NCBI GenBank assembly: GCA_025602905.1
Contig: JAHLKI010000041.1
Coordinates: 62,001-126,000, forward strand
Source of the DNA: Phlyctochytrium arcticum
Lineage: Eukaryota; Chytridiomycota; Chytridiomycetes; Chytridiales; Chytridiaceae
DNA length: 64,000 bases
Direction: 5' to 3'
Within the stretch, counting starts at the first letter, position 1. Each line of letters starts with the position of its first letter. Made by a program: the position numbers and the translations under genes. Shown piece by piece: positions 1 through 64,000 of this stretch. The notes under the pieces are model-generated. The model did no database searches. It saw only the letters and a program-made list of their open reading frames with translations, and had not been told where the DNA came from.

Positions 1-689
1 CGATATCGGCTGCAGGCCCAAGACATCAGCGCTTTGGTGGCATAAACCACAGCTCCGTAAACTAGTCATCTCGGGGACGTTTAATCCGCATCAGTATCGC
101 CTTTCTGGACATGGGATGTGGGAGGGTGCTGAGAATGCTGTATTTGATGTGTGTGGCGTGGAAAAGTCAAGGCGATGGGGCTGGCTTGCTAGATTCTGGT
201 AGTATTGCTTGAGGTTACACTCCATGATAGTTAGTTTAGGCCACAGGGATAATTTGTAACTCAAAGACTTTTACATACATTACATACACTCAATGCCTCC
301 ATTACACATGTCTTTATGTCACGAATCTCCTGAGGAAGGATATCCAAATTTTCATATTTCGCCTACTTGTCTCCTAGATGTCAACCAGAGTAATGGACGT
401 ATTTCAAACATCACCTTTCACTATGCGAAAATGCAGTCCACTTTTCCGGTATCATACTGATCCTCCCAGAAGGGCACATCCCGCTCCAGCATAATCCTTC
501 AGACTTTTAGTACGCCCTACACAAGAAATTTCTGAACAAAATTTCGACGAATCGAAAATCGAAAATCTGCAAAACACAATTGTAACGCAGCTCAGATCAT
601 ATGCTAACACAGAGAGTGAAATTGTAGAAACAAACAGGAAACAATTGTAATTTAACAAAATGCAGAAATAAAAACAATTGCGACAATCA
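1..689. other. no gene recognised
   Basis: I see no convincing coding exon, RNA gene or repeat here. The one sizeable open frame (minus strand, near 452-727) has a low-complexity, F/C/L/S-rich translation typical of non-coding A/T-rich DNA. A short 'cattacatacattacatacac' stretch near 271-290 is only a simple repeat. Confidence 0.5.
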
Positions 690-1670
690 AATATCCACCA
701 GCCAAGTGTCGTGCCAGAATTGGTCAAGCATACCTACGACGGCCTCATTAACAAATGCGTGCTGATAGCACGGATCACCACCAGGAGGAGGAGGAGGAAG
801 GGTTGGTAGATTTCCACTTGCGTGGTAGGGGCGAAGCGTACGGGCGACTTCGGGTGCTGGGTCACTGGTCCTAAATCCGCAAATCGGGCCGTAAATGACG
901 TCGTTTGCTCTGGTTCTGGGATCAAGAAGAGATGCCAGGGTGTGGAAGTTGTAGTGGCAGAAGTCCTGCCAATCACTGTCCGCACTCTCAAACCGGTATG
1001 TTCGCATAGTGCTCATATGCGTCAATGAAATTTTGAACAAAAGCACTGCTGCATCATCGCGGAGAGCACGTTGCGCCCAATAAAAGGTAAAATCGAGGTG
1101 AGCCGTGGTATAGAACCCTCCGCGAGTGGAGAACTCGCTGTTTCACCGGCACAACCAGAGAGTAATTCCACCCAATATGAATGACGGTAAAAATCGCCTT
1201 TTGGTAACGTGCACTAGCACAAGACAGCCGGGTTCTGTCTCTCTCAGGGTCTTGAATTTCTCCTCAGCCTCCTCCGCGGTGAGGAACGACTCGGAAGGCA
1301 GGGCCAACTGGTCCTCGCGGACCTTGGCTTTGTCTTGGTGTCCGATAGGCCCGGCACACTCAAAAAACATGACATCCGCCCGCATATTGCAAAGGAGCAG
1401 GGTTCCAATGCCATCGTGTTTCATTGCCGGAGCAGTGTTTTGCGCCGCTCTTGACCGCGACATCAGTCTATTTTCCACTTCTCCCGATGTCCATGATAGC
1501 TAGGGAAAGCAAAAGATGCTTTCCAAAACCCGATCCCAAAATACGGATCGATATTCAAGCTCACTAACGCAAGCCTGGGGCTCGCTGCTGGTTGTTGTGA
1601 CCCCGCTTCTTCCGCTGCTGGTGCCGGGCCTCGCGCGATCTCTGCCCACGACCCGTACTCCATGAATGGG
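690..1670 (-). pseudogene. unresolved coding-like fragments
   Basis: Two minus-strand stretches read like protein but could not be joined into one gene. The piece at 1143-1478 includes 'ADVMFFECAGP' and 'LTAEEAEEKFKTLRE'. The piece at 687-1046 has an aromatic-rich start ('RTYRFESADSDWQDF') and a proline run, and ends at a stop beside 'DQFWHDTW'. A third piece near 1463-1663 ('SLNIDPYFGIGFWKASF') may be an upstream exon. I do not recognise the family. They could be exons of one poorly conserved gene or the 3' part of the decayed transposon-like gene to the right, since all pieces share the strand. No function is proposed. Confidence 0.3.
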
Positions 1671-1849
1671 ACGAACTGAGAAAGAAAAGTATGAGTGACG
1701 TAAACTTAAAGGTGGATAAGTGAAGGAGACTGAGGAAAAAGTGGACAAAGTAGAACAAGTACTGGGGAGAGAAGAGACGAGAATTGTGATCAAGGTGTGG
1801 TGGTCCAAAAGCACGCCAAATACGCCGAACTATCACAATTGCTGGTTAG

Positions 1850-3620
1850 GAAATGCTACCACGACTTGGCCAACCGTTGGTTGCTGCTTCTTCAGCTCAT
1901 CCTGATACGCCGCTAGTGACATGTCCTTATGTCTGCACTCTGCATCCATGGCTTCCGCAATCACCTTACCAATTCGGCTAGGAGGTCGGTGCCGAAGACT
2001 TTGAGTGTGCCTTCCTCAAACAGTGGCACCTCGCGCGGCAGCGGAAGAGCAGTTCTGAGTTGATTTCGGGTTCAGTCGTGAGCGTTTCGAAAAAGGCACA
2101 TCCCCCGTCCTTAAACCTGTGCTGGGCCACAAGCTCCTTGAACCGCCCCAATGTTCGACTCAATTTGTGCCCTTATGTTGGTCGGGACTTTGGTAGGGGA
2201 AGGGGGAGGATGATTATGAACACCGACTGATAAAACCATCACGTACAAAGATTCGGGGTCCAAAGGGGTAATTTTGCAAGAAACTTTTGGTGTATCGGCC
2301 ATCGGTTCCCTTGTGCATTACAACTAGAGTTGAACATTGAGCAATGCGAAACGTTGACAGAAAAATCGAGACTTACGGCAGTGTTCACGGTGGGTTGCGG
2401 TGCTGTGCACAATTCCGCACCCATCCGCAACCTCGTCCACGACGGCAGTCGCATCTGCGCGGATCAAATTTCCAAGATGACCGATATCCAACTTTGATGG
2501 GACGGCAGTGTACATATGGCCCTCATTCGGGAGCCATTGGTCGCAACCCAAAAAATGTGGGGATAGTCCATGCTGCTCTGTTGCACAATGCCATCAGAGG
2601 CAATCCCTGAAAGTCTCGGCAAAGGTCCTACCCTTGCATTCTGTCGCTTAGCAATCGATCCAGAACATCCTTTTCCACTTTCGGTAACAAACGGGCACTT
2701 AGTGGACGCAGAGGCTGCAAAAAAGCTGATAGAGAGTCAAGCACTTTGTCTTCAGATCATTGAAATAGTCACTTACACGTTAGTTCCATACAAAGGTCCG
2801 TGGTCTCCAGACCCTTCGAAGTGAGGAAACGCGTTTGGATCCTTGGGGTCCACATGGTCGTGGCTAGCGGTTCTAACAGCTTCGCTCGCATGCTCACAGA
2901 GCTTTATCCTTTGACAGGTCTTGCCTTCGCGTTTCACCTAGGACCCCATCAGTGGGATTCAAGCTGTTTTGAGTAAGCTACACCCACCTTCTCGTCAAGG
3001 TAATGACAAGTGACCATATTGCTACCACCCGGGTCCCCGCTAGAATATTGTATATCCTTAAAAGCCGCAGTTGGGGTTTTCCACCCAGCTGTATGATATA
3101 GCACCGCGGTGCCGCCACCCTTGGAAGTTGGCGGATATTCTAACGGTTCGTTCGCCAGTATCAACTTCTCCGCGTGCAGACGTTGGAAGGCGTGCAGACG
3201 TTGGAAGATCTTGTAGTTGATTGGTTCCGGCCGTTCTTCATCAGAAAGAATCTGAAAGAAAAGTACACATATGAGCTTCGTCTGATTCAAAGATAACTCT
3301 GACTGATCATTCTGTACCTGGATCTCAGTGGTCAAGTCGACCGTTGCTGTAGCTATCTCTGGGATTCTTGCACCTGGTCGATTGACAGAAATTTAAGATT
3401 ACTCATAAGAAAAAGTTGCAAAGATCTGATTTACCTCATCTGACCACAGATCAACAGCCTTGAGTTCCTGCAGTTCATGGCCAAGATGCGTTCTTCCCGT
3501 GTATTCTTATGGGCGATTTGCGATGTGAATTTGGCAAGATGGCCAGACCGCCAAAAACCAAGTACAAGCAGGCGCACAGTCATCCAAGCAGATTCGCAGA
3601 ATCCGCTCAATTTGCTCCTC
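1850..3620 (-). pseudogene. decayed transposon-type zinc-finger gene
   Basis: Reading the minus strand from high to low coordinates gives coding-like blocks. They are about 3335-2950 ('LSDEERPEPINYKIFQRLHAEKL', with a good intron just upstream ending tttctttcag), 2880-2770, 2710-2340 ('GCDQWLPNEGHMY', 'GCGIVHSTATHREHC'), 2302-2110 ('VGVHNHPPPSPTKVP') and 2060-1850. The C..W...C...C...HNHP pattern resembles FLYWCH/WRKY-GCM1-like DNA-binding modules in transposon-related families of basidiomycetes. The frame must shift in the T6 run near 2555 and again near 2040-1980, and an in-frame TGA lies near 2600, so the gene is broken. Reading it as one gene is an inference; some breaks could be unrecognised introns. 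Confidence 0.4.
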
Positions 3621-3763
3621 CTCAAGAATCAGAATATATAATCCCCCAATTGAGGTTTCTTGAGATATCACGGTATAGTTTGAAGCTCGCAGCAACTTAG
3701 GACGAATCGTTGCACATCAATTGGACCCTCTCTGAACAACTTGCCCAGAATCTGCATCCAGTT

Positions 3764-6700
3764 ATGGGGTATGTGTCTCGCAGCGCTGAATATGATGTGA
3801 TGTCTCAACATTAACGACCTCCCCTCAAGTGTCCCAGCCTTTTTCCGCTGGTTATCTCAGAAATACCCAAAGGTCACCTCTCAGGTTGCGGAAGAGCTCC
3901 CCCGAGACATCAATGGCATCACCATACCAGTAGACTCCTCGAAACCAAATCCCAATGGAGCCGAATTTGATAACCTGTACCTGGACATGAATGGTATTAT
4001 TCATCCGTGTTGCCATCCCGAGGGCAAGCCAGCTCCTTCCACCGAAGAGGACATGTTTATTGAGATATTTAAATATATTGATCGTATCATGACCATGATC
4101 CGGCCCCGCAAAGTCTTGTACATGGCCATTGACGGGGTAGCCCCTCGTGCGAAAATGAACCAGCAACGATCGAGGCGGTTTCGTGCAGCTCAAGAAGCTC
4201 AAATTTTGGAACAAGATGTGGAGAAGGTACGAAAGGAGTGGGAAGCGGCCGGTGACAAACTTCCCGAAAAGGAAAAGTCACAAAAGTTTGATTCCAATTG
4301 TATTACCCCTGGAACACCTTTTATGAGCAATCTGGCCGTTGCGCTTCGCTACTACGTCGCAGATCGGCTGAGTTCAGATCCTGGTTGGCGTAATGTACGT
4401 TCTCCGACTTCCATCAACTTTTGCGGCCTCATAATTCTCAAATGTCTCCCCCATATAGTTAAAAGTGATACTCTCTGATGCCAGCGTTCCTGGAGAGGGA
4501 GAACATAAAATCATGGACTACATTCGTCGACAACGTGGGCAGACTGGCTATGATGCTGATACCCACCATGTTTTATATGGTTTGGATGCCGACTTGATCA
4601 TGTTGGCCTTGTCAACACACGAGCCACATTTTCAGATTTTGCGAGAAGATGTCTTTTTCAGCGACAACAAGAACAAAAACGCATGTTTTATATGCGGCCA
4701 ACCAGGGCATCAGGCAAACCAGTGCCAAGGTACAAAAATTCTTTGTTCTTACAAATACAGATATGATACCAAACTCAACATGGCAAACTATAGGCAAGCC
4801 AAAGGAAAAGACTGGTCCCGTGGAAATCAAACCCTTCATTTTTCTCCATATTGGCGTTCTCCGCGAATATCTGGAAGTGGAACTCAAGTGTCTAGACATT
4901 CCTTTCACATGGAGTCTAGAGCGCGCCATTGACGATTGGGTGTTTCTGTGTTTCTTTGTCGGCAACGATTTCCTTCCGCATCTTCCGTCGCTCGAGATTC
5001 GGGAAGGAGCCATTGACCGGTTAATCGAACTGTGGCGGAAAAATTTGACGCGATGGGGCGGATATCTGACCGACAGCGGAGACATTGACCTCAAACGCGT
5101 AGAGGAGATGATGGAAGAATTGGGAAAAGTGGAAGATGACATTTTCAAGGAACGACGCGACATTGAAGATCGGAAACGGTTGGCTCGGGAGCGTAGAGAC
5201 CGTGAGCGTGACAAGCGGAACGGGGTCGTGACCCAACCCGTCCGACAAGAAATGGATGCGCCCCCTGAAATCTGGAAAGCGACTACTGGTTCTGATTCTG
5301 CTAGAGCGGTTGACCTTGAACGGGATGTTGCGCGTGAACGTCACCCAAAGAAACCCGTTATACCGACAGCTGAGCAGAATAAAGCTGCTGCGCTATCCCT
5401 CAAAAAGTCTTTGGTAACCAGCAACGCCCCGATAGCGGAAAAGCCGCACGCCGAGAAACGCCCACACGAAGCAATCGAAAATGATGACGATGATGAAGAG
5501 ATTTTGGAATCGGGAACCACTTTGCCCTTTGTACCAGCAGACGTCAAAGACGTGCTCGCTGCAGAGATACCCATCGCAGATGATGCGGAGGATGAAGTGG
5601 AAGAAACACTGATTGTGGCTGATGTTCCCATTCCGCATATCAAACCCGTCAAAAAGGAGGGTGTGGATGAGGAACCCTATGATGATGTACGGCTATGGGA
5701 ACCCGGTTGGAAATCGCGATACTACCGCAACAAATTCGGAGTGGACGAGTCCGACCGCGCATTTCGTCGACAGTATGTTTCTTTGATTTTCAAAAACAAC
5801 AACGTCGTCGCTAAAAACATATCTTTAGGGTTGTCACTTCGTATGTAGAAGGCCTATGCTGGGTCCTAAAATATTACTATCAAGGCTGCCAATCCTGGAA
5901 ATGGTATTTCCCCTACCACTACGCGCCATTCGCGTCCGACTTTGATTTTGTGGGCGAGCTCGACATCCAATTCGAACTGGGAACCCCCTTCCGCCCCTTT
6001 GAGCAATTAATGGGCGTCTTACCCGCCTATTCACGCCAACATATTCCACCCGCGTTTCGCTTGCTCATGACGGAATCTGAATCACCCATTATTGATTTTT
6101 ATCCGGAAAAGTTTCCGATTGATTTGAACGGCAAAAAGTTTTCGTGGCAGGGGGTTGCGCTTTTACCCTTTATCGAGGAAGAGCGGCTTCTCAATGCCCT
6201 CGACACTGTCTATTCCAACTTGACCGAGGAGGAAGTTCGGAGAAACACGCAAGGAGAGGATTACTTGATTGTTGGGGGAAGTAATGCATTATTCGAGAAT
6301 CTCTGTGCTGTGTATGGTCGTCAGACTGAACAGGAAGTATGTCTTTTTTTGCGATCTTGGGAACTTGCCACGTATATATTGACACGTTATTTTGCTTATT
6401 AGGCTATTCCAATCGATTTCAAACTGGCAGGCCGGTTCTTTGGCTCCATTTTACCTGACCCACAGGCCTGTTTACCCGGTAGCACGTTCCACTCTCCACT
6501 CGTTGCCCAAGGCCTGCCCGACATTTCCAACAATCACTCCATAAGTGTCCGATACTACATGCCGATATTTCCTACAGGCCACATCTTCAAGGCCGAGTTA
6601 CTGGACCACGTCACCTTTCCAGCAACCGTGTTGGACGCCAATGACGCGTATGCCGTTCGGATGGGTCTGAGTTCTCGGGGTGGACGGGGTGGTGGTCGTG

Positions 6701-7295
6701 GACGGGGTGGTCGTGGAAGAGGTGGCCAAGGTCCGGCTGACCGGATGATTCGTCATGGGATATCAGGACAAGGATATGCGAATGAGTATCAACAACCAAA
6801 ACGACCGCGGTACAATGATCGCGGGGGTGGATCGAATGACGCGCTGCCCTATATGGGCGGCGGAGGGGAAGGATACAATAGTTCTCATCATCAGTCTTAC
6901 CCCCAGGGGTATAACCCTGGCGGATTCTCCTCCTACCAGGGAAGTGGTAGTGGATACCAGTCTCAAGGGTATCAATCCTCGGGGGGATACCAAAGCGGAA
7001 ATTCTGGAGGAGGGTACAACCGAAATCAGGGAGGATACCATCAGTCCGCAGCAGGGTATTCCTCCTACGGAGCCTCCTCTCGGGGTGGCAATACCTATCC
7101 TCAACAACCCGAGGATGGAACGTCTACAAATGACCGGGTAAGTCATAACCCTCCAAATACATTCTACCGATTTCTGACGGAAAATGTTAGCAGGGTCAAG
7201 GGTATCAAAATCAGTATTATAGTCATAGTGGTGGCGGGCAAGGCGGGTCATCAAGACGGGGTCGTGGGAATAATGATAATTTTCGACCGTATTAG
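3764..7295 (+). CDS. RAT1: nuclear 5'-3' exoribonuclease Rat1/XRN2
   Basis: Seven exons: 3764-3768, 3830-4394, 4459-4729, 4794-5772, 5829-6336, 6403-7137, 7194-7295 (1,054 aa). The first exon is only ATGGG; joined to exon 2 it gives the family start [17 protein letters not shown]. The XRN core is clear: [52 protein letters not shown] and [16 protein letters not shown] zinc knuckle ([14 protein letters not shown]), present in Rat1/XRN2 rather than Xrn1, and the length both favour the nuclear enzyme, which degrades 5'-monophosphate RNA and acts in polymerase II termination and rRNA processing. The C-terminus is a long RGG/GYQ-rich tail from about residue 835, likely RNA-binding and disordered. 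An acidic linker follows the catalytic half. The gene converges on CAT2. Confidence 0.95.
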
Positions 7296-7563
7296 GACCG
7301 TAAATAGTGAAAGTGATTACACACGTTTTGATGGAGATTCACCGGAACGGAATTATGCCACGACCTTTGCGCAAATGTTCCCACGGAATGAGTGTCTCTC
7401 ACATTGTATACATGTATATGATTGATAGACGAGAGTCCAAACGAAAAAACAAAACGTGTATTATAATAGATGAAATTGTGCGGGGGCGAGCAAAACATTC
7501 AAATAAAATGTAAAAATTAAAGATAAGGAGCGGAAAGAAACGAAATGTGTATGGGGAGAAAAT

Positions 7564-9597
7564 CTATAACTTGGCTTTGGTGGGTGCAGGTGATGCAGCA
7601 GCCAAGTCACCTTCAAAGACGACGCGCATGTCACGAAGCGCTTCAGCGAGGTAATACTGCATACGGTCAGCCCGCATTTCATTCAAGCAGGCAATGTTGA
7701 AATGGAGGGAGCGGGAGTTGACCATGTAGGCAATACCGTAGCCGTCCGGGACAACTTCACCCCATCCGTAGCCGTCATAGTTTTCCGAAGGGATTTGGGA
7801 GGTGGAGAGGTACCAGTGTTTGGAGTAGTCGAATGAGGGGTCAGTGAAAAAGGCCGGGACGGGCTCGTCCTTTTTCATGATGAGTTTGAGACCGAGCCAG
7901 AGGCGGTCGACACCGCGGTTTTCACCTGCGTCCGTCATGTACTTTGTGTGGGAGACGACAGCGCGTTTGCCGAGTTGGGCCTTTTCGGCAATGCTGACAG
8001 AGGGGTCTTCCATAGCTTTGACCCAGGCTACGCTCTCTAACGAGACGGAGCGGCAGGTTTCCGTGCGGCCAAAGGCGAATTTACGGGTAGAAGCACTTTC
8101 GTAGGTGGGGCGGGAGACGCCGTGCATCTTGTAGTAGGCGAGTTGGATGGCCATTTGGACGTAGGCGTCGGGGGATGTCTTGAACTTTTTGATCAAGTCT
8201 TTGCCATAGTCGAAAAAGGCTTGGACGCGGACATCGTGTTTGGCAACCAGAGCGTCAAAGTGTTGCTCGGCCGTCTGGATCTTGTCGGTGATGGCGGGGG
8301 TGACGTCAAACTCGAGCTTGCGTGGGGTAACTGATGAAGATGAAGACTTTGAGCCATGGTTGATGGCATCTCGGCTCAGGCCGGTGGCAATCCAGTCACA
8401 CATGTTGTTGGTAGGGGTAGCATCCATCATGGAGTGCTCACCCAAGAATCCAGCTTTGCCGTTATCGAAAATGATGAATTGGATTGGCTTATCAAAGAAG
8501 CGGTTACGGCCATCACCGTGCCAGCAAGCACGAGAAGATTCTTCACGAGTGACGGGTTTTGTATCGTCCAAGCAGACGACAAAAGCAGATCGCTCAATGA
8601 CGTCCAAAGCGTCTTGGCTGAGCGGGGATTTCAGGAGCTCTTCCCGGGTCTTTGTCCAGACATCACGGTTTTCACTCGTCAAGACACCAATGGGGGCGGC
8701 CTTGCTAGTTCCAGCCTGCTCATAGATGGTTTTTAACTGGGCTTCAATGTCGTAGGTAGACAATTGCTTTCCACTGGCGTCGACCGTTTCAACTTGGAAG
8801 AATTGGTTTTTTCGGATAACGACAATGTGGGTGTTTTTGCGGGGATCGGCTACCAAGGTGGTGTCGGATGGGATGGCGGGAATACGACAGGCGTTGAACA
8901 GCCACTGGTACTGATCCATGGACAAGGGTCCAGCTCGCGTTGACTCTGGTTTCAACTGCTCCTCTACGACCAGACGCTTAAACTCTAATGCACCGGTAAT
9001 GATGCTGGCGGCACGGCGGGCGGGAGCTTTCCACTCTTTTCTGATTTCATCGCGGAGGACGAAAAAGTACGAGACGTTAATGACGACGGGGTCCCGGTAG
9101 GCCATGTATGCCCAGTCATTCCACCAGTCGTAAAGCCAGCTAGTGGGTTCTGAGGCAGCCTTTTCCGTCAATCGTTTGTGGAGCTCTTCGCCCTTGCCTC
9201 CGGGTTTGATAAACTCTGTCACGGCGGCCTCGGTTTTGGCGTACTCTTGCTCGGAAACGACGGCCTTGACGCTTCGGAGGTACTTTACTGCGGTTTCCTG
9301 GAGGGGGGCAACAGGGAGTTTGGGCAGGGACTGCTGGTGCTCAAAGAGCGGTTTGTTGGGCCCCGAGGGTTTGAGGGCATGGTAAGACGTGGAAGTAATA
9401 AGCGTTGTTGACGACGGTTTAGCGGCGGATGCAGACATGTTGCGGGACCACTTTTCGTCGAGTATTATTACTTGAGACTCTGCTGATACCAAGAGATCAC
9501 CAGGAAAACCCACCTTGGAAGACGAAGCAGAGAGGATGGCCAGCGCAGGTCGAGCAGTAGTGGCAGCAGCAGCAGCAGAGGAGCGAAGCAGCAGCAT
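7564..9597 (-). CDS. CAT2: carnitine O-acetyltransferase, dual-targeted
   Basis: Single exon, 677 aa. The enzyme moves acetyl groups between CoA and carnitine so acetyl units can leave peroxisomes and enter mitochondria. The choline/carnitine acyltransferase fold is evident: PLQETAVKYLRSV near the N-terminus, WLYDWWNDWAYMAYRDPVV, GPLSMDQYQWLFNACRIP, and the catalytic histidine in GEHSMMDATPTNN at about residue 388. The N-terminus (MLLLRSSAAAAATTARPALA) is Arg/Ser/Ala-rich with no acidic residues for about 33 positions, as expected of a mitochondrial presequence. The last three residues are AKL, a type 1 peroxisomal signal. A second in-frame ATG at residue 54 (9436-9438), just after the presequence, would start a form lacking it. 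Yeast Cat2 is known to reach both organelles by alternative starts. Confidence 0.95.
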   Translation of the reverse strand: MLLLRSSAAAAATTARPALAILSASSSKVGFPGDLLVSAESQVIILDEKWSRNMSASAAKPSSTTLITSTSYHALKPSGPNKPLFEHQQSLPKLPVAPLQETAVKYLRSVKAVVSEQEYAKTEAAVTEFIKPGGKGEELHKRLTEKAASEPTSWLYDWWNDWAYMAYRDPVVINVSYFFVLRDEIRKEWKAPARRAASIITGALEFKRLVVEEQLKPESTRAGPLSMDQYQWLFNACRIPAIPSDTTLVADPRKNTHIVVIRKNQFFQVETVDASGKQLSTYDIEAQLKTIYEQAGTSKAAPIGVLTSENRDVWTKTREELLKSPLSQDALDVIERSAFVVCLDDTKPVTREESSRACWHGDGRNRFFDKPIQFIIFDNGKAGFLGEHSMMDATPTNNMCDWIATGLSRDAINHGSKSSSSSVTPRKLEFDVTPAITDKIQTAEQHFDALVAKHDVRVQAFFDYGKDLIKKFKTSPDAYVQMAIQLAYYKMHGVSRPTYESASTRKFAFGRTETCRSVSLESVAWVKAMEDPSVSIAEKAQLGKRAVVSHTKYMTDAGENRGVDRLWLGLKLIMKKDEPVPAFFTDPSFDYSKHWYLSTSQIPSENYDGYGWGEVVPDGYGIAYMVNSRSLHFNIACLNEMRADRMQYYLAEALRDMRVVFEGDLAAASPAPTKAKL

Positions 9598-10135
9598 TTA
9601 TCTTTGTCGCCAGCAGCTGTTCGTTGTCTGGTCTTGTCTTTCTACCGCAAGAAGGTAGAAGATTCACAGGAGATGAGATGCTTTACGATTTGGTTTTTAT
9701 AGCTCTCCGGAAAAACAAAGTCGCCACGGAACCACGCACGGGCGTCGATCGACTTCTGATCGACTCTGATTCTTCTTTGCCACCGCGGTGGGTGATCATT
9801 TTTCTGGAACATCTATTCCCAATCTGTTACATACAGACTGGAAGGACATTAGGAGGACATTGCGACAATGAACAGACGGAGGAAGGAGAGAACAGGCCCA
9901 TGGGCACTTTACAGGAAAAAAGAACAGAAAAGTTGGGAGAGGGACCAGTTTATTGCTGCTATGCGAGACTATGGGGAGAATCAACACATCATTGAACTAA
10001 ACAACGGACAGAGAATAGGGTATGTTGTTACTGAGTGAACATGAACAGAGTGAAAGGGAAAACAGTCGAAGCAAGCGACCACTAAGGCTGATCATCTTGC
10101 GTCTCTGTTGCTTAAAGTGCCGCCGCTACGTCCGT
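9598..10135. other. intergenic region
   Basis: This stretch separates the CAT2 start from the 3' end of the next minus-strand gene and should hold the CAT2 promoter. An open frame on the plus strand (9624-9995) shows no recognisable composition or motif, and I do not count it as a gene. Confidence 0.5.
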
Positions 10136-11095
10136 CTAAATACCAAAAAAGTCGCCAGTAAGCTCCATATTGGCGAGCATGTCAACGACATAAGCTTCGA
10201 CGTCCTCGGCAGACCTTTCTTGAAATGCGGCGGCGGCAGGCTTCTCTTTCTTTGGAGGCCGGCTGGTCTGCACCAACGCATCGACAAAATCCTTTTGTCG
10301 GAAATACCGCCGCTGGCACTCGATACAGTATCGCTGCCTACGAGACATCTTCCGGCAATTTCTCAATCCGGGCACCGGAGGGCTCATCAACGATGTCCGA
10401 CACGTACGGCACCGTTGAACCATAAACTGTGTCCGCCAACATATCCCTTCCTTCTTTTCCGTCTCGTTCCAAAAGCGACGATGCACTTTTTGAAGCAATG
10501 GGACACAGTCTCTGCGGGCCTGCTCAATCTCGGCCCACAGACTCTCGTCCATTTCCCATAACCCAATCACATACTTGATGAGCGGCAATTGCCCAATCAC
10601 ACAGTCTTCCCCACACTCGGAACCACCGTTCACATGGTTGAGGTGGGCGATTAGATTCTTTGTCTTAAAGATGGAATTCCAAGCGTCAACTTTATCGTCC
10701 CCCGGTAAAAGTAACCCAATAAGAATTCTCATCATGGTATGATTGATTCCGGGAGGGGCAGAAAGTCGAATCATTTCTTTCCTCTTGCTCTCGTCAGCTT
10801 CCTTGTCTTTCCCCAGCACATCAAACATGTCCTTGAGAACCGGCGACCTGGCCTCCAACACATCCCGGTCTATCTGCAGGTCTTGATTCTCTACGTCCTT
10901 GTCTTCGCCATCGGTTGACGGAATGAAAAATTGCACGATGGTTTTTTTGCTACTCTCAGTAGTGGTGGTGGGATCAGCCGTGGCCATTCTTGATTCGGTA
11001 TCAGTGGTCATTTTTGAATCAAGAAACAACACGTTCTTTTTGCGCATTCTTAAGTGCTTTGTGTGCGTCCAAGTGGGGGCTCTACTTCTCCACAT
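10136..11095 (-). CDS. BTB/POZ-like protein with cysteine-rich tail
   Basis: Single exon, 319 aa from the first ATG; a start at the internal Met 29 (MTTDTES) is equally possible. The middle (about residues 50-150) has the order of a BTB/POZ fold: a strand (IVQFFIPSTDG), DLQIDRDVLEARSPVLKDMFD, then SAPPGINHTMMRILIGLL. The C-terminal third has paired cysteines (CRTCRTS, LRNC, YCIEC) that could bind one or two zinc ions. Such fungal BTB proteins often act as substrate adaptors or in transcription, but nothing here fixes the role. It lies 168 bp downstream of the THOC1 stop on the same strand. Confidence 0.65.
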   Translation of the reverse strand: MWRSRAPTWTHTKHLRMRKKNVLFLDSKMTTDTESRMATADPTTTTESSKKTIVQFFIPSTDGEDKDVENQDLQIDRDVLEARSPVLKDMFDVLGKDKEADESKRKEMIRLSAPPGINHTMMRILIGLLLPGDDKVDAWNSIFKTKNLIAHLNHVNGGSECGEDCVIGQLPLIKYVIGLWEMDESLWAEIEQARRDCVPLLQKVHRRFWNETEKKEGICWRTQFMVQRCRTCRTSLMSPPVPGLRNCRKMSRRQRYCIECQRRYFRQKDFVDALVQTSRPPKKEKPAAAAFQERSAEDVEAYVVDMLANMELTGDFFGI

Positions 11096-11263
11096 TTTCG
11101 TATTTTAGAACGTTTCTGTGGAGTTCTTGGGTCAGATCACATCATATAGATTTTGGTTGACTGGCGGAGTTGGTTTCTTATCCCCATCCTGAAAACATAA
11201 AAACAATGCAAGAGCTGGAGGAATATCAAAATAATTTACACCAACAAGTTCATTCTAAAAACA

Positions 11264-14231
11264 TTATGCCGGATTCGGAGATTCTACAGATTCATCAGGT
11301 TGTGGTGGCGAGTCAGCAACCCGAGGAGAGTGGTGCTCTCTCGGCGGTGACGGCGGTGACGGGGATGACGGTGACTTTAAGGGGGGCTCCTCAGCACCAT
11401 TCTCCTCTACAACGGGGGTATCAATCTCCACAGGGGCATCCTCTTGCGAGATCCGGGGTCGTTTGGTCGGGGTATGCGTGCCCTCATCCGCATCAGCAGC
11501 ATCATCCGCTGACCGTTTCTGTTCCTAATTGTCAGTACAGAATTCCTTTAATACGGAAAAAGACACATACTCTGGATGGACTTGGAATAGTATCACATGG
11601 CTCAGGGACTTGCCCATCTTTATCGTCACTTGGTCCGCCCTTGTCCTTGATCTCATTTTTGAGCTGTGGTTGGACTTGGGGCTCCGGCGTGTTTTGCCGG
11701 GAGGTGCCGGGGGTATCCATAGGATCTTGCTTTACAGCCGTCTCATTCGCGTCCTGGGTAGAGTCTACAGAAAAGAGAAAGATACGTCAGAAACACTGAA
11801 AAGTTTATCCCTTGCACGCCCACACAACCTTTCTCTTCTCTATTTCCAGCAGAAATAGATTCTTTACGTCGTTGTTCCTTGCGCCACTCCATCAAAAGCG
11901 TTTTGGCTGGGGCTTTACTATCAATCTGGATCTCGACTTGACGCGCGCTATGGAATAAGGATAGGTGGTGTCGCATGGCTGTCCGATACGTCCGCCAGTT
12001 AAACCGCTACAAAAGAATTGCAAAAGAGAGTTGGAGATTTTCCACTTCCAAGTATAAAACCTTTTGGGGATTTTACCATATCTTTATGCAACGCATACTC
12101 TTCTTCCACGCCGCCAGTCAAATTGCCCTCTTCGTCCAGCTGCTCCTCAAGTTGCTCAACCAATGATTCCAGGTCCGGGATCGCCTTCTTCCGGCTCGGT
12201 GACCGCATAAGTGCTTCAGCTTGATCGCCCCGAGCCCATAATGAAGTAAGTTGATCGTTGCCTAGCCAGTTGCTTCGACGCACGGTATCAGAGCCCTGAG
12301 TGAAAGTACCCGGTTTTAGACCAAGAGGAAATTTTCCATAATGACCAAATGTTTACCAGCAATTTTGGTTTTTGCGCACCCGCTTCCACTTCTATAAAGG
12401 GAAGCTCAAAAGATTTGCAGGACCGGTTTTTCCAGTCAATCTAACATGAAGAATGATTCGTTACTACCCTCTCAACTGGTAGGTTGAGTTGACGAAAACC
12501 TACCCAATTCCGTTCGTGGGTCACAACAGTACTAAGATTTCTGGCAAAGAGTTTTCCGTAGGGGTATGTCGATTCCGAAATAGTGTATGAGCGCGCTCTG
12601 GCTTCTTTCAACCAGATTTCCTTTTCAAGCGTGTCAGAAAAACTCTAAACATTTTCACGGACTGAGAAGAACTTACTTGCTCTGGGGTCAGGGTATATGG
12701 GTACTGGACAGACTTGTTTCGATCAGGATAGTCGGCTAAATCATTGGCAACCTTTTCTTTCTCGTCCTTTCCCAACATCAGCATGTACTGCAAAATAATG
12801 GAGAACTGTGCCATGATTTGTCGGCGAAAGAACGGGTCCCGGAGCTAATAATATTCCGCTTTGAGTTGTCTGTCGTAAAAAATATTGATAACTTCTTTAC
12901 CTCAAGTTCAAACAGATTTGGATTCGTCAAATACTTTGGAAAGAAATTCTGGGAATCAGAGCCAGATCGGGTAGAAGCAGATGCGTCCTTTCCGTTGGCG
13001 TTATCAGAGCGTTGTTTCCTTTTCCGATCATCAGTACTGTGCCGTGAGGAGCTGGGTGTAAGTTCTTTATTGATTTGCTCAAATCGGGTTAGAGTCGTGG
13101 TTATCCCCTGTAAGAGTTGAACATCAATGGGCTTGATCTTTTTTGGGGGCGCGCAGTAGGGTGACACTTTACTTTTTGGAAGATATTAAACTCTTCCGGA
13201 ACCCATAACAAGGTCGGGTTGACAAAAAACTTTTGCAAATGCCAGAATATACGATACAGGGCCTCGGCTGTAGTTCTTGTACTAAGAGTCCATTCTCGCA
13301 CACGAAAAAAAAAATCGTTCAAAACTCACGGGTATCCTTGCCGGGTTCATCAGTGTCCATCGCATTCTCCATCTCTTCACCTTCATAATGCGTTTCATTT
13401 ATAAGATTAAACGTTCCACGAAGATTGACGCCTGTGAAAAATACATAAGTTGGTTCTGACAAGCTTGTTAATTGCACAAAAAATATGAAATGTTACCGGA
13501 CTGTTCGCAAAGAGGAAAAACGCTGGCCATGAATATCAACAATCGTCCGGATGTGATTGTATGTTTTGTTCTGGACAATCGACGCAAGATTTCGTTACAC
13601 AGTCGCAACAAGGTTAGACCCTTTCCGCGTTTCGGGTTTATGTTCTGAAGGGTGTTGGTTTAGGCACACGAATGGTTCTCTTCTAAGCAGGATGCCAAGG
13701 TCCCTACCGCTGTCAGCCTTGCCACGCGCGTCTCCATATAGGCAATAACTCTTTCAGCACCGGATATCGTCAAAATGTCCAAAAGATCTTCAATTAAACA
13801 GAAAGGGACGTTCTGATCTTGTAATTCTGGATGGGTAGAAGTATGTTCAGTTGAACAATTGTGTAGCACAAACTTTCCTCGGGAAGCGCACCTTGTTCCG
13901 TGCAATATAACGACAAATCCAATAGATCATCCAACCGTTCAAACAGGGCATCATCCTCTCCTTCAGCTTCATCCTACATAAAGAACATGACGCGGATAAG
14001 GCACACATGTTGGCTGAAGCAGTAAGTAGATGGGACAGACGACATTACCACTACATCAAACATGGTGGCCTGAAAGGCATTCAATAGAGAGCCGGCCTGC
14101 AGGTCCTTGGCCGAGGGTATTCGTTCCCGCACCGAGTCTCGCATGGCTTGAGCCTTGGCCTTCCCTGCAGCCTTGCCCATGTTCTCCAGGATGGAGACCA
14201 GGGCATGCTTCAAGTGGTCCTCGGCAGTCAT
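11264..14231 (-). CDS. THOC1: THO complex subunit 1 (Hpr1/THOC1)
   Basis: Fourteen exons in descending order: 14231-14049, 13973-13892, 13826-13708, 13644-13497, 13431-13330, 13267-13173, 13107-12901, 12844-12677, 12620-12504, 12440-12357, 12295-12077, 12006-11829, 11764-11571, 11524-11264 (718 aa). THO couples transcription to mRNP assembly and export and limits R-loops. Family hallmarks run in order: DLLDILTISGAERVIAYMETR, PKRGKGLTLLRLCNEILRRLS, IFMASVFPL, IFWHLQKFFVNP, YTLTPEQ, STYPYGKLFARNL, HERNWIDWKNRSC, and RFNWRTYRTAMRH near the end. The C-terminus is a Ser/Pro-rich acidic tail after KRPRIS. A start 66 bases upstream (14297) is in frame and cannot be excluded. It is head-to-head with SRP68. 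Confidence 0.9.
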
Positions 14232-14418
14232 GGCTGTTATATATCCTCTTTGATAGTTGTAATTGCCAAAGCCGGAGAGTTTTCCTAATGCTTTCAAAAT
14301 TCAACAAATTATCGTGACAAACCAACAGCGCGTGGCACAGCCATGTAATCGGTTGGTCTTGGTGGGATTGGTCTATCAGTTGGTCCTGCTCCATTATTGG
14401 CAGCAGCTATACCAAAAG
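14232..14418. promoter_or_regulatory. divergent promoter THOC1/SRP68
   Basis: Only 187 bp separate the proposed ATGs of THOC1 (minus) and SRP68 (plus), so both promoters must share or closely abut here. An ATATATAA run sits about 10 bases before the chosen THOC1 ATG; that is too close for a normal TATA box and is one reason the upstream ATG at 14297 remains possible. Confidence 0.5.
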
Positions 14419-16791
14419 ATGAGCGACGAGGCCACAGCAATGGACGTCGACAGCGCCAAGACCATATCGCCGCTTCAACCGGGAGAGCTCTCACTTAATG
14501 GTCAGTTTTCCTTAGTTCGTGGCCGATCTGGATCGATCTCTAACCTTTCATACTTGAAACAGTGTTAATTCTGACAGACGCAGCCCGAAACATGCACGGC
14601 CTTCGCCACCAAGACTACCAGCGATATCGGTATGATACATGATGAGCATCTGTCGATACTGTGGAGCTGACTTGTATGCATTCTCAAGTCAATACTGTAC
14701 GAGAAAGGTCCGTCGGCTGCGCCAAATTTGTAAGATTACACAGTCTGCGGCTCGCCGAAAGTATGAAAAGAAGGATATTACATCTGACATTGTCACGAGC
14801 GAGAGGTACAAATGAAGGCGTCGTGGTTTGAATCGCATAAACTCATCGCATTGTCCATTGTACAGGCATTTGCAAATACCGCTGTTTGAAGCCGAAGCAG
14901 GATGGGCGTACGCGATGGAACTCAAGGGCGAGATTCGTGATGATCCGCGTAAGCGGTTCCACCTTCTGAAGCGACTGAGGAGGGCAGTGGAGGCGGCAAA
15001 AAAGTTACTCGCTTTGTGCGGCGAATGTCAGGCGGAAGGACGAACAATGATCGAAGTAGAGGTAAAGCATGTTTCTGTGCTAGAGAGACGTACAGGAATG
15101 AAACAACAAGCTTATGCCTTTAATTTATAGGGATACACTTCTTTGATGATTGCACAACTTTTGTTTGAGGAGGAAAAGTGGGAACAAGCACTAAAACATT
15201 TCGCAAAGTCTCGGTATGTACTGCTGACCAGCTTTTTCTACTTTTTGTATACAATACTAAAGATTTGGACAGCGTCATCTTTGAGAAATTATCAAGATCA
15301 GGCGGCGCGCAGCGAGAAGCCCTCTGTCAGAAGGCTATGGACACCATCGACCCCAGCATCCGGTTTTGCGCGTATAATCTAAAGATCAAGGGCGCTCAAA
15401 CATTACATGAGATTCTGCAAACGCCTAATAAGACACTTGTGGGAGATTTAGGCGAAGTGACAAAACGGGCAGAGGTAAATAACACCCACCCCGCTCTTTT
15501 CGGGCCATCCCTTTCTAAACACGCCAATCAGGCCTTGTTGAGCGATGAATCTGAGCTTGAAAGCAGTAGCACACATATAACGTGGCGCGGAAAGTCGATA
15601 CCCACGGCGAATGAAGAACTCGCCAAGAAGGTACAAAATGCTCGGGAGATGACGGAGCAGATTCTTCGCGAACAGTCGCTCGCGGATGCCCGCGCTGAAG
15701 GCGCTCGGTTCGGACCTCCCCTTGATATCTTGAAAGGCGCCATCAAATTGGCGAAAGCTGATATTCGTGCTGATGAGGTGTGTTGCATACTGCAACCCCA
15801 GCTCCTGGTAGTTTTACTCATGTTGATCATATTCCCCAGCTTGCCACCGCAAAGGTGAAATCCTCTAAAAGCGAGAAAACATCTTCACATCTGCAATCCA
15901 TCTTGGCGTATATCATGTACGAGCGTCAAAAAGTTGTGGCGGAACGCGCACACCGACAGGTCGAGGTTCTGAAGCGTGACATTCTGCACCGGCCCGCGGA
16001 TCATCACTTTAGTAGAAAAGCTCAAAAGCCGCATGATATTATCAGAATATACGAGGCTGTTGAACGGGTACGTTGTGAGGCCAGATTGCTGTGGAGTGCC
16101 AATGGGCTAAACGTGTATGTAGGATATAAAAGAGCTGCACAAGCTACCCGTCCTGCAGAGTGATGTGGGACTTCAAGCTATTTTTGCTGCCCACTTACAT
16201 TCCCTAGCTGCTCAAAAATCTCTCTTCATTGGTCAAGATTTGAACCGGCAACGGAAGGTTTCAGAGACATTATCTCTATTTGAGGAGGCTAGCTCGCAGA
16301 TTGCCGACGGGCGCGCCGAAGCTGATGCTGCTGTACGATATTGTCAAGCGCCCGACGCACAGAGTGATCTTCAGCAGTTGATGACAGACTTGCAACGTGT
16401 TGATGGTGAAATCCGGGGCTCAAAGATTAAGCAACAAGCCAATTCGTTCTTGCTGCAGCGTAAACGAGGAGATGGCCCAGAGGGCGTGGCCAACAAATTG
16501 GAGGGTTTGTCTCTGGAGGATAACAAGCCACCATTGTCTGAGCAATTAGATGTCTACCGCTCAACATTTGATGCGTCCAATCCCAACTTGGTCCGCATAC
16601 CCCCCGCCGTCAAGGCCGTGCCGTACAAGCCGCTCTTTTTCGATGTTGCTTTTAACGGAATCCAGTACTCGGTCGAAAATCTCAAACGACGGGCAGCTGG
16701 TCAAGAGCTGCAGCCTGCGGGTCAGGAACAGGAAAGTGGTAAAGGAAAAGGTCTTTTGGGAGTTATTGGTGGACTCTGGGGTCGAAAGTGA
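14419..16791 (+). CDS. SRP68: signal recognition particle subunit SRP68
   Basis: Eight exons: 14419-14500, 14563-14629, 14689-14805, 14866-15061, 15131-15213, 15273-15777, 15855-16067, 16123-16791 (643 aa). SRP68 binds SRP RNA as a heterodimer with SRP72 and takes part in targeting secretory proteins to the ER. The N-terminal RNA-binding region shows NMHGLRHQDYQRYRQYC followed by RRLR. A tetratricopeptide-like middle contains QLLFEEEKWEQALKHFAKSR. The C-terminal SRP72-binding segment has NLVRIPPAVKAVPYKPLFFD. The last residues (GLLGVIGGLWGRK) are typical of the family end. For exon 6 the acceptor 'ggacag' keeps the frame, with a good branch-like TACTAAAG upstream. Confidence 0.95.
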
Positions 16792-16869
16792 TTGTGAAAA
16801 CATCAGGGAGTGTACATTATCAAAATATATATAACCAAGAAATGCCCGCTCACAAACTGATATATGGCA

Positions 16870-18507
16870 TTACTTTTGATGCTGCATCAGATATTCCAGC
16901 GCTTGGTCCCGGTCATTGTTTTTGAGCAAGAGTGCTTCACGCATGCTATCTTTGGGAAATCCAAATTCTCCCAGCGCAGAATACGCTTCCAGGAATTTTC
17001 GTTCCTTGACGGTATCATAATTGAACAAGGACAGTGCCACTTCAATGTCCTCTGGGTTGAACCCGGCTGAGCGATGTTCTTCAAAGGCAATCACAAAATC
17101 GAGCGCCTGTAGCAAATTCCTACATGAGTGGGCAATCTCTGAGAATACCAAGATCGGCGACCTCACCTTCTTTTCGTCATGACCATGCACTTTGATGGCT
17201 CTATCAACGGCCTCACGTCCGAAACCCATTTGGCTCAGTTTCGAGTGTATTTCCTGATATGTGAACAGTTTACACCATGAATGAATTTGGGGGAGGAGAT
17301 AAATGTAAACAAACCTTGAATCTGGCAGGTATTGCCTGATCTGGCGTTGCAGAATGACCACTCCGCGACGAATCTCCTGGGTTTATTCCAGGTAATATTG
17401 GATATTGGAGGGACGGATTTGAGCCGCTTGCTTTCAAGCCAGCGGGTTTGGGGGGAGGAGATGGGACATGGTCGTAGTTGGGCCCTGATACATTTAGGTT
17501 GGCCATCATTGTCCGAGCACGGAGTACTGCATCATCAGAGGCATGGGTGGAAGAGAGTGGCGGCAATGGATTTATTTTGGAGGACCGTGGAGGAAACATG
17601 GTTGTGTGATTCTGCTGTTGCAAAGGGGGTGGTTCAGAGACGGAACTCTGGGTAATCGGACGCGGTCGATGATCTGGCACCCCCATAACCTCTTTGAGCA
17701 TCCGCAAGTCATCGTCATCGTCTTGCGTGTGCCATGGATCTGGTGGTGGAAGGCCTTGCTCGAACTCCAAAAAGTCCATTCCTGGTTTCCGGCGAGGTTG
17801 CTCGTCTGCCGCCGAGCCTCTTCCACGCCAGGCAGCATCTGCGGCTCCAAGTGGGGATGATGAGCGCTCCAATCCATATCGGTTCCTATCGAGTGCATTT
17901 GTATCAAAGGGATGGGGGCTGCTAGTGGTATTACTAGTGTGGAAGGGTTCAGCTCGAGCTGGCGCAGGTGAACTAGATGAAGATGTGGGTTGTAGGATTT
18001 CTCCGTCTGATCCCATTCCAGGAGTTTTGCGGCGTTCCTCGGCTCGACGCTCGTCTTCCCTCTGCTGCAACTTGGCTTTCAGGGCCGCAGCAGCCATCTC
18101 TCGTTCCTTTAGTATCCGCTCTGACTCTTCCAACACACGTCGTTCAAGGGCAAAATCATAAATGAGCTGTGTACAGTGCACAGTTAGGAGGCAGAGTCCG
18201 CTGAGAATAGCGAGACTGAACTTACAGAGCTTGGGACAGTTACAGGTAACTGAGCGAGTGAATAGGGGAGTGTGATCTGATGGGATACCATGTCAGAAGG
18301 GACCCCAAAGCCGCCTGAATGCAGCATTTTACCTGGGCGGGAGGCCGATATGCTCTTGATATGACAGGAATATCGCTGAGAGGCGCATAAGAAGATGCTA
18401 CATAGTGATATGAATGAGTATGAGCCTGGGGGGTATTTTGGACAGCCAACCAACTCACTTTCGGAAAACGGGGCCGAGGGCAGCGGGAAACTTTTGACGC
18501 TCGACAT
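16870..18507 (-). CDS. UBAP1-like ESCRT-I subunit (UMA + tandem UBA)
   Basis: Six exons: 18507-18459, 18397-18333, 18276-18236, 18166-17315, 17253-17167, 17119-16870 (447 aa). The C-terminus (about 335-447) holds overlapping UBA-type repeats: IHSKLSQMGFGREAVDRAI, HDEKKNLLQALDFVIAFEEH, and the end LLLKNNDRDQALEYLMQHQK, strikingly like the last repeat of the SOUBA domain of animal UBAP1. The N-terminus (YAPLSDIPVISRAYRPP, ITLPYSLAQLP) fits a UMA motif, which docks on ESCRT-I. Between them lie a charged coiled coil (ALERRVLEESERILKERE) and a long Ser/Pro-rich linker. Expected role: ubiquitin-cargo recognition in multivesicular body sorting. Fungi are usually described as using Mvb12 in this position, so the assignment deserves testing. 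Confidence 0.75.
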
Positions 18508-18659
18508 CTCTTCACCGGTAGCACAGTCCCAGTAGCTAAATGCAGGAGTTGATTCGGACAGCGTCTATAACTTTTAGATTCCTTTCAGGATTGCCTTTGC
18601 GAATTTTCAGAGTCGAGGAACGCGATGGTGGGTGCACTGTCATCAAAATTTCCCAGCCA

Positions 18660-21600
18660 ATGCAAGGATTTTCGACTGGATCCCACTGGTTCCAGTAATG
18701 CAGGGCATGCTTCTACTACCTCCGCTGGTCGGACGACTGCACGACAAGGTTCAAAGTCCCCGTCATCGGAACCTCGACACTCTGGACCAGGGACTGGAAC
18801 CGACCGGGAAAAGACATTAGTACTGTAGGTCTCCTCATTAGATCGTGATACCACTAGCAAGCAGTCACAATTACAGGTGCGTGATGCAGGCGAGAAGATA
18901 TGTGGACGAGTTCTCATATACTTTCTTCATCTGTTCTCCTCTGATGACTTTAGATCTCCATAGCGCAACATGTGGCTGCACTCTTTGAGCTTCAGGCACG
19001 GACTGACGTGGTAGTCCGTAGAGTAAGTTGATTTCTGGTAATCCCAGGGTGCCCCGTCTAAATCCCCAATGCAGGTTGAAAAGGAAAGCATTGTGACGCA
19101 TTTTATCGAATTGAACTTTCGAGACCAATATGTTGGTCGCAGCGACATGTGGCGACTCAAGACCCTCCTGACGGGAACTTGTGTTTATCAGGGCAAAAAA
19201 ATCACCTCTCTTGGCATTCGTGCTCAGATAAAAGATGTGGTGGTGGGAGGACGCAAGGTATGTTGTGATCCACTAAACCGACGCGACCCTTGAGAGCTGA
19301 GACACGTTAAAAGGTTGCTTGCGCCTATATAACAGAAAACACAAAGACCATATTTCGGTCGGAAACAGCAAAGTACTTTTTGTTTGTGCAAATGAGTAGA
19401 GAAATGTGGGAATTTGACGAAGATGGCGAGCTGTACTTTGAAAAGTGTGTCCATGGTTTTCTCCCGCAGTTGTTTGCTCGATGGAAAGACCTAGGAGCTA
19501 ATCATGTCGTATCCATTGTTCTTTTCGCGAGAATCTACTACCACAACAATCAAGAAGATGCGGACATGGGCAAGAAGCTTTCGCTCTTTGAAGAAGATGT
19601 AGTAGATGCAGATGATTCGCAGTCTATACCCATTCTGATTGATGGTCACGGACGCCCGTATCGAGACTTTTACAGAGTAGTAGTTGACTGGGAAATTCGT
19701 AGTGACTGGTCCCATGTCCTTATTCCGCTAAAGAAAGAATTTATTTCGTTCCAACGCGATGTATTGCAACAACCTACACTAGACGGGTCCACAATCTTGG
19801 CGGGTGCCAACTCCACTGCATCAGAAGGAAACATTCTCGAGGCAATTAATTTGGCACTCAACCCATTTGACCGGCATTACATCGATCGGGATCTGTCCCG
19901 CACCGGACTCAGCATAGTCATTGTTACCCCGGGGCCCGGCTTATTTGAAGGCGACAAAAAACTGCTTCGACTGACTGCTCAGCGGATGGTGGACAATGGG
20001 ATTGGATTGGACTTGGTGTGCTTGAACAAACCACCACTCTACACGGTGCCCTTATTTCAATTCATGTCAAAAGATTGGGCTGGAAGTAGCGGCGGTGGGT
20101 GGGGAATGCCTGGAACGAGTGGCGAGTTGGATGCCACTGTCGGGGGCGGGGATAAGCGTTGGAGTACGGGAGGAAGTGGTACTACATTTGGCAAAGCATC
20201 GGATCGATCATTCGAACGAAAGGGTGCTACCATCCCTTCCCAATTTGCAACTGGTAGTGGAAGCGGTTTGGCTGGGGCCAGCACTGGTTCTGAACGGCGG
20301 TTGGAAGCGTGGGACCCTTTGTATTATGACGATTCATCCCCTGACAACCCCGACAAGATGTTCTACGGCGTGCCACATTGGGTCATGTGCAGCTTCTGGA
20401 CCCGAGATGAGGGTGCAAACAAGTTTGGATTCGCCCTTCGCTGTAAGATGTACGAAGTGCAGATGATGGGAGTCATGGAGCAAATCGGGTCCACTATAGT
20501 CGCTCCGTATTTAGACAAAACGGCTGGCCCAGTTGTTGATATGAGCATCGGTGCCGCTGTTCTTGAGAACGAAGCCATGCATGCTGAAGCAGCGCAGGAA
20601 AAAGGTGGTGTCAAACTTACTCCGGGTGGGGTGCGATTCGAGATCGGGGGTGACGATGATGAAGAAAGTCCAGCAATGTCCGTTACCTCTGAAACGGCAA
20701 TCGACTGCGACCAATACGACGACATGGTATTTGCTCCAGCGCCCAAGCTGCGATCAATGCTGAAACACCGCTCGAATTCGGTCGTGAATGCTCCCATATT
20801 GGAAACGGAGGCAATGTCAAATGTGAAGGGCAATCGTTCCAGTCAGCAATTCCTGCCAAACACCGTACGTATCACCGGTGGATCTGTCTCTGTAAGTCCA
20901 GAAGGAATGATGGCTGCGACGGTTGCCGCTGCTGGTGTAGGTGGGCGTCAGCTTCAGCACCGACAGACACAGGATACGATTCGCAGCGTGGATTCTGATA
21001 ACGCGAATACGCAGAGGCCACCTCTCCACTACGGATCTACGTTTTATCACCCATGGGAGGATAGCGATACGATGACAACTGAAGAACGAATGGCGCTGCT
21101 AAAGGCAAAGGCCCGCATTGACCTTGTACGGCAGCCAAGTCAGTCAAACGTTGGGGGGCCGCTGCGATCTGTACAGTCTTATACGTCGCTGACCAATGTG
21201 CCCCACACTGGCTCGAAGGTCAGTATAGCCAATTCTGATCCATTCGAAAGTGGTAAGCTGCAGCGCATGCCTTGGCAGCAGCCTGCGAATCCCAATCTTG
21301 CACGGAAAGGTATGCGGATCGCGTCGGATTCGACCGGAGTTGCTGAACTAAAGCCCGTACGTGATTCGGCTGCTCGGGCATCCTATGATGGCTCAGACGC
21401 TGGACAACCTGAACCAGTCGATGCAGAAGATGCGCCTGTTGTAGGAAGCTCAACGTCTCTGGCCCCGATACGCATTCATTCTTCGGCGTCTCACCTGAAT
21501 GTTCGATCGCACCGTGACGCTCTGTCAGGCTCTGGTTCCTATAAGGGCGGACATTCACCCTTGAACAACTTTGACTATCTCCGCCAATATCCCAAATTGT

Positions 21601-24600
21601 CACCAGGAAAGACGAGCAACCAGGCTTTGCGCTCAGTGTTACACTCTTCGGTGCGTCCTAATTTCATCAATCCTAGCAATCCCAGTCGCAATGCCATTCG
21701 CGCTACCAACCAAGTTTTCCGATGGCAGCACGCATTTCCGTACGTAAACGTCCCTGCACGCGCTGATACCATAATCCATTGGAAAAGTCTGTCAACACCA
21801 GCTTGCTTGCCAATCACAACAGATTACTTTCCAACTGCAGAAGAGCTGTCTGAATTCTATGTGGAGTATACGTATACCGTCTCGCCGTCCGATGATGCGA
21901 CGCCTTATCAATCTCGTGCGGAAGTCAATTTTGGTCGCTCAGACACTTACCAAGTCGAAGCATTGCTGACAGAGCTTGTAGGCCAGCGGCTCGCACAGGG
22001 CTTTCAGCTCATTGTACACAGTGCTACTGGTGCCGGCGGTGGTGGTGAAAGGGCAGCTGATGTCCCCACCACAGTCGGGCCTGTCGGGCCCATCAGCAGG
22101 CGGCAAACAGAGAAACAAAGCGGGAAACGAATGTTGGGATCTCTGTCGGAAATGTCACGGCGACAGCTGCGAAATTCCACATTGCAAAGGCTATCAGTTC
22201 CAGTTCAGCCTCCGCTTACCGCATCGTCTTCAACAGAGTCGTTACCTACCTTTTCCACATCGGTCCCATATTACCTGAGTCTCGGAAACCATGTGCATCG
22301 CTTGTTTTATGATGCATCTGGCCAGAATGTGGAAGTCAAACGATATGTTCGAAAGATTACTTATTCTACACTTCCAGTTCCATATGCCTGCGGAATATGG
22401 CACAAGCATGATCAATTTTACCGACCGAAGCGCCTTACGTTCACTGACCCACCAGGGATATTGTACAACTGGAACTATTTGGATCACTTGATCTCTGGTT
22501 ACCAAGAAGAATTGACCGAGAATTTGCGCTTCTGGAGGACAAGATTTTTACTTATACCCCTGGAAACGACCTCAAACTTGAATCCGTTTCTAAATCCACA
22601 AGGCGAGAATCTGGATGAGGAAGAGATACGTTTAATAGGCTTTGAAAAATTCATCCAAGTTTTTGAACGCTCTCGGTGGGTGTCGCCGTGGGAAGAGGAA
22701 GATAATTCCGGGGTAGCGACCGCCTCCTCAATCAACAGCGGGGTCGCTTCAAAACCGGTCAAAAAGAGTAAAGTCGCAAATGTTGCGAATAAACTGCAGA
22801 TCCGGATGACAACTTCTACACCTTCACGCTTCATACGAGAGGAAGCCTTGCGGTTGAAGGAAGCAGCGGCTGCCACTGGCACCACAGCAGATTCTGCTGC
22901 ATCGCAAACCTCTCAACCAAGTTTACTTCGCAGAAGTAGTCTGAACTCTTTAATGACCTCAATTCCACCGCCAAATCAACCTCATCCGTAGTCATTCAGC
23001 ACAAACTCATTACCATCCCCTTCAATGTTTACAAAGAGCACGCCCTTTGGCATCATAGTCCACGCAATGCAAGCAGCTCCTCCAACCGGCATTACCTTTT
23101 GTGATCGCCGCTGGCATTTAGTCATGTATGAGCGTGTCTTCGTGGGAAGTGAATGTGTCGATTGGTTGGTTAGGAATTTCGAAGATATTGATACCCGCGA
23201 AGACGCCGTTGAGTTTGGGAATATGTTGTTACAGGCTGGCATGCTGGAACATGCAAGCCGGAAACATCGTTTCTTAGATGGTCATTACTTTTATCGCGTT
23301 CGTGGTCAGCACCCTCGACAAATTGCGAAGGCAGGAAAGGATAAGGAAAAGGACCAACGTCCTTCTTGGTTTGCCGCTCGCGATAGGACTGGAAGTGCTG
23401 GCAGCAGTGAGACCTGAAGTCGGCATTCTTCAGATGGGTACTAGTACTACAAACACGGACTTTGCTGCCAAAGCAGACCCCAAAGCGCCGCCGATCGCCA
23501 CTATAAGGGCCACCCCAAGTATTCTCAATGAGCGATTTTGCCTATCTCACCGCATGGTGATTGACCTGGATTCACAGCGCCGCTCGTCCCGTCGGGAGAC
23601 CGCTGTTTTACATTATGATACCTTGCATAATCCTCGCATATGCTTTCACTTTCAGTTGCACTGGCTGGTGTGTTCGCCACGATGGATTGAGGACTTAGTG
23701 GCGGGTTGGGCACGCGTGGCTGAGAAATGTGGATTCAAAATGGTTGAAGCTGGCATCGAACAGGTAAAATTGTAGCACATATAGAGTTCAGAAGTGTTCA
23801 CTAAGAGAGGCCACTAGGCGGAATCATTGTCGGACGACAATCCTTTTCAATCGGTGACGCGCATTATGCCAGTCATAGAGCAGCCATCTCTCCCCCATTC
23901 ATCGCTCCCACCTACATTCTACCTGACTGAGCTGGTCCGGAAGTTCAATTTTGTACTTGATATTGAAGCAGACTCAGCGTTCAAACTCGATTTGCTAGAA
24001 TGGTCCTACGATCGTGGGCGAGGGTACAAACGGACGCAATGGGTCCACCGCAGCGGAGTAGCGTTCATTCAGATTGTAACGAGTCAAGAAGGCGGAGGAT
24101 TCTGGTGGGTTGTGAACCGCATGCACTTGACAGGATCCGGCAGTGGCAGCGGCGTATCCAGCGCTGGCGGAGGTAATAAAGAGAGTGGCATCGGTGTCAA
24201 AAATACAGTTGAAAAAAACACTCACCCGGAAACACTCCGGCGGTCTTTTACCGACTTTTGCGAAGATGCTGATGCTCTCCGTCAGTTCTGGAATGATGTG
24301 CGTATCCGTTTCCTTGAAGTGTTCAAGATGAATACATCAGCTTCTTCAGAAAGCGGCAAACCTGCTAGTGATGTATCAGGAGATAGAAATCTCGATGACA
24401 ATAAGAGTCAAGCAGAGGAAGAATATATCTCTCCGACACATCTCTCTCAAGAGCGTCTTCTGACGACACTTTCAATTCACATAGTAACGCATCCGAAGGC
24501 GCGCATTCCATCGTCCACCCGGCACCGACTAGTCTACTGGCAGACGTTGAGTTTGAGGATATTGGGGATGACGCTGGTGCAGCTGTTGTCCGAGTGGCGG

Positions 24601-24810
24601 AAGGAAGCGTTCTGGATCCACAGTATTTCAAAGTATCGCGAAACTCGCCGCATCGGGTACCATTACCAGAAACTAACCAATTCAATCTACCGGATACTGG
24701 CAAAACCAAGCCTGCGGTTTCAGAAGGTGGCAGTCGACCTGGGGAGGCAAAAAGTAGATCGGCCACGCAAGACGGTGATCGAGAAGCGGACGGCGACACT
24801 GAAAGGGTGA
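18660..24810 (+). pseudogene. IML1: IML1 (DEPDC5) pseudogene, left duplicate
   Basis: Full-length relative of the intact IML1 gene to the right, with several disabling changes. (1) About 190 bp of exon 1 are missing, so the frame from ATG 18660 stops after 12 codons; the lost part encodes the conserved segment with YNLWVHDERFSKQDL in the other copy. (2) A TAG at 22989-22991 interrupts the large exon before the DEP domain. (3) A TGA at 23415-23417 and a frame shift follow the DEP domain. (4) In the last exon the conserved FEDIGDDAGA stretch is in a different frame from the exon start. The open frame at 19380-22991 is thus a remnant; an N-terminally truncated product from it is possible but would lack the DEP and C-terminal regions. 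Exon and intron positions match the intact copy. Confidence 0.85.
19108..21757 (+). repeat. near-identical tract shared by IML1 copies (left)
   Basis: This block matches 26936-29585 at a constant offset of 7,828 bp, including the intron after GGRK. I found three differences, at 19951 (g/c), 21507 (t/c) and 21512 (c/t). Immediately outside, the copies differ at 19107 and from 21758 onward, where silent changes appear every few codons. The pattern is that of a recent gene conversion tract. Confidence 0.85.
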
Positions 24811-24830
24811 AAGTAAGCTATCAACATCGT

Positions 24831-24971
24831 AATTAGTCTGACCTAGACTAATTCTGAACCTGAAATCCTGACCCAACTTCAAGAATTAGTCTAGGTCAGT
24901 CTGACTTGATCACCTTCAAACCCCCTTTGTAAACAAGATTATTCAGAATTGGTCTGACCTAGACTAATTCT
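24831..24971. repeat. triplicated inverted motif CTGACCTAGACTAATTCT
   Basis: An 18-bp unit occurs three times: forward at 24838-24855, reversed at 24882-24899 and forward at 24954-24971. The first copy also sits in a small perfect hairpin (AATTAGTCT-gacct-AGACTAATT, 24831-24853). The block lies where the left duplicate loses the 3' part of TRAPPC13, so it may mark a rearrangement junction or a small non-autonomous element. Confidence 0.8.
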
Positions 24972-25207
24972 CGGCATAGGCTAATTACTGAATACGGTGA
25001 AGCGAACAGTAGTTGTATATAGCAAATTTTTGGGATCGATGTTCGGTCTTTCACCACAACAATATTGATTCTATTTCATATTGTTCATTTTTCGATGTCT
25101 TACCACTTATTTCATTAACCAAAATTCTCGAATGAATTGCTTTGGAGTGACAGCATACAAATTTTCCTACGTGTGTAACAAATCAGTGTTTGGCTCTGTG
25201 TTGAAGT

Positions 25208-25670
25208 GAGGACGTCTGTTTGCGAGTACAAATCTTTGAGAGCCTGTTTGGAGTTCCGCCTTCATTCCAACGTCATGCGTTGCATGTCCACTCTCATCGT
25301 TGATACACAAATAACTGGAGAATGTCTCGGACAGTCGCCCAATAAAGCCACTACTGGAGCCGGTTGAGGTTCGGGTTTGAGGGGGGAGGGGGAAGGGAGC
25401 AGTAATGTCGTTCTTGGCTGCTTGCACCAGCGCTGCATGAGCAGGAAAATCGGGCCGATCTTCGAACGGAATGAAATTGACCGAGACAAACGATGGGCGG
25501 GACAGGCGCATGACCTTGAGCGACAGCAGATGCTGCTGTTGCGGGCCTCCTCCAGCCGAACTGGACTCGACTCGTTCATTGTATGTGATGATCTCTGACT
25601 TTAGGATTGTAATATTTCTGCAAGATTGCCCACAACACTTCCAACTTTTCGCGTATCATCAAGCATTGTC
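25208..25670 (-). pseudogene. TRAPPC13 5' fragment, left duplicate
   Basis: This matches the start of the intact TRAPPC13 gene (33800-34365), including MRLSRPSFVSVN, FEDRPDFPAHAALVQAA and ETFSSYLCIN. The homology continues into the region upstream of the start ('tttctgcaagat', 'caacttttcgcgt'). About 130-140 bp between PAPVV and ETFSS are deleted, and everything after FVLA is missing, so no functional protein is expected. It is the distal end of the left duplication unit. Confidence 0.85.
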
Positions 25671-26306
25671 AGGCTGGCATGGGGACCTAGGGACTGACAG
25701 GAGCTAAATTGAAACCTTTGGGCGTAAACGGGCAGTCCCCCGCCCTCTGCATACTAGCAGCATGTTCGGGCGTTATCTAACCAGCAATCTCGATTTTCTT
25801 TGGGAGTGCCTCGAGGGCAACTTTGGGCATTTTTGCACCGTTGGATTCAAGCGGAAAAACACGTCCGTCAGAACAATAAATAATGACTGTGCCCTCAAGG
25901 GTTCTCACAGAAGGCATATCTGCGACCGACTGCGGCATCTTTTTACCATCAGATCAGCCCACAACCGCGAACTTGGATATGTTGAAGGATGCTATGGATC
26001 TCCAGTGGAAATTCGACTACTGGCTTTGACCACTACTATACACCCTATTCACTACTCATGAAATATGCATAAGAATGTCTGAGTGCTCCTGGGCACGACG
26101 AACTTGACTTTCCGGGTTAGAAGGCCCCAACATGTATCCATTACATTTATGCACTACATATAGAGGGGAAATGGTTTATCCTTCGCCAGGGGGAATAAGA
26201 AACATAAGAGGAGAATTTCTGAAGACTGAAGTACTTTACTGGCCGTCAGGTCGCGCACTGTCATCTGTGAAATTTCACTTTGGACCAAAATCTAAGATTG
26301 AGGTCA
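25671..26306. other. spacer between duplicate units
   Basis: No recognisable gene. A plus-strand frame at 25762-26061 has no family features. The last part, from about 26250, resembles the region just before the left IML1 copy ('gcactgtcatc', 'caatgcaaggatt') and probably holds the IML1 promoter and 5' leader. Confidence 0.5.
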
Positions 26307-29300
26307 ATGCAAGGATTCTCGACTGGGTCGGTCGGCTCCCCGTCAAAACCGCTGCAGAAGCAGCTTCTCCGGCCGTCCTACAATCTCTGGGTCCACGACG
26401 AGCGGTTCTCAAAGCAAGATCTTGTTCTCAATCCCGACTGTTTTCCGGGAGTGAAAGTCGGCGACCTCTTGGAGATCTTCCACCCAATAGCCGTCAATTC
26501 TGGGAGCAATACCACCAGTTCGAGCAATGCAGGGCATGCCTCCGCTACCTCCGCTGGCCGGACGACTGCACGACAAGGTTCAAAGTCCCCGTCATCGAAA
26601 CCTCGACACTCTGGACCAGGGACTGGAACCGACCGGGAAAAGACATTAGTACTGCAGGTCTCCTCACTGGATCGAGATACCACTAGCAAGCAGTCACAAT
26701 TACAGGTGCGTGGTGCAGGCGACAAGAAATCTGGACGAATTCTCATATACCCGCTTTATCTGTTCTCCTCTGATGACTTTAGATCTCCATAGCGCAACAT
26801 GTGGCTGCACTCTTTGAGCTACAAGCACGGACTGATGTGGTAGTCCGTAGAGTAAGTTGATATCTGCAATCCCAGGGCGCCCCGATTAAATCCCCATTAT
26901 AGGTCGAAAAGGAAAGCATTGCGGCGCATTTCATAGAATTGAACTTTCGAGACCAATATGTTGGTCGCAGCGACATGTGGCGACTCAAGACCCTCCTGAC
27001 GGGAACTTGTGTTTATCAGGGCAAAAAAATCACCTCTCTTGGCATTCGTGCTCAGATAAAAGATGTGGTGGTGGGAGGACGCAAGGTATGTTGTGATCCA
27101 CTAAACCGACGCGACCCTTGAGAGCTGAGACACGTTAAAAGGTTGCTTGCGCCTATATAACAGAAAACACAAAGACCATATTTCGGTCGGAAACAGCAAA
27201 GTACTTTTTGTTTGTGCAAATGAGTAGAGAAATGTGGGAATTTGACGAAGATGGCGAGCTGTACTTTGAAAAGTGTGTCCATGGTTTTCTCCCGCAGTTG
27301 TTTGCTCGATGGAAAGACCTAGGAGCTAATCATGTCGTATCCATTGTTCTTTTCGCGAGAATCTACTACCACAACAATCAAGAAGATGCGGACATGGGCA
27401 AGAAGCTTTCGCTCTTTGAAGAAGATGTAGTAGATGCAGATGATTCGCAGTCTATACCCATTCTGATTGATGGTCACGGACGCCCGTATCGAGACTTTTA
27501 CAGAGTAGTAGTTGACTGGGAAATTCGTAGTGACTGGTCCCATGTCCTTATTCCGCTAAAGAAAGAATTTATTTCGTTCCAACGCGATGTATTGCAACAA
27601 CCTACACTAGACGGGTCCACAATCTTGGCGGGTGCCAACTCCACTGCATCAGAAGGAAACATTCTCGAGGCAATTAATTTGGCACTCAACCCATTTGACC
27701 GGCATTACATCGATCGGGATCTGTCCCGCACCGGACTCAGCATAGTCATTGTTACCCCGGGGCCCGGCTTATTTGAAGCCGACAAAAAACTGCTTCGACT
27801 GACTGCTCAGCGGATGGTGGACAATGGGATTGGATTGGACTTGGTGTGCTTGAACAAACCACCACTCTACACGGTGCCCTTATTTCAATTCATGTCAAAA
27901 GATTGGGCTGGAAGTAGCGGCGGTGGGTGGGGAATGCCTGGAACGAGTGGCGAGTTGGATGCCACTGTCGGGGGCGGGGATAAGCGTTGGAGTACGGGAG
28001 GAAGTGGTACTACATTTGGCAAAGCATCGGATCGATCATTCGAACGAAAGGGTGCTACCATCCCTTCCCAATTTGCAACTGGTAGTGGAAGCGGTTTGGC
28101 TGGGGCCAGCACTGGTTCTGAACGGCGGTTGGAAGCGTGGGACCCTTTGTATTATGACGATTCATCCCCTGACAACCCCGACAAGATGTTCTACGGCGTG
28201 CCACATTGGGTCATGTGCAGCTTCTGGACCCGAGATGAGGGTGCAAACAAGTTTGGATTCGCCCTTCGCTGTAAGATGTACGAAGTGCAGATGATGGGAG
28301 TCATGGAGCAAATCGGGTCCACTATAGTCGCTCCGTATTTAGACAAAACGGCTGGCCCAGTTGTTGATATGAGCATCGGTGCCGCTGTTCTTGAGAACGA
28401 AGCCATGCATGCTGAAGCAGCGCAGGAAAAAGGTGGTGTCAAACTTACTCCGGGTGGGGTGCGATTCGAGATCGGGGGTGACGATGATGAAGAAAGTCCA
28501 GCAATGTCCGTTACCTCTGAAACGGCAATCGACTGCGACCAATACGACGACATGGTATTTGCTCCAGCGCCCAAGCTGCGATCAATGCTGAAACACCGCT
28601 CGAATTCGGTCGTGAATGCTCCCATATTGGAAACGGAGGCAATGTCAAATGTGAAGGGCAATCGTTCCAGTCAGCAATTCCTGCCAAACACCGTACGTAT
28701 CACCGGTGGATCTGTCTCTGTAAGTCCAGAAGGAATGATGGCTGCGACGGTTGCCGCTGCTGGTGTAGGTGGGCGTCAGCTTCAGCACCGACAGACACAG
28801 GATACGATTCGCAGCGTGGATTCTGATAACGCGAATACGCAGAGGCCACCTCTCCACTACGGATCTACGTTTTATCACCCATGGGAGGATAGCGATACGA
28901 TGACAACTGAAGAACGAATGGCGCTGCTAAAGGCAAAGGCCCGCATTGACCTTGTACGGCAGCCAAGTCAGTCAAACGTTGGGGGGCCGCTGCGATCTGT
29001 ACAGTCTTATACGTCGCTGACCAATGTGCCCCACACTGGCTCGAAGGTCAGTATAGCCAATTCTGATCCATTCGAAAGTGGTAAGCTGCAGCGCATGCCT
29101 TGGCAGCAGCCTGCGAATCCCAATCTTGCACGGAAAGGTATGCGGATCGCGTCGGATTCGACCGGAGTTGCTGAACTAAAGCCCGTACGTGATTCGGCTG
29201 CTCGGGCATCCTATGATGGCTCAGACGCTGGACAACCTGAACCAGTCGATGCAGAAGATGCGCCTGTTGTAGGAAGCTCAACGTCTCTGGCCCCGATACG

Positions 29301-32300
29301 CATTCATTCTTCGGCGTCTCACCTGAATGTTCGACCGCATCGTGACGCTCTGTCAGGCTCTGGTTCCTATAAGGGCGGACATTCACCCTTGAACAACTTT
29401 GACTATCTCCGCCAATATCCCAAATTGTCACCAGGAAAGACGAGCAACCAGGCTTTGCGCTCAGTGTTACACTCTTCGGTGCGTCCTAATTTCATCAATC
29501 CTAGCAATCCCAGTCGCAATGCCATTCGCGCTACCAACCAAGTTTTCCGATGGCAGCACGCATTTCCGTACGTAAACGTCCCTGCTCGCGCTGATACTAT
29601 CATTCACTGGAAGAGTTTGTCTACACCTGCGTGTCTACCGATTACCACCGATTACTTTCCGTCCGCGGAAGAATTGTCTGAACTCTACGTCGAGTACACA
29701 TATACTGTATCCCCTGCTGATGATGCCACTCCGTACCAATCCCGAGGAGATGCAAATTCCGGTCGTTCGGAAACTTTCAGAATCGAAGCGCTTTTGACAG
29801 AGCTGGTCGGGCAACGCCTGGCGCAGGGATTCCAGCTGATTGTGAACAGTGCAACTGGTGTTGGTGCCAATGTAGAGCGGGCATCTGTCGTTCCCGTAAC
29901 GGTCGGACCAGTAAGCCCAATAAATTCGCGTCAAAGCGATAAACAGGGCAGCAAAAGGCTACTAGGATCGCTTTCTGAAATGTCACAGCGCCAACTACGC
30001 AATTCAACCGTACAAAGGCTCTCAAATCCAACGCCTCCTCAACAGAATTTGAATGCGTCTCTTTCGAGCGAATCCTTGCCCTCCTTTCCAATATCAGTCC
30101 CATATTACCTGAGCCTGGGAAATCATGTCCATCGACTATTCTATGACGCGTCTGGCCAGAATGTTGAGGTAAAGCGCTACGTTCGCAAGATCACCTACTC
30201 TACGTTGCCTGTCCCGTACGCTTGCGGAATCTGGCGAAAAAACGATCAGTTCTATCGGCCGAAGCGACTTACCTTCACATACCCCCCAGTCATACTGTAC
30301 AATTGGAATTACTTAGATCATTTGATTTCTGGTTATCAGGAGGAGATGACGGAGAATTTAAGGTTCTGGCGAACCCGCTTTTTACTAATTCCTCTTGAGA
30401 CCACTTCAAACTTGAATCCATTCTTGAATCCGCAGGGCGAAAATCTTGATGATGAAGAGATTCGCTTGGTAGGCTTTGAGAAGTTTATTGAAGTGTTTGA
30501 GCGATCTAGATGGGTCTCACCATGGGAAGAGGAGGAAAGCGCATTTTCGGGGGCAAGCGGGACCAGCGGCGGAGCAGCGTCCAAGGCGGCGAAAAAGAGC
30601 AAGGTTGCCAAAGTCGCAAATAAGCTGCAGATTCGTATGACCACATTCAGCGCGTCGCGATTCATACGGGACGAAGTACTGCAACAGAAGGAGACTGCGT
30701 CCACGAGCCCACCCCCTGCCGCGGAGTCCGCATCAGCTCAGTCCTTCCAGCCAAATCTGCTTCGTAGAGGTAGTCTTAACTCCTTGATCCTTCCAGCTTC
30801 TACCCCAGCCCCGACCCCAGTACACTCCCAAAGTTCCAACTCACTCATCACCTCTCCTCTGTTCACCAAAACCACACCCTTCACGACAATCGCGCAGGCG
30901 ATGCAAGCACCGCCCCCTACTGGAATTACGTTTTGCGATCGACGCTGGCATTTTGTGATGTACGAACGCGTCTTTGTGGGCAGCGAATGCGTTGACTGGA
31001 TGGTCAGAAATTTCAGTGACATTGACTCTCGCGAAGAGGCTGTTGAATTTGGCAATGCGCTATTGCAGACTGGAATGTTGGAGCATGCCAGTCGAAAACA
31101 TCGGTTCTTGGACGGCCATTACTTTTATCGTATCCGAAGCCAGCATCTGCGCCAAGGGGCGGCAAATCATACGAAGGACAAGGAGAAGGGCCCGTCATGG
31201 TTCGCAGCTCGTGGAAGGACCGGAAGCGCCAGTGACTCTGATTTTCCAGAGCCCGGAACCCCATCAACTGGTCCAGTCGCCAGTCATACAGATGCCACCG
31301 GTACAACCGACACCAGTGCCCCTCCTGCGTTTGCAGCGCGCGTAGAACCAACCCCGCCTGCTGAACGATTCTGCCTCTCGCGTCGTATGGTTATCGACTT
31401 GGATCCTCAACGTCGCTCTCCCCGCCGTGAAACAGCGGTTTTACATTACGACACAGTACACAATCCGCGCATATGTTTTCACTTTCAATTGCATTGGTTG
31501 GTGTGCTCTCCTCGGTGGATAGAAGATCTGGTAGCAGGCTGGGCTCGGGTTGCGGAAAAATGCGGCTTTAAAATGATTGAAGCTGGAATTGAGCAGGTAT
31601 TGTGGAGCTCATTAAATCGCACATTGGGATATGTACCCACCTTTTAATCGTTCTTAGGCGGAGCCTCTGTCTGATGTCAATCCCTTCCAATCTGTGACAA
31701 GAATTCTGCCAGTCATTGACCAGCCAGCCCTCCCCCACGCATCTCTCCCGGCAACATTTTATTTGACCGAGCTCGTTCGAAAATTTAACTTTGTGCTCGA
31801 CGTAGAAGCAGATTCATGTTTTCCGCCAAATTCTGTGGAGTGGTCTTACGACCGTGGGCGCGGGTACAAGCGTACTCAATGGGTTCACCGCAGCGGAGTC
31901 GCGTTCATCCAAATAGGGACTGCACAAGAGGGTGGTGGATTTTGGTGGGTGGCCAATCGAATGCACTTAACGGGTTCAGGAAGCAATTCTGACCGAGCAT
32001 CCACTGCCGGCGGAGGCGGGGGAGGAAACAAAGAGGGCAGTGGTGGCAAAACCACATTGGAGAAGAATACGGATCCCGAGACTCTTCGGCGGGCGTTTAC
32101 TGACTTTTGTGAGGATGCGGGTGCGTTACAACAGTTTTGGGACGATGTGAGGAGTCGCTTTCACGGTGTTTTTGGCGTCGCACCGTCAAGTACCGGAAAA
32201 TCTGCCAGTGATGGCTCTACTGACGCTGAGCAGGATCAGTCCGGCGAAAGAACGAAAAGTTCATCTTCCTCAGCCACCTCCAGTTTGCAAAGCAACGCCA

Positions 32301-32638
32301 GGGATGCTCCTATCATCCAAGGAGCTCTTACAAAATTGACGGCCGAAGTGGAGTTTGAAGATATCGGCGATGACGCAGGCGCGACTGTCGTCCGCGTCGC
32401 TGAAGGAAGCATTTTGGATCCCGAGTTTTTCAGCCCACCTCCGCATGGTCATCAACGAGCGTTATCAGCGGGGACGAAGACTGTCCTCGATGACGGCTCC
32501 ACGGGAAAGACTGGACATGGCGTTCACTTGCCGGACGGGAAATTTGAGGTAGAGTCTAAACGGGGGGATCTCCCTAAAGAAGCACTGGGCCCGAACGGGA
32601 AGGACGGAGAACAACTGGAGCAGCGCGGCGACGCGTGA
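26307..32638 (+). CDS. IML1: Iml1/DEPDC5, GATOR1 (SEACIT) subunit
   Basis: Five exons: 26307-26705, 26783-26851, 26903-27085, 27142-31596, 31658-32638 (2,028 aa). Iml1/DEPDC5 is the GAP-bearing subunit of GATOR1/SEACIT, which turns off TORC1 at the vacuole when amino acids are scarce by acting on the Gtr/Rag GTPases. Seen in order: an N-terminal domain with YNLWVHDERFSKQDL and LNPDCFPGVKVGDLLEI; the conserved RDQYVGRSDMWRLKTLL; a vWA-like region (HVVSIVLFARIYYHN); then a central Ser/Gly-rich section. A DEP domain lies near residues 1470-1550 (ERVFVGSECVDWMVRNF, ASRKHRFLDGHYFYRI), and the C-terminal domain has SYDRGRGYKRTQWVHRSG and GGGFWWVANRMHL. It is longer than yeast or human homologues because of the low-complexity inserts. 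It ends 75 bp from the TRAPPC13 stop. Confidence 0.93.
26936..29585 (+). repeat. near-identical tract shared by IML1 copies (right)
   Basis: Right-hand partner of the block at 19108-21757. It lies wholly inside the intact gene, covering the end of exon 3, intron 3 and about the first 2.4 kb of exon 4. Since this copy is intact, it is the likelier donor. Confidence 0.85.
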
Positions 32639-32713
32639 TCGAACAATCATAATCACACACTACTCTTTCGCTATTGTATACATCTGAACATGCATGGCTA
32701 AAATGCACCGCGG

Positions 32714-34279
32714 TTAGGCGGTTTGCCAAACGTACACGTCACCCAAGTTCTCAATCTCACGGCTTGTCCCAGACACCATTTCACTAATTTTAAAGCCGCC
32801 AATCTTGTGCAGTCCCGCCAACAGCGGAAATAACTGGATTTGGAAATCCACCCATTCCAATGGGCCAATGCTTCCAAAGGCACGCTCAGAAGCTCCAACC
32901 AGCAGAACGCTGCTCATTTTTTGCTTGACGCCATGCAGTGTAAGACGCAATGTCTCAGAAACGAGATTATTGCGAATACGACAAGTGACGGTGAACGGAA
33001 CTTCAGCACGTATTTGATGTTCTGGTGTGGCGATGAGTTGAAGATCGTAAGGCTCCTGAACGGGGACCTTCCGGCTCAATTGAGACGTTTGCAAACGACC
33101 TGCATGGCCGAGATGGGTGCGCCACATAATGTCCAGTTTACCGAGAGACGCCGTCGTGCGCGCGACCGAGTCCTGAGGTTTCTTGGGATACAACATGTAC
33201 AAGTACTGCCGGGTGTCCTGAGGGTCGAGGTATATTGCTCCGTCTTCTGTGGCCCCTACACCTACAGTGGAAGTCAATGGCGCGGCGATGTCGAAAGCGG
33301 CGAGAGGGTTGGTGGACTTTGTGATGGATGTGGTAAGTGGGGTTGCGTTGATGGTGTTCTGTACAGTGTTTAGGTCCCGGTAACTGAACAGGTCATTTGG
33401 ATCGAAGCGCATGCGTTCGAGATACATTAGTTCATTAGCGACATTTTGAACCTGAGCTTCCAGGAAAACGCGTCCGTCCTGCAGACTGTTGACCTTAGTT
33501 TTGACCGTTAGTGGGTTGAGGACTTGAAATTTGTAAAACTTGCGGAAATGCTTCCTTTCCAGAGAGCCGGTAGAGTAGTGAACCGAACATACGAGGATAT
33601 GGACACCCAGTTCTTTAATTTCATGGTTGATAACAAACTCGGCCGATTGTGTGGGAAGGAGCGGGATGCGGCCAATGGTACCTGAACCCGAACCAGGACT
33701 CCCTCCAGAACCGCTGCCCAGGCTACTTCCTCCACCACTGTTGCCTCCGAGCATACTGCTATAGTTTATTGACGGGATCGTGCTACCTTTTGGTGTTGAG
33801 GTGAGGGTGTCTGCGAGTACAAATCTTTGAGAGCCTGTTTGGAGTTCGGCCTTCATTCCAACGTCATGCGTTGCATGTCCACTCTCATTGTTGATACACA
33901 AATAACTGGAGAATGTCTCTCCTAGATATATGTTGCCAAAGGATGAAGGGAGCTGCAAAAGTTCACTCAGGCCAAAGTCGCGGATAAGATTGTTTGACGC
34001 GGCGTCTGAACCGTAGGAAGCAGCAGTGTCAGCCACTGGAGAGTCGCCTAATAAATCCACTACTGGAGCCGGTTGAGGTTCGGGTTTAAGAGGGGATGGA
34101 GCAGTAATGTCGTTCTCGGCTGCTTGCACCAGCGCTGCATGAGCAGGAAAATCAGGCCGATCCTCGAACGGAATGGGATTGACCGAGACAAACGATGGGC
34201 GGGACAGGCGCATAACCTTGAGCGACAGTAGATGCTGCTGCTGCTGCGGGCCTCCTCCGGCCGAACTGGACTCGGCCAT
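32714..34279 (-). CDS. TRAPPC13: TRAPP complex subunit 13
   Basis: Single exon, 521 aa. TRAPPC13 is an accessory subunit of TRAPP tethering complexes in ER-Golgi and autophagy traffic. Family features include MRLSRPSFVSV near the start, then after a low-complexity insert GETFSSYLCINNES, VHYSTGSLERKHFRKFYKFQV, NPLTVKTKVNSLQDGRVFLEAQVQN, RQYLYMLYPKK and LGKLDIMWRTHLGHAGRLQT, ending in a beta-rich domain (RLTLHGVKQKMSSVLLVG, LEWVDFQIQLFPL). A Ser/Gly-rich loop at about residues 170-200 is a lineage insert. The start has a Q-rich lead (GGGPQQQQHLLSLKV). The gene converges on IML1, and the pair was duplicated as a block. Confidence 0.92.
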   Translation of the reverse strand: MAESSSAGGGPQQQQHLLSLKVMRLSRPSFVSVNPIPFEDRPDFPAHAALVQAAENDITAPSPLKPEPQPAPVVDLLGDSPVADTAASYGSDAASNNLIRDFGLSELLQLPSSFGNIYLGETFSSYLCINNESGHATHDVGMKAELQTGSQRFVLADTLTSTPKGSTIPSINYSSMLGGNSGGGSSLGSGSGGSPGSGSGTIGRIPLLPTQSAEFVINHEIKELGVHILVCSVHYSTGSLERKHFRKFYKFQVLNPLTVKTKVNSLQDGRVFLEAQVQNVANELMYLERMRFDPNDLFSYRDLNTVQNTINATPLTTSITKSTNPLAAFDIAAPLTSTVGVGATEDGAIYLDPQDTRQYLYMLYPKKPQDSVARTTASLGKLDIMWRTHLGHAGRLQTSQLSRKVPVQEPYDLQLIATPEHQIRAEVPFTVTCRIRNNLVSETLRLTLHGVKQKMSSVLLVGASERAFGSIGPLEWVDFQIQLFPLLAGLHKIGGFKISEMVSGTSREIENLGDVYVWQTA

Positions 34280-34588
34280 TATATGTGATGATCTGTTGGT
34301 TTACGATTGTAGTATTTCTGCAAGATCGCGGCCACTCTTTCAACTTTTCGCGTGTCATCAAGCAACTCAAGCAATTATCGTTCATTTTGGACAAAGTACC
34401 GCTGCGCAACATTAAGAAGGTGGGACTGGTGGGAAGTTATATACTTGAACCCGGAGTTGAGGCTGAAGGATAGCATTACAGTACAAGGGCAAACTGCCCA
34501 TCATGAGGGAAGAACGACGTCTGGCTACGGGTATATGATGCGAAATATGTACATGGAGTTTACAGCATAACATTAAGGTACACGCAGA

Positions 34589-34748
34589 CGCAAGTCACTT
34601 GGAGCCCGAAGAAGCCGCTCGAATGCGTAAACGCAGAGGTAGGTCGTGTAGGTATCGGGCATCGGATATAGCATGCCATAACGAGGATGATGCCCCGTTG
34701 TGGGTCCCAGTAGAAGGTATAATGTGGTATGGGACCAAGTGACTTGCG
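34589..34748. mobile_element. 160-bp block with 14-bp inverted ends
   Basis: CGCAAGTCACTTGG at 34589-34602 is repeated as its exact reverse complement at 34735-34748. The interior has no open frame of note. The size and perfect short inverted ends suit a MITE-like element or a structured RNA, but no clear target-site duplication is visible, so the class is open. It lies in the gap between TRAPPC13 and LIG4. Confidence 0.45.
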
Positions 34749-34964
34749 CCGAACGACGTGGGAACTTGATCTTCAGCCCGCTCGCGATAACGGTGACTCC
34801 CTAGGTAACAATTTTTCGGGACGTGTGGTACATTAATGCTAGATGCTGCTCATATAGCTAGCTAAGTGATCGACGTTGCTGTTTGAATCTTCACATGCGT
34901 GAAAGCTATCTCATACAAAAAAAGACAGTCGAGCGCTCGGGTTGCCCGTTCCTCTAACCTTACT

Positions 34965-37900
34965 TTAAGGCATGGGCTCCCTCGCTGGCTTGCTCTGCCG
35001 CATCGCAACGCCGCCCACATGCAGCTCGTCTTTACCAGTACCAATAACCACTGGCTCATATATTCGCTCGTCGGGTAGGCGTCCTAATTCGATAGCTTCA
35101 TTGACCCACGCTTGCGTCACCAAGCGCACCATGGGTGATGCGCTTGGTGCTTCAATTCCGGATCGAAGACTAATTAAGGATCGTAATACTCGCACGCGTT
35201 GCACAATGTTGGATACCGATTGGTAGTCACTTGCATCGACGACAATGTGAGTCGTCCACGGTGTGATGGCATTGTGTATTTCTGCCCCACGAGCTCGTAG
35301 CTTGCACTCAATAATGTCCAATGATGAGTCGGGGATATGCTCAGGCACATTGGGCGAATCGTGTTCGGCCAAAACAGAGCCTGGTACTGGTCCAGTGGGG
35401 CTCGAACAGCCATCAGTCTCCAAAGGTCCAGTTGAAGAGAGATCAGGGACCCCACCAACGAATGCAGCAGTCACTCGCACTTTTTCAAAGAGATCGATAT
35501 AAATTTTGATTCTCCGAAACAAAGAACCTTCGTGTGGCGCCAAGGAAAAGTATCTTTCTTCAATTTCAGCAATTGTATCGTGGCGATTAGGTTCCCGACC
35601 ATTTCCCGCGACATCCAGCGCCCTCTTTTTCCGCCGGCCTTCCAAAGCAGACATATCCATACTGTTGAAAAGTTCTTTCAGGCCCGAGGTTTTGATTTCG
35701 TTAGTGTAGCTATCGCCCCACATGTCGATACTTTCTTTGAAAGACTCTTTTGTGCCTTCCGTAGCAAATAACATGTACTTGGGATTCAGAGGGAGTAGGG
35801 TGTTTTCCTTGATGCAATCGCTAATATAGCGCGACTTGACAATATCATGAACGCCGGCCGCCTTGTAGTTATTCACTTTCAAAGTCCATAAATCAGCAAT
35901 GATCATATTGGTAGACGTGACAGGGTTCTGTACGCATGTTCCACCATGCTCCAAAATGGTGGTTTCGAGAACATGCTTGTCGCGAAAACCACCCTCGGTA
36001 GCATTGGGTACTACACAAAATTCTTTTCCATGAAACAGGTCATCCGTTTTAGTAATCTGAGTTTTGTCCACTCCCAAACAACTATTTGCGACACGCCATG
36101 CGGTAGCCGTTGCGATACGCCGAGCTACAGCCTTTTTGCGTTTTTTCTCCTTCATTTCCATATTCACCCCAGAAAGTAAGTTTGCCTTGCGCTCCGAGGA
36201 GTGTCGGATGTAGTCATGCAGTTGTGAGACGGTCATAACCCCATCAAGCCCCTTGTCTTCGCGCACCTTGATGAAGCGTGGGAAGCGCAAAGTCCACCCT
36301 GCGCCATATGTGTCCGTCTTGGTAACTTCCGACGAGCGAACCTGGATGACTCTGCCATACTCGGGAGAGAGAATCATGTCCGGCTTTTCTTTGCTATTCG
36401 CTGGGTGTATAAACCAGGAAGGTGGCCTTTTAGGATCATATGGACGCCAATGACCCTCCCGATATCGTGAAAGCTCGTCCATCTCCTTTATTTTGTATCC
36501 TGTCCCGACTTTGCAGAAACTGATCAGTCGGGAGGGTCCTTCGCCAACTTGTGGGTCTTCCATTATGGCGCACATGAAATGGGAGAGCCGTCCACGACGG
36601 CGACCTTCCCCATAATAGCCCCCCACAATTAGTAGATCCACATCATCGCCCATAGAATCTATATACTCTGCCTTGACTTTGCACCAGTGAGTTCCTCGGA
36701 CACCCGGCATGTAAACGGAAGACGGATCTTTCACGATCAGACCTTCCTCAGACTGTTCAATCCGTTGGCCCAAGTGAGTCATGACCTCCTCGGCAGTTTT
36801 AATCTCTTCATGGGGAAGAATCTCAATATAAGTTTCCTTCTCGCGGATGATTCGTTGCAAATATTGTCGTCGGTCTCGCAAACTCTGGTCCGCAATGTTC
36901 CGCCCGTTTAGGAGCACCACATCAAATACCACAAAACATGGATGAAGTTTGGCGGCCGTTCCCTTCTCTCGCACTTCCGTAGAAGCAGATCGTAGTGAAC
37001 CGAACGGCTCGTACACACCGGATTCAGTATTGAAGGCAAGAAGCTCGCCATCCAAAATGACACTTTCAACTTTGGAATCGAATTGATCGTAAATATAGGG
37101 TACCAGTGATCCGGCGTACTTGTCTTTGCCGTAATCCGGGGTGTAATTGGTGCCATGCCGTGAATACCACTGATATTGGCCCTTGTTCATGTGCATTTGG
37201 GTACGCTCACCATCCAGTTTTGTCTCCACCCAAAACGGCTTGTTGCCCATGTACCCGGGTATTTCCGAAATTTCCCGAACTGTCTTTGCGCTCATTGGCT
37301 TGAACGGGTTGAATAAAGATATTTGTTTAAACATCACCCGCTCGGTCGGGTCACGCAATTCCCTACATAGCTTCGCCAGGTCACTGGTGACGTTGAATTG
37401 ATCCATCGCATCGGGATGCCATATGCTAAACACAGAATTCTCCGAAATACCCAATTTGAGGTCTGTAGTGGTAGACACTTGGTCAGGATACTCTGTGCGA
37501 TGAGAGGTAACAGATTCCCCACCTTTTAGAATCATTCGCGCAGCCCACATCTGTTCCAAAGGCGAGCAGTTGCTAAATAGGTATCTGATGATTTCCCGTC
37601 GCTCGGATCTACAGCGATCTGGAGTGAGCTCGTAGGCTTGGTTGGTGTTACAAACAGGCGTACTCACTTTTCTGTTGCGACATTCAGATCGTCTAATTTG
37701 TTATTGATGTCTGCAATAGTGACATTACTTCGTCCTAGAACCGGCGCACGGTTTTTGATAATGTTGTGCAGGACACCGGGAAAATCTCCCGCAGCTGCCT
37801 GTCAAGAACAAAGCTTAATAGAAGCAAAAATTATCAACTTTTGGCAATCACTGTACGCTTCCAGCCTTCCCCGGATTGCGCCAATTGATGAGACTTTCGG

Positions 37901-38314
37901 CATCCGGAGCGTGGGGGGCGAGACCGAGGGCCTCGACATACGTCTTTGCGAGGACCTTGTCTTTCATGCCATACGAAGATCTGGACTTGTCAAGCTGACG
38001 GAAACGTATCAGACACCAAGCGAGAACGCAGGTTGATGAAGTTTCTCATACGTGCGGCAAAATTAAACGCATGGCGGGGAAAAAGTCTCCCCCGGTACTC
38101 CTCCATTCCTTCACAGGACCAATTGAGCAAAAATCGTTGGTCTCGCCATTTGAAGCAAAAATACCTCGATATATTGCTTCATTCGCTCTTTCTTGGCCCC
38201 ATTCCCGGGAATACGAAGAACAGCTTGGAGACATCGGCACAAGTCGTGGAAGGATGCTCGCGAGGCAATATCCACCTCTTGTCCCGGTACGTGAGACTCT
38301 GCTTCCTCGTCCAT
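34965..38314 (-). CDS. LIG4: DNA ligase IV
   Basis: Five exons: 38314-38165, 38108-38052, 37994-37857, 37798-37668, 37608-34965 (1,039 aa). LIG4 seals double-strand breaks in non-homologous end joining with its XRCC4/Lif1 partner. N-terminal DNA-binding domain: GGDFFPAMRLILPH, YGMKDKVLAKTYVEALGL, PLEQMWAARMILKG. Adenylation motif I is VETKLDGER, with the nucleophilic lysine in K-x-D-G. Further ligase motifs: SVILDGELLAFN, HPCFVVFDVVLLNGR, EGLIVKDPSSVY, and GAGWTLRFPRFIKVREDK. Two C-terminal BRCT domains follow (LFHGKEFCVVPN...LEHGGTCVQNP and a second near residues 900-1030). The join from exon 4 to exon 5 uses the acceptor 'cgctgtag', which keeps the frame. Confidence 0.95.
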
Positions 38315-38712
38315 CTTCTAAATGTCCACTTCCGTGGGACTGCACGCCAAGTCTAGCCGTATACCCATACGAAATCCCACTCCCTTCGCTGCTAGATCGT
38401 CGTTTTGTGCAAGGCTTTCACAATTGTGAATCTGATTGTGAATTGTCTGATTATTGTCACAGCAGCTCCATGAAGTGCACAGCCACTTTGTCAGCATCGG
38501 AGTTTCGCGCCGCGGCCGCGGTCCGGCGAGAATATGGCCAGCCATTATAAGGTTGCGTTTACCAGAGTCTCCAAAAAACTCTACTAGGTAGGCCAGCCGT
38601 TACGACATTTAATAAGGGTGCGGCTTGTTTGACGTGCTTCAGAAACCCTTATTTTACTTGACAGAAATTTGCCAAAAAAGTTGCCATCCCTTTTGCTCCG
38701 TGCTGCACCATC
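38315..38712. promoter_or_regulatory. divergent promoter LIG4/PPP4R4
   Basis: About 400 bp between the two divergent start codons. It contains a 9-bp inverted repeat, AATAAGGGT (38611-38619) and ACCCTTATT (38645-38653), 60-100 bp before the PPP4R4 start, and a cluster of ATTGTGA/CACAAT words near 38418-38445. I cannot name the factors. Confidence 0.4.
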
Positions 38713-41700
38713 ATGTCGCTCATCGATCCTATCGACTGGGACGATGTCCTCGGATTCCCTCAGGAGTCACTTGATAACCAGATCAAGGGCACCGACGAAC
38801 ATAAACTGTCCAACCGTCTTTACAAGGTCAGTTGGCTCGCATTCTCTCACGCGACGGGTTGACCCCAAAACTAAAGCTTGCGCGACCCGTAGACCGAGGA
38901 GGAGATCGAGCGCTACATGACGGACGAAAGTCTGGATGATATTGACCGTGCAATTCACTTGCTAAGGTGCCTATTCTTCCCGTTCTCCAACGTGGTGGTC
39001 ATCAAAAGTCGATGGCACCAAAAAACGATAAAGAAGCATTTCTCACTATTGTTGCTCTAGAAATGGGACCACGATACAAAAACAAAGCATCATTACGTCG
39101 CTGCCCAAGTTGCTGCAGGAGCACAACGCAGAAACGCGGAGTAGAGTTCTTCCAATACTTCTGGTAGTGTTATGTACCTGTTCCGATAGCATTGCAACAC
39201 CTGCTCATGCTCAGGTGTAAAATAGGAAACGATCCCACCCGAGTCCCATGATTTCCAAATAGCTGCTGCAAAAGTAATGAAAGAAGTTACAGACAAGGGG
39301 CACTTACCACCAAAAACGGTGCAAAGCGTAGCGACAGTTGCAAGGAAGATTATGGATAGGAAGGATGAAGGTGGGACCTTCGTTTCCCTCTCGATGGCAG
39401 CGATAATTGAGCTTGTGTGTCTCTAGCAACGGAGGGCGTGTGGGCAGAGGTCATGATAGCAGCCATCAAATACATGCCTCTGGATGTGGTGGAAAACGAG
39501 GTACAGCTCAGTGATGACTCCATTCTCAACGTTGTGGGAACCTCATCCTGAGCAATCAGATCTTACCAGAAGCTTTGATTGATGGCGCATTAGCCCAACC
39601 TTCACCCTTTCGGCTGTGGTGTGCGCAAGTCCTGGGGGCAATTGCTCCCCGCATAGAGAAGAAAAAGTATTTCAAATCATCCTGCATCATGTCGACCAAA
39701 CACACTCAACAAACCATGCAGGTCTCAAGAACTCTTCTTTAAAAAAGCGCTGCAGCTTTGCCAAGATACTGACTACGAAGTTCGCGCATGCATGTGTTGT
39801 CAGTTAAATGCCATCGCTCGCGCCGTAGGGTAGGTCCCGAAGGATCTTACCCCTTGTGTATTGTTAAACATTTCATAGAACGGAGTTGACGATCAAAGAG
39901 CTACTCCCAGAATATATTGAGCTAGTGATGGACGAAGAAGTGGTTGTGCGAGAAGCGGCCATCGAGAATATCATGCAACTACTTAACTTTTTCGATTCCG
40001 GTACGTGCGCAGTAACAATTTATTGGGTACGAGTACAAAAGGATAACCATTTGGGGGAATAGATTGCCGCAAAGAAGTCATAATACCAATGTGGAAGAAG
40101 CTGTGCGATGAGCGGTCTCCAAGACTCTTGGTCTGCCTAGCGCAACAGCTTGGAGTGTTTTTGTGGGAATGTAAAGGTGGGAAAAGTTTGGGTTCTAATT
40201 TTTCTCGAATTCGATCTGAATTTGAGGGAAGCCCAAATACCCGACTCGGACATGAAGTTTTTCGTCAACTTTTATCTATCCTTGATCAGCAAAGGAGACG
40301 CCAGCACTCGTGAAATGTGTGCATTTAACTACCCGGTTTGGCCTCTTCGCAGTACCTGGCCGGCTAGAGTCTTACAATGTTGAGCTTTTAGGCCTTAGTG
40401 AAGGTTATGTCAACACTGCCGCAGGGATTCGAAAGTTACAAGCTCGACAGTGCATTTGAGCAATTGGTAAACGATCAAAATGAGATTGTTCGCAGGAAAG
40501 TGGCAGCTGGTCTGCACGAAGTGGCTCAAATTTTGGGAAACCAATCATGGACGCTGCTGCGGACGGGATTTTTGAGGTTATTTGGGGACATGGAAACCGA
40601 CGTATATCGCCAACTATTTAAAAATCTGGGAAAAGTACTCGTACAGTTCGGTAGGGACGATGCTAGCCGGAAGGTATGCCAAAATTTAGTCCAACTAGTC
40701 GGGGCTTCATTTATTCAAAACAAATGTGCGCACGCAGGATACTCAATTGGACGACCTTTTGTTCTTGATATTGCGCCGTGAGCGCGAATGCGCGACCAGT
40801 GCGCGCACCAACTGGCGACTGCACTTTGATCTTTTAGAACAGTTTCGAGTTTTCCCTGAGGTTTTTGCGTCGGAACTACTCACGGCCCATTGCGTGCCGC
40901 TGCTGTTCAAACTTCTTTCCGATGTGAGCAATGTACCTTGGCTTCTATTAACCAATTGATTCTGAGTTTGGTTGCAGAACGTGGTAGTACCCATCAAGCA
41001 TACGGTGGTAGAAACTTTGTGCATGTTTTTGCGGCGGACCAAACGGTGGGAACATCGCGAGCGCTTGTGCCGGCAAATGCAAGGTAATTGGCCAACATTT
41101 CCAATGAGAGGCAGCCTGTGTCTTATATTTGCCCCAGAATTGAGGGATGGGCATAATTACCACACTCGGCTCTTGTTTTTAGATCTCTGCGAGACGGTCC
41201 TGGGCGTATTTTCCCACAGATTCTTTAAGGAAAATTTTCTTCAATCATATCTGGAGCTGGTAAAGGATCCCGTGCCAAACGTCAGATTGCGATTAGTTTC
41301 GCTCTTACCAGCAGTACGACGCACTTTGCGACTTCCCGCGGACTCTGCTCTTTTGCAAAAAGTTAGTGAAGCGGTGGGGACCTTGTTGACGGCTGACCAG
41401 GATCGAGACGTGACCGAGGCTGCCAGTTCAATATTGTCAAAATTGGGAGGCTCCTCATCGTCCTCATCAGATATGTTGGGTGGTGGTGGGCTCAGTAAGC
41501 GGGGGATTTTGGGGGCAGATACATTATCAAGATCACAAGACTCGTTAGACAAACAGCGAGAGGAGGAGGAGCAGCACGATCTAGGCAATGACTGGGACGG
41601 TGATGAATCTGGACGACGTCGAGATATGGATGAAGCTCGGCAGGAATTTGCCAAGCGGCTAGCGGACAAAGATCACGCCAAGAAAGGAAAGATAAAAGAG

Positions 41701-42553
41701 CCGATTCCCAAGGGACGACTAACGGCGGGCGCCGGTGCGCGTCGGCCTGCTCCCTTGGGCAAAGATCAGCCAGAACACCGAGGGTCGGCCAGTTCACAAG
41801 GCGCTGCTTCAACACAACCGACACTTTCAGCGGGGATGGCGCAGTCAAGATCTACAGGAGGTATCGGGCTTCGTCCCGTTATTCCTCCTGGACAGCCAAT
41901 TTCTACCGCATCTCTCGATCGGGATCGACGTCCTGTACGCTCTGCAAACGCTTTACAACACCCTCCAGTGCGGAGAACCGGTGCTCGGGATATTGGCGAG
42001 GAGGGTGAGCCTCCTAATCGCTTGCCTGGCCTTGGCTCTGTCTCTCGCACCGGGCTATCCTCCCCCCGAGGCACAAGAGCTGTTCCTCCAGGTAGGAGCC
42101 CGATGGTAGAGTCACTTTTTTCTGGTCGACTTATCCCAATTGGCCTGCAATCAGCCATCAATAAAGGAAGCCCTCTCCGTCGGTCCCAGGAGATCCTGAC
42201 CCGTGCCGCCGGCACTCCTTCGTCGGCCATCTCTCATCCACCTGGCGCAACTGGGCCAATGCTGACCCCTATTGCGACTCCCACTACTACAGCTTCGGGG
42301 ACATATTCTCTCACGAACAGTGGTAGTGGAGGTGTGGGGACTGCACGTCTTTTGCACGGGCAGCCAAAAGCGTGGACCAAAGGACAGCTGCAGCCGTTAC
42401 CCAAAAGTGGAGCGGGTGACTCGCATACCACCCAGTCCTCGTCCCACTCCTCGTTGTCGCGGTAAGTTTTGCAAGTATGGGGGCCACATATAGATACTAA
42501 CTGGAGAAAAAAACAGTGACCATGGTCGGTCCCGCCCTCTCAACCAATTTTGA
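38713..42553 (+). CDS. PP4 regulatory subunit 4-like HEAT protein
   Basis: Fifteen exons: 38713-38826, 38893-38966, 39061-39163, 39226-39370, 39427-39500, 39560-39666, 39722-39829, 39879-40000, 40063-40156, 40227-40335, 40392-40673, 40738-40923, 40978-41083, 41138-42461, 42517-42553 (994 aa). The exon 9/10 join is the weakest. HEAT repeats fill the first two thirds. Segments characteristic of PPP4R4, a scaffold subunit of protein phosphatase 4, include EEIERYMTDESLDDIDRAIHLL, QKQSIITSLPKLLQEHNAET, YEVRACMCCQLNAIARAVGT, REMCAFNYP, VVETLCMFLRR and RLLFLDLCETVLGVFSHRFF followed by VKDPVPNVRLRLVSLLP. The last third is a disordered Ser/Pro/Arg-rich tail after a charged coiled coil. The family is mostly described from animals. 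Confidence 0.85.
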
Positions 42554-43001
42554 CCAAGATATCTGTCTTCATTTCAAGCCCTAAATCTCAATGATGCACT
42601 TAGTTTTGTTTGTACATGTATGTAGATAATCAACCTGTATGTCTTGGGATGGACCCCGCGATGTGTTATCGTTTAACCCTCATTTCGCTGTGTGTACATA
42701 ATACATTTCACCCGGCATTTGCGCATGCAACACCATAAGTGCGTTCTAGGGAAGCAAAGCGTACAGTAGTACTAGTCCAGAAAAGTACATCAAAAGGGTT
42801 ACATACAACGGGCCACGGCCCAAAACAAAAATAAGAAAAAAAGTCTAGGTAAATAGAATATCTATAAAGTGATTAATGCTGGCAGGAGGCCCAAAAATGT
42901 GGTGCGTAGGTTCAATATGTAGGGGTACAGTGGGCGGGTTTGATGGAGAGACGCGGGACCGTGGGAAAGAGGATATGTGTGGTGATACGCAAGTAGCAAG
43001 A
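42554..43001. other. intergenic, 3' ends of two convergent genes
   Basis: A/T-rich sequence between convergent genes with no open frame or repeat that I can support. Confidence 0.5.
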
Positions 43002-43526
43002 TCATTCGTTGACCAAGTAACCGGGCGGCATGTCCGTATAAACAATGGCAGTAGTCGTCAACGGCCGAGTAGATTCGGTCGACCGCATGGTCCGTAATGT
43101 ATGTTGATCATGAAAGTAGTGCTCTCGTCCTCGAACGGTCCCGGCGTTGCCGCTCCTTGTAGATGCCGCATCATCGTCCACATTGATCACCTCGTGCATC
43201 TCGCCCTCGCCGCCCTCACCTTCATATGCTATTTGGACGGGCTTGGTCCGAGTCACTATAACCTTGTTGCCTCGACAGAACCCACTCCATCGCCATGACA
43301 AGCGCACGAAAATGACAGTGAGCAAGATACTTGCGAAAATGCCGAGCGGAATAAGGACGAGAGTTGCTGAAATCCGCGAGGTTGTTTCTTCCTTTAGGGG
43401 CCGTTGGTCTTGGTTGCTGCTGTTGCTGCTTCCATTGGCCGTTGAAGGGTCTACGGCAACAAAGGCGCTAGTTGCCATAGCTCGCAAAGCCAGCAGTAGC
43501 AAGGTGAAAGCCGGCGTCCTTGCCAT
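43002..43526 (-). CDS. small single-pass membrane protein
   Basis: Single exon, 174 aa. Residues 1-22 form a signal peptide (MARTPAFTLLLLALRAMATSA). A short Asn/Ser-rich segment with possible N-glycosylation sites (NGS, NSS) follows. One transmembrane helix spans about residues 53-75 (ATLVLIPLGIFASILLTVIF) followed by R/W residues, so the remaining 95 residues are probably cytosolic. That tail is acidic then Thr/Ser/Arg-rich, with no named domain. It looks like a type I membrane protein of the secretory pathway or plasma membrane; the function is unknown. Confidence 0.65.
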   Translation of the reverse strand: MARTPAFTLLLLALRAMATSAFVAVDPSTANGSSNSSNQDQRPLKEETTSRISATLVLIPLGIFASILLTVIFVRLSWRWSGFCRGNKVIVTRTKPVQIAYEGEGGEGEMHEVINVDDDAASTRSGNAGTVRGREHYFHDQHTLRTMRSTESTRPLTTTAIVYTDMPPGYLVNE

Positions 43527-43694
43527 TATTTTGCGCTTGGTCTTGCAACTTCCCTTGACGGGATCGTATATAGATATCGAAAAGGTTGTTCAGGCTTCTG
43601 TGGTTATAGGCCCTCTTTTCCACACTGACAGTCCTCAGACAGGCCGCTCAGATAACCGTTCGCCGGAGATAGATCTCTCGTTCGAGTTGGGAAA

Positions 43695-45683
43695 ATGCCG
43701 CTGCTGTTGATCCTGGCCGGCCGTGGTCTAAGACAAAATCCACCGCTAAATCGTATTCCGCAAAGTCTTTCTGGGTCTGCAAACCCTGCAATCCCTGCAG
43801 TTCGTCCGATATATAACAGCCCAGCTGGAAAAATAAAAGTTTTGCGCGGTCTCGTCTCCGCCACAAGATTTCACACTTTGTCACGGAATTACCTGCGGCT
43901 TTCAGAGATGGAGATGGACACTACGACGGAGAACCACGGCGGCGGCGGCAGTGGCAATGGCCAGAAGAAGCCCAAGAAGAGGAACAAGGCCGTTACTGAT
44001 CCCTCGAATCCCAACCCCGCCTCGCCGCTCGATCTCAAAATCAAACGGCGCCAGAAGCTCGAAAAGCGCGCTAAACAACAGAAACCGTCCCATGTACATA
44101 CCCCCATCCCCGATATCCCTCGGGCACCTCCACCACCGCCTAGAAGGCTCTTGCCAGTGCCATCTTGTGATGCTCCTGTTCCGCGAAATGCACCGTTTGA
44201 CCCTACCAAGCAGCCCGACGACAAGGCTACTCGTAGGCTAACCATCATGTCCTACAACATCCTGGCCCGTAAGTATATGGGATCTGCAAGTGGAAGGGCA
44301 TGCACCGTTCTTAACCATCCTATAGAATGTCTCTGCCGGAGAGAATTGTACCAGTACTGTGACAAGAATGATCTCAAGGGAAAGGTAGGTGACACATCAG
44401 CGATTTGCCCCAGAAATCGCATCTAATCTTTTGCTTATGAAACAGACTCGATTCCCGCTCATCATAGAGGAGCTGACGAAAACTATTCGCCCGGACGTGG
44501 CCTGTCTGCAAGAAGTGGACTGCTTCAGCGACGTTCTCGAACCAGCACTTCAGGATGCAGGTTATGATTCAGAATATCTGCAAAAGAATTCGGAAAAGGG
44601 AACTGGGCATGGATTGTGCATCATCTGGAAACGGGACTTGTATGGACTATTTACGTTGTTTTTCTGAACGATAATCCTAATTGTTTTATACTTGACAGGT
44701 TCCGCAAGCATGCATATGTGCCGCTACATTATGACGATTCGCCGCTCACTCATCCAACTCCCAAAACACCCGTCACGAACAATATTGCCCAAATGATTGC
44801 ACTTGAGTTTATATCTTCGTCTGCAGATACACAATCACCGAGAACGAGTAGGATACCCGGCCTGATCATCACCAATACGCACTTGTATTGGCGCCCTATC
44901 GCACAGTACGAGCGACTACGCCAGGCATATGTGTTGCTTCAAGAAGCAGTCAAGTTCCGTGCGCAGCTGGAAACAAACTCACAGGAGCAGTCAAAAGATG
45001 TGCTAGGGTGGCCTCTGTTTTTAGCGGGGGACTGGAACAGTACGCCCCAGACGGGAATGTACCGCATTCTGACAAATCAAAGCATGTCGGATATTCAACG
45101 CTCAAAACTCGAACCAGTCGAGTTTGAGGGGCCTCCCCTCGTTCCCCATGAACACGATGCCAACACTCCAGAACCCGCCAACCCCGCGTCCCCTCCCGAG
45201 AACCCTGTCCCACTACCCACTCTCCTGTCACGCCTTGCGGCTCTTCCCAAACTCGAATCTTGCTATGCAGCCTACCGCGCCACTGACCCATCTCATACTG
45301 TCAACCCCAGCTGGCTCACCATCCACGGTGGTACAAAGCAGAACCCGGCCGCTACTAATAAGGACGAGGGCGGTGAATTTGATAACGGGGGATGGGGCCC
45401 AGATGGCGAACATTGGGCAGATGAACCCACGTACACAAACTTTGCATCATGGCAGGGAACACTAGACTATATATTCTACACCACCGCCAATCCGACCCCC
45501 AGTCAGGTGACCGAACAAAGCGATACGCCATCACTGCCCGATCCAGCGCGGCCGGAAATCAAGGTCACCCACTTACTAGATATACCCCACGAAGAGTTTC
45601 TGCAACCGGGATTACCAAGCATCCACTTTCCGAGCGATCATGTGTCGCTCATGGCTGAGATTGAGCTCTCTGTGCCCGTCTAA
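43695..45683 (+). CDS. Ngl2-like CCR4/nocturnin-family RNase
   Basis: Four exons: 43695-44268, 44326-44384, 44446-44639, 44699-45683 (603 aa). It belongs to the endonuclease/exonuclease/phosphatase fold. Catalytic marks: SYNILAQCLCRRELY, CLQEVDCF (metal-binding Glu), NTHLYWRP, FLAGDWNSTP (D-x-N) and the terminal SDHVSLMAEI. In yeast the nearest relatives are Ngl2/Ngl3, poly(A)-preferring 3' RNases; Ngl2 trims 5.8S rRNA. The first 70 residues are basic and low in acids (RGLRQNPPLNRIPQSL), so a mitochondrial form is possible. A second Met (MEMDTTTEN, near 43909) would skip this part and start just before a Lys-rich segment that could be nuclear. A long insert sits between the D-x-N and SDH motifs. 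Confidence 0.85.
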
Positions 45684-45845
45684 GTTGACTATATTTATCT
45701 TTCTGAGACTTTCAACTGTTGTTGTCATTATTTTTAAAAGCTTGCACGTTTGGACAGATCATCTACATCTCGAGCAGATTTATGATAATGAAAATAATAT
45801 GTACAAGGATCTGAGAGGGAAGGTAGTGAACTGCGCACTTAGAGC

Positions 45846-47720
45846 TCACTCTTCAGATCCCATTTTATTGAGCCGACGCACAATGTAATGCATATACTCA
45901 TCCCGCTTGCCCCCAAACCCACTAATTGCAGCATACGCTTCCCGTACCGTCGTACCGCGTCGCGCCATGGTCGCCAGTAAGAGCTCAAATATTCCTCTGT
46001 TTTCCTGATTTCCAAACGTAGCATAGTCCAGGTGGACACCCGCCATTGTCGCGGCCATCACTTGCTGCATAAATTTGAGCACGGGGTGACCTCCAAAGAC
46101 TCCACATCCCCACCCTCCTGTCGCAACCCCTTCCCGCCCAGTGACTTGCTTGACAGAGGCAAATCCCACATACGCCTTATTCAAATCCCTTATAACCATC
46201 TTTTCACTATACTGATCGGTAAAACTCGCATCAATGGCCAGGATATCGAATCGCTCATCTCCCTTCGTGGCCGATGGCTCGCACAACCCAAACTGAAAGG
46301 AGTCCGCGTACCCCTTATAGGTTGCTGTCCGTACCACGTTTGTGATGGTGATGGCCTCTGTAGCCGCCATGGGCTCGCAGAGCAGAATTCCAATAAGAGA
46401 TTCGGGATGGGTGGCCAGAAGAATCTCTTCTTGAGTAAATGAGGGGATGATACGATGGATGTGGAGCCGACGGTTTGCGAAATCTACCAGGGTGCGAGAG
46501 GTTGACTGTTCCATAGAGCCAGGGAGGAGACTCGTATGGGTCGGCTCGATTTTTTTGGTGGCTGTAGACCAGTTAGGAAGCAAAACGCTTTGTCCCTGGT
46601 TTGACTGGCGAGACTCCGATTCCTCGGTTAAGATACTCTGGGACTCTTTCGACTGGCTCATCGCAAATGTCTCCTCCCCACCACCTTCCTCCCGGCTTCC
46701 TTTCCCTTTCTCATCCGCCGCAGGGTTACGCACGGTTGGATGGGCATATTCCGTCACATACTCTGCCTCCTGGTTGCTCATTGATTCGCTCTCAGGGCGA
46801 CCGATGGTTGCGTCCGCATCGTGGGGCCGCACCCAAGCTGCTGTAGTGCTACTCCTGCGATCTCTATCTTTGTGTTGTGTGTCTAGCGAATTTTCGGGTC
46901 GTGGGTCGGACCTTCCCCTACCCAAATCACCTTCAGATCTATGATGCTGATGATGATTGTGTAGTAGCTTCCCAAAAATCCCACCCAATGTTTCTTGGTG
47001 ATGATGACCTTCCGTGTTCCCAACGTGCCTCGCAAACACAATCACCTCATCCTCTTCACCCCTCTCCTCAAAAAACCACGCCCGATCAAAATATCCCAGC
47101 ATGCACAGCATTTTCTCAATTCCAACCCGATCTCGCGACATGAGCTGATCAAAACCCAGATATCCAATGTTTTCCGCATGGAATGCCTCTGGTTTTCTCA
47201 CATTCAGGAAAAACGCGTTGGCTAGAATGTGCCGAGCTTGTTTGCGGGTGAGGTGGACAGAGGACGGGCGGTTGACCCGTAAGGTTGAGATGTACTCTGG
47301 GTGGTCGTGCTCTGCTGCCGGATCAGAAGGAACATGTTCCGGATGGATCGCCCAGCAGTAAATAGAGGGAATCAAGTCCCGCATAACATTGAATTTAGGA
47401 TGTCCTTCCTCGCTCTTTAGATCTTGAAATGTTCTAAAGGCCGTCCCGAGCCCAGCAATAATGTCATCGGTCCGATGAGGTTGTTGGCGGCCCAAGACCT
47501 CGCCGAGTCCTTCCAGTGTCAAGGGCGGGGAAGAACCTAGATTTGCAAGGGATTGGGATTTGGACGGTATAACGGGGATTTGATGTGGAAGAGGTTTGGG
47601 GGGCGGTCTAATAGTACTGGTTGAGTTTCTTTTGCTGTGGTCGGCTGGCTCGAGTCCAAGTTTGGACCACGGCCAACCTTTCTGCCACCAAGATTGCCAT
47701 GTATCCGCCATTTGCAGCAA
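45846..47720 (-). CDS. poly(ADP-ribose) glycohydrolase-like protein
   Basis: Main exon, 624 aa. PARG removes poly(ADP-ribose) chains. The family is clear from FNVMRDLIPSIYCWAI, LTRKQARHILANAFFLN, LCMLGYFDRAWFFEE, VDFANRRLHIHR followed by TQEEIL, and near the end WGCGVFGGHPVLKFMQQVMAATMAG. The glutamate pair of the signature is present (TQEE, about residue 428), but the triple-glycine loop normally just before it is not recognisable here. Ser/Gln-rich inserts of about 180 residues interrupt the catalytic region. An upstream exon probably exists at about 47758-47884 (PPGNPEVTAVKIFAWTVSGK, splice donor gtaggtgc); joining it to the acceptor before KGWPWSK would give a different N-terminus, so the true start is open. 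Confidence 0.8.
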   Translation of the reverse strand: MLQMADTWQSWWQKGWPWSKLGLEPADHSKRNSTSTIRPPPKPLPHQIPVIPSKSQSLANLGSSPPLTLEGLGEVLGRQQPHRTDDIIAGLGTAFRTFQDLKSEEGHPKFNVMRDLIPSIYCWAIHPEHVPSDPAAEHDHPEYISTLRVNRPSSVHLTRKQARHILANAFFLNVRKPEAFHAENIGYLGFDQLMSRDRVGIEKMLCMLGYFDRAWFFEERGEEDEVIVFARHVGNTEGHHHQETLGGIFGKLLHNHHQHHRSEGDLGRGRSDPRPENSLDTQHKDRDRRSSTTAAWVRPHDADATIGRPESESMSNQEAEYVTEYAHPTVRNPAADEKGKGSREEGGGEETFAMSQSKESQSILTEESESRQSNQGQSVLLPNWSTATKKIEPTHTSLLPGSMEQSTSRTLVDFANRRLHIHRIIPSFTQEEILLATHPESLIGILLCEPMAATEAITITNVVRTATYKGYADSFQFGLCEPSATKGDERFDILAIDASFTDQYSEKMVIRDLNKAYVGFASVKQVTGREGVATGGWGCGVFGGHPVLKFMQQVMAATMAGVHLDYATFGNQENRGIFELLLATMARRGTTVREAYAAISGFGGKRDEYMHYIVRRLNKMGSEE

Positions 47721-47884
47721 GGAGAGGAGTTGTTAAGACTACTTGCTCTGTGAGCACCTACCTGCTCCAAAGGTAAGGCCCCGCTTTCACCCACAATGTT
47801 GTGTGTCACGTCTTTTCCGCTGACGGTCCAAGCAAAGATTTTGACAGCTGTCACCTCGGGATTTCCTGGGGGAGGGTACATCAC

Positions 47885-48146
47885 TAAGCATAGACAAGAC
47901 CATGCATTTATCCTTCCACCTATTCACACTCTAATCTCCGTCAACAGTGGTGTCTGTCCGATCCCGTAAAGTACTGTACTCTAGCTCTCAAAAAACTGAT
48001 AATTCGAAAATGGACAGACCGACAAAATAAGATACAAGAAAAACACAAAGAGAATCAGCAAAGGAAAATAGAAGTGGAAATAGGCCAACGGCGATGGAGA
48101 ATATGGTATAATGGAGTTGAAGAATGATGTGGGGTGTATGCGGATA
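47885..48146. other. intergenic
   Basis: A/T-rich gap with nothing recognisable; it may include the PARG promoter. Confidence 0.4.
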
Positions 48147-48609
48147 TCATCGTTTCCCGCCGAATGAGCGTTCAGCGCCTTCTTTCAGTTCCTATGCGCA
48201 ATACCATTAGCGATTCGGGTAACAGCACATCATGGAGAGGTGAAGGGTTTTACCTTTTTGAATTCATCGACAAACTGTGGTAAAGGAAAAGCAAAGGCAA
48301 AGACGGTCAGCACTTTTTTTAACCAGTCATCAAGAACAAGACTTACAGTCAGGATCTTTTCTTTGGTTTGAAAGGCAGCATCCGGATTTGAATAGTCATC
48401 CTGCAATTCCTGTGCTCGTTTGACTCCTATAAAAGGCGCACAGCGTTTAGTGCTTGAACAAGGGTTTGGCAAATGGGCATGAGACGGATACCTTTTCCGC
48501 TAAACTCTTGAATCTTTTGCTCGGTCGTCACGGCAAACCGTTGGAACAGGCGGTTGCTGACCAGTGTCTCGACTATTTGGGTATGGAGGGCCTGTCGCCA
48601 GGGAATCAT
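48147..48609 (-). CDS. 87-aa helical protein in four exons
   Basis: Exons 48609-48492, 48426-48347, 48274-48254 and 48191-48147 join in frame to 87 codons plus stop. All three introns have good ends (for example gtaagtc...accacag), and one exon is only 21 nt. The protein begins MIPWRQALHTQIVETLV, continues FQRFAVTTEQKIQEF and ends KELKEGAERSFGGKR. It is basic-amphipathic at the start and helical throughout, and could be a small mitochondrial protein, but I do not recognise the family. The plus-strand open frame over the same DNA is a shadow. Confidence 0.6.
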
Positions 48610-48889
48610 AGCTTTTGGGTGCAACTTATAGGCGAATGTGCCAGCTGGGAAATTGCCAAACGAGCAGTTTGGCGATATTGGTCGGTCGGAAATTGGGAAT
48701 TTGATGACTGGCCTGTAATTTGGCCGAAACAAGGTAAAGTGTGCTGCGCCGAGGCAGTTGCTCAAAGCCTGGCTCCAAGCCTGGCTCCAAGCTTCAAAGT
48801 TTGCAGAAACTAGAAGAGATATGGAACGGAAACTATCACTTAAATGCATCGGAGAACAACAGTTCAACTAGCTAACCAAATACACAAAT

Positions 48890-50277
48890 CTACTGAGCCA
48901 TCAAGGCCGCACTGGGAACAAGGTTGAGTTCCTTGAGCGTTTTGGCGCGGTCGGGACCATCAAGGACTTTGCGTGGGAATGTTTGCATCAATTTAAACGT
49001 GTTACCGGGATGAGCCTGAGCGAGATGATCATAAACAGCGGAAAGCTTGTCACTTGCTGCAAACGTGTGCGTAATGGGCGCACCAGTCGGAAGACGAATC
49101 TGAAAGTATATTTAGCAGGGAACAGAATCCGGCAAATTTGATAAACGCATTACCTGCAGGCGAGTTTCGTCGTAATTTTTGTTAACCACGGGAGCTGCCA
49201 CGGGCTTTGCCGCTGGGGCAGGTGTTGCTGCCAATCCTTGCGCAATCCGCTTCTTCTCCTCTGCCTGATAGCATTTGGGGTCAAATCGGGAAAGAACGGC
49301 ATACTGTCAATTATCTGGTACCTGGCGCGCTCGCTCTTTTTTATCTTCTTCGATTTGCAGACGAATCTTGTCCTTGGCACGCTTTTCGTCCTCCTTCTCC
49401 TTCTTCTTTGCTTGCAATGCCTTTGCCATCTCCTTTTCCTCCAACTGCTCTTTCATTTCAGTCATTTCCTTTCCGGTAGCCCGTCGTATCTTTTCCCGCC
49501 CTTTGGCCTCTTCAATTTCCAATCGACGCTTTTCTTCTTTCCGTGCTATGAGCCGGGCTTGCAAATCGGCAAGCTTGGCCTTTTTCTCTTCTTCAGTAAG
49601 AGGTTTGATCACTTGTGTCGACTCGGAAAAGTTTTGATGGGTCGTCTTCATGGCGTGGAATTCTGCAGCGGTAGCATCCCGAAGTATTCGCCCACAGTCA
49701 TCGCAGACTAGCGATTGAGCCGTCGCTTGTTCCGCAGTAATCTCCCCTTCTTCGTCTAACATCAAGTGGAAGTGTGTCAGCAACTACAACCCATATTCTC
49801 AATCCGAGAGTACCGACCTCCCGCCGCAGTCGAGCTGGCTGGACCACCCACCGCTCCACCTGATGCACCCCCTCCTCCGCTGGCCAATTCCTCTGCCGTA
49901 GGATCTGGCTGATCCACGTTCGCAATAAGCCTAGATCATACTCCCGCATTGATTCTTGGTCTTTCACATATAATGAGTGGGTCACATACCAATCCATAGC
50001 GGGCTGAATCGGAGAAGGCGTTAGCTGAAGCATACTTTGTCACCTTTCATGATGAAATCTACCTGGAGACCAGCATTCTTTGTGACCTGAAGAGCCCGGG
50101 TTCTAGATACAAATACTTTAAGGTGCAAATCTCAATTTGTTTTTCGTCAAAGGTCTCACACTTTCGCAACGCTGAAGCCCATGTCTATTTGCAAGTTAGA
50201 AGAGGGAGAACCAGAGGCAGAACTTTACGGCAGAAAAGCAGCAGCATACCGAGCAGAGTGTCTTTATCCGAAGGCAT
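48890..50277 (-). CDS. UBXN1/SAKS1-like UBA-UBX protein
   Basis: Eight exons: 50277-50250, 50184-50160, 50102-50063, 50003-49990, 49930-49818, 49755-49322, 49264-49154, 49099-48890 (324 aa). The UBA domain, split over four tiny exons, reads MGFSVAKVTRALQ then NAGLQPAMDWL, which binds ubiquitin. Next comes a zinc-finger-like segment (LVCDDCGRILRDATAAEFHA) and THQNFSEST, typical of this family, then about 90 residues of charged coiled coil (EEEKKAKLADLQARL). The C-terminal UBX domain (RLPTGAPITHTFAASD, FPRKVLDGPDRAKTLKELNL) is expected to bind Cdc48/p97. It links ubiquitinated clients to Cdc48; related proteins act in ERAD control. Confidence 0.9.
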
Positions 50278-50834
50278 GTTGCTTTCTTATAATATCGTTC
50301 AAGATTCTTAGATTTGTGTCAAGATCTGTCCACCAGAAGATTTTGAAAGTTATATTACGTGGGGTAATCGCGTCTGCGGCGGTCTGCTATAACTCTGCTT
50401 CATAAACATCCCGCTGATCCCGCCGCACAAATAACCAAGACCTATAGGCTGCCAATCTGCAACGTCTGTAGAGAGCTTTGAAGGTGGTGGATACCGGGGG
50501 CGCTTTGAAGGTCGTGCAGATATGAGAGAAGGTACCTGCCGCGGTGTGGAAGTTTATAGCGAATATCTGTGATGGAGAAACTGTCGATTGAGAGAAAGGC
50601 CATAGATGTTATCTTTTCTACCGCGAAACTATCAGTGTTCCCAACGCTATCGTACGGAAATTCCTAAGGATTAGGCTCACGCGAAGCTTTTCTTTTGCGT
50701 GTCAACTTCCATTCACATCAGTCATTTCGGATCGCAAAGAATCCTACGCTGCGCTCTCTACGAAAGTAACACATTACCGCGAAACAGCTACACATCACCC
50801 ACTATATATACACATACATACAGCACCACCGCAA
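50278..50834. other. intergenic
   Basis: Promoter side of the UBX gene and 3' side of COG3. No open frame, repeat or RNA gene that I can support. Confidence 0.45.
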
Positions 50835-53800
50835 TCACGGCTCGTCTAATATATTTGTGAGAGAATCGGTCGGAGCATTTGCTGATGGGGTGTTGGGGCT
50901 GATAGAAGGATTAGAAGATGGAGGCACCCGCTCGCCGGGGATGTTGTTGTTGCGAGTTGATGCTCGACGTGAACGACATATGGCATCAACGCCGGCGGAA
51001 ATGTCACTCACAGGCGCGATCTCCCGCATTACGCTATAGTCATACTCGGAGGCTATCGTGTCGTAAAATGCTTGATAAGCGTCAACGATATTACTCTAAA
51101 TGAAAAATTGAGAAGCTGTTCCCGTGCAGGATATACTACTTCAAATACCTTAATGACTGCATTAAGAACTAACTCTGTCTTTCGATCACCCAGATAATCC
51201 GACATTTTCCCTACAGCAAATCCAAGATGCTGAATGCATGCTTGATTAAAGTCATTGCACAGACTGATGACTTTCTCTGAGGGCGCAAATTCCATCAGCC
51301 TACATTCAAAATTGTTTATGCGGAAGAGAATGGCTTTTACCTGGAACCCCAAAGTCTTTGGAAATGAGGGGTTCAACGGACTTTGGTACGCGAGCTCGCA
51401 GCTCAAAAACCTGTGCCAGAGCATTGAGCAGCATGAACTACAAGTAAAAAGGACACGGAAAACTACCTTGAGCATAAAGTGTGAAATGGGTTCAACACAA
51501 GCCTTTGCTGTTTGCAGGATAAAGTCCTCGCAGACTCGCTTGAGATCTGTGTCTACAGCCTGTGCAATATACCATCAGGCGCCAAATCTCAATGTGTGGA
51601 CATATGATCCATACCAGTTTGGCATCTTCTGAGCTTTCACGCAACAAACGGCTTCGCGCTTCCATGAGGCCCTTGCCCAGATTTCCCAAGTTCCAAGGCG
51701 CTTGCAACATCCCAGATACCGTTTCCCGGAGTTGAGCAGTATTGATAATCTCTTCTTTGCGAACAAAGTTGCCGGTATATGGCTGAATATGTTCCCGCAA
51801 CATGAGAAGGTTCTTCATGAGGAAAAATTGCCCATCAAGCTGTTTATGTTGGGCCGATATGGTTTGCGAAGCTCCAATCAATGACTTGCGACAGCATTGG
51901 ATGGCCTCCTGAGCCAAATCTTCGAAAATGGGTGTGGGCACACATCGATACAGTTTGCCCAGTATATAGAGCGTTCGGTGCATAGTGGGATACCATTCAC
52001 CACCCCCAAACACCAGCTTGCCAATAGCATCTGCGCTGGGCTCGAACTCGTCGTTTATTGGCGACTCAGCTTCCAGCTCATCCTCTTCCTCCACAGTTGA
52101 TTCTGCCCGCAATATGGCAGCATTTGAAGTACCGTTTGACTTATTGAGAACTGAACTCACGCCATAAGACGATTGAATAGCCATTGGTTGGGGAAGACCA
52201 CGTCCACGAGCAAGAATAGCCAGCTCTGCTTCCCGAGGAGTGAACCCTTCAATCTCTTGGCGGATATATGTTTGGCTGCGGAAGACTAGACGTTGCTGGG
52301 CATCTTCCAAGATGTTGTTAACAACCGCTTCGATGGACGGAGGACCGGGGTTTTCTTCTTCTGGGAAACCTTCATCCTCCTTTGCTTGTACTTCCGCTGT
52401 ATCCTCTGTGAGTTTCAAAGGTCCCAAGTAAATCCTGAGTGTTTGACAGAGTTCTGATAGTGTGTCAATGCGCGGTTCCCGTAAGATCAGTGGTCGGAGG
52501 GTATCATATAATCGAGAAGTTAATGAATCAAGGTAATTTCTGTTTACAAATTATTAGACTAGGTAGGTGCAAGCTTGTGATGAACGTACGAAAGCTCTTC
52601 CTCTCCAAGGTGAAAGAAATGTCGGAACAGTCCGACCTCGTCGGCACAAAGCCTCATGACATATGCGCACCCACTTCGCACCTGACGACATTGATAATCA
52701 TGAGTCAAGCATCACGGAGCCAAACAGTCTTGTATTTAAATGTACCATAGTCAAGATATCACCGGATTCTACCAACGATTGCACATTGAGTGCAATATAT
52801 GGCTCAAGCAGGTTCTGTCGGACGGCAAAATAAATCGACAGGCAATCACCAAGAAGGGCAAAATATCTGGCGAAAGCGAATTTGAACATAATCACTGATG
52901 GAGTGAACGAGTTTCTGAACTTACTCAGGATGTGATTCGCATCGTGCCTCAAGCTGCGCAAGGAGAAAGCGCTGACTTGGAGCGAATGTGCGAAATTTGA
53001 CATAAAATAGTGAAAGTTGTAAATTAGGGGTGAGGGGTTCGCTGCCCTAGATAGAACGGTATTTCAATGGCTGTTGGAATCTTGACTTATCGGATGTTAC
53101 TCACCCGGTTGGCTATCTTTTCTCGTATATCCGTTGAAGTCGACCGCATTGTATTCACGAAATTCATCTTGATAAGAGTTAGGCCGCGTGTGAGACATTG
53201 CCGGAAACGCATGAGGTAAAGTTCTGCGTCCCGGAATGTAATCTACATAGGTGCGTGAGCAAACACTTTACGGTCTATTGCCTTGCAGGGATAGCACCAT
53301 ACATGTGCATGTACAAATGCAAGACATTCGTCCAATCTCAGTAACATTGGTACGAACTTGTCATCCAAGCAAATGTCATCTCCTGGACTTGCAAACAGCT
53401 TTGCGATGGGTTCCAAGTCGTTGAAGTATGACAATCGCGAGGACAACTGTTCTGCAACTTCCGCTAAGTGGGTTTGATCTGCCAACAGTTTCTCACATGC
53501 TGTTTGCAATGAGCTAGTTTTCCCCTCGACTGAGTCGTAATTGGACTGGAGGGTGTCCAGCAAACCAGAGATCAGCTCTACCTTGTCCAGTATATCATCA
53601 CACGCATTTCGATATGCAGTCACTGTTGATAGATATGCACTTTGATGATTTGTTCATAAGTTGTAGCAAATATACTCTCCAGCATGAGCGTGAATCTTAC
53701 CGATATCCCTTCTCTTGACTCTGTTCCATCTCCTTTTGGACGGATTCAAACCAATTGAAGAATTTTTGGGAGGTTTCCACAGGTCTCGACAGACCAAAAA

Positions 53801-54105
53801 TCTCGGATAGATCGGTGGTTGTGGCCACTGGGGCAACGGGAAAGGCATCGTCTTTGTCTTCATCCGTATCATCAAGCTATATGCGAACCAGAATGAGTCG
53901 AAATCGTTCCGGTAAAAGACATAGAGAGAAGCTAAAGTACTTCTATTGGCAGTGGTGGTTGTGCGCATATATCTTGCAGTAGGTTTATGACTCGCTTTTG
54001 TGCTTCATCCAGTACGATTGTTGCATCCCAATCTTCGACACTCGCCGCCGTCTTGTTTATGTTGGACAAGGCTGTATATGTAGGTACCGCAGTGACAGCA
54101 GCCAT
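50835..54105 (-). CDS. COG3: conserved oligomeric Golgi complex subunit 3
   Basis: Multi-exon gene. Main coding blocks, descending, are about 54105-53942, 53880-53654, 53630-53310, 53240-53110, 53000-52440, 52427-51492, 51475-51100 and 51060-50835; I did not fix every splice site. COG tethers retrograde vesicles at the Golgi, and Cog3 (Sec34) is in lobe A. Family marks: EDWDATIVLDEAQ, SRPVETSQKFFNWFE, SLQTACEKLLADQTHLAEVAEQ followed by LSYFNDLEPIAKLFASPG, RQCLTRGLTLIKMNFVNT, QQRLVFRSQTYIRQEIEGF, and WYPTMHRTLYILGKLYRCV before LDGQFFLMKNLLMLREHI. The last exon is a Ser/Pro-rich tail. A start three codons upstream is also open. Confidence 0.88.
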
Positions 54106-54533
54106 TTTCCGCACACTCCTTTATCCTCGTTCCAAGCACCACCAGATCTGCAGACTGCAGCCAGCACCTCCACCACTCTGCTTTGTCACTGGAGCTCTGG
54201 AGCTTGGAGGACAGCACCTGGCGACAATTGGTCACTACTGCGCCACACGACTTAACCAGATACCGCTACTATATTCGCAAAGATTCGAACCATTATTACA
54301 TAATCACGATTACAGTGAAGCAGTGAAGGGACGTTATGAGGGAGGTAATATCCGGTTCCAATCGCCGGGAGACAAGCCGACCTCTCGGTCAGATCTAAAC
54401 AAACGAAAATTTCAAAGTGCGCGAATTTCAAAGTGCGCGAAGCGACTCCGACACACATTGCCAAGATCTCACGATACATCGCAATTGTACAATTCGCCAA
54501 TAGTCCTGTGCATAGGTAACTTTACAGCAACAC

Positions 54534-56636
54534 ATGCCTTTGGTCTGTTATTTAACCAATTGTTTCAAGAAAATGACCCAGTCCAGTTTACTCCTCAAAG
54601 AAGTCCGAGAACGACTTTACCAACCCGCTGCAAAGTTTACACTGACCAAGAAAGAGTTTGATGAGCAGTGGCAAGTGGCGGATAACATGTGGACTAGACT
54701 CAACAAGAAAGCATCAGCCGGCACGAGAAGGTCCGTTAAAGTCACGACAATATACACCTGTCGAATGGCAGCGAAACGACAGCCTCATTCTTCGGGACCC
54801 CGTGAAGATGATACTGGCTCAATCAAGAGACGAGTAACTTCGACTCACATTCCTATAGATTGTCCCGTTAGATTGCGCGTTGTGGAGGATACTCAGACCG
54901 CCATGGTTTCGGTCGACCTTCAGCCGCAGTATGGAACAAAGCACTTACACCATACATTGGAAGACGTCGATCGACGCAAAATATGCGCTGCTGCACAGGA
55001 GATCATCAATAGCGAGGCTTTCAAGCCCTACCAGTCCAAGGAAATCGCAGGCGTCTTACCTGTAATGGTTGCCAAGGAATTTGACCCACAATATTTCGCG
55101 ACACTGGGTGTCGATCTTTTGACAGCTAAAACTGTCTGGAATGCCAAAAGAAGAGACCCTGAATTCAAAACAAACCCCGAATCGCAAATTCAGGATCCAG
55201 ATGTAGTTGAGGCAGAACAAGAACTACAAAAGGCTGGATATGTCACCCAGCGCTTTCTTGTTGCCCCTACTGACGAAATTGGTGCCACTGAAGGATTAGC
55301 ATTTGGCAGAAAAGAAGAATTGAAGGTACTGCAGGAATGTAGTTATCTTGTGTTGATGGATTCCACCCACAAGACGAACCGCTGGGACTGGAGGCTATTT
55401 ACGTGCATGGTGCGGAATAAAACAGGGTCTTGGGTTCCAGCCGGACAATTTTTTGCTCAGCGTGAAAACGGCGAGGGTGTGTACTCTGGGCTTAATGCCT
55501 TGCGAAATCTTGTTCTCGCTGAAACTGGAAAGAAGTGGATTCCAAACAATGTGATGATTGACCAATCTCATATTGAGAACCTTGGCATCCGGAAGGCTTT
55601 TCCAGGCATGGCAGCTGGTGAAGAAACACCCCGTATTTATTATTGCAAGGTTTGGCATGCTGTTTCCTTGTTTAATGTGGCATTCAGGAAAGAGGCTAAC
55701 GAGGAGAGAGACTGACGCTCACTATTCCAGGTTCACGTCATGCGTACGTTTATGAAGCATTTGACCAGTCACCGTGCGACATACGCCAAGATGATGCATG
55801 CTCTTAATAAGAGGACCCGCCTCGGTTGCCGTCAATTGGTCGACGAAGCAATCGCCGGAGCTCCTGCACATATGGCGACATATCTTAAAAGAAACTGGAC
55901 CAACACGGATCATCTTGAATGTTGGTCGATGGGTGCAAGGCAGCATTCGCCAGTGCTCCTGCAGATAACGTCGACCAACGCTCTCGAGTCCTACCACAAG
56001 CAATTAAAGGATGTTGGCAAGCCAACTGCTACACTTTGTGGGGCGGTCAAAACTATTGTGAATGTCAACGAGCGCTACGCTAAAAACGCGGCACAGCAAG
56101 ATTACACGTTCCGCCGTAAGCGCTTGACTCACACTGCCCAGTATCCTGCTCTAGCAAAGTTACCGCATCCATTACAACGTCTTGTGGTCGATCAGATTAT
56201 GATGGTCGCCGTTCGCATCGAAAAGGGTAAGCCAGTGCCCCAAATCGACAACCTCGACTGCAATTGCATGTTTGCCCGCCAGTATATGCTCCCGTGTGTC
56301 CATCTCTTTCACCAAGACATGTGCGCGGAGGAGACCATTTTCACCGACGCCGCGTGGGAAAGGTTTATTGGAGATTTTGAAGAATCGGGATTTGAGCTTT
56401 ATTGGGGCCGAGGAACGGCGCCTGTCAGGGAAATTGTGGTGACTCCGGCGCAGGTCAAGAAGAACCACCGCAAAACCCGCGTAAAGGCAGCTGTGGAGCA
56501 ACTTCAAAGCTTCCATTTCAAGCTCGAGGACCACCTTGAAGCAAACCCCATTTTTGAAGCGATGATGGAACGATTCTTAGCTCAATTAGAAGGCTATACT
56601 AGTCAGACTACAACCCAAGTTTGGAAATGGCACTAG
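54534..56636 (+). CDS. MULE-type transposase
   Basis: Two exons, 54534-55649 and 55731-56636, join across an 81-nt intron (AAG|gtttgg...ttccag) to about 673 aa; a start at Met 14 (54573) is also likely. An N-terminal C/H zinc-finger-like region (C-x-n-DCPVRL...KHLHHT) precedes the DDE core: first Asp in LVLMDSTHKTNR, second Asp in NVMIDQSHIENLG, Glu in STNALESYHKQLK. A SWIM zinc motif (CNCMFARQYMLPCVHLFH) follows, as in Mutator-like transposases. The frame is intact, so the copy is recent or domesticated. I could not find terminal inverted repeats by eye. It directly precedes the palindrome and virus-like module. Confidence 0.8.
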
Positions 56637-56915
56637 AAATAGAAGATAGAAGAGCGAATAGATAGTTTAAACTTTTTTGGTTGGCAATATATGTTGTGAA
56701 CTTGTATTTCGAATTCCTTGGTCTGGACGTTGTTACCGAGCTGTCGGTCCGGAGGTGGCTTGGTTGTCTCCCCCCGGCGAGCGATTGGAACCGGATATTA
56801 CCTCGCCCGAGACGCTCCCCGTTATGAGCAGGGAATTTAGAAAGTGTGCGGTCTTCGAAAGTGGTAGACTAAAACATAGAGCAATAACTAGTGACTAGAC
56901 TGAATGATTAGACAT

Positions 56916-56976
56916 TGACACGGTGCATAGACCCGAATTCCCTCTTAGAGGGAATTCGGGTCTATGCACCGTGTCA
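56916..56976. repeat. 61-bp perfect palindrome
   Basis: Two 30-bp arms (56916-56945 and 56947-56976) are exact reverse complements around a single T. The arm begins TGACACGGTGCATAGACC and ends GAATTCCCTCT. Such a structure would form a very stable hairpin as single strand or RNA. It lies 280 bp after the MULE gene and about 190 bp before the first ORF of the virus-like module. It could be a fused terminal repeat, a replication or resolution hairpin, or a transcription terminator. Confidence 0.95.
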
Positions 56977-57168
56977 GTGACTGGGTTCCTATATAGATTT
57001 GACCTGGTCAAGCGCTTAAGATGCCGCCCGAGCTAATAGTATATATACATAGTTATATGGTTACATAATACAGATCTATCCTATTAATAGAACTTTGACC
57101 AGATCCTGACCAGATCCAAGATCGAGTCAAATCCGAGGGCAACCGCCCATCTTGCCTTGAATCTCACA

Positions 57169-57507
57169 CTAATCTATCTGTATCACTTCTGACTCGATGA
57201 CGTCATCCGCCGTCTCTATTATATCGATATTCCGAACCCACACTTCATTCGTCGTCAGATACAATTCTCTGACTTCCTCTGGCATATTCGTCGCGTCTAC
57301 GCGGCGGGATGTCAAGATCTTGAACTTTAACTTCTTCAAAATTGTCCCTCGCTTGATTTGATGGCTTGTTATATTCCGCAGCTTCATTGTCTTCTTGATT
57401 GTCGCTAACAAGTCTGTATGTTCCTTTATCAGCTTCTGCGCTTTCTTAAACTCTTCCGATTGATCCAAGTCTATCAGACGTTCCATCTTCTTCTCCAGGT
57501 AATCCAT
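57169..57507 (-). CDS. 112-aa helical protein, unknown
   Basis: Intronless ORF with a highly charged, helical N-terminal half (MDYLEKKMERLIDLD, FKKAQKLIKEHTDLLATIKK) and a mixed C-terminal half (NMPEEVRELYLTTNEVWVRN) ending in acidic residues. A TATATAA box lies about 75 bp upstream. Its composition matches the viral module more than the host genes, and its place between the palindrome and the capsid gene suggests it belongs to the element. No family recognised. Confidence 0.5.
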   Translation of the reverse strand: MDYLEKKMERLIDLDQSEEFKKAQKLIKEHTDLLATIKKTMKLRNITSHQIKRGTILKKLKFKILTSRRVDATNMPEEVRELYLTTNEVWVRNIDIIETADDVIESEVIQID

Positions 57508-58014
57508 TGATGCTAACTTGATGCTATTTGGCGCTAACTTGATTCTAACTGTGGATATCTGAGGCAGGACCGTCGCTTTATATACTCGTGATTGTATCGA
57601 TACCTTTTCTTTCTATGGATCGGAAAGACTCTCTTGCTCCTTCACTGCCGCTTATTCGCCCCGAGGTCCCATGCTACATGTCGCCACTTGTCGCTACTTG
57701 TCGCTACACTTTTAGCAAAAAGTAGGAAAAATACCACAAACGTAATAAACGTTTAAGTGTGTTTTACGTTTGTGGAAAAATCACGACTTCTTCAAATTGC
57801 TGAATATGATGAAGTATGTGGAAAAGTGATTAGATGACCCTCACCGCAACAAAACGCAACGGGGAAAATCTTGGACATATGACTCACACTCTTGGTCAGA
57901 CAATACCATCTCTATTCTTTATTGATTCGGGGATGATTCTTTAGCTATTCGAACATTGCATTATTTGAAGCTTTTATATTACAAAGTCTTTTTCGAAAAT
58001 ATTCAATTGGTCAT
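57508..58014. other. non-coding zone with iterons and inverted repeat
   Basis: Three successive 10-bp units (tcgccacttg, tcgctacttg, tcgctacact) occupy 57681-57710. They are followed at 57734-57745 and 57764-57775 by a 12-bp inverted repeat, CCACAAACGTAA / TTACGTTTGTGG. No ORF is present. Iterons next to an inverted repeat could be an origin or a regulatory block for the element, but this is only a guess from position. Confidence 0.5.
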
Positions 58015-59265
58015 CTAGATTACATCAACCAAGTCTGAAACACTGAGGGTAACGTTCTCTTGGTATGTCAACAACAAGCGACAGTTGCTACTAGGTTTGT
58101 TGTTGGGGTCGTGTTCTGTAGTGAGTTTGAATACTGCATCTGTACCAGTAAAGTTCAATGCAGCCGGAACACCTTCTTCTAGAGATTGGAAAGCCCAGCC
58201 TGCGCTAAAGTACTTGTTGTTATAATCAGCCAAACTAGGAAGTGACAATTCACCCATAGAGTAAAAGTCATTCTGCTGCAATTGAGTGACCAATAGAGTC
58301 TGAGGATTCGTTAGTGAATTCTGGAAGCCTCTGCCTGTATTATTCGGAATAACAATACCACCGATATTCATCCACCACTGGCGCAAGCCCTTCGAAGAAC
58401 TAATGGCGTTCTTGTCCTTGGAAAGATCTTGCATTTGGTCGTCGTCAATCCATGAGAAATCAATAGATCGTAAAGAGCGCACACCAGAAAAGTTTGTAGA
58501 GTAGATTTGTCGACTAGCACCGTTACAATTAATTTCAACTTGAGTCGTTCGGACGTAATCGTAATTGATTGCTTTGCCAGCACTAATCGACTTCTCCACT
58601 TGGAATACGTATTCAGGAGGAGGAGTAACACATGGGACCAAGAATTCAACGTTTCTGAATATAACTTCATCAACTGTATCATTCAAGTAAAACTGTTTGG
58701 GATCGACTATAGTCAAGTATATATCAATATTCTGTGAGGGGTGAGCCCATATATGGAGGGGTCGTTCGTCATCACAGTGGAAAAATCCTATCGGCATGTG
58801 ACTAGTGTAAGATACAGTAGGTGATGATTCAAATATATCCGTTGCGCCATAGCCGTTCATACTTCGAATCGTTTTCTTCAACGTTTCAGGAATATACTTG
58901 TAGTTGTGAGTTAGATAATGAGGATAGTTGGGAATTTCCTGAATAACCTTGTTACCAATTTGAACACGCACACTTTGAATAAGACCATCGAGCCCCAATT
59001 CGGTATTCACAATACTATTCCCTGAAACGGGAACACCGTTTTTCATGGCAGTTACGTCAAATGAAAGAAGCAACTTTTGCAATATCAAGGATCGAGAAGA
59101 ATCATTTAAGGTAATCTTGATAGGGGTAGTTGTTCGAGTTTTCGACGTAAAGACATCTTGGCCTAAAGGGTTAAAAAACAACCAAGATTCACCACGAGGG
59201 TCAGAATAGGGCTTACTATAGCGATTCGAATTAATTAGCCAGTTGCGCGGAATATTTTCAGACAT
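58015..59265 (-). CDS. putative major capsid protein (double jelly-roll)
   Basis: Intronless, 416 aa. The composition is that of a beta-rich structural protein: many N/S/T, aromatic and hydrophobic alternations, few charged runs. Features of Polinton-like and virophage-like capsid proteins include an N-terminal strand run (TPIKITLNDSSRSLILQKLL, LSFDVTA), an exposed loop (LGLDGLIQSVRVQIGNKVI), PHYLTHNYKYIPE, a second sheet (WAHPSQNIDIYLTIVDPKQF, FRNVEFLVPCVTPPPEYVF) and a C-terminal jelly-roll-like part ending CRLLLTYQENVTLS. It is on the short side for the family. The start has a TATATA box about 20 bp upstream. The assignment relies on fold-like pattern and neighbours (ATPase, penton-like, integrase), not on an invariant motif. 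Confidence 0.65.
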   Translation of the reverse strand: MSENIPRNWLINSNRYSKPYSDPRGESWLFFNPLGQDVFTSKTRTTTPIKITLNDSSRSLILQKLLLSFDVTAMKNGVPVSGNSIVNTELGLDGLIQSVRVQIGNKVIQEIPNYPHYLTHNYKYIPETLKKTIRSMNGYGATDIFESSPTVSYTSHMPIGFFHCDDERPLHIWAHPSQNIDIYLTIVDPKQFYLNDTVDEVIFRNVEFLVPCVTPPPEYVFQVEKSISAGKAINYDYVRTTQVEINCNGASRQIYSTNFSGVRSLRSIDFSWIDDDQMQDLSKDKNAISSSKGLRQWWMNIGGIVIPNNTGRGFQNSLTNPQTLLVTQLQQNDFYSMGELSLPSLADYNNKYFSAGWAFQSLEEGVPAALNFTGTDAVFKLTTEHDPNNKPSSNCRLLLTYQENVTLSVSDLVDVI

Positions 59266-59293
59266 GGTTTACTTAATGAATATATAAAAAAAA

Positions 59294-59776
59294 TCAATAC
59301 CCGAATATTCCGCCAAAGTTTTCTTCTTCAACTACTTTTTTTTCAACTTGTTTAGTTTTTTCAACTTGTTGTTTCTTTTGGGCCTTTGGTTTGACTTGCG
59401 TATTCTTCTGTTCTCTCAATTGTTTCTTTTGTAACCTTTCGAGACGTTTCTGTTCTTTTTCTTGTCGTTTACGTTCTTCTAATTGATTCACCAAGTTGTA
59501 GGCCTCTTCAATTTTCCTCTGATATTCCAATTGTTCTCTTTCTTCATCCCGTTGTTTCTGCATAGTATTCAATTGAAGCTTCCTCGACTCTTGCGCTTTG
59601 CGTAGAGCTTCCTTTTGCTTCTCAGACATCTGCCTCTTTTTCTTGGGTGCTTCTTCAATTACAGTAGCTGTTGGTTCTTCTTCTTGTTGTACTGCTTCCC
59701 GTACAGGTTCTTGTACAACATCTTGTACCGGACTAGTTTCTTGTGGTTCAAGTAAAGCGTCTTCTTCAGTATTCAT
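59294..59776 (-). CDS. K/E/Q-rich coiled-coil protein
   Basis: 160 aa, intronless, 28 bp upstream of the capsid gene on the same strand. An acidic N-terminal 45 residues (QETSPVQDVVQEPVREAVQQ) is followed by about 100 residues of uninterrupted charged coiled coil (EKQKEALRKAQESRKLQL, EERKRQEKEQKRLERLQKKQ), and the end is NFGGIFGY. The short glycine-aromatic tail after a long helix is unusual and could be a docking peptide. A virion-internal or scaffold role is possible but unproven. Confidence 0.6.
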   Translation of the reverse strand: MNTEEDALLEPQETSPVQDVVQEPVREAVQQEEEPTATVIEEAPKKKRQMSEKQKEALRKAQESRKLQLNTMQKQRDEEREQLEYQRKIEEAYNLVNQLEERKRQEKEQKRLERLQKKQLREQKNTQVKPKAQKKQQVEKTKQVEKKVVEEENFGGIFGY

Positions 59777-59802
59777 TTTATCATGTACAAAACAAAAAAA
59801 AA

Positions 59803-59973
59803 TTAGAGTAATTTGTTTAAAGTCTTGAGTGCTTTCTCTAGTTGTGTCAGTACTTTGTCTAATTTTTCTTTTTGTGACTTTTCAATTCTTTTTTGTGTCT
59901 TTTCCTTCTTGTTTCGTTTTTCGATCTCGTTTAATATTTTGTATGTCTCAAAAAATTCTTCTTCATTATCCAT
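59803..59973 (-). CDS. 56-aa coiled-coil microprotein
   Basis: Small intronless ORF starting MDNEEEFFETYKILNEIEKR and ending LEKALKTLNKLL. It is entirely helical and K/E-rich like its 160-aa neighbour, and both starts share the leader GATAAAATG behind a run of T's. It is probably part of the same operon-like cluster. Function unknown. Confidence 0.5.
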   Translation of the reverse strand: MDNEEEFFETYKILNEIEKRNKKEKTQKRIEKSQKEKLDKVLTQLEKALKTLNKLL

Positions 59974-59998
59974 TTTATCCTAACAACAAAAAAAAATC

Positions 59999-60718
59999 TT
60001 ATATTCTCACATCTTGGACGTCGTCGGCAAGGAGAAAGCGTACACTGAGAGGTGATTCTAGTGCCAATTCTTCGTTCGTCATGCTATCTACAAGATGAAA
60101 CTCTATTTTGCTAATAGTTTGATCCACAGTGAGCCACTCACTGTCGTTGGTAAAATTGATGACATCTCCGAAACTGTCTGGTATTATTGTTGCTACTACA
60201 CTGCTACCAATGTCATTGTAATCGGAAAGAAAACGAACTGAAGGTACGTTGATGTTGCTAGTAAGAAGTATGGGGTAAGAACCACTGAGATTCACAGTAT
60301 TCTTAAATGTGGCAGATTTGCCTAAAGGTGTCGCTGTGCGATTCGACATGCCACTGACACTGTACATCTTTGTTCCTTCTTTGCCAGGCAGAATACTGAA
60401 ATCCTTATCAACACAAGTCAATGTAATGCGACGTGTAATTTGGTTGTAGGTTGCAGAATACGATTGGGAACCTGCAATAGTCATGGCTGAGGCAATAGAT
60501 TGTCCAAAGTTGGCAACGGTATAGTTCCCTGGTGGAACAGTTGCAACGATTGGATCGTCATTGCCGCTTTCTTTGAATACAATGGTGTTGTTGGTTGAAT
60601 TAATAAGATCGTAGTCTTGGATGAATGAGACACTGAGAATCTTGATGTAACTGACATTGCGACGACCTATCGGAAAGCTACGGCCTTTCAAGCTACAGAA
60701 TGTCAACTCGTTGATCAT
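59999..60718 (-). CDS. putative penton / minor capsid protein
   Basis: 239 aa from the ATG at 60716-60718; I chose this start because a TATATAA box lies about 25 bp upstream and the longer frame would overlap the divergent ATPase gene. The sequence is beta-rich with VPPGNYTVANFGQSIASAM followed by YNQITRRITLTC, a pattern (turn, strand, short helix 'xxxxLxxxx', strand) common in penton or minor capsid proteins of Polinton-like viruses and virophages. The end, LSVRFLLADDVQDVRI, is strand-like. It is expected to fill capsid vertices beside the major capsid protein. The role is inferred from pattern and context. Confidence 0.6.
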   Translation of the reverse strand: MINELTFCSLKGRSFPIGRRNVSYIKILSVSFIQDYDLINSTNNTIVFKESGNDDPIVATVPPGNYTVANFGQSIASAMTIAGSQSYSATYNQITRRITLTCVDKDFSILPGKEGTKMYSVSGMSNRTATPLGKSATFKNTVNLSGSYPILLTSNINVPSVRFLSDYNDIGSSVVATIIPDSFGDVINFTNDSEWLTVDQTISKIEFHLVDSMTNEELALESPLSVRFLLADDVQDVRI

Positions 60719-60755
60719 CGTACTTGTTTCTTCTCTTATATAATAGAAAAGAAAC
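60719..60755. promoter_or_regulatory. bidirectional viral promoter
   Basis: Only 37 bp separate the divergent starts of the penton-like gene and the ATPase. The centre is TTCTCTTATATAATAG, which reads as a TATA box in both directions. Comparable boxes precede the capsid gene (TATATATTC) and the small membrane-active-type gene (ATATATAAC). Confidence 0.6.
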
Positions 60756-61463
60756 ATGTATCGAGTGAAACCTATATACAACAGTAAATCGGTAGCACCA
60801 GACAAAAGAGTACCCTTTCCCCTAGCATCTCCGGAGCTATGCTCGACGTTATGCGCGCCCAGAAAATCGGGCAAAACTAGTTACGTGTGCGGAGTAATAA
60901 ACGATGTCTATGCGCCAGTGGTTGACAAGGTGATTATCATGTCTGATACAGTAGAATACGATTTATGTATACAAGAATTGGCCAAAGTCACAAAGCATCA
61001 GAATATATTTTTTGCCGATGTAGTCTCTAATGAAAGTATCAAGAGTATTGTTGATTCGCAAATTGCAGGGGATTGTAAAGACAAGATCCTATTATACATT
61101 GATGACGCGGGCGATTCGGCACGAAGTAAAGACTTGTCGCGTGAATTGGACAAACTCTTTACGAAGGGAAGACACTACAATATCTCTATAATTGTGACAT
61201 GTCAAAGCATCACCAGTCAGCTCTCTCGAAAACAAAAAAATTGCACAACTGAGTGGATCATATTCCGCAATAACAGAAAAGATATGGAAACTCTGGCCGA
61301 GACTTTGGTGACAGCTTTTGCTGACAAGAAGGAAATATTAGACTATTTGGTTCAATGTACGACAAAGCCGTATTCGTTTTGTTATATAAATTTAGCTAAT
61401 GATAATGCAAAGGAAATCTACACATACTGTGAAGACAATGTATTCAAATATTACTTTACTTGA
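60756..61463 (+). CDS. A32/FtsK-type genome packaging ATPase
   Basis: 235 aa, intronless. Walker A is APRKSGKTS (residues 34-42), Walker B is ILLYIDDAGD (111-120), and a polar motif follows in SIIVTCQSI (near 150), the arrangement of the viral FtsK-HerA branch that includes the packaging ATPases of poxviruses, giant viruses, virophages and Polintons. The protein would pump the dsDNA genome into the capsid. The family's usual length is 220-280 aa, so the gene looks complete. It overlaps the next, convergent gene by 8 bp, as in compact viral genomes. Confidence 0.85.
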   Translation: MYRVKPIYNSKSVAPDKRVPFPLASPELCSTLCAPRKSGKTSYVCGVINDVYAPVVDKVIIMSDTVEYDLCIQELAKVTKHQNIFFADVVSNESIKSIVDSQIAGDCKDKILLYIDDAGDSARSKDLSRELDKLFTKGRHYNISIIVTCQSITSQLSRKQKNCTTEWIIFRNNRKDMETLAETLVTAFADKKEILDYLVQCTTKPYSFCYINLANDNAKEIYTYCEDNVFKYYFT

Positions 61464-61761
61464 GGTTCGCTTCAAGTCTATCGGCAAATGCTTCTGAATT
61501 CTTATGCAGGTCGGATAGCTTCTTCACGCCGCTTTCTGCTTTGGAATTGAGGTCATTTGCTTTTCCTCTAATTTTCTCATTAAACAGATCGGGACTCTCT
61601 TGAATACTCTGGTTAACACCTTTTAGTAACTTCTGTCCTTTATTCGCGATTCCTACCGCTTGTGATGCAAACGATCGAGCTTTGTGGGCAAAGAGCGGTG
61701 CGTTTGTCCATGCTGTACGCAATCCTTGTTTTCCCTTATTGAAAAGGTTACGGAAACTCAT
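61456..61761 (-). CDS. small amphipathic virion-type protein
   Basis: 101 aa from ATG 61759-61761, which has TATATAA about 12 bp upstream. The N-terminal 45 residues can form a basic amphipathic helix (FRNLFNKGKQGLRTAW, ARSFASQAVGIANKGQKLL), followed by a helical, weakly charged tail. Polintons and related viruses often encode a small internal protein of this kind, compared with adenovirus protein VI, thought to disrupt membranes during entry. The similarity is in layout only, so the call is tentative. Confidence 0.45.
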   Translation of the reverse strand: MSFRNLFNKGKQGLRTAWTNAPLFAHKARSFASQAVGIANKGQKLLKGVNQSIQESPDLFNEKIRGKANDLNSKAESGVKKLSDLHKNSEAFADRLEANLK

Positions 61762-61818
61762 GGTTTTGTTATATATTACATAGATTTTATATTCTCTCAT
61801 GCATAGAGAAAAGAAAGA

Positions 61819-63321
61819 ATGGTATATCGGACCAATCTATTAGAATTCGATGGTTCACTAAGAACACCAGAACCTAATCCTCAGAGTAACCTGAAGACAG
61901 TAGGTGTCGATGTAAATCACGGAAGACCTCGTGTAGTCGGCACATTTAACAAAAGGTTGAGACGTATGAATACGCGAAACGTTTCTCATATTGATCACCA
62001 TGTTCAAGATGTCTCTGCTACAGATTTAAAGACAAGTGATTCTCGGTATGCCACTAAAGCATATAAGGACTTTGAAGAATATAAAAATCTCGAACTGATG
62101 TATCGAGAGAAACAGCAATTCATTGATTCAATCACGCCGCAAAAGTCAGTCAGTGGAACAAATGCGTCACGTTTACCCATTCCGTCGCAGAATGGAGTGA
62201 TCTTTCATTACCCCCCAGAAGTCACTGCGAATACTGGAATGATGTTTTCCAAGCCGCAAAATACACCAGAACGTGAGAGACCATTACAGGGGCAAACTGT
62301 ATCCCGTCCTGTCATTGAAGTGTCTGATACAGTTGTGCGAAAAGATGCAGAAACTGGTCTTGGGTTTCTCAGTGAACCATCGACTGTAGTTAATCCGTTG
62401 CCAATTAGACGGGTACCTGAAGAAATTGAAATCAGTATTCCAGGTGGTTTCCCAAGAGTACCAAGTCCCGAACCTTCGCCTCGAAATGTGACTCCAGTTG
62501 AGACATATGTTCCTCAGAGTTTCCCTCCTTCCGACATTGTTGCATCAGGTCGAGCTAATGTTCAAGAAGTTCTTGATGACAATTTTGTCAATAATAATGT
62601 TTCAGAATATAACATGCGAGGTACAATTAGACGAGGGAGAACAACAACAAACCGTACTAATCCATACAACAAAAAGGACAAGGTACGTCTTGCGAATGGA
62701 CAATTGTCGAATCCTGTAGTAACCGATTCAGAGATTCAAAACAATGTTGTCACTGATCCGGCGTCAGGTTCTGCTGTATTCGTTCCTCAAACTGAAGGTG
62801 TAGAAACCCGTCAAAGGCGTCGACCTTCGACACCGATCCCTCGCCCGTCTCCAATACCTGAAGCAAATGTTGGTCGTGAGATTCAATACGATTATTTGGC
62901 AGCAGATGCAACGACAAATGTCGCTCAAGTTCCAGAACCGCCGCAACCTGTTAACGTTTCTGTCATTCGTCCACTAAGTGCGTTGCCCACTCAATTGACT
63001 GATTCGGCGATCATCAATCCGAAAAGAGCACAACGACAAGAAGTAGATTTGGAACAGGCTGCACCTAAGCGACGAAAGAAAAATCCTCGACTTGAGCCTC
63101 CAGGATTCGTTAAGTTGCCCAAAGCATCGGCTACCTCATATAAGGATTTCGAGAAACCTTTTGAATATCCAAAGAAACCGGCTGTAACTGGTACCGCAAT
63201 CTTGAATCCACCAAGGGCTGTAACTGGTACCGCCATTCTAAACCCTGGCAGAGCGAATAGGTTACGTGATGAAGAACGAGAATCTTTGGCGCCTCCGGCA
63301 AAGCGTCGTAAGAGAAAATAA
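61819..63321 (+). CDS. 500-aa proline-rich basic protein
   Basis: Intronless. No known domain. It begins MVYRTNLLEFDGSLRTPEP, then has a charged region (YKDFEEYKNLELMYREKQQF) and a long Pro/Val/Asn-rich disordered centre. Near the end the motif AIL/INPxRA occurs three times (AIINPKRAQ, TAILNPPRA, TAILNPGRA); YKDFE also occurs twice, near residues 81-86 and 436-440. It closes with PPAKRRKRK, a nuclear-import or DNA-binding tail. Length, basic ends and disorder suggest a virion core, scaffold or tegument-like role. It precedes the integrase by 14 bp on the same strand. Confidence 0.65.
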   Translation: MVYRTNLLEFDGSLRTPEPNPQSNLKTVGVDVNHGRPRVVGTFNKRLRRMNTRNVSHIDHHVQDVSATDLKTSDSRYATKAYKDFEEYKNLELMYREKQQFIDSITPQKSVSGTNASRLPIPSQNGVIFHYPPEVTANTGMMFSKPQNTPERERPLQGQTVSRPVIEVSDTVVRKDAETGLGFLSEPSTVVNPLPIRRVPEEIEISIPGGFPRVPSPEPSPRNVTPVETYVPQSFPPSDIVASGRANVQEVLDDNFVNNNVSEYNMRGTIRRGRTTTNRTNPYNKKDKVRLANGQLSNPVVTDSEIQNNVVTDPASGSAVFVPQTEGVETRQRRRPSTPIPRPSPIPEANVGREIQYDYLAADATTNVAQVPEPPQPVNVSVIRPLSALPTQLTDSAIINPKRAQRQEVDLEQAAPKRRKKNPRLEPPGFVKLPKASATSYKDFEKPFEYPKKPAVTGTAILNPPRAVTGTAILNPGRANRLRDEERESLAPPAKRRKRK

Positions 63322-63335
63322 ATGATTAATAGTAA

Positions 63336-64000
63336 ATGGAAGAAGTACCGGTCATTAAATCGAGGAGTCTACAATATTCGAAAGAGCTATCAGATCTAGA
63401 TGCCCGTCAATTGAAAGAGTTTTACTATAAGGACCTCCATATGTATGGTAGGGATAGACTCTATTATGCATATAAACAGAGGTATCCTGATTCTAAAGTG
63501 TCTCAGAGAGCGGTGTTAAAATGGCTCAAGAAACAAGAAATCTATCAAAGAAGTAGTCGCCCTATCGGAAGTAAGGGTAGTATTCGCCCTATACTCTCAT
63601 CCAAACCAGGGACTTTCCAAATTGATACTGTGAATATGAGGTCACATTCATATAATGGGTTTAATTATATTGTAAATTTAATCGACATCTTCAGTAAAAA
63701 ACTGCTCTGAAACGGAATACACAAGAAGAGGTCAAAACATTTCTAGAAGATCTATTAGAAGACGGTGTCGAGATAGTATATGTGAACAGCGACCAAGGTC
63801 AGGAATTCAAACATCTGGTTCAAGGCTTAGCTGAAGAATACGGTATTAAATGGACATTTTCAAAACCTCACACACCGACTTCAAATTCACATGTAGAAAG
63901 GGTCAATGGCTCACTTAAAAATATTCTGTTCAAATCGATTCAATTGGGTGATCCAAATTGGCCAGCAGCATTACCAAAGATTGTGGAAAATTTAAATACT
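63336..64000 (+). pseudogene. rve integrase, frameshifted, cut by window edge
   Basis: The first 124 codons read open: an N-terminal helical domain (LKEFYYKDLHMYGRDRLYYA, SQRAVLKWLKKQEIYQ) and the first catalytic aspartate in FQIDTVNM (residue 97). The frame then stops at 63708-63710 beside an A6 run. The rest of the catalytic core continues in another frame: the second Asp in VNSDQGQEF and the Glu in SHVERVNG about 35 residues later, the D-D-35-E spacing of retrovirus-type integrases used by Polintons. The segment at the break is also a few residues shorter than usual, so a small deletion rather than programmed slippage is likely. The C-terminus lies beyond the window. Confidence 0.8.

Follow-up and report, generated by a model that had tools for sequence, protein, structure and literature searches.

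Polinton-like viruses in the chytrid Phlyctochytrium arcticum: a probably recently active endogenous lineage, perhaps with hairpin ends

An integrated 33-kb element and its genes

The window, a 64,000-nucleotide stretch of the Phlyctochytrium arcticum genome (contig JAHLKI010000041.1, here C41, positions 62,001 to 126,000), closes with the left part of an integrated Polinton-like virus (PLV; Table 1). The element spans C41 118916-151950 (33.0 kb); its left end falls exactly at window position 56916, and 26 kb of it lie beyond the window end. Its termini are TG...CA, and its length is inside the range of 14-40 kb, with terminal inverted repeats (TIRs), that PMC12220804 gives for PLV/MELD viruses. 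C41 also contains an exact 2617-bp tandem repeat.

Table 1. Features of the left part of the element (window coordinates unless stated otherwise).
Feature	Position	Strand	Remarks
Target-site duplication GACAT (5 bp), left copy	56911..56915		Right copy at C41 151951-151955, outside the window
Terminal palindrome	56916..56976		30-bp perfect arms, 1-base centre; TG start, CA end; fold z -15.7
Left TIR	56916..57953		About 1.04 kb (1038 columns), 99.8% identical to right TIR
112-aa gene within TIR	57169..57507	-
Capsid gene (predicted double jelly-roll)	58015..59265	-
160-aa lysine/glutamate-rich protein	59294..59776	-	In every copy compared (C26, C17, C18, both C1 arms)
Penton protein (predicted fold)	59999..60757	-	Inner ATG start used by several relatives gives 59999-60718, 239 aa
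A32-type genome-packaging ATPase, 235 aa	60756..61463	+
114-aa small protein	61456..61800	-	A relative beside the C26 copy is 33% identical (E 2.5e-15)
500-aa proline-rich protein	61819..63321	+	In C26, C17 and C18 copies
rve integrase, first part; C-terminal chromodomain	63336..64000	+	Gene end at C41 126594

The 112-aa gene sits in the TIR and is therefore present at each end. Structure models of the capsid and penton candidates gave the folds expected of a PLV, in agreement with the assignments first made from the sequence. The capsid model has a mean pLDDT of 61.8 and low TM-scores against predicted viral structures (query-normalised 0.21-0.34 among the 50 matches listed), and one relative of the penton/minor capsid protein is itself named penton. 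A profile match supports the A32/FtsK-type packaging ATPase, and the proposed integrase was confirmed in the open C18 copy, where both rve and chromodomain were found. The integrase frame is broken in the C41 and C17 copies and open in C18 and C26; with this break, the copy in the window can probably not act autonomously. Among PDB sequences, no credible match was found for the capsid, penton, fibre, ATPase or 490-aa protein, an integrase search in a large protein set gave four matches, none carrying a viral name, and IMG/VR scans with the capsid alone and with capsid, penton and 490-aa alignments found no relative.

Beyond the window, the C41 element also encodes a primase-helicase, a methyltransferase and a fibre-like protein. 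The replication proteins contain Prim-Pol and D5_N domains and match the African swine fever virus primase; the primase-helicase is present in the C41, C18 and C26 copies and also near other capsid types (C15, C23, C2, C45, C4). The putative fibre identity is inferred, since its match to an avian-adenovirus Pfam family lies just below the cut-off (21.6 vs. 22.7 bits; E 1.9e-4) and no individual stretch of it reaches that level. There is no PF03175 (pPolB) match on C41 or in the proteins scanned, and no protease was recognised in the element proteins scanned (Pfam; Ulp1/adenain-type), a search that could miss a divergent one. Both checks that could have overturned the original prediction favour it: the capsid and penton folds are as expected, and the sequence past position 64000 completes a virus with a second TIR, primase-helicase, methyltransferase and fibre-like protein. 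Of the further features it named for that sequence, polymerase B was not found and a protease was not recognised.

Related copies, selection and shared modules

The element, a TIR-bounded unit with the structural, packaging, integrase and primase-helicase genes described above, is one of many related mosaic copies. The P. arcticum genome holds 58 capsid-gene stretches, 30 of them near full length (chosen by hand and compared with all 52 ATPase rows). An A32-like gene occurs within 4 kb of 23 of these 30, and 26 lack a stop codon. For the replication genes, 22 of 34 primase-helicase rows and 12 of 14 polymerase-B rows were used, weak or short pieces being left out. The C26 and C18 copies measure 25.1 and 25.2 kb, the C17 copy is now without its right part, and an inverted copy with 6-kb arms lies at 1324339-1343380 on C1, a contig of 2.97 Mb. 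All six elements for which both ends could be read (C41, C26, C18, C23, C40, C1) have a 5-bp target duplication.

Values of dN/dS between copies are 0.02-0.14 for the capsid (15 copy pairs) and 0.08-0.16 for the penton (6 pairs); on these sequence comparisons, the capsid genes are under purifying selection. Sequence identity between elements is mosaic. The left 7.1 kb of the C41 and C18 elements are 95.5-95.7% identical and the remainder compared 99.6-99.9%. The C15 and C41 elements have 7.8 kb in common at 99.6% identity with capsids that are 52% identical, and C23 and C26 have 6.4 kb in common at 99.97% with capsids about 51% identical. In these two cases, as judged from the alignments, replication modules of 6-8 kb are common to elements whose capsids are only about half identical. 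The C18 element has two unlike end types, TIRs that are 88.7% identical and an intact target duplication, which means that its recombination preceded integration.

Terminal palindromes and the protein beside the integrase

The palindrome at the left end of the element is the only one with arms of at least 20 bp in the 64-kb window. Terminal palindromes with arms of 29-34 bp stand at 18 element ends across the genome, including the right-hand end of the C1 element at 1308257-1324039. The sequence varies between families and self-complementarity is kept: there are eight palindrome types, each with perfect 29-34-bp arms and all with a GTGCAT core. Compared without gaps, the arms have an identity of 0.13-0.61 in 26 of the 28 type pairs, and the remaining pairs reach 0.90 and 0.93; only two registers were compared, so the low values are partly an effect of register. 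The loop occurs in both orientations among otherwise identical palindromes, and left and right loops differ in four of the five testable elements, those of C23 agreeing. Palindromes are absent from the right ends of the C17 copy and the C1 inverted copy, the right end of a further C1 element (from ~1736774) is cut within its palindrome, and pieces from C46, C8, C19 and C3, whose positions were guessed from weak TIR or capsid matches, contain no whole palindrome. These self-complementary termini are seen in the integrated form, and our literature searches found no earlier description of terminal palindromes of this kind.

A 490-aa protein is encoded beside the integrase. Tyrosine recombinases and telomere resolvases have the catalytic set R-K-R-H-Y, with a spacing of nine residues from H to Y. 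All five residues are invariant in the six members of the 490-aa family (about three distinct groups), and the pattern, picked after viewing the sequence, arose in none of 2000 column shuffles. The protein has no recombinase match in Pfam, PHROGs or PDB or against the N15 telomere enzyme; among the six members, four have a match to a Myb DNA-binding domain, the best at E 7.5e-5. Its dN/dS between C41 and C26 is 0.63, calculated from only 7 changes and unlike the capsid and penton values. Sequence searches identified no hairpin-processing enzyme, and no Rep-type nickase was recognised.

Interpretation and comparison with known systems

In our view the element is very probably a dsDNA virus of the Polinton-like (MELD) kind that is endogenous and was mobile until recently. 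The mechanism we propose would include hairpin ends. The rve integrase would insert linear viral DNA into the chromosome with a 5-bp stagger, and its chromodomain may steer it to chromatin; replication would be started by the primase-helicase and elongation carried out by a host polymerase. Packaging by the A32-type ATPase would fill a shell built of double-jelly-roll protein and pentons, probably with fibres. As hairpin ends, the terminal palindromes would let the virus replicate its ends with no need for the protein-primed polymerase B that Polintons use, and the loop flips and the C1 inverted copy with its 6-kb arms would be expected leftovers of fold-back copying. Gene content, predicted capsid and penton folds, TIRs and target duplications all agree with the original prediction of a Polinton-like viral element in a fungal chromosome. 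Its suggestion of a new lineage was too strong, because Spizellomyces, Powellomyces and Gaertneriomyces have capsids 38-44% identical to this one, and an element from a chytrid was already described in 2021 (PMC7805220). The lineage was probably active recently and may have hairpin genome ends; on the other side, particles, transcripts and a free genome were not seen.

The palindromes may instead be integrase or packaging signals, or products of chromosomal cruciform processing, unrelated to end replication; we regard this as a substantial possibility, somewhat short of an even chance. The common GTGCAT core resembles a protein-binding site, no processing enzyme was identified, and the two C23 loops agree; against it, the first base of the element is already part of the palindrome, eight types keep perfect arms despite mostly low arm identity, and palindromes that are otherwise identical carry the loop either way round. 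A bolder version of the hairpin reading is tentative and, in our judgment, rather doubtful: chytrid PLVs of this type would be hairpin-telomere viruses that have abandoned protein-primed polymerase B, their genomes linear and with flip-flopping ends that a novel enzyme resembling tyrosine recombinases, the 490-aa protein, would open or close and that a retroviral-type integrase could still use, and the swarm in one fungus would swap replication modules between deeply different capsids.

Other readings concern the element as a whole. An old, immobile relic kept only as repeats would account for the broken integrase in the window, the stops in 4 of the 30 full-length capsids, the fragments among the other capsid stretches and the truncated C17 copy. 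We reject a pure relic as improbable, given the near-identical TIRs, the 26 capsids without stops, purifying selection between copies and the 99.6-99.97% identity tracts between elements on different contigs. A true Polinton/Maverick that lost polymerase B and protease would explain the integrase with chromodomain, capsid, penton, A32 ATPase and TIRs, and pPolB genes do exist elsewhere in the genome; however, the primase-helicase fills the replication slot in C41, C18 and C26 and also near other capsid types, pPolB lies within 20 kb of 4 of the 30 full-length capsids (C3, C7, C25, C54; only 23-28% identical to that of C41), and target duplications are 5 bp, making this reading very improbable. 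A contaminating free virus or a mis-assembled scaffold is the hardest to credit: assembly might have produced the inverted copy on C1 and the tandem repeat, but the 5-bp duplications match in the flanks of six elements at separate sites, and this, with the length of C1, largely refutes it.

To our knowledge, hardly any DNA virus of a fungus is known in culture. The P. arcticum genome offers a large, partly intact swarm with sharp integration sites, and one culture could test for particles. The palindromic ends suggest a concrete way in which Polinton-like viruses lacking polymerase B may copy their ends, and the shared modules demonstrate recombination between elements whose capsids differ strongly, in C18 prior to integration.

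Polintons/Mavericks carry an rve integrase, capsid, penton, A32 ATPase and TIRs, all of which the element resembles. Some of these family features are given in PMC11071308 and PMC12220804. The element is not a strict Polinton, because polymerase B was found neither on C41 nor in the proteins scanned and the duplications are 5 bp instead of 6 bp; it also differs in its lack of a recognised protease and in its palindromic ends. Unlike Mavirus-type virophages, it has no virophage capsid among its capsid-profile matches in PDB sequences and no helper giant virus known here. Its terminal palindromes recall the hairpin-ended parvoviruses, poxviruses and phage N15. Hairpin loops of parvo- and poxviruses flip and flop, and the capsid of the element differs in kind from those of N15 or parvoviruses. 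The N15 record annotates a 56-bp inverted repeat with its cut site close to the telomere enzyme, which the 490-aa protein does not match.

The nearest counterparts are in chytrids. Powellomyces chytrid fungus MELD viruses 1-6 are listed in the NCBI taxonomy (taxids 2707315-2707320), and the penton of virus 5 is 54% identical to that of C41, a comparison based on names and one protein. Bellas & Sommaruga (2021, PMC7805220) described an integrated S. punctatus PLV and a "S. punctatus group"; the S. punctatus protein P0001/SPPG_02195 is 43-44% identical to the C41 capsid. In that paper, the group has 27 members, chitinase is reported in 52%, and the 16 integrated elements (1 fungal, 15 oomycete) include seven with TIRs and three with 5-7-bp duplications; the word "hairpin" is absent from the main text. 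Chitinase was not recognised in the C41 element proteins scanned. Both viruses are integrated in chytrid hosts, with one fungal element published there versus dozens of capsid genes in P. arcticum. This kind of PLV was thus already known in chytrids, and P. arcticum adds many mosaic copies with self-complementary, possibly hairpin, ends.

Gene content and integration sites

The element on contig C41 of the Phlyctochytrium arcticum (Chytridiomycota) genome is a real integrated Polinton-like virus (PLV), as the original prediction had proposed. It is of the MELD kind, and the MELD names reportedly stem from Starrett et al. 2021. In the window, which covers C41 62001-126000, A/T-rich composition begins at position 56916, to the right of which open frames lie on both strands. 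Below, C numbers denote genome contigs and the element copies on them.

Features of the C41 element and its left flank (L numbers, here and in the text, denote fetched stretches, followed by positions therein)
Feature	Location	Remark
MULE-like transposase pieces	window 54534-56636	immediately left of insertion; scores slightly below Pfam cut-offs
Whole element	C41 118916-151950	33.0 kb, mostly right of window
112-aa gene	in window	within terminal repeat
Capsid protein gene	in window
160-aa K/E-rich protein gene	in window
Penton gene	in window
A32 ATPase gene	in window
114-aa protein gene	in window
500-aa protein gene	in window
rve integrase gene	start in window	remainder, with chromodomain, past window
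490-aa protein gene	past window	next to rve integrase
143-, 108- and 205-aa protein genes	past window
Primase-helicase	past window	818 aa
Methyltransferase-like protein	past window	388 aa
Giant fibre-like protein	past window; L023:128-5155	1675 aa
109-aa protein gene	past window
Response-regulator receiver	past window; L012:4282-4677	stand-alone domain
2617-bp tandem repeat	C41 about 135247-144883	four units, near-perfect
Second terminal repeat	past window	closes element

The left and right terminal inverted repeats (TIRs) of the C41 copy are 99.8% identical over 1038 aligned columns. All six elements with both ends read are flanked by an exact 5-bp duplication (GACAT in C41, GTAAC in C26, GTCAG in C18, GTTAC in C23, CCCTG in C40 and TGCCG in C1 1308257-1324039), and all six start with TG and end with CA. 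A passage of PMC7805220 gives a duplication range of 5-7 bp for integrated PLVs, and one in PMC12220804 describes 6 bp as typical of rve integrases of this kind.

The virus-borne receiver domain, of the type found in two-component response regulators, is also present in the C18 and C26 copies. The fibre-like protein and a 1686-aa counterpart (L015:330-5390) score narrowly below the Pfam cut-off for avian adenovirus fibre. The 2617-bp unit combines the initial portion of the fibre gene with a G+C-rich insert, in which a 292-aa frame matches no known family; it is single in C18 and partial in C15 and C17, and its tandem array on C41 could be real or a product of assembly.

Palindromic ends and a candidate enzyme

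Palindromes with perfect arms of 29-34 bp around a centre of 0, 1, 3 or 5 bases are found at 18 element ends, starting at the outermost TG wherever the element can be delimited on both sides; some other ends lack a whole one. In the 64 kb of the window, no palindrome besides the one at the element end has arms of at least 20 bp, and 22 scanned stretches (about 215 kb in total; one of them overlaps the window) have such palindromes only at element ends. There are at least eight sequence types, with a common GTGCAT core. Ungapped arm identity between types is 0.13-0.61 in 26 of 28 pairs (0.90 and 0.93 in the other two); every type is nevertheless self-complementary, so that pairing is preserved as the sequence diverges.

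Palindromes that are alike in everything else carry the centre in either orientation: T or A for the C41 and C26 types, TGGAG or CTCCA for the C23/C45 type. Read from the outside in, the centre differs between the two ends of four of the five testable elements (C41, C26, C18 and C1 1308257), C23 being the exception with the same centre at both. Copying of the ends through hairpins would be expected to give such a flip/flop difference, although with five elements it is also compatible with chance. Fold-back copying could be the source of an inverted copy at C1 1324339-1343380 (6.0-kb arms, 99.96-100% identical, around a 6.8-kb centre), or this copy may instead be an assembly error. Both it and the element at C40 7173-32114 carry capsid genes at their two ends, inverted with respect to one another. 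A lone element end with a palindrome, at C16:698332 on a contig with no capsid match, could be a solo terminal repeat.

The alignment of the 490-aa protein has six members in about three distinct groups, with the remaining five 40-46% identical to the first. All six share R261/R262, K292, R357, H385 and Y394. Tyrosine recombinases and telomere resolvases have the same catalytic residue order and an H-Y spacing of nine. The R-K-R-H-Y pattern, picked after viewing the sequence, arose in none of 2000 column shuffles and does not occur in the alignments of capsid or penton; profile searches of the protein did not confirm a recombinase pattern. We hypothesize from these residues that it may be a tyrosine-recombinase- or telomere-resolvase-like enzyme.

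Module sharing, selection and replication types

C41 and C18 are 95.5-95.7% identical in the left 7.1 kb and 99.6-99.9% in the remainder compared (excluding repeat-rich C41 136001-146000). C26 has the same capsid module as C41 (94.2% over 6.1 kb), but its primase-helicase is only 83% identical in DNA and 80% in protein. C15 and C41 have 7.8 kb in common at 99.6%, from the 143-aa gene through the primase-helicase and methyltransferase, yet their capsid proteins are 52% identical, and the C15 capsid region has no blastn match of at least 100 bases. C23 and C26 have 6.4 kb in common at 99.97%, with capsids about 51% identical. The two ends of C18 belong to different types, those of C26 and C41, and its TIRs are only 88.7% identical, yet its 5-bp duplication is intact; C18 thus recombined before integrating. 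The methyltransferase slot also varies, holding a D12-class adenine methyltransferase in C26 (L014:8315-9115), whereas C41 and C18 have a methyltransferase-like protein of another sort there (L010:7356-8522).

Between copies, dN/dS is 0.02-0.14 for the capsid (15 pairs), 0.08-0.16 for the penton (6 pairs) and 0.14 for the integrase (one pair), while the ATPase has 0-7 synonymous and zero replacement changes (6 pairs). The 490-aa protein departs from this pattern (0.63, from 7 changes in one pair). Synonymous sites of the primase-helicase are saturated between C26 and the other copies.

A capsid protein search of the genome (31.5 Mb in 91 contigs) gave 58 matching stretches, some being fragments of a single gene; 30 near-full-length genes were counted, 26 without a stop. 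An A32-like gene lies within 4 kb of 23 of the 30. By the matches entered in the count, 15 of the 30 have a primase-helicase no more than 20 kb away and four (C3, C7, C25 and C54) have a polymerase B at up to the same distance; the capsids of these four are all distant (23-28% identical). Two replication types thus coexist in the genome. A second set of element genes lies on both sides of the C26 copy (C26 364224-401019, parts in L013, L015 and L016), with an A32 at 364224, two fragments of a distant capsid (366725-367926), a relative of the 114-aa protein (369784), an integrase (396299) and, at 400414, a match to polymerase B; the copy looks nested within a second element of polymerase-B type.

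Relation to known elements

Among the matches listed in open-licence PMC (titles and abstract starts), we found no paper on elements of the P. arcticum genome and no description of palindromic PLV ends. What separates new from known here is the palindromic ends and the module sharing, whose description was not found in that literature. Capsid and penton relatives occur in the chytrids Spizellomyces, Powellomyces, Phlyctochytrium, Gaertneriomyces and Thoreauomyces. A protist survey, which left out fungi by design, reports pPolB or primase-helicase, each with either integrase type (PMC10120064). The original prediction had allowed for a new lineage; the element belongs to a kind that chytrids were previously known to carry, and a passage of PMC7805220 places integrated PLVs in oomycetes and one chytrid.
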